64,000 bases of DNA from Gammaproteobacteria bacterium. Its GTDB lineage: Bacteria; Pseudomonadota; Gammaproteobacteria; Arenicellales; Poriferihabitantaceae. A program made the position numbers and the translations under genes. Positions 1 to 64,000 of this stretch are shown one piece after another. The notes beneath the pieces were generated by a model. That model searched no databases. It was not told the DNA's origin and saw only the letters and a list, made by a program, of their open reading frames with translations. The stretch lies in the NCBI GenBank assembly GCA_024644945.1, contig JAHEGU010000003.1:1-64000 (forward strand). Reading direction: 5' to 3'. How positions within the stretch are numbered: the first letter of the stretch is position 1; every line of letters starts with the position of its first letter.

Positions 1-384
1 ATCCCACATTAGGGCCTTTTGGGTATCTGAGTAATATATTCTCGGTCTGTATTTCATCTGCAACACTCCCTCTCTTTAAACAAAAGATTAGTATGTTGCA
101 TCGACCAGTTGAACCCGCCGTATAACTGAGACAATTGACTGAAATTTGCGACTGTCCGCTTCGGAGCAATTCCGGGCTTCCAAAAAATCCTGGTGAACGT
201 CAGCTTTTTTGGTTCATCTTGATTCCCTGAAACAGCCCAATCAATAAATCCCGGTGGAACACCAGTAAAATATTCATACTGCCATTAGACCCTCGTAATT
301 ATCAAGCAGCTTCAGCCCAGAGTGGTCGTGTTATTAACCAAGTTATCAATTCCATTTGAATGAAATTAATCCTAATATAGTCGA

Positions 385-1377
385 GTGATGAAAGCGATTT
401 GTTATACCAAATACGGAAGCCCGGATGTTCTCCAACTTAAGGAGATAAAAAAGCCTGAACCCAAGGAAGGTGAAGTCTTGATAAAAGTTCATGCTGTAGA
501 GGCAACAAAGGCAGACTGTGAACTGCGTAGTTTCAAATTTGCAGTGAAGTGGTTTTGGTTGCCTTTACGAGTGGTAATGGGAATTTTGAAGCCTAAGAAA
601 ACCATATTGGGAGGGTATTTTTCTGGAGAAGTCGAATCTATAGGTAAAGAGGTTTCAAAATTTAAAATTGGAGATCAGATTTTCGGAACTACCCGGCTCA
701 GGTTGGGCGCATATGGCGAGTACGTGTGCCTGCCGGCCAGCTACACACTTGCATTGAAGCCTTGTAATGTGAGCTTTGAAGAAGCGGCAGCCATACCTTT
801 GGGCGGACTGAATGCACTCCACTTTTTAAGAAAAGCGAATATCAAAAGTGGAGAAAGAGTTTTAGTCAACGGTGCAGGCGGAAGCATTGGTACTTTTGGG
901 GTGCAGATTGCTAAAGCAATGGGGGCGGAGGTAGTGGTTGTTGACAGCACCATCAAGAAGAAAATGTTACTCCGAATCGGGGCTGATCGATTTTTTGATT
1001 ATACGAAAGAGGACTTTACAGAGTGTGGTTTATCCTATGATGTAATCTTCAATATGGTAGCCAAAAGCTCCTATTCTAAATGTATTAAATCACTTAACCC
1101 TAAGGGGCGTTATCTGATGGCAAATCCGCGTGTATCCGACATGCTGAGGTCAATTCTGACAGCAATATTTACTGATAAGACATCGGTATTTGCTTTTGCC
1201 GGAGAAAAGGAGAAAGAGCTGCTCACACTTAAGAAAATGATTGAAGAGAATAAAATCAAACCAACCGTCGATAAAATTTATCCCCTTGAACAAGCTGCCA
1301 AAGCTCATCAAAGAGTGGAGACTGAGCAAAGATTGGGAATTGTCATAATTTCTGTGAATCGTAATAACAATGTTTAA
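385..1377 (+). CDS. Zinc-independent MDR family NAD(P)-dependent alcohol dehydrogenase / quinone oxidoreductase-like
   Basis: 330 aa ORF; MDR N-terminus (MKAICYTKYGSPDVLQLKEI) and nucleotide-binding segment GERVLVNGAGGSIGTFGVQIAKAMGAEV. Confidence 0.85.
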   Translation: MMKAICYTKYGSPDVLQLKEIKKPEPKEGEVLIKVHAVEATKADCELRSFKFAVKWFWLPLRVVMGILKPKKTILGGYFSGEVESIGKEVSKFKIGDQIFGTTRLRLGAYGEYVCLPASYTLALKPCNVSFEEAAAIPLGGLNALHFLRKANIKSGERVLVNGAGGSIGTFGVQIAKAMGAEVVVVDSTIKKKMLLRIGADRFFDYTKEDFTECGLSYDVIFNMVAKSSYSKCIKSLNPKGRYLMANPRVSDMLRSILTAIFTDKTSVFAFAGEKEKELLTLKKMIEENKIKPTVDKIYPLEQAAKAHQRVETEQRLGIVIISVNRNNNV

Positions 1378-1524
1378 TCGTTGCCAGTGAAAACCAAGAA
1401 CGGTGAACCTAAATTTCAACCTCATACATTGCAAATTTAATTATTGATTTCAATATTTTTTTACAATTAATGCCGTTATCTTGCTGCGGTGTTTGTTTAT
1501 ATTAGCGCGATAAGAGTTTAAAAA

Positions 1525-2142
1525 GTGAGTGATAGTGACAGTCTTGGTTTAATTGGAGTTCATAAACGACAGCGAGAAACATTGCTGGTTGTGCTTGGTA
1601 TCAATGCCATCATGTTTTTGCTTATAACCGGAGCTGCATTATTTGCAAAATCTACCGCGTTACTCGCCGATGGTCTCGACAATCTTGGAGACTCATTAAC
1701 CTATATCCTTAGTTTGTATGCGGTATCGAGGGGTGTGTCGGCCAAGGCAAAGGTTGCCCTGTTCAAAGGTGGTTTAATTTTTCTGGCAGCTTGTGCGGTA
1801 GCGGGGCAGATTGTGTACAGGCTGTTCGTGCCAAGCGTTCCTATATTCGAAGTCATGGGCACGTTCAGCTTACTAAGCTTGATCGCAAATTCGATTTGTA
1901 TAGTCCTGCTTCTGAAGCATCGCCATGAAGACGTGAATATGAGTTCAGTCTGGGAATGTTCGCGCAATGATATTGCTTCGAATCTGTCTGTTTTCATCGC
2001 CGCCGCAGCGGTTTGGCTAACGGGGTCGGGCTGGCCGGATATTGCGATTGCGCTCGGACTCGTAGTGATGCTCATACGCTCTTCGATCCGGGTGCTGTCA
2101 TCAGGCCTGGCAGAGTTGCGCAGTGTTGGTTCATTACAGTAA
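1525..2142 (+). CDS. Cation diffusion facilitator family transporter, short form (membrane domain only)
   Basis: 205 aa; ALLADGLDNLGDSLTYILSLYAV and ECSRNDIASNLSVFIAA resemble CDF TM2/TM5 motifs; no C-terminal cytoplasmic domain. Confidence 0.7.
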   Translation: MSDSDSLGLIGVHKRQRETLLVVLGINAIMFLLITGAALFAKSTALLADGLDNLGDSLTYILSLYAVSRGVSAKAKVALFKGGLIFLAACAVAGQIVYRLFVPSVPIFEVMGTFSLLSLIANSICIVLLLKHRHEDVNMSSVWECSRNDIASNLSVFIAAAAVWLTGSGWPDIAIALGLVVMLIRSSIRVLSSGLAELRSVGSLQ

Positions 2143-2485
2143 ATTTCTATACTCGTGACAATTCGTCCGCTATGGACGAACCGCGGTTGTTGCCGAGCAA
2201 ATCCTTGAATGACGGCTCAGGAGCAAACTCGGGTATTCACGTTGTTTTTCCCAAGGTCAGCTTTTCCCATATTTCCTATTTTCTCAGCAGCGGGCATCCA
2301 CGGGCGTTCGGGTAAACGGCTCTGAAATACTCATTGCCGACTTTACAACTTTTAAAATCAGAAGAATGCCCATTTGTATAAAGTGGACATTAAGCGCCGC
2401 AAATTACCGGTGGCAAAAAGCTGAGCGAGGAACGAGTAATGCTGTTTGATGTCCGAGTATCAAGCGCATGCGGTCGGACTTGCAA

Positions 2486-2505
2486 GCCGCTGATGCGAGG
2501 CGTTA
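2486..2505. repeat. 20-bp repeat GCCGCTGATGCGAGGCGTTA, copy 1
   Basis: Identical to 4382-4401; continues as GTTATGT. Confidence 0.85.
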
Positions 2506-2672
2506 TGTGGCAGGTATTCAGAAGCTCCGCATATACATATTCTAGCGCAAAGCAGACGGCCAAATTATCGGCCTCGGTTTCTCAGAGCGTCGCTAATTCT
2601 ACCCTCGCGGAAATTGTTACTAGCCTAGAGAGCCCAGACGTCTAAAAAAATAACTTAAAGACTATTTTTCTA

Positions 2673-3347
2673 TCAATCCGATAAAAAACCCACACCAAAA
2701 ATCATGACTGCAATTGGGACTGGAGAAACAGCAAGTATGATCGTGACGAAAAAGCCAGGCACCGAAAAGAGCCGACTGGCACCAGCAAATAGTGCAATGC
2801 CGCCGCCGCCGCCGATAACGTAATTGCCAGGAATGTTAAGTGCCGCCGCAAGTGCAAAGTACCGGTAACGTAGCAGAAAAGGCACCATGCGTTTGGGTGA
2901 GCGGCCGATTAGAAAATCTAGCCGTTCTTTCTTGTCAAGCGGCTCGATGTTCTCGAGCAACTGGCGTGTGCGTTCGATCCTCAAATCCTTAGCCATATGA
3001 ATCAGCACCTTGATCGGTATCATGCGTCCCAGAATAAAACTGAGTGATAATCCGGCTAGGGTGCACAAGTAGATCAGCAATGCGATTCGGGGTCCGAGCG
3101 TGGCCATTAGCGCAACGCCAATTTCAGCGCCGGGAACAAAAGGGACGGCTAGAAATATTGCGTAGAGGCTCGCGGAAATCATAATCGTGCGGTGCACTGC
3201 ATCCTCGTTACCCGGGCGAATTGGAAAACTCAGGGCATCAATGTAGTTTAGCGCGACTAGATTAGCTGTGACTATTAGTGTGATAACACAAACAATGATG
3301 AAAACTCTGCGCCAGCGAATACCGTAGGCAGTTTGCCCATCTTTCAT
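2673..3347 (-). CDS. Hypothetical multi-pass membrane protein, TVP38/SNARE-associated-like
   Basis: 224 aa with several hydrophobic segments; FVPGAEIGVALMATLGPRIALLIYLCTLAG and YFALAAALNIPGNYVIGGGGGIALFAGASRLFSVPGF. Confidence 0.5.
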   Translation of the reverse strand: MKDGQTAYGIRWRRVFIIVCVITLIVTANLVALNYIDALSFPIRPGNEDAVHRTIMISASLYAIFLAVPFVPGAEIGVALMATLGPRIALLIYLCTLAGLSLSFILGRMIPIKVLIHMAKDLRIERTRQLLENIEPLDKKERLDFLIGRSPKRMVPFLLRYRYFALAAALNIPGNYVIGGGGGIALFAGASRLFSVPGFFVTIILAVSPVPIAVMIFGVGFLSD

Positions 3348-3348
3348 G

Positions 3349-3840
3349 CTAGTCGGTCTTTGAAGAGCCAGTTATATTTTCGACTAACTTGCCTTCGAAT
3401 TCGAAAGTGCTTTCGACCGTCCAATACCAGCGCTTGGTAACCCAGGTTGATTTACCACTAATACGGCCCCCTTCGATAATTCCACGCCAAACAATTTTGG
3501 CGTCTTTATAGGGACATTGGGTTTCACTGATAAATTCTGTCTTGCTGCCATTAGCTCGCACGAAGTAAGGACGAGCGGGGTATTTACATCGCAGTTCGCA
3601 TTCCTTTGAAACAAAGGTGCCATTTTCGAAGATGAAGATATCCGGAATATCTTTGGGTTTACCGTCGGGGCCAAGGGCGCCACGAAAAGTAAGACCGTCT
3701 AGTGGGCCCGGCACTGCCTCTTCTGTTTCCGGTGTTACTAATTTTGAACCATCCTCATTCGCGGCCGATATCTGCAATACACTGGCAAGACCCAGGATGA
3801 CACCCAGTAAAATCGAGGAAAATGCATTGAATCGTCGCAT
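3349..3840 (-). CDS. Hypothetical secreted protein (signal peptide, Cys pair)
   Basis: 163 aa with N-terminal signal-like hydrophobic stretch; adjacent to and co-oriented with the 2673-3347 gene. Confidence 0.5.
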   Translation of the reverse strand: MRRFNAFSSILLGVILGLASVLQISAANEDGSKLVTPETEEAVPGPLDGLTFRGALGPDGKPKDIPDIFIFENGTFVSKECELRCKYPARPYFVRANGSKTEFISETQCPYKDAKIVWRGIIEGGRISGKSTWVTKRWYWTVESTFEFEGKLVENITGSSKTD

Positions 3841-4381
3841 AACTCTGCTTGAATGGCTGGTATGAATTAGCGCTCCCCAAGTGGAGAGTCAAGATCAAAT
3901 ACCACAGATAAATATGGACCATACGCCTTATGCGTTCAAATATCAAAATATGAGATTTTGCTTGAAAATTAATGACCGCATACAGCCGAATGGTCATGCT
4001 AAAAAAAGATATGGGGGCCGCTCTTGCTATCTAAGAGGCGGCCCCAGAAATTTAGACAGCGCTATAAGTAGATAAGCAGCTTCATTTACGGCACTCTGTT
4101 GCAACAAAAAAGGAGCTCATCCTGCCCAGAAGACTACGCCGGAATCATTCTTCGGACTTTAAAGTCAAAGTGGCACTGGTGGAGATTCGAGGGAACAAAA
4201 TATTAGGGATCAGCTATGACTAGAACAACAGACAGGGATGTCGAATATGAGAGAATTACCTACTACCCCAATACTCCATCATTCAAATGATAAAGGTGTG
4301 GAGATTATCCTGAATCACAAATACCATCGAATTTAAAACTATCGCATAATAATCGCTTGCAGTCGGACGCAGCGAAGATGC

Positions 4382-4401
4382 GCCGCTGATGCGAGGCGTT
4401 A
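4382..4401. repeat. 20-bp repeat GCCGCTGATGCGAGGCGTTA, copy 2
   Basis: Identical to 2486-2505; continues as GTTAGGC. Confidence 0.85.
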
Positions 4402-4796
4402 GGCCACTAAAATGTAAGGAGGAAATTAAACACAGCGCAAATTCATCAGCATCCCACCACAAAAAAATACCAAAATAAGGAGATTGAACTGCCACATGAC
4501 CAGTCCAGTTTTAGAGTTAGCCACGGTTTAAGTTGAGCTATTTAAAGCCTGCTATGCAGTATCAGAAAGTTCGCCAAGAGCATAACTGACGCATTGGTTT
4601 GAGTCTCCTGAAAAACTGCTCAGGAGCATCTTGAGCCAATAGGGGGATTCTGAAGAACGGCGGCTTTTCCAAGGTCAGGCTTGATCGAGTTCCAAATTGT
4701 AAATCGTATGTTCAGATGTTAACTTATACAGCTAGAGGAAAGTCTCCTTCTTAGTCTTGATGTGCTTCTAAAAGCAAAATGACATCAAGGCGAAAA

Positions 4797-5414
4797 TTAA
4801 TACAAACCTTTACCCCTCGAGAAAAAAAGCATTGCATCCGCTATCAGAGCGAGGCCCAGGAGCCCTAGTAACAAAGGCAGAATAAAATTTGTGATCTTGA
4901 AGAGTATTTCATTGACTTTTTTCAGCACAGGTTTGAGTTTGTTGCCACTGAGCGCATACAAAAGCGGTATTATTGCAAAGGGTGACGTATAGGCGAGGTT
5001 GTAGCCAATTAACGCAACCAATGATTCTAAAGGAGAGAGGTCGGCTCTCAGAATTTGGTTAATAGTTGCAAAATAGGGTACCGCAAACGGTACTCCGGCA
5101 AAATTCACTATTGCGCCGATACCGAAGGAATGTGCCGGTGTTAGCGCAACTTCTCTTTGACTGGATTCTTCGGGTTTGTTGTTTCGTGTTGCCCAGGCAG
5201 CGTAAACGCATGCCATACCTACCGCGCTACTGATGATGAAATCGATCGACTCTGGATTAGCAAGCCGTGTCGTTATTTTCTCTATTCCAACGGCTAGTAC
5301 AATTCCCGAAAGAAAGTAGGCTGCGGTGTGCCCAGCAAGAATCGCACTGCTGTTCAACACTGGACGACTGCTGCCGATCCCCGCAAGCATACTTGCGAAC
5401 AATACCGGATTCAA
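4797..5414 (-). CDS. GAP/Sap-like membrane protein (LysE-superfamily-like); start unclear
   Basis: 205 aa hydrophobic ORF; the called start is TTG. The N-terminus may continue in another frame to GTG at 5463 (see findings). Confidence 0.5.
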   Translation of the reverse strand: MNPVLFASMLAGIGSSRPVLNSSAILAGHTAAYFLSGIVLAVGIEKITTRLANPESIDFIISSAVGMACVYAAWATRNNKPEESSQREVALTPAHSFGIGAIVNFAGVPFAVPYFATINQILRADLSPLESLVALIGYNLAYTSPFAIIPLLYALSGNKLKPVLKKVNEILFKITNFILPLLLGLLGLALIADAMLFFSRGKGLY

Positions 5415-5984
5415 AATATCGATCAGAAGTATTGGGAAAAAGTATAGGTAGTAGATCGTTCACGAGTAGTTGTAACGGTTGTGACGGGTTCAGTTTATTA
5501 CCTTAATTTTAATTCACCAAACTTTCGATTCAAATATAAGTCCAGGTGAGGACTATGGGTGATCGTAAATTCCTTAAGCTCCGCCAAATTATTGAACCGG
5601 ATCATTACATTAACCGTTGTTTCGTCACTGCTGATAGAGGTCACCTAGGTGAACCAATTGTTATCAGGATTAACCGCAAGGTTTGTCTGACGAATACGTT
5701 GCATTGCGTTAAGGTGAAATATTTGCGATTGTTTATCTGGGAAACTGAGTAACTGGTGACCTGCAGGTATCTCGGCGACTCCATTAAATTCGATATTCAT
5801 TCTGACAGCCACTAGGCGTCTCAGTTACGTGTAAAGTGTCGCTGATCCAGTACTGCTTTAGCTATTTGCGCATTGCGTAAATGTGGTTTAAATTTCAAAG
5901 TTTTGCTTAATCAGCGGATAGCGAAGACGTACATGAAATTTGATACGTCGAATGCTGTATCGACAACCTCTAGAGGATGAATTT

Positions 5985-6605
5985 ATGAATAACAAATATG
6001 CTACGGGCCTTCTTATCGCCCTGGTTCTTTCGATCTCTTCTGCAACCATACATGCCCAGTCAGAGGCAAAAAGAAAGGGTTGGCTTGGTGCCGGCATCGG
6101 TGCTCTGGCTGGCGGTATTATTGGTGGTGACCTGGGAGGTGCGGCAGTGGGTGCGGCAGCCGGCGGTGGAATTGGTTATTTGACGGGCAATGAAGACGAC
6201 AAAAAAAAGGCCGAGGCGCAGGCGGCGGCTGAGCGAGAAGCGCGGTCCCAAGCACAGGTCACTGAAAATCCGGAAACAGCTTACAAATCGCCGGTCACCA
6301 ACCAGTTTGTAGGCAGCACCTGGCAAGTCGTCAGCTTGGTATCCGAAAGCCCCTACCCGGAATACGCTTCGATGGTGGTCAATTTTCCATCCAGCAGCAA
6401 GCTCACTACCATGGCAGTAGACAAAGATGGTAAGGCCGAAACAACCGTGGAACAATATCGTATCGTTGAAGACGCGATAGTGATTACGGGCCAAGACCCA
6501 GACACTGGTGAGACTTATGTTAATAATTTTAAATTTTCGGTGGACGGTGATCAGCTTATCGCGGTATCGCCTGAATCACGGGTAGTACTTCAGCGAGTGC
6601 AATAG
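5985..6605 (+). CDS. Glycine-zipper domain lipoprotein/exported protein
   Basis: Signal peptide followed by GWLGAGIGALAGGIIGGDLGGAAVGAAAGGGIGYLTG; ORF track opens at 5940 but MNNKYATG at 5985 gives a natural signal peptide. Confidence 0.65.
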   Translation: MNNKYATGLLIALVLSISSATIHAQSEAKRKGWLGAGIGALAGGIIGGDLGGAAVGAAAGGGIGYLTGNEDDKKKAEAQAAAEREARSQAQVTENPETAYKSPVTNQFVGSTWQVVSLVSESPYPEYASMVVNFPSSSKLTTMAVDKDGKAETTVEQYRIVEDAIVITGQDPDTGETYVNNFKFSVDGDQLIAVSPESRVVLQRVQ

Positions 6606-6771
6606 ACTATCTTTATATTGTTGGAAGAAACCTGAAGCTATGTTGCAAAAGAAAGAGCCCAACGTAAAACTAAAATCTTCGTGGATAATTTTCTAGCGAG
6701 GGCAAAGTTAGATTGGTTTGGCCCAAGAATCTGTGTGCTTGACTGATGCGGTGTACATCCGCAATAGCTGA

Positions 6772-8262
6772 ATGAAATCACTCATCGCCTGGATGTCAAT
6801 AAAAGGAAGGCATGCCAAAGCACTATTGATTCGCGCAGTAAGGCTCACGGTTATGTTTGCCTTGGGCGGTCTAATTTCTGGAATTATTGCCCTCGTAATT
6901 ATTCTCAACGGACGGCCAGATTTGAAGGTCTGGCATGAAGCGAGGCTCAACCAAGAGTTTTCGGATTCAGCCAATATCGAAACCTTTTCTGGGTACCTTG
7001 AGCTTGAAGATCGACTGTTTGAGGAATTAGAGGAGACAGTTAGCGATAAGATAGAAGAAGGAGATAAGCGTGAAATCAATCGCTACTTTGCCGGAAGTTT
7101 GAGTGACCCCGAACGTTGGCCAAAGAACTGGAATCGAACATGGGTGGTTGAGCCAGAATCTCCAACCCGAGGGATTCTATTGCTCCATGGAATGTCAGAC
7201 TCACCGTATAGCATGCGTTCGTTGGGAGAGAGAATAGCGGATGGTAAAACAGCTGCGATCGCCTTGCGTATTCCTGGCCACGGTACGTCACCTTCCGCAC
7301 TGCTCGATGTTGAATGGGAAGATATGGCGGCGGCGGTCAAAATTGCTGTTGCCCATTTAAAAGGGCAGGTCGGTAATGGCTCCATTTCGATCATCGGCTA
7401 TTCGAACGGGGGAGCACTCGCGATCGAGTATGCGCTTTCGGTTATCGAAAACTCCGAGTTGCCGCAGGTCGAAAAAATCGTTTTGATATCGCCGTCGATC
7501 GGGGTTACAAAATTAGCCGCACTTGCGATCTGGCAAAGTCGGCTGGGTCACGTTTTAGGATTAAATAAACTGGCGTGGAATGATATTCAACCGGAATATG
7601 ATCCCTACAAATATGGGTCATTTGCGCTTAACGCAGGGCGACAGGTTTTCCTGCTGACATCCGAGATCAGGAAGAGATTGGAGAAAGCTAAACAAAAGGA
7701 GGTGCTGCAAGAATTTCCCACCGTGCTTGGATTTCAATCAGTGGTAGACGCTACGGTTTCCACCCCGGCGCTGGTCGAGGTTTTATTCAACTCGTTGCCT
7801 GACCAGGGTCATGAACTCGTATTGTTTGATATCAATCGGCTGGATTCGATGGAAACAGTATTCAACCCGAAACCAACTCCAGGACTAAATGAGATGAAAG
7901 AGGAAAAGGTGCTGCCCTTTCGGTTCACTGTACTAGAGAACAGAAATGGAGAGAGTAGGGAAATTGTAGAAAGATCTAAAGAAGCGGGTAGCATGACAAT
8001 CACCATCAAAGAAACCGGTCTAGAATGGCCTAAAGGTATCTATTCACTATCACATGTGGCGCTACCTTTCCCCGAGACGGATGCCCTTTATGGCGGCGAG
8101 GCAGCGGAAAAATCGCCGGGAATCCAAATTGGAAATGTCGTGCTACGTGGTGAACGCGGAGTGTTACAGATCCCGGCTGGTACCATGCTTCGTCTTCGGT
8201 GGAATCCTTTTTATGATTTTATGGAAAAGCGCATTGTGGATTTCCTTGGGGTGAGCAAATAG
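6772..8262 (+). CDS. Alpha/beta hydrolase (membrane-anchored esterase/lipase-like)
   Basis: 496 aa; RGILLLHGMSDSPYSMRSL and SIIGYSNGGALAIEYAL (GxSxG nucleophile elbow) with N-terminal TM segment. Confidence 0.8.
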   Translation: MKSLIAWMSIKGRHAKALLIRAVRLTVMFALGGLISGIIALVIILNGRPDLKVWHEARLNQEFSDSANIETFSGYLELEDRLFEELEETVSDKIEEGDKREINRYFAGSLSDPERWPKNWNRTWVVEPESPTRGILLLHGMSDSPYSMRSLGERIADGKTAAIALRIPGHGTSPSALLDVEWEDMAAAVKIAVAHLKGQVGNGSISIIGYSNGGALAIEYALSVIENSELPQVEKIVLISPSIGVTKLAALAIWQSRLGHVLGLNKLAWNDIQPEYDPYKYGSFALNAGRQVFLLTSEIRKRLEKAKQKEVLQEFPTVLGFQSVVDATVSTPALVEVLFNSLPDQGHELVLFDINRLDSMETVFNPKPTPGLNEMKEEKVLPFRFTVLENRNGESREIVERSKEAGSMTITIKETGLEWPKGIYSLSHVALPFPETDALYGGEAAEKSPGIQIGNVVLRGERGVLQIPAGTMLRLRWNPFYDFMEKRIVDFLGVSK

Positions 8263-8324
8263 TGGCAAAACCCTTCTGTTCTTGGTCAGAGGCTATATCT
8301 CAAGATATGGCACTTCCGACAGAG

Positions 8325-9290
8325 CTAGGAATCATGACAAGTCCGCGTTGCGCTATTGGTTGATCCGACCGCTTTATCAGCAATGATCTGCTGTTTGTCG
8401 AGCAGAATTATGACGTTACCCAAAATGGCCAGAATCAGACCAATGGTGGCCACAGTCGACCATTGGTAACCTTCAAAAAGTGTAGAAAGGGCAAGCGCCA
8501 CAATGGGAAAAATCACCATGGCATAAGATGACCGGGCTGCGCCGATTCGACCTACGAGGGTAAGAAAACACCCGAATCCAAATACGGTGGAGAATATAGA
8601 GAGCCAAAACAACCCGCCTATATACTGCGCCGAATACTCGAAACTGAATTCTATACCTGCAACCCAGATATAAACCCCCATCCATAACGCGCCCCACGTC
8701 ATGCCCCAGGCATTAGTTTGCAGAACGGGGTACTGCTGACGTTGAAAGCGAGCAGAACTGATCATGCCGATGGCGGCGCAAAGCGTGCCCAGCAGGGCGA
8801 GCCCTATGCCCCGAATGGTAGCACTGGTCCAGTCAAGTTGATTGATTTCCGGTGAGAATACCAACCCAATTCCAACTATTCCGGTAAGCGCCCCTACCAG
8901 CATCATGCCGGTGATTCTGTCCCGTAACACCAGATATCCGATCACCATATTAAAAATCTGAATACAGCTGAAAATTACCGAGATTAAACCGGTGGTTAAA
9001 TGAAACGAGGCGAAGTATATGGAGATGTAGTTGAGATTAAAAAGAAACAGGCCGATGAATGCAAATCGTGCATGATCTATAAGACGATAGTGCAGCGACT
9101 TGCGCCTAATCAGGCAATAGATCAGAAGCGTTAGCGCGGCGATCACAAAACGGTAGAACACGGATACCTGAGGCGCCACCTCTCCAAGCTGGAGTTTGAT
9201 CACATACCAGGACGTGCCCCAGATTAAGATCGTCAGTACGTATAGCGCGCTGTTAGGCATGGTGCTCGTAAGAGACAAAGCGCGCATCAT
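8325..9290 (-). CDS. EamA/DMT family transporter
   Basis: 321 aa, ten-TM pattern; LTILIWGTSWYVIKLQLGEVAPQVSVFYRF and second EamA repeat RIGAARSSYAMVIFPIVALALSTLFEG. Confidence 0.85.
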   Translation of the reverse strand: MMRALSLTSTMPNSALYVLTILIWGTSWYVIKLQLGEVAPQVSVFYRFVIAALTLLIYCLIRRKSLHYRLIDHARFAFIGLFLFNLNYISIYFASFHLTTGLISVIFSCIQIFNMVIGYLVLRDRITGMMLVGALTGIVGIGLVFSPEINQLDWTSATIRGIGLALLGTLCAAIGMISSARFQRQQYPVLQTNAWGMTWGALWMGVYIWVAGIEFSFEYSAQYIGGLFWLSIFSTVFGFGCFLTLVGRIGAARSSYAMVIFPIVALALSTLFEGYQWSTVATIGLILAILGNVIILLDKQQIIADKAVGSTNSATRTCHDS

Positions 9291-9420
9291 AGCCTATCCG
9301 CTGAATTTGCGGCTACTAAAAATAAGAACAATTTAGGGCATAAGACCAATCCTAAAATTTATTGCGCCTGTTATTAAAACTTTCATGGGATAATTAATCT
9401 TTTACTAAACTTAAAAGAAC

Positions 9421-10404
9421 ATGATGCATTTCAAATTACTCGGTCGCACCGGAGTGTACGTGTCCGAACTTTGTTTCGGCACGATGTCATTTGGCGGTGA
9501 TGCTGACGTCGCCGAATCGACCAGAATGTATAAGGCAGTGCGGGATTCTGGCATCAACTTCCTCGACTGCGCCGATTCGTATAGTGGCGGAGAAGCCGAA
9601 CGTATTCTGGGTAAGTTAATCACGGGGGAGCGCGATCAGCTGGTGATTACTTCCAAATGCGCCATGTCTACCAGTGAAGATGTCAACGATCATGGCGTCA
9701 GTCGTCGCCACATAAGAAACGCTGTTGAAGCCAGTTTGAAGCGGCTCAATACCGATCGACTTGACATCCTGTTGACTCATCGTTGGAGTCCGGTGACGCC
9801 GCTTGATGAGACGCTGCGTGCTTTGGAAGATCTGGTGCGTGATGGCAAGGTGCTCTACACCGGCGCCAGCAACTATTCGGCTTGGCAGGTGCAAAAAGCG
9901 CTGGGTATTTCGGCTCAACACAATTGGACCAGATTTGAGGTGATTCAGCCAATGTATAACCTGGTGAAGCGTCAGGCAGAGGTTGAAATTTTACCGATGG
10001 CAGCATCCGAGCAGCTAGGGGTAATGACCTATGGCCCGGTTGGCGGTGGGCTGTTAAGCGGTAAATATGCTTCAGGTAGAAAGCCGGAGAGTGGACGGCT
10101 TGTAGATAATGAGGAGTATTCTGCGCGCTATGATGAAAAGTGGGTGTATAAAACCGCCGGACGATTCGGCGAGTTTGCCAAGCAGAAGGGAATACATCCG
10201 GTGAGTCTAGCGGTTGCCTGGGTTAGAGCCAATTCTATGGTGACCTGTCCAATTATAGGTGCGCGTAATTTGGAACAGCTTTATCCTTCGCTTGATGCGC
10301 TCAATGTCGAGATGAACTCTGAGCTGTATGAGCAGGTGTCCGGACTGTCAAAGGAACCTGCCTTAGCCACAGACCGGTTAGAAGAAAAGACTGGTCTCAA
10401 ATAA
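9421..10404 (+). CDS. Aldo/keto reductase
   Basis: 327 aa; LGRTGVYVSELCFGTMSFGG, FLDCADSYSGGEAERILGK, DRLDILLTHRW. Confidence 0.92.
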   Translation: MMHFKLLGRTGVYVSELCFGTMSFGGDADVAESTRMYKAVRDSGINFLDCADSYSGGEAERILGKLITGERDQLVITSKCAMSTSEDVNDHGVSRRHIRNAVEASLKRLNTDRLDILLTHRWSPVTPLDETLRALEDLVRDGKVLYTGASNYSAWQVQKALGISAQHNWTRFEVIQPMYNLVKRQAEVEILPMAASEQLGVMTYGPVGGGLLSGKYASGRKPESGRLVDNEEYSARYDEKWVYKTAGRFGEFAKQKGIHPVSLAVAWVRANSMVTCPIIGARNLEQLYPSLDALNVEMNSELYEQVSGLSKEPALATDRLEEKTGLK

Positions 10405-10414
10405 ATATAGTTTT

Positions 10415-11614
10415 ATGGCAATCGGCTCGAGCAACGATAAGATAATTATAGCCGGAGGTGGTATTGGAGGATTAGCCACTGCGCTTGGTCTGGCCCAGCA
10501 AGGTTATTCAAGCCTGGTTCTCGAAAAGGCTTCGGAACTTGGGGAGATCGGTGCAGGCATTCAACTTGGTCCCAATGCATTTCATTGTTTTGATTTCTTA
10601 GGTGTTGGGGAAGAGGCGCGACGGATGGCGGTCTACATTGATCAGCTTCGACTAATGGACGCCATTAGTGGAGATGAGATTGCGCACATTCCTCTTGATC
10701 AAACATTTCGAGATCGCTATCGTAATCCCTATGCGGTCGTGCATCGTGGCGATCTGCATGGCGTTCTGCTGCGCGCGTGTGAGCAGAATGATTTTATCGA
10801 ACTAAGGGTTAACGCCAATGTGCTTGGATATAAAAACCGGGTCGATGGTGTAACGGTAACGCTTGCTGACAATGCCCTCATCAGTGGTCGTGCGTTGGTG
10901 GGCGCTGACGGTTTGTGGTCGAATGTACGCAACCAGCTGGTCGCAGACGGACCGCCGCGTGTCTCCGGACATACGACCTACCGTTCGGTAATTCCGTTTG
11001 AGCAGATGCCCGAGGAGTTGCGATGGAATGCGGCGACTTTATGGGCCGGGCCAAAGTGTCATATCGTTCACTATCCGCTTTCAGACTGGAAATATTTTAA
11101 TTTAGTTGTGACTTATCATAACGACGCTCCAGAGCCGGTTGCTGGCAAAGCGGTATCGAGAGATGAGGTGCTTAAGGGCTTTGAACATGTACATCCGTTG
11201 CCTCGCGGGATTATCGATATTGGCAGGGATTGGAAATTGTGGGTGCTTTGTGACCGCGAACCGTTGACGTCCTGGCAAGACGTTAATACGGTGCTGCTTG
11301 GAGACGCTGCACACCCGATGCTGCAATATATGGCCCAAGGTGCATGTATGGCGATGGAGGACGCAGTATGTTTGGCGCGAGAGGTGAAGGCGCACGATGG
11401 AGATATTGAATCTGCTTTTAGGGCATATCAGGACCTAAGAATCACCCGCACTGCCAGAGTAGTGCTGTCGTCTCGAGCCATGGGGGATCACGTTTATCAT
11501 CCTGATGGCGCCCATGCGATGGTGCGTAACGCCATGCTTGGGAGCTGGTCACCACAGGAGTATTACCATCGCCTTGACTGGTTGTATGGGGACGGGGCCG
11601 GGGTATGGGAGTAA
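10415..11614 (+). CDS. FAD-dependent monooxygenase (salicylate/3-hydroxybenzoate hydroxylase-like)
   Basis: 399 aa; IIAGGGIGGLATALGLAQQGYSSLVLEKA Rossmann, ALVGADGLWSNVRNQL, VLLGDAAHPMLQYMAQGACMAMEDA. Confidence 0.9.
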   Translation: MAIGSSNDKIIIAGGGIGGLATALGLAQQGYSSLVLEKASELGEIGAGIQLGPNAFHCFDFLGVGEEARRMAVYIDQLRLMDAISGDEIAHIPLDQTFRDRYRNPYAVVHRGDLHGVLLRACEQNDFIELRVNANVLGYKNRVDGVTVTLADNALISGRALVGADGLWSNVRNQLVADGPPRVSGHTTYRSVIPFEQMPEELRWNAATLWAGPKCHIVHYPLSDWKYFNLVVTYHNDAPEPVAGKAVSRDEVLKGFEHVHPLPRGIIDIGRDWKLWVLCDREPLTSWQDVNTVLLGDAAHPMLQYMAQGACMAMEDAVCLAREVKAHDGDIESAFRAYQDLRITRTARVVLSSRAMGDHVYHPDGAHAMVRNAMLGSWSPQEYYHRLDWLYGDGAGVWE

Positions 11615-11778
11615 ACGTTGAATCTGATATGCGAAAATCATCAATCTTGCAGCAAATCCTTAGACCTGATGATAAGAATTTCTAATAAATCTGGGGGCCT
11701 TATCTGTTAATTTTTCCTTGAGATTTAATCTTGCAGGATCATAATTTGCCCGTTTTTTGGTATATCAGTGATTCGATT

Positions 11779-12054
11779 ATGAGCAAAGATAAAGACCAGT
11801 CATCTGATGATACGCCTAATTTGTTAGACGATGGGGAGATCGAAGAGGCAGATCCTCAACTTGAACACCTGGAACAAGAGACGGCCAAGTTAACTTCTAG
11901 TAAAAAAGTGGATCATAAGCTGGAAGTAAAGAAGCGACTGGATGCATATCTTGAACGAAAATGGTTCCAGGAAAATGGGTGGGAAGATGACGATGAATTG
12001 TTCAGTGATGATTTCTTTTACAATTCGCATTCCAGGCGACACGGCCACATCTGA
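11779..12054 (+). CDS. Small acidic protein, PA3496-like putative envelope integrity family
   Basis: KVDHKLEVKKRLDAYLERKWFQENGWEDDDELFSDDFF matches my recollection of the RKRLEDYLEEK...D-rich tail pattern; ORF track opens at 11731. Confidence 0.4.
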   Translation: MSKDKDQSSDDTPNLLDDGEIEEADPQLEHLEQETAKLTSSKKVDHKLEVKKRLDAYLERKWFQENGWEDDDELFSDDFFYNSHSRRHGHI

Positions 12055-12199
12055 TCTTCGTTGACGGCAGTTTTTTCTGATACTGCATAAGTTGAAGTAT
12101 TAGCTCGGTGCGACAGGCCGAGTCGCCGCTGATACATTAGGGTGAAGTTTTACCTGTCACACTCACATTCGATGTGACTCATACTCCCTGATAGATCGT

Positions 12200-13738
12200 A
12201 TGTCAGAACGCCAAAGAAAATCCACAGGCCGATCCCGTGGTGGACGCGCCGCCAAGAAGCAACGGGCGGAGCATACCGCGCCCGCATATATTACACGTAA
12301 GATTCCCTTCTACGAATTCCTTGATGAGGAAGGGCTGGTCACTTTGGAAAAACAGGCGGATTGGTTGATCCAGGAAATAGGTTTGGAGTTTCGTGGCGAT
12401 GACGAAGCGCTCAGAATATGGAAGCAGGCAGGTGCTGACGTAACAGGAACCAGGGTCAGGTTGCCTGCCGATATGGCCAGAGCACTCTGTAATACTGCGC
12501 CATCTCGGTTTATCCAGCACGCACGAAATCCACGGCGTAGTGTTGAGATTGGTGGTGATAGTCAGGTATTTGCACCGGTCTACGGGCCTCCGTTCGTGCG
12601 TGATTTAGACGGCGGGCGCCGTTACGGCGCCATGCAGGACCATGAAAACCTGGTGAAGATCTGTTATTCGCTTCCCAGTTTGCATCATACCGGGCTGGTG
12701 ATATGTGAACCTTGTGATGTGCCGGTATCTAAGCGGCATCTGGATATGGTTTACAACCAGTTACGCTACAATGACAAACCGTTCCTCGGCGCGATCACCG
12801 AAATATCCCGCGCTCAGGATTCGGTAGACATGGTAAAGATAGTGTTTGGTGAAGAATTCATGCAGAACAACTGCGTGATTATGGGCAACGTCAACACTAA
12901 CTCACCTTTGCTGATCGATAAGGTGGTCACAGAGGCAGCCCGGATTTATTGTGGCGCTGGCCAGGGGCTGGTGGCGGTGCCGTTTATTCTCAGCGGTGCA
13001 ATGGGACCGGTGACCACGGCAGCTTCTATTGCCCAGGCGCTGGCGGAAGCTATGATGGTATGCGCGTTCACGCAGCTTGTGCGACCCGGTGCGCCATTTA
13101 TTTTGGGAAACTTTCTGTCTTCCATGAGTCTTAAAAGTGGGGCGCCAACGTTTGGCATGCCGGAACCCGTGATGTCGAACCTGATTATCGGACAACTGGC
13201 GAGGAGGCTTGGATTGCCACTTCGTTGCGGTGGATCTTTGACCGCTTCTAAGTTGCCCGACGCCCAGGCTGCGGCTGAAAGCGCCGATTCGATGTTGTCC
13301 ACAGTTCTCGGTGGCGCTAATTTTGTCCTCCATGCGGCCGGTTGGTTGGAAGGAGGGCTTGTTACCGGGTATGAAAAACTAGTGCAGGATGCAGATCGTT
13401 TAGGCGCTTATCAGGTGATGCTTGGCGGAATGCCTATGGACGAAAATGCATTGGCAAGATCGGCATACTACGAAGTCGAACCCGCGGGTCATTTTCTGGG
13501 TTGCAGTCACACCATGGCAAATTATGAAACTGCATTTTATGAATCTGCGCTTTCAGACAGTGAGAGTTTCGAACAGTGGGAGGATCAGGGCTCAAAAGAT
13601 TCGGCGCAACGAGCCTATGAACGCTGGAACCAGATTCTGAAAGATTACCAGCAGCCGAAGATGGAGGAGGCGGTTCACGAACAGTTACTGGCATACATGA
13701 CTATTCGTAAGGAGCAACTGCCGGACGCCTGGTACTAA
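12200..13738 (+). CDS. Trimethylamine methyltransferase (MttB) family protein, non-pyrrolysine type
   Basis: 512 aa uninterrupted ORF; ILSGAMGPVTTAASIAQALAEAM, LRCGGSLTASKLPDAQAAAESADSML, HAAGWLEGGLVTGYEKLVQDAD. Confidence 0.88.
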   Translation: MSERQRKSTGRSRGGRAAKKQRAEHTAPAYITRKIPFYEFLDEEGLVTLEKQADWLIQEIGLEFRGDDEALRIWKQAGADVTGTRVRLPADMARALCNTAPSRFIQHARNPRRSVEIGGDSQVFAPVYGPPFVRDLDGGRRYGAMQDHENLVKICYSLPSLHHTGLVICEPCDVPVSKRHLDMVYNQLRYNDKPFLGAITEISRAQDSVDMVKIVFGEEFMQNNCVIMGNVNTNSPLLIDKVVTEAARIYCGAGQGLVAVPFILSGAMGPVTTAASIAQALAEAMMVCAFTQLVRPGAPFILGNFLSSMSLKSGAPTFGMPEPVMSNLIIGQLARRLGLPLRCGGSLTASKLPDAQAAAESADSMLSTVLGGANFVLHAAGWLEGGLVTGYEKLVQDADRLGAYQVMLGGMPMDENALARSAYYEVEPAGHFLGCSHTMANYETAFYESALSDSESFEQWEDQGSKDSAQRAYERWNQILKDYQQPKMEEAVHEQLLAYMTIRKEQLPDAWY

Positions 13739-13780
13739 TTGAGTCTTGTTCTATCTCAAAGTATTCGCTGCTGATTTATA

Positions 13781-15352
13781 TTGATATTCATGGAACGTCC
13801 CAACTTCCTGTTTATTATGTGTGATCAGCTGCGGCAGGATTACCTGTCCTGTTATGGTCATCCGGCCCTGCACACACCAAATATCGATAGTATTGCCGAG
13901 CAAGGTTTTCGTTTTACCAACGCATACTGTCAGGCGCCGCTATGCGGGCCTTCTCGTTCAAGCTTTTACACCGGGCGCTACATGTCTTCCCATGGCGCAA
14001 TGGCAAACGCGGATCCGCTAGCCACGGGCGAACTGACTCTCGGGGATTATCTAAGTGATTTGGGCTATCGAACCGCGCTCTGCGGGAAATCGCACACCTC
14101 GATCAACCGCGCTGGTTTGCAGCGACTAGGCGTTGACCTCGAAAGTCCCTTGGCTAGTCGTTTGATTTGCGGCGGATTCGAACCCTGGGAGGTCTATGAA
14201 GGATTAAATCCGGATCCCCTTGTCTCGCCCGACTTAGGATATAACGCTTATTTACGGGGGCATGGGTTTGAGGCTGACAATCCGTGGGAATCCTTCGTCA
14301 ATACCGCCCAAGGCGATGCGGCTGAGTTGACCGGATGGCTAATGCGAAACAATTCGAAACCGTCGAGAATTCCTGAGCAGCATTCAGAGACGGCTTTTAT
14401 CACAAACAGGGCTATTGAATTTCTTGGGGACCTGAATCCTGGAAACAACTGGTGTCTGCACCTGAGCTACATTAAACCGCATTGGCCATTGATGGCGCCT
14501 TCACCATACCATGGGATGTACTCCGGTCGGGATATCTTGTCGGTATGTCGGCACGCCCAAGAAAAGATTTCGCCGCATCCTGTGGTCGATGCGTTCATGC
14601 AGCAGGAATACAGTGTCAACTATTCAAACGAGGAAATCCGTAAATCTCTAGTGCCCGTATACATGGGTCTGATTAAGCAAATTGACGACCATCTTGGCAG
14701 ATTATTTCATTGGATGAGGCAGAATGATCAATGGGAGAACACAGTGATTATCTTTACCAGTGATCATGGAGATTATCTCGGCGATCACTGGCTTGGAGAG
14801 AAGGATTTATTTCATGATATGTCGGTCAAAATTCCGTTAATGATTCGAATGCCAGGTTTCGAAACGCGAGAAGAAATAAGGGAGCAATATGTCGAATCAA
14901 TAGATCTGTTGCCTACACTGATCGAAATGGCCGGCGGTCAGGTTTCAGTGGAGAAACTGGAAGGGTTCTCATTACTGCCTTTGCTTTATTCCGATGAGGA
15001 AGCGCTCAGGGAACTGGTGGTAAGCGAAATAGACTATAGTGATCGGGGTGTGAGAGGTATCTTGAATATCCCGCCATACCAGTGTCGTGCATGGATGTTG
15101 TGCGACGGAAAGTGGAAATATATTTACTACGAAGGTTTTCCGCCGCAACTTTTTGATCTTGAAGCCGATCCTCAGGAGTTTTTTGATGTGGCGGATAAGC
15201 CGGAATCACGGCGAATTATTGATCAAATGCAAGATAGGTTGTTTGACTGGTTTCGTGGTCTCAAACGCAGAACCGAAATGCCTGCAACTGCACTCGATGC
15301 AATGGGGCCAGAGCTGGACGAGCAGCAAGGGATCGTGATTGGCAGATGGTGA
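13781..15352 (+). CDS. Sulfatase (type I arylsulfatase/alkylsulfatase family)
   Basis: 523 aa; FLFIMCDQLRQDYLSCYG, CGPSR (C-x-P-x-R formylglycine motif) SSFYTGR, TSDHGDYLGDHWLGEKDLFHD. Confidence 0.92.
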   Translation: MIFMERPNFLFIMCDQLRQDYLSCYGHPALHTPNIDSIAEQGFRFTNAYCQAPLCGPSRSSFYTGRYMSSHGAMANADPLATGELTLGDYLSDLGYRTALCGKSHTSINRAGLQRLGVDLESPLASRLICGGFEPWEVYEGLNPDPLVSPDLGYNAYLRGHGFEADNPWESFVNTAQGDAAELTGWLMRNNSKPSRIPEQHSETAFITNRAIEFLGDLNPGNNWCLHLSYIKPHWPLMAPSPYHGMYSGRDILSVCRHAQEKISPHPVVDAFMQQEYSVNYSNEEIRKSLVPVYMGLIKQIDDHLGRLFHWMRQNDQWENTVIIFTSDHGDYLGDHWLGEKDLFHDMSVKIPLMIRMPGFETREEIREQYVESIDLLPTLIEMAGGQVSVEKLEGFSLLPLLYSDEEALRELVVSEIDYSDRGVRGILNIPPYQCRAWMLCDGKWKYIYYEGFPPQLFDLEADPQEFFDVADKPESRRIIDQMQDRLFDWFRGLKRRTEMPATALDAMGPELDEQQGIVIGRW

Positions 15353-15613
15353 TCGGGTTTTGTGAGGGGTGTTTTGTCTAGCGTTTTGGGAACTTGAAGA
15401 GGCTCTGACTCTTGTCGGAATGAAGCGGAACTCTATGCCGTCTTAAACCCCCACCCTGCATCATCATCCTTAATTTGATTCAGAATGTCAGGATCTATCC
15501 AGAGATGCTGGATCGGAGTCTGGAATAATGGGGGACTCGTGTGTTGCAACTTAGTAACACCGTTATAAAATGTAAAGGTTCTCCAATTGCATTTTTTCTC
15601 TGCTGACTTAACG

Positions 15614-17872
15614 ATGCCTCATTCCACGTATATGCCCGAAAGGATGGGCTCAGCCACGGTTGCTCCAACCGGCAGCTTCGAGGCGGGGTCTTATCAGGAA
15701 TTCGTAGTTACCTATACTGCCGGTTATTTTGGTATCGATGACACCGGTTCAATCAAGATCGTGCATCGATTTGCATCTGACATGGGGCGACCGCAGTTTG
15801 CTAATCCGACCGCACCGAACTACACCGCGGTTGAGGCGTCCAATGGCGCCGTGTTGCAGGTCGAGTACGATACAAAACGTAATATTCGTCCCTGGGATAA
15901 GACGCTATACATTAAAGTCGTGCGGGGATTTCTGCGAGAAGGGGATCAGATCGTTGTGCGCTTTGGAGACCGGCGGCAGGGGTCGCCTGGTATCCGGGTA
16001 CAGACTTTTTGTGAGTCGACTTTCGAGTTCCGTGTGCTCGTGGATGCTATTGCCACCTATAACTATGTGGAGCTTCCTGAACAGCCCGTGATCGAGATTG
16101 TGCCTGGTCCACCATCGCTGTTTAAAGCAATCATGCCCACCAGCACTGTATCCGGAGAGCCCTTTAGCCTGCGGATTAAAGTTGAGGACAAGTGGGGCAA
16201 CCCGACCGACCGCTGCGATCAAGAGTTATTTCTGAAACCGAGTGTCGCTGTTGAGGGACTGCCGCCCAAGGTCACAATGTTAAAAGGGGAATTTTCAGTT
16301 ACCTTAAAAAATCTCACTGTCTCGGAACCTGGTGATCTTGTGATTGAACTGGTGTCAGACGCAGACGCAGATGCAGTGCTGGCGCGATCGAATCCCAATA
16401 GGATAACTGCCTCGCTTATGCTGCGGCCGTTCTGGGGTGACCTGCACGGTCAGTCAGAAGAAACTATTGGCACTAACTCGGCCAGAGATTTTTATGAATT
16501 TGCAAGAGATAAAGCCTTCCTCGATGTCTGTGTTCATCAGGGTAATGACTTCCAGATCACCAGTGAATTCTGGGAGTGGCTGAATCAGTTGTCCGCGGAG
16601 TTTAATGTCGATCATCGGTTTGTTGTCTACCCGGGGTGGGAGTGGTCTGGCAATACCGGTCTCGGTGGAGACCGCAACGTATTGATGATGAAAGAGGGGC
16701 GGCAAATACACCGTTCCTCTCATGCATTGGTAGATGACCTGTCGGATATTCATACCGACGCCAACTCTGCCACAGACCTGTTCAAGGCTCTGAAGGATGA
16801 GGATTGTGTAGTGTTCGCCCATATCGGGGGGCGCTACGCCGATATTAAAGCCAGCCATGATCGACGTCTCGAACGGGCGGTAGAAGTGCATTCTGCATGG
16901 GGCACATTTGAATGGCTGATCGAGGACGCATTTGAACAAGGCTACCGTGTTGGCATCATGTCCAATTCAGATGGCCATAAAGGACGCCCAGGGGCCTCGC
17001 ATCCAGGCGCCACCAACTTCGGCGCTTATGGCGGTCTGACCTGTATGCTGGCAACTGAATTGACTCGTGCCGCAATTATGGACGCTCTTCGCAGAAGGCA
17101 TCATTATGGCACCACAGGTTGCCGCATGTTACTGGATACGAGGGTTGAGTTTGAAAAGCCCGCGCGGCTGTATGATGAGGATCCTCTACTTGGTGAGTCA
17201 GAGGTAACCGAAGTGAAGGCGTCGATGATGGGGGATATCGTCGGTTGTGATCAGGACACCGTGCGCTTTCAAATTGACGCGCTAGGTTCCGCACCGATTG
17301 AACGTGTCGACATTCGGAACGGATTAGATACTATTGAAGTCTACCGTCCCTATAAAGAGGAGGAGTTGGGTAGTCGCATCAGAGTCATATGGGAAGGCTC
17401 AGAGTATCGAGGTCGCGGGAGAGAGACGATCTGGGATGGCGTCGCCGTGATTCAAAACAATCGCTTTACGCATGTTTCTCCGATCAATCGATATAACGTG
17501 GACAAACGATTTGAGCTTATCGATGAGCAGCGGCTCGAGTGGGCCGCACTGACCACTGGAGGCTTCGGTGGATTTGACGCCTATCTAGATCACGCATCAA
17601 ACGGGGTGTTGAGTATTGAGACTAAACTGGTCAAGCAGAAAATCGACGTCAAGGATATAGGGCGAGAAGAAATGGTTTTTGAAAACGGTGGGATTGATAG
17701 AAGAATCCGAGTATTCAGGCTGCCCGATCAAAACAAGGTAGAGCGAATTCAAATTGAACGCGAAATTCACTTGAATCATGACCGCGATAATGCATTGTAT
17801 GTCAGGATTACGCAGGAGGACGGCCACTATATCTGGTCCAGCCCTATTTATCTGATTAATGACCGTCTTTAG
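15614..17872 (+). CDS. DUF3604 domain-containing protein (PHP-like metal-dependent hydrolase candidate)
   Basis: ORF 15587-17872; FWGDLHGQSEETIGTNSARDFYEFARDKAFLDVCVHQGNDFQIT ... SNSDGHKGRPGASHPG... typical DUF3604; start chosen at MPHSTYMPERMG. Confidence 0.8.
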   Translation: MPHSTYMPERMGSATVAPTGSFEAGSYQEFVVTYTAGYFGIDDTGSIKIVHRFASDMGRPQFANPTAPNYTAVEASNGAVLQVEYDTKRNIRPWDKTLYIKVVRGFLREGDQIVVRFGDRRQGSPGIRVQTFCESTFEFRVLVDAIATYNYVELPEQPVIEIVPGPPSLFKAIMPTSTVSGEPFSLRIKVEDKWGNPTDRCDQELFLKPSVAVEGLPPKVTMLKGEFSVTLKNLTVSEPGDLVIELVSDADADAVLARSNPNRITASLMLRPFWGDLHGQSEETIGTNSARDFYEFARDKAFLDVCVHQGNDFQITSEFWEWLNQLSAEFNVDHRFVVYPGWEWSGNTGLGGDRNVLMMKEGRQIHRSSHALVDDLSDIHTDANSATDLFKALKDEDCVVFAHIGGRYADIKASHDRRLERAVEVHSAWGTFEWLIEDAFEQGYRVGIMSNSDGHKGRPGASHPGATNFGAYGGLTCMLATELTRAAIMDALRRRHHYGTTGCRMLLDTRVEFEKPARLYDEDPLLGESEVTEVKASMMGDIVGCDQDTVRFQIDALGSAPIERVDIRNGLDTIEVYRPYKEEELGSRIRVIWEGSEYRGRGRETIWDGVAVIQNNRFTHVSPINRYNVDKRFELIDEQRLEWAALTTGGFGGFDAYLDHASNGVLSIETKLVKQKIDVKDIGREEMVFENGGIDRRIRVFRLPDQNKVERIQIEREIHLNHDRDNALYVRITQEDGHYIWSSPIYLINDRL

Positions 17873-19135
17873 TCTCTTTGTTTTGTGCCTGATTAGATGA
17901 CTGGTCTGACCTCGGGCGGTCACGACTGATTTTTCTTGCCATACGGAAAAATACAGGCGAAGTCCGGAGTAAGCTAACGAATCTCGACCGCTGTTCTACA
18001 GGCACCGAAGCTCGCGACTTGATCCTGATCATAACGACGAGTGCCAGAGACCCATGCACCGCGCAGGTATACACAAAGAAAGCGGGTGGTCCGAAATGCT
18101 GTATGACCAGCGACGCCGTGTACGGCCCAACCACTGCCCCGAGAGAAAAGAAAAACGTCAGTCCCGCGGAGATCAGTACATACTGACCTGATCCAGCGCG
18201 ATCATTAGCGTGCGCAGCAGCGAGAGAATATAACGGCATGGCAAACGCACCGAACAAGAATGCGCCAATAAACACCGAAGTCTCCGCGCCTGAATGCTGA
18301 CGTGATAGAAACAGTGCTGCGAGCATTGCGCCGGCAGTCGCGATCAATACGGTTTTACGTCTATCCAGTTTGTCTGACATATGACCGAGTGGGTACTGCA
18401 ATACGGCACCACCGATAATCCCCATGGTCATGAAAATGACTACTGATGAAGTTGAGAGCCCGATTTCCACACCATAAATCGGGCCAACCAGTCGAAATGC
18501 CGAATTGGTCAGGCCAATGGCAAGTGTGGTCAGACAGGCCAGAGGGGAAATCAACCAGACGGTCCGTAATTCGAGCTTCAGGTTTTCCGGGACCTTTGGT
18601 TTGGTCCGGTTTGATATTGCCACAGGTACCAGCGATAAGCAGTACATCAGGCTGACGATCGAAAATATCTCGAATCCGGCTGCGCCTGCTGCGGGAATCA
18701 GAAACTGGGTACAAGTTACCGATATCAGATCAACGACTCGGTAGATTCCGAGCACACGTCCTCGGTCAGCGTTCTTCGAGGTTTCATTGATCCAACTTTC
18801 CACCACCATGGGCAATCCGGCGAAGCAAAATCCGCTCAGCGCCCTAATTCCAATCTATACCCAGGCATTAGGCACCAATGCCATGACCAGAGGGACGGTT
18901 GCTCCCACTGCCGCCAGAGCGGCAAATGCCTGGACATGACCAATGGACCGAATGACTCTTGCGGCATTGAAGCTGGCGACGAAGAATCCGAAGAAGTAGC
19001 AGGCGCCCGTCAGACCGATCAGATCAGTATTGAAGCCTTCAGGTTGCCGCGCAGCGCAACCAGGGTGCGGAGCATACCGTTACCGCCGAGTAGAATTGCT
19101 GCGGCAAGCCGAAGAGGTAAGATTGATCGGATTAT
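17856..19135 (-). pseudogene. MFS transporter (YcaD-like), degraded: lost start, frameshift, in-frame TAG
   Basis: Intact ORF 17856-18815 is MFS C-terminal part. Hand translation upstream recovers the N-terminus: IIRSILPLRLAAAILLGGNGMLRTLVALRGNL / EGFNTDLIGLTGACYFFGFFVASFNAARVIRSIGHVQAFAALAAVGATVPLVMALVPNAWV*IGIRALSGFCFAGLPMVVESW. TAG at 18855-18857, frame change near 19038-19046, ATA where ATG is expected at 19133-19135. Confidence 0.8.
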
Positions 19136-19169
19136 TGTCTAGCCCAAGCGGAGCTGGTGCAAATTTGAA

Positions 19170-20678
19170 TCAGGGCTGGAAACAGTCGGCATACTGTTGC
19201 CGCAATATATTCTTCTGAACCTTTCCCATGCTGTTGCGCGGCAGCTGGTCAAGGTGGAAAAACTTTTTCGGTTGTTTGAATTTTGCGATCTCGTTTTTCA
19301 TCATGGCTCTGATTTGATCATCCGAGGGCAGTGAATTTCCGGTTAATATCGCGACCACGCCTTCGCCAAAATCCGGATGAGGCACACCGATCACCGCGGA
19401 CTCTCTCACGCCATCTATTGCATCGAGCAGCAATTCAATTTCCTTTGGGTAAATGTTGTATCCGCCAGAAATGATCAGGTCCTTATCTCGACCTACGATG
19501 GTGAGATAGTGGTCTTCACTTAACTTGCCGAGATCACCGGTGATAAAAAAACCGTCATCGGTAAATTCTTCGGCGGTTTTCTCCGGCATTTTCCAGTAAC
19601 CTTTAAATACATTCGGGCCTCTTACCTGCACGGTGCCTATTTTGTTCGCCGCAAGAGGTTGTGAGTTATCCGCTGACATGATCCTGACTTCGATGCCTGG
19701 CAGTGGTGGGCCTACAGTTCCGGCGCGGCGGTCCCCTTTATAAGGATTTGATGTATTCATACTAGTTTCAGTCATGCCGTATCGTTCGAGAATTCGGTGG
19801 CCAGTACGTTGCTCGAATTCGACGTGAGTCTCGGCTAGCAACGGAGCGCTTCCGGAGACAAACAGTCGCATGTGTTTTACCAGTTCACCGGTAAATCTTT
19901 GATCGTCAAGCAGGCGAGTATAGAACGTGGGGACACCCATCATGCTGGTCGCCGCGGAAAGCTGTTCGATCATAGAGTCGATATGAAAAGCGGGCAGGAA
20001 TATCATGCTACCGCCTGCGACCATGGAAGTGTTGGTCGCGACAAACAGCCCATGGGTATGAAACACCGGTAGAGCATGAAGCAGTATATCGTGATCGGTA
20101 AACTGCCAGGCCTTGGCCAATACCTCTGCATTGGTCCAAAGGTTGTGATGTGTCAGCATTGCACCTTTGGATCTGCCGGTAGTGCCAGATGTGTAGAGAA
20201 TGGCTGCCAGATCATCTTTGTCACGCGCTACCGTCTCGAACTCGATGGGGCAAGCGTCTGCTGCAGAGGAGAGGCTGCCAGTGCCTGCCTGATTCAGGGT
20301 GAAAAGTTCTACATTGGTGGAATGGGTAATCGACTCAAGAGATTCTACGGCGGCCGGATCACAAATCAGCAGGCGTGGCTCTGCGTTTCCCAGGAAGTAC
20401 TCTATTTCCCTAGAAGTATAGGCATTGTTCAACGGCAGAAATACGCCCCCAGCCTTGATTGTGGCAAGGTAAAGCGCTAACCCGTGCCAGGATTTGTTAA
20501 CCTGCGCGGCGACTCGGTCACCGGGTTCGACTCCGCTTGCGATCAGCTGGTTTGCGATTTGATTGGCACGTTCACAAAACTCCCGATAGCTGAGTGTGGT
20601 GTTGTCTTCTAGTATGAGAAACGTTGTGTCGGATTGCTCGCGTGGTGCGACCAGCCGCTGGTAAAGATAGTTCGGCAT
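19170..20678 (-). CDS. matB: AMP-forming acyl-CoA ligase, malonyl-CoA synthetase-like
   Basis: 502 aa; AILYTSGTTGRSKGAMLTHHNL, ERYGMTETSMNTSNPYKGDRRAGTVG, GRDKDLIISGGYNIYPKEIE; adjacent to malonyl-CoA decarboxylase. Confidence 0.8.
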   Translation of the reverse strand: MPNYLYQRLVAPREQSDTTFLILEDNTTLSYREFCERANQIANQLIASGVEPGDRVAAQVNKSWHGLALYLATIKAGGVFLPLNNAYTSREIEYFLGNAEPRLLICDPAAVESLESITHSTNVELFTLNQAGTGSLSSAADACPIEFETVARDKDDLAAILYTSGTTGRSKGAMLTHHNLWTNAEVLAKAWQFTDHDILLHALPVFHTHGLFVATNTSMVAGGSMIFLPAFHIDSMIEQLSAATSMMGVPTFYTRLLDDQRFTGELVKHMRLFVSGSAPLLAETHVEFEQRTGHRILERYGMTETSMNTSNPYKGDRRAGTVGPPLPGIEVRIMSADNSQPLAANKIGTVQVRGPNVFKGYWKMPEKTAEEFTDDGFFITGDLGKLSEDHYLTIVGRDKDLIISGGYNIYPKEIELLLDAIDGVRESAVIGVPHPDFGEGVVAILTGNSLPSDDQIRAMMKNEIAKFKQPKKFFHLDQLPRNSMGKVQKNILRQQYADCFQP

Positions 20679-20685
20679 TCAGAAA

Positions 20686-21990
20686 TCAGTTTGGCAACAA
20701 TTTCTTTATCTGGTTGCTGCAAACAACCTTATGGTTCTTCATATAGTTTTCGTGATTTTCTTCGACCTTTGCCAGATTGTAGATGTAGTTCACCATCAGT
20801 CCGAGTGATTGCGTCATGCCTTTATCCGACAGGTCTGCGGCAACATTAAAGCGCTCCAGACGAGCGCCGTTTTTTAAATGAAACCTTGCGACCGGATCAA
20901 TAGGCGTTCCATAGGACGACTTCTCTTGCAGAAAGTAACGTGCTGCCAACTTTGAAATGCTGGCAGAGAGTCGCTCGCGCTCGAGTTCTTCGGGCCTAAG
21001 CTCAGCTTGCTCTATCAGTTCTGCCACCGCAGGTTCTTCGGCAGCCTTCTGAATCAACCATTTCTTGAATCCAGGGACTGGCGAAATAGTGACAAATTTT
21101 TTCAGATGCGGAAACCTCTGCTGCAGGCTGGTAGCCACCTGTTTGATCAGAAAGTTACCGAAAGAAACGCCGGCGAGACCACTGTGACAGTTAGATATTG
21201 AATAGAATACCGCACAGCTCGCTTGATCCGGCGATAGCAGGTCTCGGTCTCGATGCAATATTTGATCTATCTTCGATGGAATTTCGTCGGTCAGTGCGAC
21301 CTCGACGAACACCAGTGGCTCATCATCCATTGCTGGATGGAAGAATGCATAACAGTAACGATCCTGAGGCTCCAGTCGCCGCTGCAGTTCATTCCAGTTT
21401 CGGATTTCGTGCACTGCTTCGTAAGCAGTAATTTTCTCGAGAATGTGGGCGGGTGTGGTCCAGTCGATCGGCTGCATCAGGAGAAAACCGCGATTAAACC
21501 AGGAACTAAACAAGTGTCGAAAATCCACGTCCATTTTTGCAAGCTCTGGTTGCTTCCTCGACAGCTGCAGCAGGTGCTCGCGCATTTTAACCAGACTTTG
21601 TGTGCCACCTGGCGCCATATTTAGACGCCGAAACAATTCCTGGCGTCTGGGCTCAGCTTCCCTGGTAAGTTGTTTCAGGGTTTTGGTGTCAGGCTTCTCA
21701 GCGTATTGAGCTACCGCCGAGCCCAATAAATCCACATCTAGATCGTATTCAGCGTTCAGCATCTTGAAGAAGTCTGATCGACCCTCCAGATCTAATTTTT
21801 CGTAAGCCTCGAGAATCCGTTCTGCAATCAACAGACTGGAATATTCCCCGTCTAACTTCATCATCACATCGCAAAGTGCCTCAATGGATTGACTTTCATC
21901 TCCAAACAGGTATTTGCGGATTGACGATGGGGTCCAACTCCCAAATCGCAGGGAAGGTACAAGTTCCTGGAATATGCTCATCTTACTCAC
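20686..21990 (-). CDS. Malonyl-CoA decarboxylase
   Basis: 434 aa; SISNCHSGLAGVSFGNFLIKQV, LKKFVTISPVPGFKKWL, NGARLERFNVAADLSDKGMTQSLGLMVNYIY. Confidence 0.92.
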   Translation of the reverse strand: MSKMSIFQELVPSLRFGSWTPSSIRKYLFGDESQSIEALCDVMMKLDGEYSSLLIAERILEAYEKLDLEGRSDFFKMLNAEYDLDVDLLGSAVAQYAEKPDTKTLKQLTREAEPRRQELFRRLNMAPGGTQSLVKMREHLLQLSRKQPELAKMDVDFRHLFSSWFNRGFLLMQPIDWTTPAHILEKITAYEAVHEIRNWNELQRRLEPQDRYCYAFFHPAMDDEPLVFVEVALTDEIPSKIDQILHRDRDLLSPDQASCAVFYSISNCHSGLAGVSFGNFLIKQVATSLQQRFPHLKKFVTISPVPGFKKWLIQKAAEEPAVAELIEQAELRPEELERERLSASISKLAARYFLQEKSSYGTPIDPVARFHLKNGARLERFNVAADLSDKGMTQSLGLMVNYIYNLAKVEENHENYMKNHKVVCSNQIKKLLPN

Positions 21991-22098
21991 CCCAATCAGG
22001 CTTTACAGCAATCTAGCGGATTATCGCTTTGCTGGCGTTTAACTAATTATGTCCGGAATAGATTTGATGCAATGAAATAATGCCGGTATGTTTCCCCC

Positions 22099-24522
22099 AT
22101 GACCAGCAATCACCTCATCTCCGATCTCCCACCCACGTATTCTACAGTGCAACAGGGATTTTTGCTGTCCCGATCCAGTCACGACCGTAATAATTTAACT
22201 CAGATCGAGTATTGGGCAGCCACGGATGAAGGCCCTGCGAGGATTCTGATAAACGGCGAGCGGCCAGTTTTCTTTATTGCTGCTGAATCAGCAGCTGCCG
22301 CATCCCGAGTGCTTGAACCAATGCGATCCCAGGTTGAAGTGCGACCGCTGGCGCTCAACCTGTTTAATGGACAAGCAACGGCTGGGATTTATTCGCACAC
22401 AATCAGCGATCATTTTACTGCACAGGACTTACTGCAACATAGTGGTATCGAACTGTTTGAATCTGACTTCAGACTGCACGATCGTTATTTAATGGAAAGA
22501 TTTATTTATGGGAGCGCGGCGTTCGTTGGCGAGCGAATTCAGTGCAAGGGTTTTATCGAGTATCGAAATTGTAGATTAAAAGCAACTGACTATCTTCCGT
22601 CGCTGAACCTTCTATCACTGGACATTGAATGTGACATGGATGGGATATTGTATTCGGTAGGGTTGGCAGGAGCCGGAGTCGGGTCAGTAGCTGCTGTAAA
22701 TGAAGTGCTTATGATTGGTAACCCGGAAAACGGCGGACAAACCCGGATTCACTGGTTTGAAAACGAGCCTTCTCTTTTAGCAGGATTGCGTGACCGTATT
22801 GCTCAAATTGATCCGGATCTTCTGGTCGGGTGGAACCTTGTTAATTTCGATATGCGAATTTTGCTCAAGCGCGCGGAACGATACAAGATTCCGTTCAGTA
22901 TTGGGCGTAATAATCGAATCGCGTCGTGGCGTGATACCAGGGGTGATCCCACAAAAGGCTATGTCACGATTCCCGGGCGACTGGCGATCGATGGCATTGA
23001 CGCGCTCAAATCAGCGACATGGAGCTTTCCGAGTTTTTCATTGGAGCATGTGTCAAGGGCATTGCTCGCACGCGGTAAAAAAGTGGATCAGGACGTGGAT
23101 GACAGGCTTGCTGAGATCCAGCATAACTTTCTGCACAACAAGACGGCGCTGGCAGCGTATAACCTTGAGGACTGTCGACTGGTTCTGGATATCTTCAAAC
23201 ATACCGGCATTATCGACTATCTGATATTACGCAGCCAGGTAACCGGTTTGGAACTCGACCGGGCAGGGGGTTCGGTTGCGGCTTTCACCAATCTTTATCT
23301 GCCGCGCCTGCACCGTGGTGGCTACATTGCACCTAATCTGCCGGCTGATGGTGGTTTAGCCAGCCCGGGTGGTTATGTTATGAATTCAAAACCGGGCCTG
23401 TATCGCAATGTGTTGGTTCTCGATTTCAAGAGCTTGTATCCGTCAATAATTCGAACATTCAAAATCGATCCTATGGGTCTTGTAGAGGGTCTTAAAAACT
23501 CCGATGAAAGTATCCCAGGATTCCGTGGGGGCTGTTTCCACAGAACGCGTCACTATCTGCCGCAAATCATTACTGATCTGTGGCGTCAACGCGACCACGC
23601 CAAACGTGATCATGATTTGCCTCGCTCTCAGGCGCTCAAAATACTGATGAATTCGTTCTATGGTGTGCTGGGCTCGAGCGGATGTCGATTTTATGACTAC
23701 AGGCTGGCAAGTTCGATTACTATGCGTGGTCACGAAATTATGCAGACCACTGGCAAATGGATCGAACAGAAAGGCTATGAAGTCATTTACGGGGACACCG
23801 ATTCGACATTTGTGCGGCTTGATGAGGCACTTGATCAAGCGGCTTGCATAAAGACAGGTCAGGATCTGGCTGACACAATTAATCACAAATGGCGAGGGGT
23901 TCTTTCGAGAGAGTTTGATCTTGAATGCTTTCTGGAAATTGAGTTTGAAACCCATTTCAGCCGCTTTCTCATGCCAACCATTCGAGGGTCAGAAGCGGGC
24001 AGTAAGAAAAGGTATGCGGGTCTGGTGGTGGGTGATCCGGGCGAGCCTGATCAAGTTGTGTTTAAGGGCCTCGAAAACGTTCGAACCGATTGGACTGATC
24101 TAGCTAAGGAATTTCAACTGGAATTGTTTGAAATGGTGTTCCACGATCGAGATCCGAGTGAACTGATCAAACGAACCGTAGAGGAAACCATCGCAGGTAA
24201 GCGCGATGACAAACTGATTTATAGAAAACAGCTTCGACGCAAGCTATCGGCATATGTAAAAAACGTCCCACCTCACGTGCGGGCGGCACGTATTGCCGAT
24301 CAGATAAATCAGAAAAAGGGAAAGACGTTGCGATATCAGAACAAGGGCTGGATCAGCTATGTCATGACTATTGGTGGTCCCGAACCATTGGAACACAGGG
24401 CCAATCCCGTTGACTATGATCACTATATAGACCGGCAGCTGAAACCGGTCGCCGACGCGGTTCTTCCTTTCATTGGCCTGGATTTCGACTCGTTGGTCAG
24501 TGCCCAGGCGGAGTTGTTCTGA
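22099..24522 (+). CDS. polB: DNA polymerase II (family B)
   Basis: 807 aa; LSLDIECD exonuclease, VLDFKSLYPSIIRTFKIDP, ILMNSFYGVLGSSGCRFYDYRLASSIT, VIYGDTDSTFV. Confidence 0.95.
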   Translation: MTSNHLISDLPPTYSTVQQGFLLSRSSHDRNNLTQIEYWAATDEGPARILINGERPVFFIAAESAAAASRVLEPMRSQVEVRPLALNLFNGQATAGIYSHTISDHFTAQDLLQHSGIELFESDFRLHDRYLMERFIYGSAAFVGERIQCKGFIEYRNCRLKATDYLPSLNLLSLDIECDMDGILYSVGLAGAGVGSVAAVNEVLMIGNPENGGQTRIHWFENEPSLLAGLRDRIAQIDPDLLVGWNLVNFDMRILLKRAERYKIPFSIGRNNRIASWRDTRGDPTKGYVTIPGRLAIDGIDALKSATWSFPSFSLEHVSRALLARGKKVDQDVDDRLAEIQHNFLHNKTALAAYNLEDCRLVLDIFKHTGIIDYLILRSQVTGLELDRAGGSVAAFTNLYLPRLHRGGYIAPNLPADGGLASPGGYVMNSKPGLYRNVLVLDFKSLYPSIIRTFKIDPMGLVEGLKNSDESIPGFRGGCFHRTRHYLPQIITDLWRQRDHAKRDHDLPRSQALKILMNSFYGVLGSSGCRFYDYRLASSITMRGHEIMQTTGKWIEQKGYEVIYGDTDSTFVRLDEALDQAACIKTGQDLADTINHKWRGVLSREFDLECFLEIEFETHFSRFLMPTIRGSEAGSKKRYAGLVVGDPGEPDQVVFKGLENVRTDWTDLAKEFQLELFEMVFHDRDPSELIKRTVEETIAGKRDDKLIYRKQLRRKLSAYVKNVPPHVRAARIADQINQKKGKTLRYQNKGWISYVMTIGGPEPLEHRANPVDYDHYIDRQLKPVADAVLPFIGLDFDSLVSAQAELF

Positions 24523-24581
24523 AAATTTGGTTGGCTGGCGGCGCGTTTTAATCCACTGAACTGTGATTAAACACAACTAGT

Positions 24582-25439
24582 TCAGTCAGCGTAGGAGGGA
24601 TCTTTTTGGTTCAACAGCAATTTGAATTGTTCGAAATGTGCGGTGCCTGCGCCACGAAATTCATCCCACCCCGCGGCGGTCTTTTCAGCCAAATCATCGG
24701 GCATGATGTTCAGTGGCTGCCCCGTCTGATAGGCGAGAATCATTGTTCGACAAGCGCGCTCTAGCATGTATAGGTCCTCGAACGCTTCAGCAACGGTTTG
24801 TCCCACTGCAGTGACGCCATGATTCCCCATCATCATGACATTATGTTTGCCAAGGGCTTGCGCGATACGTTCGCCTTCTTGTTCACTGTCGGCCAGACCA
24901 CCAAATCCTAAATCAACAGTCATGCGGTTATAAAACCTGGCGGTGTTCTGGTCAATGGGTTTGATAGAGGGGTCCTTCAATGTTGCAAGCGCAGTGGCAT
25001 AGGTCGGATGACAATGCAGCAGTACTCTGGCATTCGGAATTTTGGCGTGAATGTTGGAGTGAATACTCCAGGCTGACGGGTCCGGAGCGTCATCCCTCTG
25101 CATCGTTTCGCCGTCATTGCTATCGAGCAGCTGCAGGTCGCTGGCTTTGATCAGTGAAAAGTGCTTCCATCGAGGATTCATCAAAAACTTGGTACCGTCT
25201 TCCGATACCGCTGCGCTGAAATGATTGGCGACGGATTCATGAAAATCTAACTCGGCTGCCATGCGGAAACATGCTGCCAGATCAACCCTCAGCTGCCAGT
25301 GTTCAAGATTGGTGCCAGGGGTTTCTAATTGATGGGTGGTTGCGCTCACAGTTGCCTCCGCCGGAATATCCGGATCATTGCTGCTAAAGGCGGCTGAGTA
25401 TAGTCCTGTTTTGATGACAATTGGAGTGTTCGACAGCAT
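24582..25439 (-). CDS. Class II aldolase/adducin family protein
   Basis: 285 aa; ARVLLHCHPTYATAL, HNVMMMGNHGVTAVGQTVAEAFEDLYMLERAC. Confidence 0.9.
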   Translation of the reverse strand: MLSNTPIVIKTGLYSAAFSSNDPDIPAEATVSATTHQLETPGTNLEHWQLRVDLAACFRMAAELDFHESVANHFSAAVSEDGTKFLMNPRWKHFSLIKASDLQLLDSNDGETMQRDDAPDPSAWSIHSNIHAKIPNARVLLHCHPTYATALATLKDPSIKPIDQNTARFYNRMTVDLGFGGLADSEQEGERIAQALGKHNVMMMGNHGVTAVGQTVAEAFEDLYMLERACRTMILAYQTGQPLNIMPDDLAEKTAAGWDEFRGAGTAHFEQFKLLLNQKDPSYAD

Positions 25440-25508
25440 GCTTTCAGTCGGGTCGACTCGGATATTGAAACTTGTTTTGTTGCAGAATAAGCTTGCTTAT
25501 TGGCTATA

Positions 25509-26402
25509 ATGAAAGCTATGGATGAACACCCGCAAAACGTGTCGGAACTTACGCTGGAGCAGACTGAGTTCTTTCAGAAAAATGGCTATTTAGTTGTAGA
25601 AGGGGCCTTGGAGTCCGGGTTACTCGTCAGGCTACAGCGACAATTCGGTAAGTGGGTTGAAGAGAGTCGGGGTCAGATTGAACCCTATGGCGAAACCTTC
25701 AATGGAAAACCTCGTTTTGACCTGGAACCGGGGCACTCTTCTGCCAAACCGGGCTTACGTCGGGTGAATGCGCCAGTGGAAATCTCCAAGGACTATTACG
25801 AAGCGATGTCCGAAAGTCGTGTTCCCAGCATGGTGGCCGACTTGATCGGCCCGGACGTCAAATTTCATCATAGTAAAATTAATTCCAAGCTGCCGGGAGG
25901 CCAAACTGAAGTTAAATGGCACCAGGATTTTCCTTTTACTCCGCATAGTAATGACGATCTGGTCACTGCATTAATCATGATCGATGATGTCACCGAGGAA
26001 AACGGTCCGTTGCAGGTGGTGCCTGGCTCGCATCTTGGAGACATTTATGGGCTTTGGCATGATGGGGTGTTTACCGGAGCGGTGGGACAAAGCGTTGCGT
26101 CTGATTGTGAGCAAGATGCCGTAAACTGTATTGGCCCGGCAGGGTCTGTCTGCTTGATGCATACGCGACTGCTGCATGGCTCCACGGCAAATCAGTCGAA
26201 GCACCCGCGCACCCTATTTATCTGCGTGTATTCCGCGGATGATGCGATACCCTGTTCCGCAAATCCCATGCCGAATCGCTATGAAGGCCAAATTGTCAGC
26301 GGTGAGCGCTGCGGAAGAATTCGCTGCACACCGTTTGAAATGATGACCCCCCAATTGCCCCTGACAGCTTCATTTTTCGACCAGCAGGCGGAGCAGCAGT
26401 AA
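25509..26402 (+). CDS. Phytanoyl-CoA dioxygenase (PhyH) family protein
   Basis: KINSKLPGGQTEVKWHQDFPFTPHSNDDLVTALIMIDDVTEENGPLQVVPGSH (HxD) ... LHGSTANQS; ORF track opens at 25500. Confidence 0.9.
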   Translation: MKAMDEHPQNVSELTLEQTEFFQKNGYLVVEGALESGLLVRLQRQFGKWVEESRGQIEPYGETFNGKPRFDLEPGHSSAKPGLRRVNAPVEISKDYYEAMSESRVPSMVADLIGPDVKFHHSKINSKLPGGQTEVKWHQDFPFTPHSNDDLVTALIMIDDVTEENGPLQVVPGSHLGDIYGLWHDGVFTGAVGQSVASDCEQDAVNCIGPAGSVCLMHTRLLHGSTANQSKHPRTLFICVYSADDAIPCSANPMPNRYEGQIVSGERCGRIRCTPFEMMTPQLPLTASFFDQQAEQQ

Positions 26403-26410
26403 AATTCGCT

Positions 26411-27040
26411 CTATAATCTCTCCGCTGAAGCAAGTTTTATGGCTAAGGCTGTAAAGACGGTACCAGCAACGCGGTTGAGTATAAGTTGTGCTCTAGGGGA
26501 GCTGGCGAATTTCTCTCCAAGCGTACCCGCCAGCAGGGCGATACTTCCAAATACCAAGATGGTCGACGCGATAAACAGCAGCCCCAGCAACAGCATTTGA
26601 GGTGGTAACTGCCCCCTGCCGGGATCGGCGAATTGCGGCAAAAAGGCCAGAAAAAATATCGACACCTTGGGATTGGTGATGTTCATGATGAAACCAAGGC
26701 GATAAAGCTTTCCATATTCGGGGCGTTGAGTTCCGCGGAGCGCGACTTCCTGTGACGACGCGCGAAACGCCTGCCAGGCCAGATACAAAAGGTATATCGC
26801 ACCGATTACCTTAAGTGCGATAAAAGCGAGCTGCGACGCCTGGAACAAAGCCGCTACGCCGAAAGCAACTGCGGTAGTGTGGATGATGATCCCGCTGCAA
26901 AGTCCGAGCGTTACAACGAATCCTGCGAGCCGACCCTTAAGTGCAGATTGTGTCAGTACGAAAATATTGTCTGGCCCTGGAGCCATTCCAAGGACCACCG
27001 AAATGCCGAAAAAGCCAAGTGCAATATCGATAGGAATCAT
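26411..27040 (-). CDS. LysE family amino-acid/metabolite exporter
   Basis: 209 aa; VLGMAPGPDNIFVLTQSALKGRLAGFVVTLGLCSGI, NPKVSIFFLAFLPQF. Confidence 0.92.
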   Translation of the reverse strand: MIPIDIALGFFGISVVLGMAPGPDNIFVLTQSALKGRLAGFVVTLGLCSGIIIHTTAVAFGVAALFQASQLAFIALKVIGAIYLLYLAWQAFRASSQEVALRGTQRPEYGKLYRLGFIMNITNPKVSIFFLAFLPQFADPGRGQLPPQMLLLGLLFIASTILVFGSIALLAGTLGEKFASSPRAQLILNRVAGTVFTALAIKLASAERL

Positions 27041-27614
27041 TGGATTAATACAGGGGGGAATTGGCGATGATTATGCCAGAGCATCCTGCGATAATCTGGG
27101 AAACGGCTTAGATAACGAGTATACCCTGCGACAAGATAATCATCCCACTGACGTCGGCCCATTTCAGAAGTATCTGTTCTCCGGTGCATGTTACGTGCAA
27201 ATTGGCCAATGCTATGCTTTGGTCAAACAAGCCGTCGAGCAGGGTAAAAATTTTTCAGACAATGAGCAGTTGCGGTCGAGACTCGCTGCAGTTTGGCAAA
27301 GCTATGTTGTTCAGCAGTCGGGCGCAATGTCTTCGGCTTATGCGGGGTTCGATGTGCCTGACTCCGGTGGCCAACAATGGCATTGGGTCCACAAGCTGCA
27401 TCAGGAGGTTCAACAAGCGGGTATAGAGGCCATGGAGCAGTTACTGCCTGTGCTCGAGCAGATGGATTCAGAACATCTGGATCTTCAGCAGTTTTTTGTG
27501 AGCTGGGCTGGAGCATGTGATCAGGCATATAACCGGTTGATTCGCTCCGACGCTTTTGCCAGGGCGATGGGCGAGGTCGTAAACACTATGCTTGTTGCCG
27601 CTAAGTATGAATGA
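27003..27614 (+). CDS. phaE: Class III PHA synthase accessory subunit PhaE; start uncertain
   Basis: Position immediately upstream of and overlapping the class III phaC; WHWVHKLHQEVQQAGIEAMEQLLPVLEQ...DQAYNRLIRSDAFARAMGEVVNTML. Only in-frame ATG compatible with a full subunit overlaps the lysE start. Confidence 0.6.
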   Translation: MPKKPSAISIGIIGLIQGGIGDDYARASCDNLGNGLDNEYTLRQDNHPTDVGPFQKYLFSGACYVQIGQCYALVKQAVEQGKNFSDNEQLRSRLAAVWQSYVVQQSGAMSSAYAGFDVPDSGGQQWHWVHKLHQEVQQAGIEAMEQLLPVLEQMDSEHLDLQQFFVSWAGACDQAYNRLIRSDAFARAMGEVVNTMLVAAKYE

Positions 27615-28671
27615 CGAAACCAGTGTTGATGTAGCCGCGGAGCTTGATCAGTTCCGTGAGCGTTACCAGCAGCTTAATCGTCAGATTAGTGCACAGCAGG
27701 AACAGCTAGACTGGTCAAGCCCGAACAGCGTGGTGCTCGAACATGGCGCAATGAGGTTGAGACATTTTGAAGGTGGAGATCCAGCCCAACTGCCGCTTTT
27801 GATTGTCTACTCACACGTCAATAAGCCCTGTGTCATCGATCTTCATCCGGATCATTCCCTGGTGAAGCGAATAATAGAAAAAGGCCATCGTGTTTACATC
27901 CTTGACTGGGGGGAGGTCAGTGAGTCTGATCGCGAAAACGATATAAGTGTGTACGTCGAGGAATACATCGATGCGGCAGTGAGCTACCTTCGACAGCATG
28001 GCGGGTTCGAGGCTGTAAATCTTCTCGGCATCTGTCAGGGTGGTACGTTCGCCCTGTGTTATGCCTGCCGACACCCTGCTAAGGTAAACAAATTAGTGAC
28101 GTTGGTTACTCCCGTGGATTTCCACGCAGGTGACAGTCTTCTGACGCGCTGGGCGCGTTATCTGGACATGAACATACTGGCTTCTAATCCGCAGAATATC
28201 CCTGGCGCCCTGATAACCATGCTGTTCCAAATGATGCGCCCGTTCGAAGATATGATTCGGCAGGTTCAGCAAATTGACCAGCCAGCGGCGGGTCGCAAGC
28301 TTGAATTGATGATGAAAATGGATCAATGGGTGTACCACTGCCCGGATCAGCCCGGCAAGGCTTTTGCCCAGTTCGTGCAGCGTTTTTTTCAGGAAAACGC
28401 ATTGGTACAAGATAGCTTGGAAATTGGCGGAAATCAGATCAGACTGGGCAGCTTGCAGATGCCTGTACTGAATGTGTTCGCCAGGTATGATCACCTGGTT
28501 CCGCCTGAATCTTCCTCTGCGCTTAAGCGATTTATCGACTCGTCATCTTACCAGGAACTCGAGTTCGAGGGCGGCCACATTGGCTTGCTGGTAAGTAAAA
28601 AGGCCCAGCTGACCATACTGCCTGAAATCGGCGCCTGGTTAGCTGAGCCCCTCGTGTATCAACCGAGTTAG
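27607..28671 (+). CDS. phaC: Class III poly(R)-hydroxyalkanoic acid synthase subunit PhaC
   Basis: ~355 aa; VNLLGICQGGTFALCYACRHPAKVNKLVTLVTPVDF lipase-like box, VYILDWGE; ORF track opens at 27592. Confidence 0.9.
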   Translation: MNDETSVDVAAELDQFRERYQQLNRQISAQQEQLDWSSPNSVVLEHGAMRLRHFEGGDPAQLPLLIVYSHVNKPCVIDLHPDHSLVKRIIEKGHRVYILDWGEVSESDRENDISVYVEEYIDAAVSYLRQHGGFEAVNLLGICQGGTFALCYACRHPAKVNKLVTLVTPVDFHAGDSLLTRWARYLDMNILASNPQNIPGALITMLFQMMRPFEDMIRQVQQIDQPAAGRKLELMMKMDQWVYHCPDQPGKAFAQFVQRFFQENALVQDSLEIGGNQIRLGSLQMPVLNVFARYDHLVPPESSSALKRFIDSSSYQELEFEGGHIGLLVSKKAQLTILPEIGAWLAEPLVYQPS

Positions 28672-28677
28672 TGTAAG

Positions 28678-29400
28678 TTAATACATATGCTGGCCACCGT
28701 TGATATCGACGGTGGATCCAGTGATAAATCCTGCCCTATCACTCACAAGGAACAAAACGCCGCGAGCAATGTCATGAGGGTCTCCTAATCTTCCCACTGG
28801 AATAGTGGCGATTATTTTCTCCAGAACTTTTTCCGGTACGGCTTTAACCATGTCCGTGAGGACATAACCTGGCGCGATTGCGTTTACGGTAATACCTTTA
28901 CCCGCGCCCTCCTGAGCCAGGGCTTTGGTAAAACCATGTATACCGGATTTAGCGGCAGCATAGTTGACCTGGCCATACTGACCAGCCTGCCCGTTGATGG
29001 AACCGATGTTAACGATGCGACCGAAGCCTCGCTCGCGCATCCCCTCGATCACACCGCGGCTCATATTGAAACACGAAGAAAGATTGGTTTGTAGTACAGT
29101 ATTCCATTGCTCAAAATCCATGCGATGCATGGTGCCGTCTCGGGTGATACCGGCATTATTAACTAATACTTCAATCGGTCCAACCTCAGCTTCAATCTTA
29201 TCAATTGCAGCGCTACAGGCGTCGAAATCACTCACATCGAACTTATAGGTCGGAATACCGTTTCGCTCGGTGAATTCCTTGGCCGCTTGCTCGTTTCCTG
29301 CGTAGGTGGCAATGACATTGTACCCGGCCTTCTTTAAATCGACGCTAATGGCCTCCCCGATGCCCCGGGTACCGCCGGTGACTACAGCGACTCTGCTCAT
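28678..29400 (-). CDS. phaB: Acetoacetyl-CoA reductase (beta-ketoacyl reductase)
   Basis: 240 aa SDR; VTGGTRGIGEAI, NNAGITRDGTMHRM, YGQVNYAAAKSG. Confidence 0.92.
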   Translation of the reverse strand: MSRVAVVTGGTRGIGEAISVDLKKAGYNVIATYAGNEQAAKEFTERNGIPTYKFDVSDFDACSAAIDKIEAEVGPIEVLVNNAGITRDGTMHRMDFEQWNTVLQTNLSSCFNMSRGVIEGMRERGFGRIVNIGSINGQAGQYGQVNYAAAKSGIHGFTKALAQEGAGKGITVNAIAPGYVLTDMVKAVPEKVLEKIIATIPVGRLGDPHDIARGVLFLVSDRAGFITGSTVDINGGQHMY

Positions 29401-29553
29401 ATTATTGTCCTCATGGTTATAGTGGAAAGTGGTCTAGATTGATGATGTAGCCGCCAATCTATCACATTGGTTTAAGGCTTGGAATTAAACTAATGACAGA
29501 GAGGCAGACCATCGGAATTAGCGCTAATCAAAATCCTTGTAAGAATATCGTTC

Positions 29554-31350
29554 TCAGTGATCTTCGCCTAACCTTACTTTAACGTAACTGCCAGGCGCAT
29601 CTTCAATGACCTTCAGTTTTCCGTCTCCAGGTTTTCGTGCCGGTACTTTCTTTCCGGCCTTTCGGCTGATCCAACGCTGCCATTCCGGCCACCATGATCC
29701 TTCGTTCTGTTCAGCGGATGCAAACCATTTTTCTGGATTTGCCGGTGGTTTTTTGGTCACCCGGTAACCGTATTTTTTCTCACTGGGTGGGTTTACTATG
29801 CCTGCGATGTGACCAGATCCTCCCAGGATAAACTGAACCGGGCCAGAGAACAATTTGGCCCCCGCATAAGTCGACTTCCACGGGGCGATATGATCTTCGA
29901 TGGTGGAGACAAAGCAAATCGGAACATCCACGGTGGAAAGATCAATTTCAACACCGTCAATACTGATCCCGCCAGGCTGACACAGAAGATTATCAATATA
30001 GAAGTTCTGCAGATACCAGCTGTGCATTGTTGCGGGCATTCGGGTTGAGTCTGAGTTCCAGTAAAGCAGGTCAAATGGCCGGGGATCATTACCCAGCAAG
30101 TAGTTATTAATATAGAACGACCAAATCAAATCGTTGGCGCGTAACATGTTGAAGGTGGTCGCCATGGAACTCCCTTCGAGGTATCCGTTGTCCTGCATCT
30201 TGAGGTCGAGGTTATCTACCTGTTTCTGGTCGACGAATACACCCAGCTCCCCAGGATCGGAATAGTCCAGCATCGTAGTAAGCAAGGTGGCGCTGGTAAT
30301 GCGGTCGTCACCGGTGGCTTTGAAGTAAGCCAGGGCGGTTGCCAGTAACGCGCCGCCAATACAGTAGCCAACCGCGTTGACCTTGCTCTGGCCGGTTGCC
30401 TTCTCAATAGCGCTCAGCGCGGCACCGACTCCATCGATGACATAATCCTCAAAACCAGTATCACGATAACTTTCATCGGGATTGATCCATGACACGACGA
30501 ATACAGTGTGCCCTTGGCCGACCAACCATTTGATCAGAGAATTCTTTGGTTGAAGGTCCAGCACATAGTATTTGTTGATCCACGGTGGAATGATCAGCAA
30601 TGGCTTGGTGTAGGCAGATTTGCTAGTTGGAGTGTATTGCAGTAATTCCAGCATTCGATTGCGAAATACTACCTTACCCGGAGTGGTCGCGACGTTCTTA
30701 CCCAGCTCAAATGCTTCAGTATCCGTCATGGTGATTTGCAGGGAGCCATTGCCTTTCTTAAGATCCCCGAGCATGTTTTTCAGGCCTTTGACCAAATTTT
30801 CGCCATTGGACTCAATGGTTTTTTCAATCACCGCCGGATTAGTGGTCGCAAAATTGGTGGGCGACAGACTGTCAAGGTAGCGCTCGGTAAAGAAAGCGAC
30901 TTTTTCAGCAGTCTGTTTATCGAGACCGTCAACATCGGTGACCAGATTGCGCGCCCAGCGTGATGTCAGAAGATAAGACTGCTTGATCAAGTTATACACA
31001 GGCTGGTCCTGCCAGGCTTCGTGCCGGAACCGGCGATCGCCTTTTTGCTCCGTAATCACCGGATCGGCGTTCTCCCCCCCCATCAACGCCAGTGCGCTTT
31101 GATGGTAGAGCTTCATTGCATCCTGCCAATATTGCAGCCCAGCCTCAAATACTTTCTCTGGATTCTTCGAGATCACTTCAAACCATGCTGAGCACGCTTC
31201 GCTCAGATTAAAAGGATCATGGTTAAAGTGATTATTACCATTTGAAATCTCTCTAAGCAGCGATTCTAATTGCTTGATATTGTTGGCTAATATCTCAGAC
31301 GGATCAGTTTGTTCAGGAGTCGAGTCGGTATTATTTTGATTTTCTGACAT
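29554..31350 (-). CDS. phaC: Class I poly(R)-hydroxyalkanoic acid synthase PhaC
   Basis: 598 aa; LLIIPPWINKYYVLDLQPKNSLIKWLVGQGHTVFVVSWINPD, NAVGYCIGGALLATALAY. Confidence 0.95.
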   Translation of the reverse strand: MSENQNNTDSTPEQTDPSEILANNIKQLESLLREISNGNNHFNHDPFNLSEACSAWFEVISKNPEKVFEAGLQYWQDAMKLYHQSALALMGGENADPVITEQKGDRRFRHEAWQDQPVYNLIKQSYLLTSRWARNLVTDVDGLDKQTAEKVAFFTERYLDSLSPTNFATTNPAVIEKTIESNGENLVKGLKNMLGDLKKGNGSLQITMTDTEAFELGKNVATTPGKVVFRNRMLELLQYTPTSKSAYTKPLLIIPPWINKYYVLDLQPKNSLIKWLVGQGHTVFVVSWINPDESYRDTGFEDYVIDGVGAALSAIEKATGQSKVNAVGYCIGGALLATALAYFKATGDDRITSATLLTTMLDYSDPGELGVFVDQKQVDNLDLKMQDNGYLEGSSMATTFNMLRANDLIWSFYINNYLLGNDPRPFDLLYWNSDSTRMPATMHSWYLQNFYIDNLLCQPGGISIDGVEIDLSTVDVPICFVSTIEDHIAPWKSTYAGAKLFSGPVQFILGGSGHIAGIVNPPSEKKYGYRVTKKPPANPEKWFASAEQNEGSWWPEWQRWISRKAGKKVPARKPGDGKLKVIEDAPGSYVKVRLGEDH

Positions 31351-31400
31351 GGGGGGATCTCTTGGCTGTTTCGGCGCGCAGGATATAAGAGCAAAGAGCT

Positions 31401-31862
31401 CTATTTAGTTTTGGCCAGCGTATCTCGGAGTTCGTCGAGATTTTCCTTCATTCGCTGTTCCACCTTTTCGGACATATCGCCGTAAATACCCTCGATCATC
31501 CCAGCGATTTCAGTGAAATTATCCATGGACTTATTCATAGCGTTTTCAATCAGATTGATATTTTTTTCGGCCATTTCAGAGGGCTCAGAATCCGACATCG
31601 ACTGGACCGCTTCTGCAGCTTCTGAGAGCGCGGTCTGCATCATTTCGGCTTGTCTCTTAAGTAATGACTGGGCGCCAGAGACAGCGGCCTGATTAGCTTG
31701 CATCATGGTTTCAAAATTCTTGCGTTGAGATTCTGCGATTGCGCTGGGATCAAGATTGGCAACAGGTGAACTGGAAAGCATTTCCTGGAATTGCTGGGCC
31801 AACTTGGCAGGGTCCATCTGATTGATTAGGTCACTGAAATCAAAGGGGTTTTTACTTGACAT
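31401..31862 (-). CDS. Phasin family protein
   Basis: MSSKNPFDFSDLINQMDPAKLAQQFQEM... low-complexity helical phasin; ORF track opens at 31898 but MSSKNPF at 31862 leaves the palindromic operator upstream of the gene. Confidence 0.8.
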   Translation of the reverse strand: MSSKNPFDFSDLINQMDPAKLAQQFQEMLSSSPVANLDPSAIAESQRKNFETMMQANQAAVSGAQSLLKRQAEMMQTALSEAAEAVQSMSDSEPSEMAEKNINLIENAMNKSMDNFTEIAGMIEGIYGDMSEKVEQRMKENLDELRDTLAKTK

Positions 31863-31885
31863 GGGATATTCCTCTAGATCATAAT

Positions 31886-31900
31886 TTGTGCAGTGCACAA
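31886..31900. promoter_or_regulatory. Putative PhaR operator, TTGTGCAGTGCACAA (perfect palindrome)
   Basis: 7+1+7 perfect inverted repeat between divergent phasin and phaR genes; repeated at other pha promoters. Confidence 0.75.
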
Positions 31901-32028
31901 TAACGTATTTTATGGATTTTTAAGGTTTTGTCAAGAACCAAGGCAATCACGCCACACAGTCTTGACAGACATAGTATCATCAAATACTTAGACACTTTTA
32001 TTCAGACTATTACTGAGCCTGCATCACG

Positions 32029-32502
32029 ATGAGCGACGAATCTATTAGAACGATCAAGAAATACCCGAACCGGCGTATTTACGACACCCATGATAGTAAG
32101 TACATTACGATCAATGATGTGCGGGATATGGTTGTGGAAGGTGTTGAATTTAAAGTGATCGACACCCAGTCAAAAAAAGACATCACACGCAGTATTCTGC
32201 TGCAAATTATTATCGATCAGGAGTCTGAAAATGATCCATTGTTTTCCACCGATAATCTGCAGCACTTCATTCGGTATTATGGTGAAAACCAGCAACAGGG
32301 ATTTTCCGACTTTATCAACCAGAGTCTCTCGTTTTTTCAACGGCAGCAGGAACAGTTCCAGTCGAATATGAGCGACATCATTGAGAATAATCCGGTCAAA
32401 GTGTGGTCTGACATCAGCAAACAAAATATGGAAATGTGGCAGCAGATGCAGGGAGCATTTTTTGGCCAGGATAAGCAGGAAGACAAAAAGTCCAAGGATT
32501 AG
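32029..32502 (+). CDS. phaR: Polyhydroxyalkanoate synthesis repressor PhaR
   Basis: 157 aa; RTIKKYPNRRIYDTHDSKYITINDVRDMVVEGVEFKVIDTQSKKDITRSILLQIIIDQE. Confidence 0.95.
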   Translation: MSDESIRTIKKYPNRRIYDTHDSKYITINDVRDMVVEGVEFKVIDTQSKKDITRSILLQIIIDQESENDPLFSTDNLQHFIRYYGENQQQGFSDFINQSLSFFQRQQEQFQSNMSDIIENNPVKVWSDISKQNMEMWQQMQGAFFGQDKQEDKKSKD

Positions 32503-32685
32503 TGGGCCCCCAGCACCATTTCCTGGATCTCCGTTTACGCTCGTAAACCTTGGTTTGGTCCGCTCTGAGTAACGCTCACAGCGGGCTGCGTACACGCTGA
32601 TATTCGTCTTACGCTGGCGGAACATCACCGATCTGGAGGTTTTTCGAAAATTGCCTGCCCTTGACATCAGCGTCTCAACTTATTA

Positions 32686-32715
32686 TGGTGCAGCGCACAA
32701 TGTTGCATCGCAGCA
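32686..32715. promoter_or_regulatory. Two tandem putative PhaR half-palindromes (TGGTGCAGCGCACAA + TGTTGCATCGCAGCA)
   Basis: Abutting 15-mers matching the operator pattern, upstream of the second phaB. Confidence 0.6.
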
Positions 32716-32750
32716 TTAGCTTGTTCTAATAATCAATCCTGAGGTTTGAG

Positions 32751-33497
32751 ATGTCTAAAAGAATTGCGTTGATTACTGGAGGTACCGGCGGTATTGGCAC
32801 TGCCACATGCAAGGAACTATACGATCGAGGCTGCACCATCATAGCCGGTTATTTTCCCCCCGAAAAAGAATTGGCCGAATCCTGGCAGAAACATAACTCT
32901 GAACAGGGGTACGATTTTACTCTCGCTCCGGTTGATGTTACCGATTACGACAGTGCCAAAAGCATGGTCGAGCACGTCGAGACATTACACGGTGCCATCG
33001 ATATTCTAGTTAATTGTGCCGGAATTACTCGTGATAAAACTTTGAAAAGGATGACCCCGGATCAATGGAAGGCGGTGATCAACACTAACCTGGACAGCGC
33101 CTTTAACATCACCCAGCCGATTGTCGCCGGCATGCTGGAACGTGGATTCGGTCGTATCATCAATATTGCTTCAGTAAATGGTCAGAAGGGACAGTTCGGT
33201 CAGGCCAACTACTCGGCTGCTAAAGCCGGTCTGCATGGATTTACAATGGCGGTAGCACAGGAGACGGCGTCTAAAGGTGTTACTGTGAATACAATCTCGC
33301 CTGGCTACGTTTCTACCGCGATGACGATGGCGATGCCTCAGGATGTTTTGGATAACATTGTTGATCAGGTCCCTGTCGGTCGAATGGGAACGCCGGAAGA
33401 GATTGCTTTTACCGTGGCCTGGTTGGCTGATGAGCGCAATGGGTACACCACGGGCGCTAACATACCGGTTAATGGCGGAATGTTTATGAGCGCCTAA
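32751..33497 (+). CDS. phaB: Acetoacetyl-CoA reductase (second copy)
   Basis: 248 aa SDR; LITGGTGGIGTATCKEL, NCAGITRDKTLKRMTPDQWKAVINTNL, FGQANYSAAKAGLHGF. Confidence 0.92.
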   Translation: MSKRIALITGGTGGIGTATCKELYDRGCTIIAGYFPPEKELAESWQKHNSEQGYDFTLAPVDVTDYDSAKSMVEHVETLHGAIDILVNCAGITRDKTLKRMTPDQWKAVINTNLDSAFNITQPIVAGMLERGFGRIINIASVNGQKGQFGQANYSAAKAGLHGFTMAVAQETASKGVTVNTISPGYVSTAMTMAMPQDVLDNIVDQVPVGRMGTPEEIAFTVAWLADERNGYTTGANIPVNGGMFMSA

Positions 33498-33510
33498 AGG
33501 GCGCAAAAAA

Positions 33511-33535
33511 GCCGCTGCTTTGCGGCAGCGGCTTT
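33511..33535. terminator. Bidirectional rho-independent terminator
   Basis: aaaaaaGCCGCTGCtttgcgGCAGCGGCttta hairpin between convergent phaB and phasin genes. Confidence 0.85.
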
Positions 33536-33554
33536 ATCTGTTTAAAAGTCGCGG

Positions 33555-33908
33555 TTAAGCAGCTTTCTTTACAGCAGCCGAAACGGTTTTAACGTTGTTT
33601 TCAGCTAGATCACGAGCTTCTTCAATGAACTGAGCGTTCAGTTCACCGAATGCTTTCACGTCAGAAGTTACGCGAGCGGTGATTTCTTCCGCAACGTTCT
33701 TCTGATTCTCTGCATATGTTTTGAAGTCGTCAGCATTGCGAACTTCAAGACCGGCGTTCATGTTTTCAAGACCAAGCTTGGCGTATGCCTGCAGGCTTGC
33801 CATTTGCATATTGAATGCGGTCTCGGCGTTTTTGACAACCAGTTTGTTGAAAGCAACAACTGGTGCGATTGCAGCTTCGAACTGCTTGGCTTCAGTAACT
33901 TTTGCCAT
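33555..33908 (-). CDS. Phasin family protein (PF09361-like)
   Basis: 117 aa; FNKLVVKNAETAFNMQMASLQAYAKLGLENMNAGLEVRNADDFKTYAENQ. Confidence 0.85.
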   Translation of the reverse strand: MAKVTEAKQFEAAIAPVVAFNKLVVKNAETAFNMQMASLQAYAKLGLENMNAGLEVRNADDFKTYAENQKNVAEEITARVTSDVKAFGELNAQFIEEARDLAENNVKTVSAAVKKAA

Positions 33909-33954
33909 TTTGAATCTCCTGATAAAGGTTGGTAATCAAATAAAATACATCAAA

Positions 33955-33996
33955 TTGTGCGGTGCAGCATAACAACATTTATTGTGCAATGCAACA
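33955..33996. promoter_or_regulatory. Two putative PhaR sites (TTGTGCGGTGCAGCA and TTGTGCAATGCAACA)
   Basis: Two 15-mers of the operator pattern at 33955-33969 and 33982-33996, 27 bp apart, between divergent phasin and hydrolase genes. Confidence 0.6.
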
Positions 33997-34015
33997 AAAA
34001 TTACGATAGTTTTAA

Positions 34016-34891
34016 ATGACTGATATTAATAAAGAAATTGTTTGCCGTTCGGGGCAGGTTGAATCCGCTACCGCGGATGGGCGGCGTCATCAGGTGCGCT
34101 GGACAGAGTGGGGTGAAGTCACTAATCCCAAACTGTTACTGTGTGCCCATGGGCTTTCTCGAAATGGTCGTGATTTCGACTACCTGGCGCGAGCGGCGGC
34201 GGCAGATTACCGTGTGATCTGCCCGGACTATCCTGGTCGCGGCGCCAGTGACCGGCTTGCAAACCCTGATTACTACCGCAACGAGCAGTATTTGCTCGAT
34301 ACACTGAAAATCCTTGATTCCATAGAGTATGAATGCCTCGACTGGGTAGGCACATCAATGGGTGGTTTGATTGGGATAGGCTTGGCGTCGATGCCAAATC
34401 AGCCCATTGGACGAATGGTAATTAATGATGTCGGCGCGTTCATTCCCGGTGATGCACTGGCATTGATCAATGAGTACTTATGTGAGCAGCCGTTATTCGA
34501 GACGCTTGAACAAGCGGAAGATTACTATCGCACCGTATATGCCAGTTTCGGTCCTTTAGAGGATGAGCACTATCGACATCTGGTCGAACACGGTGTGGCC
34601 AGTAACGAGAGTGGTGTTGGGTATATTTTGAACTACGACCCGGCGATGATAGATCAGTTTGTTTCGCTCGAATGCAAAGACATTGAGATCTGGGACTTGT
34701 GGGAAAAAGTCGATATTCCGACACTGATTATTCGCGGGCAAAAATCCGGATTGTTGCTGAAGCCAACTGTCGAGCAGATGAAGCAACGTCATCCTGGTGC
34801 AGAATCGGTTGAATTCGCCAATTGTGCTCACGCACCGTCTCTAATGGTGCCGCAGCAGATTGAAACGGTTGTCGAGTGGCTCAAGAGATAA
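34016..34891 (+). CDS. Alpha/beta hydrolase
   Basis: 291 aa; LLLCAHGLSRNGRDFDYLARAAA, LDWVGTSMGGLIGIGLASMP; location suggests a role in PHA or hydroxybutyrate metabolism. Confidence 0.85.
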   Translation: MTDINKEIVCRSGQVESATADGRRHQVRWTEWGEVTNPKLLLCAHGLSRNGRDFDYLARAAAADYRVICPDYPGRGASDRLANPDYYRNEQYLLDTLKILDSIEYECLDWVGTSMGGLIGIGLASMPNQPIGRMVINDVGAFIPGDALALINEYLCEQPLFETLEQAEDYYRTVYASFGPLEDEHYRHLVEHGVASNESGVGYILNYDPAMIDQFVSLECKDIEIWDLWEKVDIPTLIIRGQKSGLLLKPTVEQMKQRHPGAESVEFANCAHAPSLMVPQQIETVVEWLKR

Positions 34892-35022
34892 CCACTGCTT
34901 CTGTGGTGTATTTTTAATTTTTTGAAAACGAAGTTCGGCTGTCATGCTATTCGACCATTGCTTGAAAATTGTGGCGGGAGGGTTTGACATTGCAATAGAG
35001 TAGGCCGATCGGTATAATAATT

Positions 35023-35037
35023 TTGTGCAGTGCACAA
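35023..35037. promoter_or_regulatory. Putative PhaR operator, TTGTGCAGTGCACAA
   Basis: Identical 15-mer to 31886-31900, upstream of phaA. Confidence 0.75.
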
Positions 35038-35084
35038 TTTTGTGCCCGACAATTACAAATTTACCACTCTAAAAGGAGTCTACA

Positions 35085-36263
35085 ATGACAGAAGTTGTCA
35101 TCGCCAGCGCCACCAGAACCGCTATTGGTGCCTTCCTGGGCGGTCTTTCATCCTTACCCGCATCCAAATTAGGAGAAATCGCTATAGCCGAGTCCCTTAC
35201 CCGTGCCGGTATGCAGCCGGATGAAGTATCTGAAGTCATCATGGGGCAGGTGTTAACTGCAGGAGTTGGGCAGAATGCAGCGCGGCAAGCGGCAGTAAAT
35301 GCGGGGATTCCTGCGGATCGCACCGCAGTGACCATCAACCAGGTATGTGGTTCCGGCGTCAGATCGATAGCGATGGGATGCCAGGCCATCAAAGCCGGCG
35401 ATAGCGAGGTGGTGGTCGCGGGTGGTCAGGAAAACATGAGTCATTCGGCCCACGCCGCGCAGATGCGCACGGGTCAGAAGATGGGTCCCTTAAACCTCGT
35501 TGATACGATGATTGTAGATGGATTGTGGGATGCTTTTAATCACTACCATATGGGTACGACCGCGGAAAACGTTGCCGACAAATGGGAGATCAGCAGGGAA
35601 CAGCAAGATCAGTTTGCTGCGGCTTCTCAGCAAAAGACAGAAACAGCTCAGGCCGCTGGCAAATTCAAAGATGAAATTGTTTCTGTCACGGTGCCCGGTC
35701 GCAAGGGTGACACGGTTGTTGACACTGACGAACATCCGAAACATGGCACTACCGCCGAGACGCTAGCGAAATTACGACCGGCATTTAGTAAGGAAGGGAG
35801 CGTGACTGCAGGCAATGCATCGGGTATCAATGATGGTGCGGCGGCTACCGTGCTGATGTCTGCGGAAAATGCTGAGAAAAGAGGTATTACACCATTGGCA
35901 ACTATCCGTTCGTGGGCCACTGTCGGTGTTGACCCCGCTGTGATGGGGTCAGGCCCGATACCAGCTAGCCGTCGTGCTCTGCAGCTCGCAGGATGGTCCA
36001 TTGATGACCTGGACCTGATAGAGGCCAACGAAGCGTTTGCGGCGCAAGCTTGCGCGGTCAACAAAGATATGGGTTGGAACACCGATATCGTTAATGTCAA
36101 CGGCGGTGCGATTGCGCTTGGCCATCCAATTGGTGCCTCAGGAACAAGGATTCTGGTCACGCTGTTACACGAAATGCAAAAACGGGAGGCAAGGAAAGGC
36201 CTGGTGACCCTCTGTATTGGCGGCGGTATGGGTATCGCCATGTGCTTAGAAAGACAGAGCTAG
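35085..36263 (+). CDS. phaA: Acetyl-CoA acetyltransferase (beta-ketothiolase)
   Basis: 392 aa; [49 protein letters not shown]. Confidence 0.95.
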
Positions 36264-36264
36264 T

Positions 36265-37326
36265 TTGATTTGGTACGCTGTGGCAACGAATCGCCACAGC
36301 GCGCCTGTGAAAACCAATCTCGAATCTGATTACTATATAACCCCATCGATTTTCTCGGTTGAGAGATTAAAGCTGTTCTCCACCACCTGGCAGTTGCTCG
36401 GACCATTATCACGTCTCGAGAATCCAGGAAGTTACGTTAGCGATGATATCGCCGGAATTAAAGTTGTCGCTATTCGTGGTCAAGACGGAACCCTTCGCGC
36501 TTTCCGTAATGTCTGCCGTCATCGCGGTGCGCAACTGATCGCGGATGGTGCAGGAAGTTGCCGCACCATTCGTTGTCCGTATCACAATTGGGTTTATGAA
36601 GATACCGGAGCCCTTAAGCATGCGCCCTGGTTTGGAGGGGATTCGGATTTCTCCCTTGATCAGTGGCCATTGCGACCGATACACATACAACAATGGCGCA
36701 ACCTGGTCTTTATTTGTATCGAGCCACATCAATTGTTGCTGGATCAACTTGGGGATACAGAAGCCGCGCTTGATGATGTTCTATTAGAAGACTACCACTG
36801 CGTCGATGAGCACAGGGTAGAATTCAGTGCGAATTGGAAAGTGTATACGGACAACTTCGTTGAAGGCTATCACATTCCTGGTATTCACCCTGAGTTTTAT
36901 GCTGCCATTGACTTCGAAAAATTCAGCACCACGGCTGACAACGGTCTAGTGTCCATGAGTGCGCCGACGAAAGAGGATCTGTTTTACAGGGGTCGGTGGT
37001 ACTGGATGTGGCCTAACTGGACGCTCTCGTTGTTCAATGGCGGTATGAATACTTCAAGAATAAATCCGCTCAGTCACAACCGAACAGAACTTATTTATCA
37101 TTTTTACTTTGACCAAAGTCTCTGTGAAGACACTGAATTTAAGGCCAACACGATTGCACGCAATCTCGAAGTTGTGCGCCAGGATTTTCAGATTTGTTTC
37201 GACACCCACAAAAATTATGTTTCGGGAAACTACCACCCCGGGCCTTTGTCTCCGAGACATGAGCAGGGTGTGATGTATTTTCAGGATCGGTATAGGTTAA
37301 ATATTGGTACTGAGAAGGATAACTAA
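36265..37326 (+). CDS. Aromatic-ring-hydroxylating/choline-monooxygenase-like Rieske oxygenase alpha subunit
   Basis: 353 aa; Rieske CRHRGAQLIADGAGSCRTIRCPYHNW and non-heme iron region NWKVYTDNFVEGYHIPGIHP. Confidence 0.9.
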   Translation: MIWYAVATNRHSAPVKTNLESDYYITPSIFSVERLKLFSTTWQLLGPLSRLENPGSYVSDDIAGIKVVAIRGQDGTLRAFRNVCRHRGAQLIADGAGSCRTIRCPYHNWVYEDTGALKHAPWFGGDSDFSLDQWPLRPIHIQQWRNLVFICIEPHQLLLDQLGDTEAALDDVLLEDYHCVDEHRVEFSANWKVYTDNFVEGYHIPGIHPEFYAAIDFEKFSTTADNGLVSMSAPTKEDLFYRGRWYWMWPNWTLSLFNGGMNTSRINPLSHNRTELIYHFYFDQSLCEDTEFKANTIARNLEVVRQDFQICFDTHKNYVSGNYHPGPLSPRHEQGVMYFQDRYRLNIGTEKDN

Positions 37327-37730
37327 TTTACTGGCTGCAATCAGGCCTATTATTATCCTTGGTGCGGAAGATCAAAGTCTCTGATTGTCTGCTGCGCTAT
37401 GTTGAGGCTGTTCGGACTTATCTTCATCTTGGTTGCTGCGGCAAACTTAGCCAAAATGCAGTCCTTCTTGAAGGGTGTTCTGGAGGCTGACCAAACTGCC
37501 TTGGCTGTTGTGTTTCACAGCGTTATCTAGATCAGATTATCGTAATAATTTTCATTACGAGCCTCGGTCTAACAAACGCCATTCCAAGTACATGTTGTCG
37601 TAACATGATGATGCAGTTTTGCAAAACTCTCATTCCGGAGGTCGGGTTGGCTCAGGTAACTAATCAAACTGGCACTGTTGTGACTGAAGCGCTATCCTGC
37701 GCATACAGAAAACATTAAAGAGTAACGGCA

Positions 37731-39101
37731 ATGAAAGGTTTGATGACACTTGAAGAATTGAAAGCGGAGGTTAGTGAAGGATCGATCGATACAGTGCTCG
37801 TATGTCAGGTGGACATGCAGAGTAGACTGATGGGTAAGCGCTTTCATGCTGATTTTTTCATTGATAGCGCCTGGGAGGAGACTCACAGCTGCAACTATCT
37901 GTTGGCCACAGATTTTGAAATGGAAACCGTGGGAGGATACCGATCGACTAGCTGGGCGGCAGGCTATGGAGACTACACCATGAAGCCTGATCTCACGACC
38001 TTACGACGTGTTCCCTGGTTGGAGGGAACCGCAATGGTCCTATGCGATGTGCTCGACCATCATGGTCACGAAGATGTACCGCATTCTCCGCGAGCGATAC
38101 TTAAGAAACAGCTGGAGCGATTGGATCAGATGGGAATGAGTGCGATGATGGCTTCTGAACTGGAGTTCTTTTTATTTAATACCAGCTATACAGAGTGCCA
38201 GCGGGCAGGATATCGCGACATGGAACTTGCGGGCACTTACAACGAGGATTACCATATTTTTCAAACCACCAAGGAAGAGGATGTAATGCGTTCAATTCGC
38301 AATGGACTGCATGGTGCCGGAATACCGGTGGAATGTTCAAAAGGTGAAGCCTGTGCCGGTCAAGAAGAGATCAATATATTGTACGCGGATGCGCTGACTT
38401 CAGCGGATAATCATGTGATTGTAAAGAACGGTTGTAAGGAGATTGCATGGAGTAAGGGTAAGTCACTTACGTTTCTGGCTAAATGGGATACCGATAAGGC
38501 AGGGAGTTCTTCCCATATTCATCAGAGTTTATGGAATAAAAATCGAACCGAGTCTTTGTTTTATGATTCCGGCGCAGAATACGGTATGTCACCACTGATG
38601 CGAAGTTATCTGGCTGGGCTATTGTCCCATGCGAGTGAGATAACCTGTTTCTTAGCTCCATTCATTAATTCTTACAAACGTTTCCAGTCAGGAACTTTCG
38701 CGCCTACCCGGGCTATCTGGAGTCCTGATAATCGTACTGCAGGTTATCGTCTCTGTGCCGAAGATACCAAGAGCGTAAGAGTTGAATGCCGGGTAGGGGG
38801 CTCAGACCTGAATCCATATCTTGCCTATGCGGCGTTAATTGCCGCGGGCATCAACGGAATAGAAAATCAGCTCGAACTCGAGCCGGCCTTCCAGGGTGAC
38901 GCCTATCATGGCGAAGACTTGCGCGAAATCCCCGGGACTCTGCGTGCCGCAATTAGCGCGTTGGATGCATCTGATATGTTGCGCTCGGCGTTTGGAGATC
39001 AGGTCATTGACCACTATGTGCATGCTGCCAGTTGGGAGCAGAAGGAATTCGACAGGGTGGTGACTGACTGGGAAATTGCCCGAGGATTTGAACGGGCATG
39101 A
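37731..39101 (+). CDS. Glutamine synthetase family protein (gamma-glutamyl-amine ligase type)
   Basis: 456 aa; MASELEFFLF, KAGSSSHIHQSLWNKN, RLCAEDTKSVRVECRVGGSDLNPYLAYAA. Confidence 0.88.
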   Translation: MKGLMTLEELKAEVSEGSIDTVLVCQVDMQSRLMGKRFHADFFIDSAWEETHSCNYLLATDFEMETVGGYRSTSWAAGYGDYTMKPDLTTLRRVPWLEGTAMVLCDVLDHHGHEDVPHSPRAILKKQLERLDQMGMSAMMASELEFFLFNTSYTECQRAGYRDMELAGTYNEDYHIFQTTKEEDVMRSIRNGLHGAGIPVECSKGEACAGQEEINILYADALTSADNHVIVKNGCKEIAWSKGKSLTFLAKWDTDKAGSSSHIHQSLWNKNRTESLFYDSGAEYGMSPLMRSYLAGLLSHASEITCFLAPFINSYKRFQSGTFAPTRAIWSPDNRTAGYRLCAEDTKSVRVECRVGGSDLNPYLAYAALIAAGINGIENQLELEPAFQGDAYHGEDLREIPGTLRAAISALDASDMLRSAFGDQVIDHYVHAASWEQKEFDRVVTDWEIARGFERA

Positions 39102-39118
39102 GATAAGAGGCTTAAAAA

Positions 39119-39277
39119 ATGAAAAAGATTGTTTGCATAAGTCCCATTGATGGATCCGTATATGCGGAGCGAGAGGTTGATAACCGAGAGTCAGTGGAGG
39201 AAAAACTTCGACAGGCCAGAGTTGCACAGAGAGCTTGGGCAGATCAGCCGGTTTCGGCGCTTCTCCTAAATGACTAA
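39119..39277 (+). pseudogene. Truncated aldehyde dehydrogenase N-terminal remnant
   Basis: Hand-translated 52 aa: MKKIVCISPIDGSVYAEREVDNRESVEEKLRQARVAQRAWADQPVSALLLND*; matches ALDH N-termini (ISPIDGSVYAERPxxS...ARxAQRAW) then stops; no continuation seen. Confidence 0.65.
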
Positions 39278-39482
39278 GGTTATACACAGACGATCCGGCT
39301 CTGCATGAAAGGGGAGCGCTTTTTTTGAATGTTTTCCTGGGTGCCGCCTGAAAATTTAGTCTGGCAGCGATCAGAATTCAATGGTAAATTGGCGATAAAG
39401 AGTAAACGAGGTGTGTATTCCCTGCCTTGCAAGACATGAAGTTGTTTCCATAACAACGAATTAAGTCCAAGTGAGTACTAGC

Positions 39483-39797
39483 ATGAGCGATAACGATATG
39501 CGAAATAGTGGTGATACCAACTTGCCCCAACCAAGCGATGAAATTATCGCGCTTTACCGTCAGCATGTGCCCGATTATCTATCCGAGCTGCTGTCTGCGG
39601 TTGAAAATGATGATCAGGAGAAGGTTTCATTTCAGTGTCACAAAATGTGTTCCGCCATGCGCACCATGGGATTCGATAACATTGCGGATATCCTGGAAGA
39701 AATTCAGCGCAGAAAGCCACAGGGTGAACAACTGAAAGAATTATCGTCACGCGTCGAAACGCTGGTCAATCATACGCTGCTGCTACTGGATAAGTAG
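39483..39797 (+). CDS. Hpt (histidine phosphotransfer) domain protein
   Basis: VSFQCHKMCSAMRTMGFDNIADILEEIQRR, Hpt-like H-K-x-x-x-x-x-x-x-G pattern; ORF track opens at 39471. Confidence 0.6.
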   Translation: MSDNDMRNSGDTNLPQPSDEIIALYRQHVPDYLSELLSAVENDDQEKVSFQCHKMCSAMRTMGFDNIADILEEIQRRKPQGEQLKELSSRVETLVNHTLLLLDK

Positions 39798-39824
39798 CAA
39801 CCGAATCTGCGTCCCAGGATCGGA

Positions 39825-40472
39825 TCAGCCAGCAACGCAGCATGGCGAGCTGACAAAGAAAATTCGGATAGCCAACCCGATTAAAATCAGACCCGCAATC
39901 CATGCGAGAATCACTCCCGCCAATGGTCTTCTTTTTAGCTTTTGTGCCAGCGTACCACCTGCCATTGCTACAATAATATCGGAGGGTACTGCAGTGAGCG
40001 GTACCAGCATCCCCAGCACCAGGACTTGTGTAGTAATGTCATCTCGCGAGTAGTCGATGAACTGGGGAAGGAAAGCAAGAAAGAAAATCGCGGTCTTTGG
40101 GTTCAGAACTTCGACCAGAATACCCTGATAGAGAATGGTCGAAAAAGAAGCGTCTTTGACTTTGCGGATTGAAAAATCGTCGTTACCGGCGCCTCTGATC
40201 ATGCTATAGCCGAGATAGCACAAATAACAACCCCCTGCGATTTGAAGAATAGTAAACGCCTTCGGAGAATATTCAAATATCGCTGCCAACCCCATTGCTG
40301 TTGCAACGGCCAGAATGATGCCACCTATTGCTAGTCCGATTGCAGAAGCGAATCCGGCACTCCGGCTTTGGCCGACGCTTCTGGATAGCACATACAACAT
40401 TGACGGGCCTGGTGATGCGCTCAAAAGCAGGCCAGCCACCGCGACGGCGACAATCATATCAATACTTGGCAT
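39825..40472 (-). CDS. LysE family translocator
   Basis: 215 aa; LLSASPGPSMLYVLSRSVGQSRSAGFASAIGLAIGGI, NPKTAIFFLAFLPQFID. Confidence 0.92.
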   Translation of the reverse strand: MPSIDMIVAVAVAGLLLSASPGPSMLYVLSRSVGQSRSAGFASAIGLAIGGIILAVATAMGLAAIFEYSPKAFTILQIAGGCYLCYLGYSMIRGAGNDDFSIRKVKDASFSTILYQGILVEVLNPKTAIFFLAFLPQFIDYSRDDITTQVLVLGMLVPLTAVPSDIIVAMAGGTLAQKLKRRPLAGVILAWIAGLILIGLAIRIFFVSSPCCVAG

Positions 40473-40597
40473 ATTCCCCTTTTAACTAAAGTAGTAATTT
40501 TTATCCAGCATCCATACCATATTCTTTCAACTTTCTAGATGCAATGAAAGCCGACTTTAGTCTTTACGATAGATCTTTAGATTACTTCAAGACAGCC

Positions 40598-41692
40598 CTA
40601 TAGATAACTTCGCATCCTTTCCTCAAATGGGTTGGGACCTGGCTGCACATCAGGAAATTCAAGCAATCCTGCCTCATAGCGCCTGCGAAGATACGGAAAA
40701 TCCCGCAGCAACTGGCTGAGAAGGTGTTCGCCCCCAAGCACTGGTTCATAGTGTTTCTGCTTGTGGCGGAATTTCGGACAATCAACCGGCGCTACGACCG
40801 TGTCATAGTTGGTGGCTGCGAAAAACGGAACTGAAAACCGCTCTTCACCTTGGTTAATGACCCTGTGCGGAGTTGCCACCAGTAGACCACCGCTCCAAGC
40901 TTCCATCATATCGCCAATATTAAAGTAGAACGTATTGTCGATCGGGGGCGCATCAACCCAGTTTGAGTCAAGGTCCAGAATCTGCAAACTAGGTTTTCTG
41001 GAATGCAGAATTGTAAAGCACTCATAGTCTGTATGAGCACCCATATTAACGTCTGTATCGCTCGGTATGCGATCATTTTGTAAATAGTGAAGCAGACGTA
41101 ATTGAGAAACAGGTTTGTTTATTTGTTTGCGGAAGAATCGCCTGGGCAGACCGAGGCTCATTTCGAACGCTCGAAACATGGCCTGGGATACCCGGTTCAT
41201 TTCTTTGACATAACGCCCGAGTATGTAGCGAAACCCGGGTTGATCAGGCCACACATTTGGACCGAGCAACGGATTACCATTTACATGGTCAGGATCATCC
41301 GCAGGTAAATCCATTCCCATATCAAAGGCTTCGTAACGTCTCGGGCCTTGCTCATCAGCGTAGTCACCTTTTTCAGTGATCGGCACATATCCGCGATGAT
41401 TGCGAGAATGGCCAATATAGTATCTGTTCTTTTCCGCGATATCCTTGTTAAAGAAAAACTGTGCCTGCTCATACACCGCATCGGTCAGCGCCTTAGAAAC
41501 CATGTGGTTATACAAATACAGAAATCCATTCTGCATGGCGATATCACAAATTTGTGCCGCGGTGCTACGTTGAACCGAGGGGTTCCTGTCATACAACCCA
41601 CCAACGTCAACCATAGGTAGGGAGTCCTTGGTTGCGCGACGCGCCGGAAACGGCACGATTTTTTCATCTATGAACTCGTATGTGGTTTTCAA
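40598..41692 (-). CDS. Isopenicillin N synthase-like 2-oxoglutarate/Fe(II) oxygenase
   Basis: 364 aa; GAHTDYECFTILHSRKPSLQILD (HxD), NIGDMMEAWSGGLLVATPHRVINQGEERFSVPFF (H...RxS). Confidence 0.92.
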   Translation of the reverse strand: MKTTYEFIDEKIVPFPARRATKDSLPMVDVGGLYDRNPSVQRSTAAQICDIAMQNGFLYLYNHMVSKALTDAVYEQAQFFFNKDIAEKNRYYIGHSRNHRGYVPITEKGDYADEQGPRRYEAFDMGMDLPADDPDHVNGNPLLGPNVWPDQPGFRYILGRYVKEMNRVSQAMFRAFEMSLGLPRRFFRKQINKPVSQLRLLHYLQNDRIPSDTDVNMGAHTDYECFTILHSRKPSLQILDLDSNWVDAPPIDNTFYFNIGDMMEAWSGGLLVATPHRVINQGEERFSVPFFAATNYDTVVAPVDCPKFRHKQKHYEPVLGGEHLLSQLLRDFPYLRRRYEAGLLEFPDVQPGPNPFEERMRSYL

Positions 41693-42002
41693 GTGAGAGT
41701 TTTTTTAATTCGTTTTCGAGGCTCTGGATGACATATTTTAGTAATCTGCACAATCGATTTCCAAGACTTCAATTGGCAGGCTGAGGTCATTCAGGCCAGC
41801 CTTGGAAGATCGGTTAGCTCATACCCTAACCTACTTAATTACAATCTACCACCAATCCTACACTTAAAATGTTGAAAAATGAACGTTTATTAGAGTAAAA
41901 AATGCAAGAAGTGACGCATATTCAGCAAAGATAATACCCTGAATAGTCCAAATCAGTTAAGACCCACCTGTCCGTTAACCGCCTGAGTGTTCTTTCAGCA
42001 GC

Positions 42003-43991
42003 TTAGACCGCTACTGCATGAGTCGAAGGGCGAAGTAACTCAACAATTCTGCTGCGCAGCTCATCCGGGTGAAAGGGTTTGACTAGCTGTCCATCCATGC
42101 CGGCGCCTTTGATTTCCGCAGGGGAAGCGGATAAGACGTCTGCACTCATCGCAATTATTGGAATTCTGGCATTTGCCGTGGTCGACCGTCGAATCTCTTT
42201 CGCAGTGCGGTAGCCAGTCCAGCCCGGCATCTGTAAATCCATCAGAACCAGATCGAGATGTTCTGCGTTTACCATTTCAAGAGCTTTGTACCCGTCAGAT
42301 GCCGTAAAAACCACGACGTCCCACCTTTCAAGAAATTCTTGCGCTACCAAAATGTTTATCGGACTATCGTCTACGATCAGTATCCGGTATCCTGAAAGAT
42401 CAAAATGTTGTGCGTCATTTGAAACGGGTTTATGTTCTGTAGCGGAACCCAGTTTGTAGGGTAGGGTGACTGTAAAAGTAGTGCCTTTATTCGGTACACT
42501 TTTTACTCCTATGGAGCCACCTTGTTGTTCCACCAGTCGTTTGGAAATACCGAGGCCAAGTCCGACTCCAAAGAACAAACTGCTTTTTGCGGCATGGGCC
42601 TGTTCGTAACGATCAAAAATTGAATCTTGCTTGTCAAGTGGTATACCGACGCCAGTGTCAATTACCCGAATTGCTAGATTGACCTGCGAATCATCCCTCT
42701 CTATGAGACCCACAACAATTTTTACCTTACCGTAATTAGTGAATTTGAGAGCATTTAACGTTAGGTTGCCTAGCACCTGCGATAACCGAGTCGCATCGCC
42801 CAGCAGAAGATTGGGAACGTTCTCGGCAATTTCGTATTCTAAACCGATTGATTTTTCCTCTGCATGAGGAGATAACATCTGTAGCAAGCGGGCTAGAAGA
42901 TCATGCAGGTCGAAGGTGTTTTGCTCAAACACCACTTTACCCGCCCCAAGTTTCTCGAACTCTAGGATATCGTTGATAATTTTAAGAAGATTCTCACCCG
43001 AATATTCCATGGTCTCGAGTAGCTCAGTGGCTTTCTTCCCGTCTACGGACTCCCGAAGAAGTCGGCTCAAATTCAATATTCCATTTAACGGGGTACGAAT
43101 TTCATGGGACATCATACTCATGAATTCAGTTTTTGCCTGATCTGCTTTTTCCGCGACTTCCTTAGCTTTAAAGTATGCGGTGACGTCGACGAAGTATAGA
43201 TTGGCATAACCTCGTTCCGGAAACGGAATGATATCGACCGAATAGATCAGCTTATCGATCGGTAATGTGATGAGACCGCTTTCACCGGCTACCAGGGCTT
43301 CGGATACGTACTTGTACAGATTGTGATAGCGAAAATGGAAAGTACTCTCCTCCAGAGCTTTTAGAATTCTTTCAGCCGGTTGGTTGGCCAGTGAAACGTC
43401 AAATTCAGAGGACAGGCGGAACACCGGGTTCGGGTTTTCAAGTGCAAACAGAGCAATATCTTCTCTTTCCTGCTGGTGTATTGTCTTAGAGATCTTGGTG
43501 CCGGAAATAATGGCCAGATCCTGCAGGATTTCAAGGTGATAATTATCGTAGAAGCCCGCTTCGGAATGTTCACTGTCGATGATGCCAATTAGCTCGCCCT
43601 CTGCGAATATGGGCACCGCGAGTTCAGACAGGCGCGCGTGGTCGTCGACAATATAGCGATCATCAAGCCGGGTATCTGATATGAGTTCCGGCTTGCCGGT
43701 TTTAGCGACAGTACCGACAATTCCGTTTCCAATCGGAATCTCGATTGGATCCTTGATCGCCTCATCATCAATATTTTTATTACCGTATGCCGCTTTCTGG
43801 ACCAGCATGTTACGTTTTTCATCGACCAGGTAGATGACGCAATCTTCGAACCCAAGTCGGTTGATACAGTTTGAGACGATATCCCATAGGACGTCGTCCA
43901 CGGTATTTCTGCGAAATACCGACTGGGAAAAATAAGTGATGATATTGAGACGGCGCTCCAGCCGCTCAAACTTTTCGATATTATTTGTCAT
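42003..43991 (-). CDS. Hybrid sensor histidine kinase/response regulator (GAF - HisKA - HATPase - REC)
   Basis: 662 aa; [69 protein letters not shown] ... [15 protein letters not shown]. Confidence 0.93.
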
Positions 43992-44506
43992 TATGCTATC
44001 GATTACCCCCGTAACCTTTAATCATGCCTGTATTTGGTTCAATTTTAAAGTAAAAAGAGCCAAATTCAGGGATTGGAACGAATTTAGAAAAAATAGCGAA
44101 ACCTCTTCTAATTCACTGAAAATTATATATAAATCATATGGTTATCCAAATATTATTCAGATTTATCGCAAACAATAAAGGCTTGCTGTTTCATGGGCAT
44201 TTTTACCGATGCCGACCCGATCAAATGGCGAAAATGGCGTGGCTTTTTGCTTGGTTGGAGTCTTTCAAGGTGTTGAAGCTCCATTTCTCGCCAAGGACTC
44301 GTTAATGTATTTCTTGGCCCGACCACAGTCCGGAACAGCAGGACCTCAGGCAAGGTGCGCAGAATCGCTCTGATTGAGGGCGTTTTTATCTAATATTGTG
44401 GCGGCAAACCGCTATGTACTCAGGCACTGTTCAGCTACTATCCGCTGGAAGAGATTAGAGGCCTTCTAGTGGTCCCAGTTAAGTTGATGTCCATTCTCGA
44501 CCGGAG

Positions 44507-45820
44507 ATGCAGCCAGGCTTTTCATCAACCCGGTATCCAGCCGACGAGGTAAAGATGACGCGATATAACGCGTGGAATGTTTTAAAAAATGGAATTACCG
44601 GCCAGAAAGGCTGGGACAGGGCGTGGCGTGATCCGCAACCCAAAGATAGTTATGAGATTGTCATCGTTGGGGCGGGATTACATGGTCTGGCTACGGCGTT
44701 TTATCTTGCTAAGAATCATGGCATTCGCAATATTGCGGTGGTTGAAAAGGGGTGGCTTGGAGGTGGAAACGCCGGCCGCAACACGACGATTGTCCGATCA
44801 AATTACATGATGCCGGGCAACCGGTTCTTTTACGAACACTCGCTCAAGTTGTGGGAGAACCTGAGTCACGAGTTGAATTTTAATGTCATGTTCAGCCAGC
44901 GTGCGCATATTTCTTTGCTGCACAGCCCCGCGGCGCGAGACGCCGCAGCCCGACGCTACAATACGATGCGGTTGACCGATACCGGTGCGGAGCTGTGGGA
45001 TCTAGAAACGCTTAAACGAGAGGTGCCGCATTTAAACTATGACAACGCACGCTTCCCCATAATTGGTGCTGCGGTGCAAAGTCGCGCAGGAAGTGCACGC
45101 CATGATGCGGTGGCTTGGGGATATGCGCGGGGGGCAGATCAGTATGGTGTGGATATCATCCAGAATTGCGAAGTCACTGGAGTGCGGCGAGAGAACGGGC
45201 GGGTAACAGCGGTGGAAACCACTCGGGGTGATATCGGTGCCGCCAAGGTGGGGTTTGCGGTCGCTGGGAATACCTCAAGGCTTTGGCGGATGGTGGAACT
45301 TGGCAAACTCCCAATCGAAACTCACAAGCTCCAAGCTTTCGTGTCAGAACCTTTAAAGCCGCTGCTGGATCAGGTGGTGGTATTCGGTGTAGGCGGTGCC
45401 CACTTTTATATCTCACAGTCTGACAAAGGTGGGATGGTATTCGGGGGCGATCTCGACTGGTATAAATCTTATGCTCAAAGGGGCAATCTGCCGATTGTTC
45501 AAGACGTCGCGGAAGCCGCCACCTCAATACTGCCTTGTCTGGGCCGGGTCAGGTTGCTGCGACACTGGTCCGGGGTAATGGATATGTCGATGGATGGTTC
45601 CCCCTTTATATGCAAAACCCCTGTGGAGAATCTCTATCTAAATGCCGGCTGGAATTATGGTGGGTTTAAGGCAACACCCGCATCGGGTTGGTATTTTGCG
45701 GATTTGATCGCCAATGACAGACCGGATCCGGTCATTGAAAATTTTGATCTGGGTAGGTTTTCGCGAGGTGTCAATATTGATGAGCGCGGCGCGGGACCAG
45801 ATCCCAAGCTGCACGGGTAG
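44507..45820 (+). CDS. soxB: Sarcosine oxidase subunit beta
   Basis: 437 aa; YEIVIVGAGLHGLATAFYLAKNHGIRNIAVVEKGWLGGGNAGRNTTIVRSNYM; followed by soxD-soxA-soxG. Confidence 0.95.
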   Translation: MQPGFSSTRYPADEVKMTRYNAWNVLKNGITGQKGWDRAWRDPQPKDSYEIVIVGAGLHGLATAFYLAKNHGIRNIAVVEKGWLGGGNAGRNTTIVRSNYMMPGNRFFYEHSLKLWENLSHELNFNVMFSQRAHISLLHSPAARDAAARRYNTMRLTDTGAELWDLETLKREVPHLNYDNARFPIIGAAVQSRAGSARHDAVAWGYARGADQYGVDIIQNCEVTGVRRENGRVTAVETTRGDIGAAKVGFAVAGNTSRLWRMVELGKLPIETHKLQAFVSEPLKPLLDQVVVFGVGGAHFYISQSDKGGMVFGGDLDWYKSYAQRGNLPIVQDVAEAATSILPCLGRVRLLRHWSGVMDMSMDGSPFICKTPVENLYLNAGWNYGGFKATPASGWYFADLIANDRPDPVIENFDLGRFSRGVNIDERGAGPDPKLHG

Positions 45821-45843
45821 ACCGACGAGAATAGTTTAACTTC

Positions 45844-46128
45844 ATGATACGAATAAAGTGCCCCTTCTGCGGTGAGCGCGACCATAGTGAATTTACATAT
45901 GGTGGCGATGCCTCGATCGTCTATCCCGCTCTGGATGCAACAGCGGAAGAATGGCATGAGGCCGTTTTTATGCGGGAGAATATTCGGGGTATGCAGACTG
46001 AAACCTGGCATCACGTGAATGGATGTCGCATGTGGCTGATTGTGCAAAGAGATACCATGACCCATGAAATACGATCGGTGAGGCCTGCCCATGAAGGGCT
46101 GGCCGGCGTTCTGGAGGATGACCGATGA
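45844..46128 (+). CDS. soxD: Sarcosine oxidase subunit delta
   Basis: 94 aa; IKCPFCGERDHSEFTYGGDA ... HVNGCRMWLIVQRDTMTHEI. Confidence 0.95.
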   Translation: MIRIKCPFCGERDHSEFTYGGDASIVYPALDATAEEWHEAVFMRENIRGMQTETWHHVNGCRMWLIVQRDTMTHEIRSVRPAHEGLAGVLEDDR

Positions 46129-49115
46129 GCGCCAGGAGATTGCCAAGTGGCGGTCGGATTGACCGCAGTCAGGTTCTCAGGTTTACCTGGGACGATCGAG
46201 TGATGTCCGGTCACCCAGGAGACAGTCTCGCTTCTGCTTTGATGGCCAATGGAGAGCAGGTGCTTGGACGCAGTTTTAAATACCATAGACCGCGCGGGGT
46301 GATGTCCGCGGGTGTAGAAGAATCCGGAGCGATGGTGACCGTTGGAGAGGGCGCGCGTCGCGATCCAAACGTCAAAGCGCCGATGCAGGAGCTTTTTAAC
46401 GGGCTTACAGCCACCGGACAAAATGCCTGGCCGAATGTGCGGTTTGATTTTGGTGAGGTCAACGACATGCTGGGCCGCTTTCTCGTTGCTGGTTTCTACT
46501 ATAAAACTTTTATGGGGATTCCCCCATTTGAGTGGGGCAAGGGCACCGGTGCATGGATGTGGTACGAAAAGTTTATTCGCAAAGCTGCGGGTATGGGAAG
46601 CGCGTCAAGGGAGGCTGATCCAGATCAATACGAGCAGGGTCATGACTTCTGCGATTTGCTGGTGGTGGGATCTGGGCCAGCAGGCATGTCCTCGGCTCTG
46701 GCCGCTGCAGAAGCCGGCCTTGACGTAATGCTAGTTGAGCAGGATTGGGAGCTTGGTGGTAGTTTTCTATCGCAGACTGGTAGTGAATCGAAAAATAGAT
46801 GCGCGGATATGGTGGCGTCACTCAACAATGCAGGGGTGCGTACAATGCTCAGAACTACTGCGTTTGGACTCTATGATTACGGCGTCGCAGGGTTGCTGGA
46901 ACGGGTGACAGATCATCTGCAGAGTCCGGACCCTTATCAGCCCCGTCAAAGATTCTGGACCGTGCGGGCTAAGCAAACGATTTTAGCCAGTGGTGCCTTG
47001 GAGCGGCATATTGCATTTGGTAATAACGATCGGCCGGGAGTCATGAATGCTGCTGCAGGCAGAGCCTATGTAAATCGTTATGGAGTATTACCGGGAGAGC
47101 GCGTTATCGTTGCGACGAATAACGACTCCGCCTACCACAGTGCGATTGATCTTGCTTCTGCCGGTGCAGAAGTGACCCTGCTCGATGCGCGCTCAACATT
47201 GCCGGGTGAGCTTTCAGAGCGAATCGGAGAGGCGGGCGTCAGCTTAAGAACAAATACAGTCCCGCTAAAGACGAAAGGCCGCTTGTCTGTAAACGGGCTG
47301 GAATTAGCTGTTATTTCAGTTAATGGCTGGAGAGCCCGAGGAGCTGAGTCTTGTGATGCCGTGCTGGTATCTGGTGGCTGGTCACCTGTGGTCAATCTGA
47401 TGTCACACCGCGGAGTGAAACCGAAATGGGACGCTGAAAACGCCTGTTTCCTGGCGCCATCCCGCCACGAAACGATTCAAATGGCAGGTTCTGCGGCGGG
47501 GTACTGGCGCGCGGCGGACTGCGAATTGTCGGGCATCGCAGCTGGGTCTGTGGCGGCCAGTGCGCTCGGTAAAAAAGCCAAGTCTCTCGTGCTGCCCCCG
47601 ATCGGCGGTTGGGATTTGGCGATCAAACCCGTTTACGAAGTCAAAGTGCCGGGAAAAAAATTGAAATGCCTGGTAGACCCACAGCATGATGTGACTGCTG
47701 AAGATATTCGGCTCGCCCATCGCGAAGGCTTTGTTTCCGCTGAGCACCTGAAACGTTACACCACACTGGGGATGGCAACAGATGGCGGTAAGATGGGCAA
47801 TGTCATCGGGCTTGCGCTGATGGCAGAAGCGTTAGGTCGGGAAATTCCTGAAGTCGGCACGACAACTTTTAGACCGCCTTACACACCGGTTTCAATTGGC
47901 GCCTTGCGTGGGCGCAGCGTGGACGAACATTTTCGACCATTACGTCGCACACCGATGCATGACTGGAACTTGTCTAATGGGGCTACGATGACGATGGCCG
48001 GTCTATGGCATCGTCCGTGGTATTTCGCACGCCAGAGCGAAACTATCAGCGAGGCCTATGTCAGAGAAACTGAGACAACCAGAAAAACAGTAGGGCTGTG
48101 CGACGTCACTTCTCTTGGAAAAATTGCAGTGCAGGGCCCGGACGCTACTGAATTTTTAAACCGTATTTACACCAACCCATTTGCCAAACTTCCTATTGGT
48201 AAGGCGCGTTACGGCATCATGCTAAGGGACGACGGCTTCGTGATGGATGACGGTACCACATGGCGATTGTCCGAGACAGAATACTTCATGACCACAACAA
48301 CGGCACACGCTGGTAAAGTCATGGTGTGGTTGGAGGAACTGCTGCAGACCCGTTGGCAAGACCTGAAAGTTCACGTCACATCGGTATCTGAGCAGTGGGC
48401 CGGGTGTGCGGTAGCCGGTCCCGAATCGAGAAAGGTTCTGGCGACTTGTGTTGAGGATGCATCGGTTATGGATAATGATGCGTTTCCCTTTATGGGTGTG
48501 GTTGAAACCAAATTGAAGGGTGGTATTCCATGCCGCATTGCAAGAATCAGCTTTTCTGGTGAGCTGGCCTATGAAACATATGTGCCCTCGGACTATGCTG
48601 TTGCTATGATGGATCTGTTGTGGCCCCAAGCAGAACAATCCGGCGGTTGTTTATATGGTTTAGAAGCCTTGGGTGCGATGCGAATAGAGAAGGGTCATGT
48701 CACCGGTGCGGAGCTGGATGGAAGGGTAACCATTGAGGACGCTGGGCTGGGTAAAATGGCGTCGCCAAAGAAATCTTTCATTGGTAGCGCACTACGCAAC
48801 AGACCCGATATGACTAGAGAAGACCGGCCTAAGCTCGTCGGTATCTTTCCGAAAGATCGCAGCCAGACCTTCAATGCGGGTGCAATTCTTTGCAGTGTTG
48901 AGCAGGTTTCCGGACTGGGGGAGGGCTGGATTACCGGGGTTACCCACTCGCCGGTTATGGGGCATTGGATTGGCATTGGTTTTATTTCAGGCGGCCATGA
49001 AGCCTGGGCAGAAAGAACCGCAATCGCGGCGGATCCTGTTAGAAAAGGTAACACCGAGGTGGAAATCGTTTCACCACATATGTATGACCCAAGTGGGGAG
49101 AAGATGTATGGTTGA
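46125..49115 (+). CDS. soxA: Sarcosine oxidase subunit alpha
   Basis: 996 aa; N-terminal 2Fe-2S-like SFKYHRPRGVMSAG, LLVVGSGPAGMSSALAAAEAGLDVMLVEQD, C-terminal GCV_T domain. Confidence 0.95.
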   Translation: MSARRLPSGGRIDRSQVLRFTWDDRVMSGHPGDSLASALMANGEQVLGRSFKYHRPRGVMSAGVEESGAMVTVGEGARRDPNVKAPMQELFNGLTATGQNAWPNVRFDFGEVNDMLGRFLVAGFYYKTFMGIPPFEWGKGTGAWMWYEKFIRKAAGMGSASREADPDQYEQGHDFCDLLVVGSGPAGMSSALAAAEAGLDVMLVEQDWELGGSFLSQTGSESKNRCADMVASLNNAGVRTMLRTTAFGLYDYGVAGLLERVTDHLQSPDPYQPRQRFWTVRAKQTILASGALERHIAFGNNDRPGVMNAAAGRAYVNRYGVLPGERVIVATNNDSAYHSAIDLASAGAEVTLLDARSTLPGELSERIGEAGVSLRTNTVPLKTKGRLSVNGLELAVISVNGWRARGAESCDAVLVSGGWSPVVNLMSHRGVKPKWDAENACFLAPSRHETIQMAGSAAGYWRAADCELSGIAAGSVAASALGKKAKSLVLPPIGGWDLAIKPVYEVKVPGKKLKCLVDPQHDVTAEDIRLAHREGFVSAEHLKRYTTLGMATDGGKMGNVIGLALMAEALGREIPEVGTTTFRPPYTPVSIGALRGRSVDEHFRPLRRTPMHDWNLSNGATMTMAGLWHRPWYFARQSETISEAYVRETETTRKTVGLCDVTSLGKIAVQGPDATEFLNRIYTNPFAKLPIGKARYGIMLRDDGFVMDDGTTWRLSETEYFMTTTTAHAGKVMVWLEELLQTRWQDLKVHVTSVSEQWAGCAVAGPESRKVLATCVEDASVMDNDAFPFMGVVETKLKGGIPCRIARISFSGELAYETYVPSDYAVAMMDLLWPQAEQSGGCLYGLEALGAMRIEKGHVTGAELDGRVTIEDAGLGKMASPKKSFIGSALRNRPDMTREDRPKLVGIFPKDRSQTFNAGAILCSVEQVSGLGEGWITGVTHSPVMGHWIGIGFISGGHEAWAERTAIAADPVRKGNTEVEIVSPHMYDPSGEKMYG

Positions 49116-49668
49116 TCGGATTTCAGCCCTGGATGGGCACTATCAGTCTGGACGCTTCGGAACCGATGGGGACACTGGCGTCTGTCTGCAGCTGATCAGG
49201 GATTTGCAGTTGCAGCAGGTCGCTGCCTGGCCCGACACGATAAAAAAGACCGCGGATGCTGCTGCCAAAGCTGCGGGTGCTGATGAGGCGCCGGCGCCTG
49301 GTGGTGCGATTAATTGTGAGCACGGTGCGATACTGAGAATAGAGCCACTGAAGTGGTGGCTTGTCGGTGCGGATGCGTTACAGATCGATCCTGAACTAGG
49401 AGCCACCCTAGATTTGTCACACTCGCGAACTCAGATTCGCATAACCGGACCTAAGTCGACTACACTTTTAAACCGACTGCTCCCTCTTGATTTACGTAAC
49501 GCAAATTTTCGTGAAGGAGTGGTGGCATCATCCGCAATGCATCACGTAGGCGTGACCCTTTGGCGCTCCACAGCGGGCTATGAATTGTTCATTCCAAGAG
49601 GATTTGCGTTGTCCTTATGGGAAGTCCTGTTCGAATCGGCGCTGCAATTTGGCGTTGAGGTTGTTTAA
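49108..49668 (+). CDS. soxG: Sarcosine oxidase subunit gamma
   Basis: MVDRISALDGHYQSGRFGTDG...; GCV_T-like; ATG at 49108 overlaps the soxA stop; ORF track opens at 48874 inside soxA. Confidence 0.88.
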   Translation: MVDRISALDGHYQSGRFGTDGDTGVCLQLIRDLQLQQVAAWPDTIKKTADAAAKAAGADEAPAPGGAINCEHGAILRIEPLKWWLVGADALQIDPELGATLDLSHSRTQIRITGPKSTTLLNRLLPLDLRNANFREGVVASSAMHHVGVTLWRSTAGYELFIPRGFALSLWEVLFESALQFGVEVV

Positions 49669-50579
49669 AGAGGATTTGCCCGTCCTTCAGTTTGTTTTTT
49701 CTTTTTGGCGATCGCTCTATCTTGATCAAATTTTTCTCGCAGGCTGCGGCGCTCTTGTTCTGATAGCCGCTCAATATTATAAAAATCGTTCTTCCAGTTT
49801 TCGCTCTCCGACCATTGGATTGGGGAAACTAAGGTAGTTCGAGGAGCTGTAGCGGTATCCAACATTGTCAGCGCCAGGTCCAAAGTCTGACATTGCGAAT
49901 TATCGTCTCCCGGTTTCCCCGCTGCGTTACCTAAGGGAAAGTCGCTGAACATGAACCTTGGTATGCCAATGTGTTCGACAATATCTTTAGCGCAGCCCAA
50001 GACCACCGTGGCAATTCCATTTTGTTCAAGATGTCTGGCGGCCAGGCAACAGCATTGATGGCAAACAGGACAATTCGCTACTAACACGGCAGCATTCACA
50101 TCGTCCTCCAGAAATCGCTCCAGGAGCTTGGGTGCATCACGTTCCATGGTCGTAGTTTGGCTCCGGTTGGTGGGCAATCCATAGAAGCGTCTGGATACAG
50201 CGCCAATTCTGCCCGACGCTGCGGCAAGTTTTAATTGTGTTAACGGAAACCAGGTGTTCTGATCTTTAGCCGTTGTGTGTTTGCGATCGTATCCTACGTG
50301 GGAAATATAGACATTAGGATTTCCTTCCGTCGGCGAAGCATAAACGTTATAAAACTTTGCGGCGGCGTTGTAAGCTGCGCCCGGGCCCTGATCACCGCAT
50401 TCTTTACAGAACAATGCTGCGGTGGTTACCAGACCGATCCGTGCTTGCGACAGTGGCTTTTCAAGGTGAGAGAAAGGCACCTCGTCAAAATGCGCCCATT
50501 GGTAAGGATGTTCGTAACCGAGAGCCAGATAGTAGGACCTGATGCGCGCTAAATAGGGGAGTGGCTGGCCGATATCCAT
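49665..50579 (-). CDS. GrdB-like glycine/sarcosine/betaine reductase B family protein, Cys-type (no Sec)
   Basis: 304 aa; ISHVGYDRKHTTAKDQNTWFPLTQLKLAA, RFYGLPTNRSQTTTMERDAPKLLERF, VLVANCPVCHQCCCLAARHLEQNGIATVVLG. Confidence 0.75.
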   Translation of the reverse strand: MDIGQPLPYLARIRSYYLALGYEHPYQWAHFDEVPFSHLEKPLSQARIGLVTTAALFCKECGDQGPGAAYNAAAKFYNVYASPTEGNPNVYISHVGYDRKHTTAKDQNTWFPLTQLKLAAASGRIGAVSRRFYGLPTNRSQTTTMERDAPKLLERFLEDDVNAAVLVANCPVCHQCCCLAARHLEQNGIATVVLGCAKDIVEHIGIPRFMFSDFPLGNAAGKPGDDNSQCQTLDLALTMLDTATAPRTTLVSPIQWSESENWKNDFYNIERLSEQERRSLREKFDQDRAIAKKKKQTEGRANPL

Positions 50580-50588
50580 CGCCAGATT

Positions 50589-51503
50589 CTACATTCCCTG
50601 CTGAGACTGCTGATTGAAAAAAGAGGCTCCGGAGGGAATTTCCGGCGCTTCAAGAGTCTGGCTTTGAACCCTAATTTTGCCCGGGTCCTTACCATATACG
50701 ATTTGGCCGGAGTAAACGCTGGGCACCGGATTGGGCGAAAGTGGGATGGCGTCTGCGCTCGTCAGATTGGCAATAAATAGTGTGCGCGGTGAACTGGTTC
50801 GATTAATTGTAGAACCATGCAGTGCGCGGGTGTGCATCAGACAAACTGATCCCGCGGGGCCAGTGCATTCGACCGCGCTAGATTCGCACTCTCTAGCAGT
50901 CTTATCTTCTGCAGCTCCAATAAAAACCCCGTTGTGCCATAGGGAATGAATCGAACCACGATGGGATTCGGGCACTATCTTGGGTGCACCATTTTCATTG
51001 CTGACATCGTCGAGATACAACATCGCGGTGACGCAGTCATCATTAGTATGAGGATCAAAAGGAAAGTCCTGATGCCATTTCACAACGGACCCTGAACCCG
51101 GCATCTTGCTGTTTAGTTTAGCGTGGTGAAAGCGAATGTCAGGGCCAATGATACACGCTGCGGCCTCAATGAATGCGCCCTGCTGCAACATGCCTAGCCA
51201 TTCCGCTGATAATTCTTCAGGGGCCGCTATTCGGCGAAGAGCAGGAGAGTCGAAACTGTGACCAGGCTCTACGTCAAAGCGCGGGCGACCATCGAGCATT
51301 TTTCCGAAGGGTCCACCGTGCTGTCTCGATAACTCAACCCAGGCATCGAAGCTGCGTGTTAATGATCGCAGCAGTGACTTGGACACTGCGTGTTCTAGCA
51401 GCACAAAACCCTGCTGTTGATAATTATCGATCTGTTCTGGAGAGAGCATATAAGGATATTCACTATATTTCGAGGATTGTAGTATCGCTGCGTCGATTTG
51501 CAA
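50589..51503 (-). CDS. Phytanoyl-CoA dioxygenase (PhyH) family protein
   Basis: 304 aa; FHHAKLNSKMPGSGSVVKWHQDFPFDPHTNDDCVTAMLYLDDVSNENGAPKIVPESH; close paralog of the 25.5 kb gene. Confidence 0.9.
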   Translation of the reverse strand: MQIDAAILQSSKYSEYPYMLSPEQIDNYQQQGFVLLEHAVSKSLLRSLTRSFDAWVELSRQHGGPFGKMLDGRPRFDVEPGHSFDSPALRRIAAPEELSAEWLGMLQQGAFIEAAACIIGPDIRFHHAKLNSKMPGSGSVVKWHQDFPFDPHTNDDCVTAMLYLDDVSNENGAPKIVPESHRGSIHSLWHNGVFIGAAEDKTARECESSAVECTGPAGSVCLMHTRALHGSTINRTSSPRTLFIANLTSADAIPLSPNPVPSVYSGQIVYGKDPGKIRVQSQTLEAPEIPSGASFFNQQSQQGM

Positions 51504-51553
51504 CTGTTAGAATAAATTTAACCCATAAATATTGCACACTACTGAGGTTATTA

Positions 51554-52786
51554 ATGGAGCAAACGAATATTCAGATTAATGCCGAACGCCTTTGGGATTC
51601 ACTAATGGAAATGGCGACAATTGGTGCCACCGACAAAGGTGGAGTGTGTCGATTGACGATGACCGATTTAGATCAACAAGGCAGGGAACTACTGTTACGC
51701 TGGACTGATGAGTTAGGCTGCGCGCACCAATGCGACGCGGTAGGTAATCTATTTATTCGACGCCCAGGTCGAAACAAAGAGCGCCCGCCTGTGATGACAG
51801 GAAGCCATCTCGACAGCCAACCAACCGGTGGGCGATTTGACGGGGTTTATGGAGTATTAGCGGGTTTGGAAGTATTGCGAACGCTTAACGATCATAATGT
51901 TGAGACCGAGGCACCCTTAGAGCTGGTGGTTTGGAACAACGAAGAGGGAAGCCGTTTCTCGCCACCAATGATGGGTTCTGGAGTATATACGGGTATCTTC
52001 GAGTTAGATTGGGCTTATCAGATAGAAGACGAAGCTGGTACCAAGGTCAAACAGGAGCTGGACCGGCTTGGTTGGATCGGCTCACGTCCATTCGGTCAGG
52101 CGGTCGACTGCTACTTCGAAGCGCATATTGAGCAAGGTCCTGTGCTTGAAAACGAGGGCAAGACAATTGGCGTTGTCAGCGGTGGACAAGGTCAGCGCTG
52201 GTTTGAGTTAAACGTCTATGGGCAGGAGGCCCACGCCGGGCCAACCCCGATGCCTCTGAGAAAGGATGCGTTGCTGTGTGCCTCAGAGATGATTCAAATG
52301 ATCAATCGACTGGGACTGGACAATGGGCCGGATGCCTGCGCAACCTGCGGTCTGATCAAGGTGCTGCCGGGCAGTCGTAATGTGATACCGGGCCATGTAT
52401 GGGTCACTGTCGATACCCGACATCCAGATGACGATGTGCTGATACGGATGGAGAGTTTGCTGCGTGAATCGCTGGGAAAAATTGCAGACAAGCATCGGTG
52501 CACCTTTGATCTGCAAAACTTCTGGATTTCACCGGCTACCCCGTTTGATCAAGACTGCATCGCTCTGGTCAGGGAGGGTGCTGAAAAAAGTGGTTATCCG
52601 TACCGTGAGATGATCAGCGGTGCAGGGCATGATGCGGTCTACATGGCAAGAAAATATCCTGTAGCGATGATATTCGTCCCTTGTGAAGGTGGCATCAGTC
52701 ACAATGAAATTGAAAACGCCACGTCTGAAGATATCGCCGCGGGCTGTCAGGTACTGTTTCACGCCGTGCGTTCGCGAGCTGGTTAG
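51554..52786 (+). CDS. M20 family Zn-dependent hydrolase (N-carbamoyl-L-amino-acid/allantoate amidohydrolase-like)
   Basis: MTGSHLDSQPTGGRFDGVYGVLAGLEVLRTL, VVWNNEEGSRFSPPMMGSGVYTG, FEAHIEQGPVLENEGKTIGVV, SGAGHDAVYMA; start set at MEQTNIQI. Confidence 0.92.
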   Translation: MEQTNIQINAERLWDSLMEMATIGATDKGGVCRLTMTDLDQQGRELLLRWTDELGCAHQCDAVGNLFIRRPGRNKERPPVMTGSHLDSQPTGGRFDGVYGVLAGLEVLRTLNDHNVETEAPLELVVWNNEEGSRFSPPMMGSGVYTGIFELDWAYQIEDEAGTKVKQELDRLGWIGSRPFGQAVDCYFEAHIEQGPVLENEGKTIGVVSGGQGQRWFELNVYGQEAHAGPTPMPLRKDALLCASEMIQMINRLGLDNGPDACATCGLIKVLPGSRNVIPGHVWVTVDTRHPDDDVLIRMESLLRESLGKIADKHRCTFDLQNFWISPATPFDQDCIALVREGAEKSGYPYREMISGAGHDAVYMARKYPVAMIFVPCEGGISHNEIENATSEDIAAGCQVLFHAVRSRAG

Positions 52787-52796
52787 TCGCCAGAGA

Positions 52797-53597
52797 TTAA
52801 GGTGCCTGTAACCACTTTACCGGGTCCGCGAACTCTGGTCGAAAATAGCAGATCATTCTGCCGTCGGAGCCGGCGCTCGCGTTCTTTCCCCAGGGGGCCA
52901 TGCCATGCAGGGCCAGACGATGTATCACAAACACCTGCCCTGGTTTGACCGCGATCTCGACGCGCTTACATTGCTCAAATATTCTGCGGCGCAGCGCGTG
53001 ATAGATCTCGGTCAAATCGATTTCTTCCCAGCCGTCCGGGGTGTTTACATCGAGCACGCTTCTGAAAGTTTTACGAGCGATCTCATGGGAGCCATTCCAC
53101 ACTACTAACGGGGAGGCGTCATGACTGAAGTCGACCATCGGAATGCCCAGAATAAACCCATGGTACTCGCGTAAAAATCTACGCTTCTCAGGTCCGATTC
53201 GCAGTAGTCCATCAATATGTGCAGCGTCGCGCTTCAGGCGGTAGCGAAAGGCGGTTTCCGGTTCATCGTCCGAAACTTTCGGATAGCCCGGGTAACACAC
53301 AGAAATCTGTGCCTTATCCCAGCGGATCGGTTGAATATCCAGTTGCCTGGATACAAACTGTACCGCTTGTCCGCTAATAGGCGGGCCGCCGTTGACCTCT
53401 CCTCGTTCATTATTCTCGAGTGCATTGACGCCGGCGAACCAGGTGCCGTCATGCCTTAGCCACTGCCGGTTGGCTGGATTGGTGACCGCCTGTCTGCATG
53501 ACGCAAGAGATGATTTTCTCCAGGATTCGATAGCCGGATCCGGTTCAAATATTCTCCATCCCTGGGTGAAAAAATTTTTTGTCGCTGATAAGGTCAA
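52797..53597 (-). CDS. Phytanoyl-CoA dioxygenase-like protein
   Basis: 266 aa; HIDGLLRIGPEKRRFLREYHGFILGIPMVDF...VVWNGSHEIA... VFVIHRLALHGMAPWG; H-x-D and distal His pattern. Confidence 0.6.
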   Translation of the reverse strand: MTLSATKNFFTQGWRIFEPDPAIESWRKSSLASCRQAVTNPANRQWLRHDGTWFAGVNALENNERGEVNGGPPISGQAVQFVSRQLDIQPIRWDKAQISVCYPGYPKVSDDEPETAFRYRLKRDAAHIDGLLRIGPEKRRFLREYHGFILGIPMVDFSHDASPLVVWNGSHEIARKTFRSVLDVNTPDGWEEIDLTEIYHALRRRIFEQCKRVEIAVKPGQVFVIHRLALHGMAPWGKNASAGSDGRMICYFRPEFADPVKWLQAP

Positions 53598-53701
53598 GAT
53601 CTTCGAGCCGGTTCGTTAGTGTTGTTGCGATCTGATAGCACGGATTATAGAAAATTCTGTAGAATGCGCGCGATAATCTTTGTTTATCCTATAAAACTTT
53701 C

Positions 53702-54391
53702 ATGTCTGATTACGTATTTTCTCCTCCGGCTATACCAAACCTTTCTATTCTCGACTCGGACAAGGTGTTTCCCGTGCATAGAATATATTGTGTAGGCAGA
53801 AACTATGCGGAGCACGCTATTGAAATGGGTCATGATCCGGATAAGGAGCTGCCGTTTTTCTTTCAGAAGAATCCCGATAATCTGGTCGTAAACGGGGCGG
53901 ACTTTCCGTATCCGCCAATGACCAGTGATGTCCATCATGAAATCGAACTGGTGGTCGCTTTGCAGCAGGGAGGAAAGGATATTCTGGTGGAGAATGCGCT
54001 GGAGCATGTGTATGGATATGCGGTGGGCCTCGACATGACCCGGCGAGATCTGCAGGCTCAACAGAAGAAAATGGGGCGGCCATGGGACGTTGGCAAGGCA
54101 TTCGAGCACTCGGCGCCTTGCGGGCAAATTATGCCGGTCGCCGGAATAGGCCATCCCGCCGAAGGTTCGATCACGTTAAAGATCAACGGTGAACTGCGTC
54201 AGCACGGGGATCTGAATCAGTTGATCTGGAAAGTACCGGAAATAATTTCGATCCTGTCAGGACTGTTCGAACTGCAGCCAGGCGACTTGATCATGACCGG
54301 CACCCCGGCCGGGGTTGGACCGGTGCAGCGAGGGGATACCCTGGAGGGATCTATTGAAGGGGTAGGAGAGCTGCATGTCGAGGTGATCTGA
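53702..54391 (+). CDS. Fumarylacetoacetate hydrolase family protein
   Basis: 229 aa; VHRIYCVGRNYAEHAIEMG, HHEIELVVAL, YAVGLDMTRRDLQ, GDLIMTGTPAGVGPVQRGD. Confidence 0.95.
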   Translation: MSDYVFSPPAIPNLSILDSDKVFPVHRIYCVGRNYAEHAIEMGHDPDKELPFFFQKNPDNLVVNGADFPYPPMTSDVHHEIELVVALQQGGKDILVENALEHVYGYAVGLDMTRRDLQAQQKKMGRPWDVGKAFEHSAPCGQIMPVAGIGHPAEGSITLKINGELRQHGDLNQLIWKVPEIISILSGLFELQPGDLIMTGTPAGVGPVQRGDTLEGSIEGVGELHVEVI

Positions 54392-54397
54392 GCAAAG

Positions 54398-55408
54398 ATG
54401 TCTGTCGCCTTCCTCGACTGTCGCCAGGAATTGTCCGAGATCAGAAAGACGCCGGATGCGCGCAGGGCATGGTTGGCGCACGAGATAACCGACCAGGATT
54501 GGGTGGTGCCTCTTGAGCAGGCAATGTTGAGTGAAATTAATAAGTTATCTGAGTTTATTAAAGAAAATCCGCTACAGAATCTGCAGCGCAATGTGAAGGA
54601 TTTCAAATTGCCTGCATGCGCGGCGACGATGGCGCATATGCAATCAATTTTGGATGACGGGGTGGGTTTTGCAGTGCTGGACAGGTTGCCCATGGATGAT
54701 TATCCGATCGATATCATGGTCGAAATTTACTGGCTGCTCGGTCAGTTAGTTGGCCGGCCGGTGGCCCAGAAATGGAATGGGGAAATGATCTATGACGTTC
54801 GCGATACCGGTGAGGCTTATGGCTATGGCGTGCGCGGCTCCCACACCTCGGTTGAACTTGTGTTTCACACCGACAACGCCTTCGCAAAGATGGTGCCGGA
54901 TTATGTAGGGCTGCTATGCCGTTACCCGGCTCCAGAGGGAGGTGTCAGTCGATTCTGCAGTCTTTACACGGTGCACGATCGGATGATGGGCAAGTATCCG
55001 AAATCACTGCAACGCCTTTATCAGCCCATGCTGTTTGATCGTCAAAAGGAACACAGAGAAGGCGCGCCAAAGGTCTGCCTGGCGCCTTACTTCAGCTGGA
55101 TTGGCAATCGACTGAATGCGCGTGCAAATTCACAGCTGGTGCGCAAGGGTTATGCGGTCGTGGATGAAACCATGGATACCGAACTAGCCGATGCGCTTGA
55201 AGCCATCGATGAAGTCTGCGCCGATCAAGACATCTGGTTTGAAGGGCCGCTGCAACGTGGGCAAATACAGTACTTGAACAACCACGAGGTTGGACATTAT
55301 CGCAGTGCATTTTCCGATCACAGTGACCCGGACCACAAGCGCCACCTGTTTAGACTATGGCACCGAGAGCGTGGGTCCGCCTGTTATGATGGTGGTTATC
55401 TGGAGTAA
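54398..55408 (+). CDS. TauD/TfdA family 2-oxoglutarate dioxygenase
   Basis: 336 aa; HTSVELVFHTDNAFAKMVPDYVGLLC (HxD), GQIQYLNNHEVGHYRSAFSDHSDPDHKRHLFRLW. Confidence 0.85.
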   Translation: MSVAFLDCRQELSEIRKTPDARRAWLAHEITDQDWVVPLEQAMLSEINKLSEFIKENPLQNLQRNVKDFKLPACAATMAHMQSILDDGVGFAVLDRLPMDDYPIDIMVEIYWLLGQLVGRPVAQKWNGEMIYDVRDTGEAYGYGVRGSHTSVELVFHTDNAFAKMVPDYVGLLCRYPAPEGGVSRFCSLYTVHDRMMGKYPKSLQRLYQPMLFDRQKEHREGAPKVCLAPYFSWIGNRLNARANSQLVRKGYAVVDETMDTELADALEAIDEVCADQDIWFEGPLQRGQIQYLNNHEVGHYRSAFSDHSDPDHKRHLFRLWHRERGSACYDGGYLE

Positions 55409-55437
55409 AGATCAGTTGTCAAGAGACGATCATTTGC

Positions 55438-56076
55438 TTAAGCGGCAACCCCACACTGTTCAGCAGGCAGTGGCTGATTGCCACGCGGAATATCGTAAGG
55501 AGCAGACCAGGAAGAGACGGCAGTATTCATCGAAATCGTACCTTTAGACGTTTTGCCTATTGCGTCTATTGAGATGCTGGCTGCAATGCCGAGACAATTC
55601 CCGGGCGACAGGCGAGACAAAGAAACAGTAGAGCCATCCACGGGCACACCCTGTGCGCCCCAATGTTCGATGTTAACGCCTTCATTCGGGACATCGCGCT
55701 GAATCAGGAAGGCAACCTGCAAATTTACAATCTGATTATTGCTTCCAGCTGGTTTGACACAGCAATGTTGAATCACCACATCCACATTTCTACAGACGCA
55801 CGCTTGCGCAGTGGGAATGATCGAATCAATGATACCTTTGAATATCTGTTCAGGTGCAGACAGGCCTGTAACACCATTTACTCTATTCATGGGGTTACCG
55901 CCATGAAAATTAGGAATAAATGGCGGCATGGTGGTTTGTGCATGCGCAGGCAATAAAACCTCATTGACAACTGGTTTGGTCCACTCTTTAGGCATTGACT
56001 TCGCTGTAACGGCAACGGCGCTCCCTACGGTCAACGATTTAAGTAACTTGCGACGGCCCGAATCATTAGTATTCAT
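55438..56076 (-). CDS. Exported Cys-containing hypothetical protein with twin-arginine-like leader
   Basis: 212 aa; SGRRKLLKSLTVGSAVAVTAKSMPKEWTKPVVNEVLLPAHAQTT leader, then CVCRNVDVVIQHCC ... NCLG ... EQCGVAA. Confidence 0.6.
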   Translation of the reverse strand: MNTNDSGRRKLLKSLTVGSAVAVTAKSMPKEWTKPVVNEVLLPAHAQTTMPPFIPNFHGGNPMNRVNGVTGLSAPEQIFKGIIDSIIPTAQACVCRNVDVVIQHCCVKPAGSNNQIVNLQVAFLIQRDVPNEGVNIEHWGAQGVPVDGSTVSLSRLSPGNCLGIAASISIDAIGKTSKGTISMNTAVSSWSAPYDIPRGNQPLPAEQCGVAA

Positions 56077-56427
56077 AAGCTTTTAACCCCTCAGGAAAAT
56101 AGTTATTTAGTAACCCGAACACGATATATCTGAACTCGACCTGCTGATATTGATTTCAATCAATATTAGTTAGTTCTAATGTTAGATTGAGGAAGATTGA
56201 AATCGATTGGGCGCTGCAACCTGCCGGTCGCAGGAAAGTTTGGGTTGGAACCCACAAGGAAAGAAATCGAACAGGTCAGTGAGGACTAAAGCCGTGATTT
56301 TAAATAGCTGATGGAGGCCCTGAATCACGTTCAGTACGGTGGGGGTAAAATAATAATCATTGCAGAATGTAATGAACTGAAGGTTCCGAGTCGTTGAGTT
56401 CAATTTTTTCAACAACTTACTCCGCAA

Positions 56428-57954
56428 TCATAAAGAAGCAATAAGGTCCGGCAGTTTTAATCTGAGAATTTTCCCGGAGGGCCCCTTGGGCAGATCGTCA
56501 AAAAAGTAGATCGTCTTTGGGGCTTTGTACTTTCCAACCGAAGCTTCGCAGAAGTCCTTTAACTCCTGTTCATTACAGTTATAGCCATCCCGAACTACCA
56601 CGCAGGCCACGACTTCCTGGCCATAATTATCGTCATCCACGCCGATCGCCGCGGCTTCGAGGATGGCGTCATGTTTGTACAGCACATCGTCTATTTCCCG
56701 GGGTGCGATGTTTTCACCGCCACGAATTATCAGTTCCTTGAGCCGGCCTGTAATGAACAGATATCCATCCTTATCTTTTTTCCCGAGATCGCCGGTGCGA
56801 AACCACTCACCCATGAAGGCGGCTTGCGTGGCTTCCGGATTCTTGTAGTAGTGATTGAGTACGTTGTCGCCCTTAATGACCAGCTCTCCTGGGACGCCAG
56901 CGGAGCAAAAGTCGCCTTTCTCGTCCACAAGTTCTATTTCGTTGCCGTAAGGAAGACCAACTGAAGCTGGTTTGCGCGGCAAAGGCGGCATGGGATTGGT
57001 GGCCACTGTGCCCGCGGTTTCAGTCAGACCGAGGGTTTCAATCATGGGGACATGAAACGTGTCTTCCCACTGCTTTAAGACCACGGCAGGAAGCGGCGCC
57101 GAAGCAGAACGACCAAATCGAAAGCAGGACAGACGCTTATCATGACCGAAGTTGAACTCTTCCTGGTGCGCCCGATCCAGTAAATATTTAATGATTGTGG
57201 GGACTACACTCGACCAGGAGCACTGGTACTGAGCTACCAATGTCCAAAATGTGCGGGCACTGAAGCGACAGGGCATGACCACGCTTGAGCCGCTCACCAG
57301 CGGTGCCGAGACCGTCACCATGGCGCCATTGATATGGTAGACGGGCAGGACACATAACGCTCGGTCATCTTGATCAAGTTGATGTCCGCCCGCTACGTTG
57401 GCGCCACCACTTGTAACTGCCAGGTGCGAAAGTACTGCGCCTTTAGGCAGACCGGTCGAACCCGAGGTATAAAGCAGAAGGGCGGCATCGTCTGATGCCG
57501 GTGCGTCTGCGGTTGCGCCGCGGCCGGAGAATTCAGGCCATTCAGGGCCATTCATATCATCACAATCAATCACCAGAATCTCGCGATCGATTACTGTCAT
57601 AAGTTCTTTTAACTTATCCCGATATTCTGCTGAAACGAATACGATCTCTGCATCCGAATGACTTAAGACATGCTGAAGCTGGGTTGCACCTGCCACCGCA
57701 TTGAGTGGGACGATCACCCGATTGCTGGCCATTACGCCAAGAAATATCTGTGCAGTCCAGTAGCCATTATTCAGGAGAAAGGCGACCTTCGCACCCTGTT
57801 CGACACCGAGCCGATCTAGCTGGTTGCCGATCAAATCTGCTTTGGTCTTCAGTTGGGCGAAGCTAAGATCCTGTTCGATGTCCGGTGCGATCAGAAAAGT
57901 TTTATCAGCGCGCTCGGCGGCGTGGTGTTCGATACACTGTCTGATGGTATGCAT
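56428..57954 (-). CDS. AMP-forming acyl-CoA ligase (candidate sulfoacetate-CoA ligase)
   Basis: 508 aa; ALLLYTSGSTGLPKGAVLSHLAVT, ETLGLTETAGTVATNPMPP, GRLKELIIRGGENIAPREIDDVLY; adjacent to SauS-like gene. Confidence 0.85.
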   Translation of the reverse strand: MHTIRQCIEHHAAERADKTFLIAPDIEQDLSFAQLKTKADLIGNQLDRLGVEQGAKVAFLLNNGYWTAQIFLGVMASNRVIVPLNAVAGATQLQHVLSHSDAEIVFVSAEYRDKLKELMTVIDREILVIDCDDMNGPEWPEFSGRGATADAPASDDAALLLYTSGSTGLPKGAVLSHLAVTSGGANVAGGHQLDQDDRALCVLPVYHINGAMVTVSAPLVSGSSVVMPCRFSARTFWTLVAQYQCSWSSVVPTIIKYLLDRAHQEEFNFGHDKRLSCFRFGRSASAPLPAVVLKQWEDTFHVPMIETLGLTETAGTVATNPMPPLPRKPASVGLPYGNEIELVDEKGDFCSAGVPGELVIKGDNVLNHYYKNPEATQAAFMGEWFRTGDLGKKDKDGYLFITGRLKELIIRGGENIAPREIDDVLYKHDAILEAAAIGVDDDNYGQEVVACVVVRDGYNCNEQELKDFCEASVGKYKAPKTIYFFDDLPKGPSGKILRLKLPDLIASL

Positions 57955-58023
57955 GTGACGATAGGTCTTGATGGAATAACTGTAAATTAGACAGACATGG
58001 TCAAGTTAGAGACCGTGAGAAGA

Positions 58024-59454
58024 TTATTTTCCGTACTTACTCCAGTAGTCACCAAACAGCTCTTCTTCTGCAGGCTTGTCTTCCGGAATCGTAGTGACCA
58101 CATGAGTGATATTGATAAAGTGCTTATAGTTCAAATTTTCTGAAATCGAATTTCCCGCCCAGGTGCCGCAACCCATTGAGAGTGTGAAAGGAAGGCCGCT
58201 GTTAAATCCCCCTCCGTTGCCAAAGGTATGGGCCTGATTGACCAGTACCCTGACGACTTTCAGATCTTCGGCGAGGGAGTGAGCGTGTTTCAGCTCCTTA
58301 GTGTGGATCCCGCATGAATGCCCGATGCCCTTAACATCCAGCACTTGACGCACCTTGTCCTTGGCATCTTCAAAATCAATCGCCCGGTAGACCGTTAATA
58401 CCAGCGACAATTTCTCGTCTGACAAAGGATGGTCGGGTCCAATAACATCGTCTTCTACCAGAAAGAACTTGGCGGCCGCTGCGGATTCATTGAGACCGGC
58501 AGCTTCGGCCAGTACATTTGCATCCTTGGCAATAACGTGTCGATTGAGGTGCCCGTCGACCCAAAGCGTGTCGATAATCTTTTGTTTCTCAGACGCGCTG
58601 GTACGATAGGCACCGGCACGCTGCAGTGCGGCAACGGCGTCTTCGTATATCTCATCGATAATAATGATTGAGTTTTCTGACGAGCATGACGTTGCATTGT
58701 CGAAGGTTTTTGACGCACATATTTTTTCTGCTGCGTCGCTGAGATCTGCAGAGGTGTCAATAATGACCGGTACGTTACCTGCACCCACGCCAATCGCAAC
58801 AGTACCGCTTGAGTAAGCCCGCTTGACATTGTTTTGTGATCCGGTGCAGACCACCAGGTCAGCGGCTTCCATGAGCGCCTGGGTCAGATCCTTGGAAACC
58901 GGTGCAGGAAGAATCTGCACCAGGTCTTCGGGATGGCCCGCCTTGGCAAGTTCGTCCCGCATATATTTCACCGTCAGCGCGGTGGTGCGGTAGCCGGCGG
59001 GGGATGGCGCAATGACTACGGCATTGCCGCCCTTAACCGCCATCATCGCCTTATTCACCGGCGTAGCCGCAGGGTTGGTCGAGGGACAAACCGCGGCGAC
59101 CACGCCAACCGGCTTAGCGTATTTCACCAGACCTTTGTCCGGAATCTCCTCGATGATTCCTGTGGTCTTCGCCCGTGAGAGGTCACGCAGCGTTCCAAAT
59201 GTTTTGCGCGTGTTTTTGGTCACCTTGGAGGGAACATTGCCAAGCCCGGTGTCTTGCACCGCAAGTTCGGCAAGCTCTCTGGCCCGTTCCGGTTTGTAGA
59301 TCGACCAGGCCAGCGCCGTGACAGCCTCATCTATGCGCGCCTGGTCGGTGTTTTGAAACGCTTCCATTGCGGCCTGCCCTTGTCTCACAAGCTGCTCGGC
59401 GATGGCATGAGGATCAGACTGATCGAGCGGTATTGCTGGGTTGTCCTTCAACAT
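58024..59454 (-). CDS. sauS: Acylating aldehyde dehydrogenase, SauS-like (sulfoacetaldehyde dehydrogenase)
   Basis: 476 aa; GVVAAVCPSTNPAATPVNKAMMAVKGGNAVVIAPSPAG, SKTFDNATSCSSENSIIIIDEIYED (catalytic Cys region), TLSMGCGTWAGNSISENLNYKHFINITHV. Confidence 0.7.
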   Translation of the reverse strand: MLKDNPAIPLDQSDPHAIAEQLVRQGQAAMEAFQNTDQARIDEAVTALAWSIYKPERARELAELAVQDTGLGNVPSKVTKNTRKTFGTLRDLSRAKTTGIIEEIPDKGLVKYAKPVGVVAAVCPSTNPAATPVNKAMMAVKGGNAVVIAPSPAGYRTTALTVKYMRDELAKAGHPEDLVQILPAPVSKDLTQALMEAADLVVCTGSQNNVKRAYSSGTVAIGVGAGNVPVIIDTSADLSDAAEKICASKTFDNATSCSSENSIIIIDEIYEDAVAALQRAGAYRTSASEKQKIIDTLWVDGHLNRHVIAKDANVLAEAAGLNESAAAAKFFLVEDDVIGPDHPLSDEKLSLVLTVYRAIDFEDAKDKVRQVLDVKGIGHSCGIHTKELKHAHSLAEDLKVVRVLVNQAHTFGNGGGFNSGLPFTLSMGCGTWAGNSISENLNYKHFINITHVVTTIPEDKPAEEELFGDYWSKYGK

Positions 59455-59642
59455 AATCTAGTGCCTGCAGTTTGGTTCACTGAATGAGGTGGTTGTCATT
59501 GCAATGATTGATAATTATTTCGTAAAATTATTGATAAATGGGACAAAATCGCCCGTTTAATATAGTATATTACGAATGAGAATTACCCACAATATACAAA
59601 TCGCCGGGTGCTGTTTATCTCCTCCAGCTTCTCGCACTGTGT

Positions 59643-60449
59643 TTGAAATCTAGTTCGATTATGCCGAATTCCCGCAGCGTACAAGACCCAAAAACCCGCG
59701 GTTCGGCTCTAGATAAAGCGATTCTGGTGCTACGCAGCGTCGCTTCATCTGAACGCGCAGTCAGTTTAGCGGAACTGACGGAGGCTCTGGGGCTGCCAAG
59801 GCAGACGATTCACAGGGTGCTGCAGGCGTTGCTGCATGCGGGAATGGTCCTGCGCGCGCCTCAAAAGGATCGATACCAGATTGGCCCTGAATTGACCCGG
59901 CTCTCGGTAATGACGCTTAAATCATTGAATACCCAGGCACCAGTTCGGACTATTTTGATGGAACTGGTTGAGCAGACAGGTGAAACCTGCAATGTAGGAG
60001 TGTTGGAACAGGGCGAAATAGTTTATATCGAACGTATAGAGGGATCCTCACCGTTACGGCTTCAACTTGATGTCGGAAGCAGGGTACCTTTTTACTGTAC
60101 CGCAATTGGTAAACTTCTCGTTGCCAGTCAACATAAGAACCTGCGCTCGCGCTTGATTAATACTTCACGCCTCAGAAAATTCACCAAGCATACGTTAATC
60201 GAACCGAGTCAATTGGAGCAGGAATTTAAGTCTATCCGGTCTCAGGGTTACTCTTTTAATAATGAAGAGTTTGTAGAGGGGTTGACCGCATTCGCGGTGC
60301 CGATTATGGATACGAACAATCGGCCTGTGGCCGGGCTTGCGGTGCACGCGCCCGCGTTGCGAATGAGCCATCAGCAGGCGCTTTCATTGTTGCCGAGCAT
60401 GAAAAATAAAGCGGAGCGCATCGCGCAAAGCTGGTCGATAGCAGAATAA
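59643..60449 (+). CDS. IclR family transcriptional regulator
   Basis: 268 aa; SLAELTEALGLPRQTIHRVLQALLHAGMV HTH and IclR effector domain. Confidence 0.93.
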   Translation: MKSSSIMPNSRSVQDPKTRGSALDKAILVLRSVASSERAVSLAELTEALGLPRQTIHRVLQALLHAGMVLRAPQKDRYQIGPELTRLSVMTLKSLNTQAPVRTILMELVEQTGETCNVGVLEQGEIVYIERIEGSSPLRLQLDVGSRVPFYCTAIGKLLVASQHKNLRSRLINTSRLRKFTKHTLIEPSQLEQEFKSIRSQGYSFNNEEFVEGLTAFAVPIMDTNNRPVAGLAVHAPALRMSHQQALSLLPSMKNKAERIAQSWSIAE

Positions 60450-60460
60450 ATAGAATAAGT

Positions 60461-61246
60461 ATGGAGTTCCCTTTGATTACCGACTTCGGAGCTTGGGCAA
60501 TCGCCTGGTGTGCTCTGGCAATGATGCTCGGTGGATTGATAAAGGGTACCCTCGGAATCGGTACGCCATTATTAACGGTACCGATGATGGCCATGGTTTT
60601 ACCGGCGCATATGGCAGTGACTATGATGATTGTTCCGGTGATCGTTGCTAATCTTTGGCAGGTCCGAGAGGCGAGCGATCCGACTGCCACTGTGCTGAGA
60701 TTCTGGCCCGCATTCGGTGCACTTTTTATCGGCACCTGGTTTGGCGTTAGAATTTTATCGGAAATTGATGAGCGTCCGCTTCTGATGTTTGTCGGGATTG
60801 CGGTGATCTGTTTCACATTGTTACAGGGGTCTCGTCGAAAAATCCAAATTCCGGAGAATCTGGTTAAGATCACTGGCTTTTTCTTTGGATTCTGCAGTGG
60901 ATTGATTGGCGGTCTTTCATCTATGTTTGGTCCGATGCTGGTCCTGTATCTGGTGTCTCTCGGTGGGCTGAAGAAGAATGAGTTCGTCAGCATTATCAGC
61001 TTTCTGTATGTCGCTGCGGTGCTATCCTGGGGCATCGTGCTCGTTTCATTTGATATGCTGAATAATTCGCTCGTCATAAGCTCAACCCTGGCGCTGCTGC
61101 CGCTTTCCATAGGCTTGGGCCTGGGTCGTTCTCTGCGAAACCGTGTGCCGGAACGGTTGTTTCACAGGTTAGTATGGCTCATACTTTTGGCGTCAGGGAC
61201 ATCGATGTTGTGGCGAGCCTGGAATTTGGACTCGACACTGTCTTGA
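60461..61246 (+). CDS. TauE/SafE family (sulfite exporter-like) membrane protein
   Basis: 261 aa; MMLGGLIKGTLGIGTPLLTVPMMAMVLPAHMAVTMMIVPVIVANLWQ, GFFFGFCSGLIGGLSSMFGPMLVLYLVSLG. Confidence 0.92.
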   Translation: MEFPLITDFGAWAIAWCALAMMLGGLIKGTLGIGTPLLTVPMMAMVLPAHMAVTMMIVPVIVANLWQVREASDPTATVLRFWPAFGALFIGTWFGVRILSEIDERPLLMFVGIAVICFTLLQGSRRKIQIPENLVKITGFFFGFCSGLIGGLSSMFGPMLVLYLVSLGGLKKNEFVSIISFLYVAAVLSWGIVLVSFDMLNNSLVISSTLALLPLSIGLGLGRSLRNRVPERLFHRLVWLILLASGTSMLWRAWNLDSTLS

Positions 61247-61347
61247 CATATGACTAACATCGCAACTAATAAATTTCTTAAAGCTTCCGCTTTCGAGGAG
61301 CTATTTCCATCACCCCATTCTCATAAACATTAATCGAGGAGAACAAT

Positions 61348-62376
61348 ATGAAACTCAAAAAATATGTAGCGTCTGTGGGCACGATCGCCGTTTCCATGGC
61401 GCTCAGTGCTAACGTCGCCTTTGCGGCTTGTGCAAGCGATGGTTTGCCTGCGAGCATGGAGGGCCCTGGTGGTTATCCCGAGCGGGCACTGACCATGATC
61501 GTACCTTATGGACCAGCGGGTGGTTCTGGTCAGGTTGCCCAGGCGATGGCCCAGGCCGTTTCAGACCTGACCGGTGTGTCCATCAATCGAGACCACAAAC
61601 CCGGTGGATCCGGTACGGTTGGCATGACAGCGTTTATGGCAACCCCGGCAGACGGCTATACGGTGCTTGAGCATATCGATGACGCTTCCAGTGCGCACGC
61701 ATTGGATTCGAGTCGCCCTAACCCCGCTGAAGATCTGATCCCGCTTGTGATCTCGCAGATCACTTTCTCTCAGGTTTACATTCGCACCGAAGAAGACCGT
61801 TTTACGGACTGGGCTTCCTTTGTGGACTGGGTTAATGCCCAAGGCGGTAAGGCGACTATCGCTAACGTTTCCAAAGAAGGCTCCATGGAGCGGATCACCA
61901 TGAAGTTCATCACCGATGCTACCGGCATGGAAATCCAGCAGATTTCTTTCGACAAGGGCGCGCCGCGTTACGGTGCCTTGGCAGGCGGTCAGGTCGATGC
62001 ACTTTTCGAGCAGCCTGGTGATGTTCGGAAGTTTCTGGATGCGGGAACCTTCAAACCCATCCTGACTATTCTTAAGGAAGCCCCAGAGGCTTTTGCTGAT
62101 GTACCGAGCCTTACGGAAGCAGGACTTGGCTTTGATCCGTTGTACCGTTTCCGAGGTTTCTATGTGCACAAGGACGCACCTGCGGATCGGGTAGAATGGC
62201 TGAAGTGGGCTTTCCAGAAAGCGTATTGCGAAGAAAGCTATCAGAAATATAACGAGAGCAAATTCATGACACTGATTGAAAGTTTTCGTGACACCGAAGG
62301 TTCAAGAGAGCTGATCAACAACACTGTTGCTCAATACCGCGATGTTTATAAGGCCATGGGTCTGGAAGTAAAGTAA
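61348..62376 (+). CDS. Tripartite tricarboxylate transporter substrate-binding protein (TctC family)
   Basis: 342 aa; signal peptide, YPERALTMIVPYGPAGGSGQVAQAMAQAV, INRDHKPGGSGTVGMTAF. Confidence 0.93.
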   Translation: MKLKKYVASVGTIAVSMALSANVAFAACASDGLPASMEGPGGYPERALTMIVPYGPAGGSGQVAQAMAQAVSDLTGVSINRDHKPGGSGTVGMTAFMATPADGYTVLEHIDDASSAHALDSSRPNPAEDLIPLVISQITFSQVYIRTEEDRFTDWASFVDWVNAQGGKATIANVSKEGSMERITMKFITDATGMEIQQISFDKGAPRYGALAGGQVDALFEQPGDVRKFLDAGTFKPILTILKEAPEAFADVPSLTEAGLGFDPLYRFRGFYVHKDAPADRVEWLKWAFQKAYCEESYQKYNESKFMTLIESFRDTEGSRELINNTVAQYRDVYKAMGLEVK

Positions 62377-62400
62377 CATCTTGCGGGCTGACGTGAAAGG

Positions 62401-62440
62401 ATCCTCGGCGACTGCGGTCGTCGAGGATTTTCTGTCTTTT
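62401..62440 (+). terminator. Rho-independent terminator/attenuator downstream of tctC-like gene
   Basis: ATCCTCGgCGACtgcgGTCGtCGAGGAT followed by tttctgtctttttaattt. Confidence 0.8.
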
Positions 62441-62531
62441 TAATTTTGAATCATCTGCTCGATTTCGGATTGGTCTAGATTGACCTTGAAATCTTTATAG
62501 CAGTCATTTCAAGTTCCAAAGGAGAGCAGCA

Positions 62532-63245
62532 ATGGGTAATCTGAAAACCGGCCATATTGTCGAGGCAGCCATCTGGTTGAGCCTGACGGTATTTCTTTAT
62601 GTCTATTCATTTGAGTTCGATAAAGAAATCGAAATCTACAAATATGGTGCTTCATCTTGGCCCAGGGCTATTCTTCTTCTGATCGCAATTGCTGCCATAG
62701 GTCAGCTTGCTTTTCATTGGAAATCAGGAGATGGGGCCGGTACCTCAATGATCGGTCAGGCTACCGCTGATAGTGCTGAAGACGCGGCGCATGAATCGCA
62801 CCACGATAGTGCGAGGTGGTATGCATGGACATTCTTTCTATTGGCGATTCCGTTTGTCTATCTGAATCTGCCAGAGTGGATTGCGGCGGCGATGTCTCTT
62901 GAAAAACCGGGTTTACACACGGTCAAACTGATTTCAGCAGCGATCTTGGTGGTGATCTATTTGATTGCGATTAGAGGCAATCATGTGGGAGGGATCCTCG
63001 CATTACCTATTTTGTTTGGTGCATTCCTGCAGGATTTCGGCTTTTACGCGATGGCCCCTGTTTTCATTCTTGGTGTGATGTACCTTTTTGGTGAACGCCG
63101 TTACAAACACATGGTTGTGGTGATGGCAGGGCTGTTTGCGTTGTTGCTGATGTTTTTCGTCAGCCTGCTGTATGTCGGACTGCCTACTGGAAATATTAGC
63201 CCGTTCTATGAGTTTGGCACTGGCCTGGTCAATATACTTCAATAG
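62532..63245 (+). CDS. Tripartite tricarboxylate transporter TctB family protein
   Basis: 237 aa, four-TM pattern; YGASSWPRAILLLIAIAAIGQL; between tctC- and tctA-like genes. Confidence 0.88.
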   Translation: MGNLKTGHIVEAAIWLSLTVFLYVYSFEFDKEIEIYKYGASSWPRAILLLIAIAAIGQLAFHWKSGDGAGTSMIGQATADSAEDAAHESHHDSARWYAWTFFLLAIPFVYLNLPEWIAAAMSLEKPGLHTVKLISAAILVVIYLIAIRGNHVGGILALPILFGAFLQDFGFYAMAPVFILGVMYLFGERRYKHMVVVMAGLFALLLMFFVSLLYVGLPTGNISPFYEFGTGLVNILQ

Positions 63246-63265
63246 GCGCCAAGGAGAATATTGCA

Positions 63266-64000
63266 GTGGAAACTTTTAACAACTTTCTTGGTGGCACGGT
63301 CGCTCTATTTAGCGATCCCTTCGGAATTCTGATTTTCTTTGGTGGCGTGATTGGTGGCATGTTGTTCGGTGCTATTCCAGGAGTCAGTATGCTGACACTG
63401 GCGGCTATTCTATTACCGTTTACTGCGCATCTGTCTCCGGAACACGGCATTATGCTGTTCTCCGTGATTTACTGCACGGGTGTATACGGTGGTGCGATTA
63501 CCGCTATCTTATTTAATATTCCTGGGGCGCCGGAAAATGCGCCGACCGCATTCGATGGTTACGCGATGACTAAGAACGGCCAGGCCGGCAAGGCGGTGGG
63601 GGCAGCGGTCATGTGTTCGGCCCTGGGCGGGACGGTATCTGCAGTGATCATGATGATTGCGACGGCTCCTATCGCCAATTGGGCGATCTCCGCTTTTGGC
63701 CCCCCCGAGATTTTTGCTCTGGTTTTCTTTGGTCTGGCAGTCGCGTCTTCCGTGGGTGCAAAAACTTTCTGGAAAGGATGGCTGTCTATCTTGGCTGGAT
63801 TACTCATCGCCATAGTTGGCCTGGATCCAGTAGGTGGAATAGAGCGCTGGGATTTTAATATGCCCTACCTGCTGGCGGGCATTCATTTCATTCCGACCAT
63901 ACTTGGTTTCTTTGCCGTGACCGAGATATTCGTGCAGGCCGAAAAGAAAGCGCGGGGGGCCTATCAGGCGCCAAAACTCAGTGTAGATTTTCCTAGTTTA
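63266..64000 (+). CDS. Tripartite tricarboxylate transporter permease TctA family (partial, runs off window end)
   Basis: Hand-translated from GTG: METFNNFLGGTVALFSDPFGILIFFGGVIGGMLFGAIPGVSMLTLAAILLPFTAHLSPEHGIMLFSVIYCTGVYGGAITAILFNIPGAPENAPTAFDGYAM...; open to 64000, absent from ORF track because no stop is reached. Confidence 0.93.
   Translation, partial: METFNNFLGGTVALFSDPFGILIFFGGVIGGMLFGAIPGVSMLTLAAILLPFTAHLSPEHGIMLFSVIYCTGVYGGAITAILFNIPGAPENAPTAFDGYAMTKNGQAGKAVGAAVMCSALGGTVSAVIMMIATAPIANWAISAFGPPEIFALVFFGLAVASSVGAKTFWKGWLSILAGLLIAIVGLDPVGGIERWDFNMPYLLAGIHFIPTILGFFAVTEIFVQAEKKARGAYQAPKLSVDFPSL

Follow-up and report, generated by a model that had tools for sequence, protein, structure and literature searches.

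Six palindromes in the pha gene cluster are very probably (we estimate about 0.93) operators of the PhaR protein encoded at 32029-32502, which would repress the pha promoters until PHB draws PhaR off. The palindrome sequences, their enrichment and conservation, the geometry of the promoters and the identities of the genes are direct observations; PhaR binding, repression and release by PHB would follow by analogy with characterised relatives. The predicted local PhaR regulon is well supported and comprises two phasins, phaC-phaB1, phaB2, phaA and probably a hydrolase. A sequence-only reading of this DNA had already proposed a PhaR operator, and the consensus match, the presence of phaR in the cluster, conservation at orthologous promoters and the association of tandem sites with PhaR all support that proposal. 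The cluster can thus be regarded as a new and well-supported case of an established type of regulation. The binding-site palindrome of PhaR is already known; what appears to be added here is a site built into the -10 box at fixed spacing across Gammaproteobacteria.

Six palindromes concentrate in the pha cluster

The window, i.e. the whole stretch of DNA analysed, comprises 64,000 nt and corresponds to bases 1-64000 of a 130,748-base contig in a genome of 3.79 Mb and 152 contigs. The cluster genes and palindromes are the following:

28678-29400, minus strand: phaB1, SDR-family (acetoacetyl-CoA reductase-like), 240 aa (Pfam PF13561/PF00106)
29554-31350, minus strand: phaC, PHA synthase, 598 aa (Pfam PF07167, E=6.4e-75)
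31401-31862, minus strand: phasin, 153 aa, leads the leftward phaP-phaC-phaB1 group (Pfam PF09361, E=4.4e-13)
31886-31900, unstranded: putative PhaR operator TTGTGCAGTGCACAA between the divergent phasin(phaP-phaC-phaB1) and phaR genes; same position in G003 (L099:10247) and G004 (L100:10106)
32029-32502, plus strand: phaR, PHB/PHA accumulation regulator, 157 aa (Pfam PF07879, E=3.1e-27)
32686-32700, unstranded: putative PhaR operator TGGTGCAGCGCACAA, first of two abutting sites at phaB2; fits TKNTGCRNYGCANMA
32701-32715, unstranded: putative PhaR operator TGTTGCATCGCAGCA, second of the phaB2 pair, 15 bp spacing; fits TKNTGCRNYGCANMA
32751-33497, plus strand: phaB2, SDR-family (acetoacetyl-CoA reductase-like), 248 aa (Pfam PF00106/PF13561)
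33555-33908, minus strand: second phasin, 117 aa, leftward from the hydrolase (Pfam PF09361, E=3.5e-8)
33955-33969, unstranded: putative PhaR operator TTGTGCGGTGCAGCA, completing the phasin -10 TATGCT (33971-33966) when read on the minus strand
33982-33996, unstranded: putative PhaR operator TTGTGCAATGCAACA, with a weak minus-strand -35 TTGCAT (33994-33989) inside it, 17 bp from the -10
34016-34891, plus strand: alpha/beta hydrolase, 291 aa, divergent from the second phasin (Pfam PF00561)
35023-35037, unstranded: putative PhaR operator TTGTGCAGTGCACAA, which the phaA -10 precedes by 4 bp; equivalent site L099:7201
35085-36263, plus strand: phaA, acetyl-CoA acetyltransferase (thiolase), 392 aa (Pfam PF00108/PF02803)

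Direct inspection of the sequence confirmed the coordinates previously assigned to all six palindromes, two of which are perfect copies of the same sequence and four variants. The approximate consensus proposed with them was slightly off, the invariant core being TGC-RNY-GCA. The two phasin genes are the only PF09361 genes found in the genome. After phaA, window positions 36265-39101 hold a ring-hydroxylating (Rieske-like) oxygenase ORF followed by a glutamine-synthetase-like ORF, both named from sequence, and a Rieske-like oxygenase ORF also adjoins the pha genes in G003 and G004.

Allowing up to 3 mismatches, the window contains 9 matches against 2.1 expected from shuffled sequence; 100 shuffles never gave as many as 9. 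The exact 15-mer TTGTGCAGTGCACAA occurs twice genome-wide, both times in this pha cluster. Genome-wide counts were obtained by pattern searches of the contigs, with the reversed pattern as control. In this motif scan, which had been proposed as a check on the PhaR reading, the degenerate consensus TKNTGCRNYGCANMA was found at 17 places in the 3.79 Mb genome versus 1 for the reversed pattern, and 6 of the 17 are the sites listed above, all of which fit it exactly. The proposed restriction of the motif to pha promoters is true of the contig, whose 130,748 bases contain no match besides these six, but not strictly of the genome, where 11 further matches exist, 6 inside ORFs and 5 intergenic.

Candidate targets near matches outside the cluster were considered and rejected. 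The site L031 (TTGTGCGATGCAGCA), 190 bp upstream of pntA, would bring NADPH supply for PhaB into the regulon; it was treated as chance. An equivalent site was absent upstream of pntA in 28 of the 29 relatives scanned, the remaining one having a site at another position, and a TTGACA is present nearer to the gene than L031. The site at grpE (L030) was absent in all 21 relatives scanned, and the PAS-domain gene (L063) beside another intergenic match was not found in relatives. The single matches near pntA and grpE look like chance occurrences, and their random appearance could be extended to all six palindromes as accidents of AT-rich intergenic DNA. Against this stand the density of six palindromes in about 3.2 kb, the near-zero control counts and the conservation found at orthologous promoters, which leave chance a practically negligible probability.

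The sites match the published PhaR consensus and accompany phaR in relatives

The N-terminal PHB_acc_N DNA-binding domain (PF07879) was recognised in PhaR with 94.9 bits (cut-off 25), while PF05233 (PHB_acc) gave a full-length 40-residue match with 26.7 bits versus a cut-off of 27 (E=5.7e-6). No PF07879 gene other than phaR was found in the genome, and phaR sits with phaC, phaA, phaB and the phasins; a PDB search for PhaR found no relative. All six sites fit the published PhaR consensus sequences, namely YTKNTGCRNYGCANMAR in R. eutropha (PMC12849132), TG[N]TGC[N]3GCAA footprinted for PhbF of H. seropedicae, which represses a phasin gene and its own gene (PMC3206438), TGCRNYGCASMA footprinted in B. 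diazoefficiens, where PHB abolishes PhaR binding (PMC6201568), and the core YGCRNYGCR of S. meliloti AniA/PhaR (PMC12542648).

In the congener G003 (L099) sites are present at the same four places, that is at the phaR/phaC divergence, phaB2, phasin/hydrolase and phaA, and G004 (L100), whose cluster has no phaA in this position, carries equivalent sites at the other three. In 945 kb of GTDB genome sequence surrounding 80 phaR homologues, at least five of them the same records as some of the relatives numbered G here, so that the two sets are not independent, we counted 100 sites versus about 0.9 expected. At least one site was present at 48 of these 80 loci, and 367 permuted palindromes gave at most 15 matches there, the top scorers being near-copies of the motif. 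With the strict pattern, no site was found near phaR at many PhaR-bearing loci of xanthomonad-like bacteria and Salinisphaera, among them several of Lysobacter, Pseudoxanthomonas and Salinisphaera within the 80 scanned, which implies an operator of different sequence or position there. Tandem sites were found in 14 of 22 PhaR-bearing relatives versus 1 of 18 without detected PhaR (Fisher p = 2e-4, the relatives not being phylogenetically independent); 14 of the 15 tandem-bearing genomes thus have PhaR, and the exception, G023, is 75% complete.

These distributions also bear on whether the palindromes bind a different regulator of PHB genes, such as a TetR-family fatty-acid/acyl-CoA sensor with a TGC-GCA palindrome. 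Some genomes without detected PhaR, such as G013 and G005 (96-97% complete) with 7 and 4 near-consensus palindromes versus 1 and 0 controls, carry single sites, as such a regulator would allow. However, PhaR sites of the same consensus are reported from three other organisms, the sites cluster around phaR itself, and tandem sites hardly occur outside PhaR-bearing genomes, the incomplete G023 being the one exception. We consider a non-PhaR regulator very unlikely and retain PhaR as the protein that these sites would serve.

In G004, which belongs to the same genus, a multicopy repeat end, GAGCCGCTTGCAAAATTCCAATAGGGACAAGGGAATTGTGCAATGCACAATG, contains a perfect PhaR-type palindrome and occurs in at least 21 copies at contig breaks (e.g. 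L308-L313, L317-L336). It looks like the end of a transposable element and could act as a sink for PhaR.

Putative operators fused to predicted promoter elements at fixed spacing

The following promoters were predicted in the cluster:

31856-31885, plus strand: candidate phaR promoter TTGACA-N18-CATAAT, abuts the operator at 31886; not conserved in L099, L100 and L104
31907-31934, minus strand: predicted sigma-70 promoter of phasin-phaC-phaB1, TTGACA-N16-TAAAAT; the operator begins 6 bp downstream of the -10
31962-31990, plus strand: second phaR promoter candidate, TTGACA (31962)-N17-TACTTA, site-free, downstream of the site at 31886
32661-32689, plus strand: predicted phaB2 promoter TTGACA-N17-TATGGT, -10 fused to the first operator; layout repeated in L099 and L100
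34990-35018, plus strand: predicted phaA promoter TTGCAA-N17-TATAAT (promoter scan)

Two layouts can be distinguished. At phaA and phaP-phaC a separate, normal -10 precedes the putative operator by 4-6 bp, and TTGAC[AT]/TA[AC]AAT boxes resembling the leftward phasin-phaC promoter adjoin the operator in L100 and L104. At phaB2 and the second phasin the putative operator is fused to the predicted -10 (TA + TKNT), exactly 17 bp after the -35, and a second operator would lie at 15-19 bp, immediately downstream, or at 27 bp, overlapping the -35. The 15-bp pairing at phaB2 recurs in L100 and also in L099, there with one off-consensus base in the second site, and the 27-bp pair 33955/33982 is kept in G001, G003, G004, G036 and others.

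A search of 109 genomes of the order for palindrome pairs 15-45 bp apart returned 36 distinct pairs and 0 control matches. Their spacings fall into two classes, 16-19 bp (n=22) and 26-27 bp (n=14), with none between or beyond within the range searched. At class level (369 genomes) 21 further pairs were obtained, 20 of them spaced by 15-21 bp and one by 34 bp; class-wide, the mode of the 15-21 bp spacing is 17. In the short pairs, TTGAC[AT] is followed after 17 bp by a TA directly abutting the operator, and this TA together with the operator's first four bases, TKNT, forms a -10 hexamer (e.g. TATTGT, TATGCT, TATGGT). With spacers of 9-25 bp allowed, the TTGAC-TA-operator module was found at 55 places in 41 of the 369 class genomes, with 0 control matches, and the spacer was exactly 17 bp in 45 of the 55. 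Among 44 proteins tested downstream of the module, at loci from both the order and the class searches, phasins account for 37 and SDR reductases for 3. In the 27-bp pairs the -35 lies inside the distal operator and the -10 is made by the proximal operator, 17 bp apart (TTGCAA and TATGAT in relatives), so that the 27-bp spacing is explained by promoter geometry.

We consider it likely that PhaR control in Gammaproteobacteria uses a conserved, rigid unit, in which TTGAC-N17-TA is fused to the palindrome and a second palindrome is present at 15-19 or 27 bp. The -10 would then consist largely of operator sequence, as would the -35 where the spacing is 27 bp. If so, operator and promoter would be unable to evolve separately, and phasin genes would be recognisable by the unit, which would offer a simple genome-scan signature for those under PhaR control. 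No description of this fused, fixed-spacing geometry was found in the freely accessible PhaR literature consulted, which covers alpha- and beta-proteobacteria.

Three genomes of family f97 (G193, G316 and G418) carry two to six fused TTGAC-N17-TA-operator modules each, which suggests an enlarged set of PhaR-controlled promoters in this family. A 24-bp spacing, unseen elsewhere, occurs in pairs of G027 (C8:66072-66110) and G037 (C219:6484-6522, C307:7860-7898 and C350:5216-5254), in which one member is off-consensus at the centre (e.g. TTGTGCAAAGCACAA).

The position of the sites relative to the promoters also bears on an action of the palindromes in RNA, as small hairpins or terminators in 5' leaders. 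Two of them did appear terminator-like in a simple scan. Since the palindromes overlap the -10/+1 region and are hence partly untranscribed, we reject this reading as highly improbable; moreover, the arms are often mismatched while the TGC/GCA core stays, and one site serves divergent genes on both strands.

Paired sites and the question of cooperative binding

The pairing of sites at two promoters had been taken to suggest cooperative binding. The pairs are real, but cooperativity does not follow from them, as promoter architecture explains their spacing at least as well. An alternative that concerns only the spacing, and leaves the identity of the sites as PhaR operators untouched, is that PhaR dimer or tetramer contacts fix the distance and binding is cooperative; we give this slightly less than even odds. 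It agrees with data from R. eutropha, where binding was sigmoid and a lower PhaR concentration sufficed when two sites were present (PMC3570403, PMC12849132), and with the probable binding of B. diazoefficiens PhaR to two sites as a tetramer (PMC10888616). The 15-18 bp class, moreover, recurs in many families, and its promoter can be formed without the downstream operator. Conversely, the 27-bp class is accounted for by a distal operator that contains the -35, at 17 bp from the -10 fused to the proximal one. Spacings of 16-17 and 27 bp correspond to about 1.5 and 2.6 turns and would place dimers on roughly opposite faces of the DNA, so that a simple side-by-side contact is not favoured and spacing alone is no proof of cooperativity.

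Proposed mechanism and possible autoregulation of phaR

Under the PhaR-operator reading, in cells that offer PhaR no PHB granule surface the protein, probably as one dimer per palindrome, would occupy the -10/+1 region and block RNA polymerase at the promoters of phasin-phaC-phaB1, phaB2, phasin/hydrolase and phaA. Accumulating PHB would draw PhaR onto the granules and the promoters would open. The fused layout likewise predicts repression by steric block of -10/+1, with the spacing set by promoter geometry. PhaR is also able to activate, as at phaP3 of R. eutropha (PMC12849132), and repression at every site of the cluster is consequently not assured.

Control of phaR by its own product, also part of the sequence-only reading, is possible; however, the conserved promoter beside the site at 31886 is the leftward phasin/phaC one. 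The rightward TTGACA-N18-CATAAT abutting this site is absent in G003 and G004. In the congener G001 a site lies 15 bp before phaR, and this position directly before the gene is compatible with autoregulation.

Comparison with known PhaR systems

In R. eutropha H16, phaP1 and phaP3 share with the present cluster the palindrome YTKNTGCRNYGCANMAR and several sites per promoter, and one site lies around the start of a sigma-70 phasin promoter, as here; unlike here, sites are positioned ahead of the -35, around +1 and within the gene (PMC12849132). A search of that report's text found no description of a fused -10/operator or of fixed 16-17/27 bp pairing (PMC12849132). B. diazoefficiens resembles our case in its consensus TGCRNYGCASMA and in having two sites at phaP1, whereas these sites lie on either side of the -35 at a distance of 6 bp and the regulon is much larger, with many non-PHB targets (PMC6201568, PMC10888616). 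S. meliloti AniA/PhaR likewise recognises a palindrome with the YGCRNYGCR core at phasin promoters, and there also at a depolymerase gene (PMC12542648). Its sites are paired at phaP1 and phaP2, as in the cluster described here, but the pairs flank the -35, and its reach extends, unlike here, to exopolysaccharide and central carbon genes (PMC12542648). Activity of the S. meliloti phbA promoter is unaffected by phaR, whereas phaA carries a perfect site here (PMC12542648). For H. seropedicae PhbF autoregulation was demonstrated, while here it is possible; the two systems agree in the TG[N]TGC[N]3GCAA motif and in a promoter placed just upstream of the site (PMC3206438).
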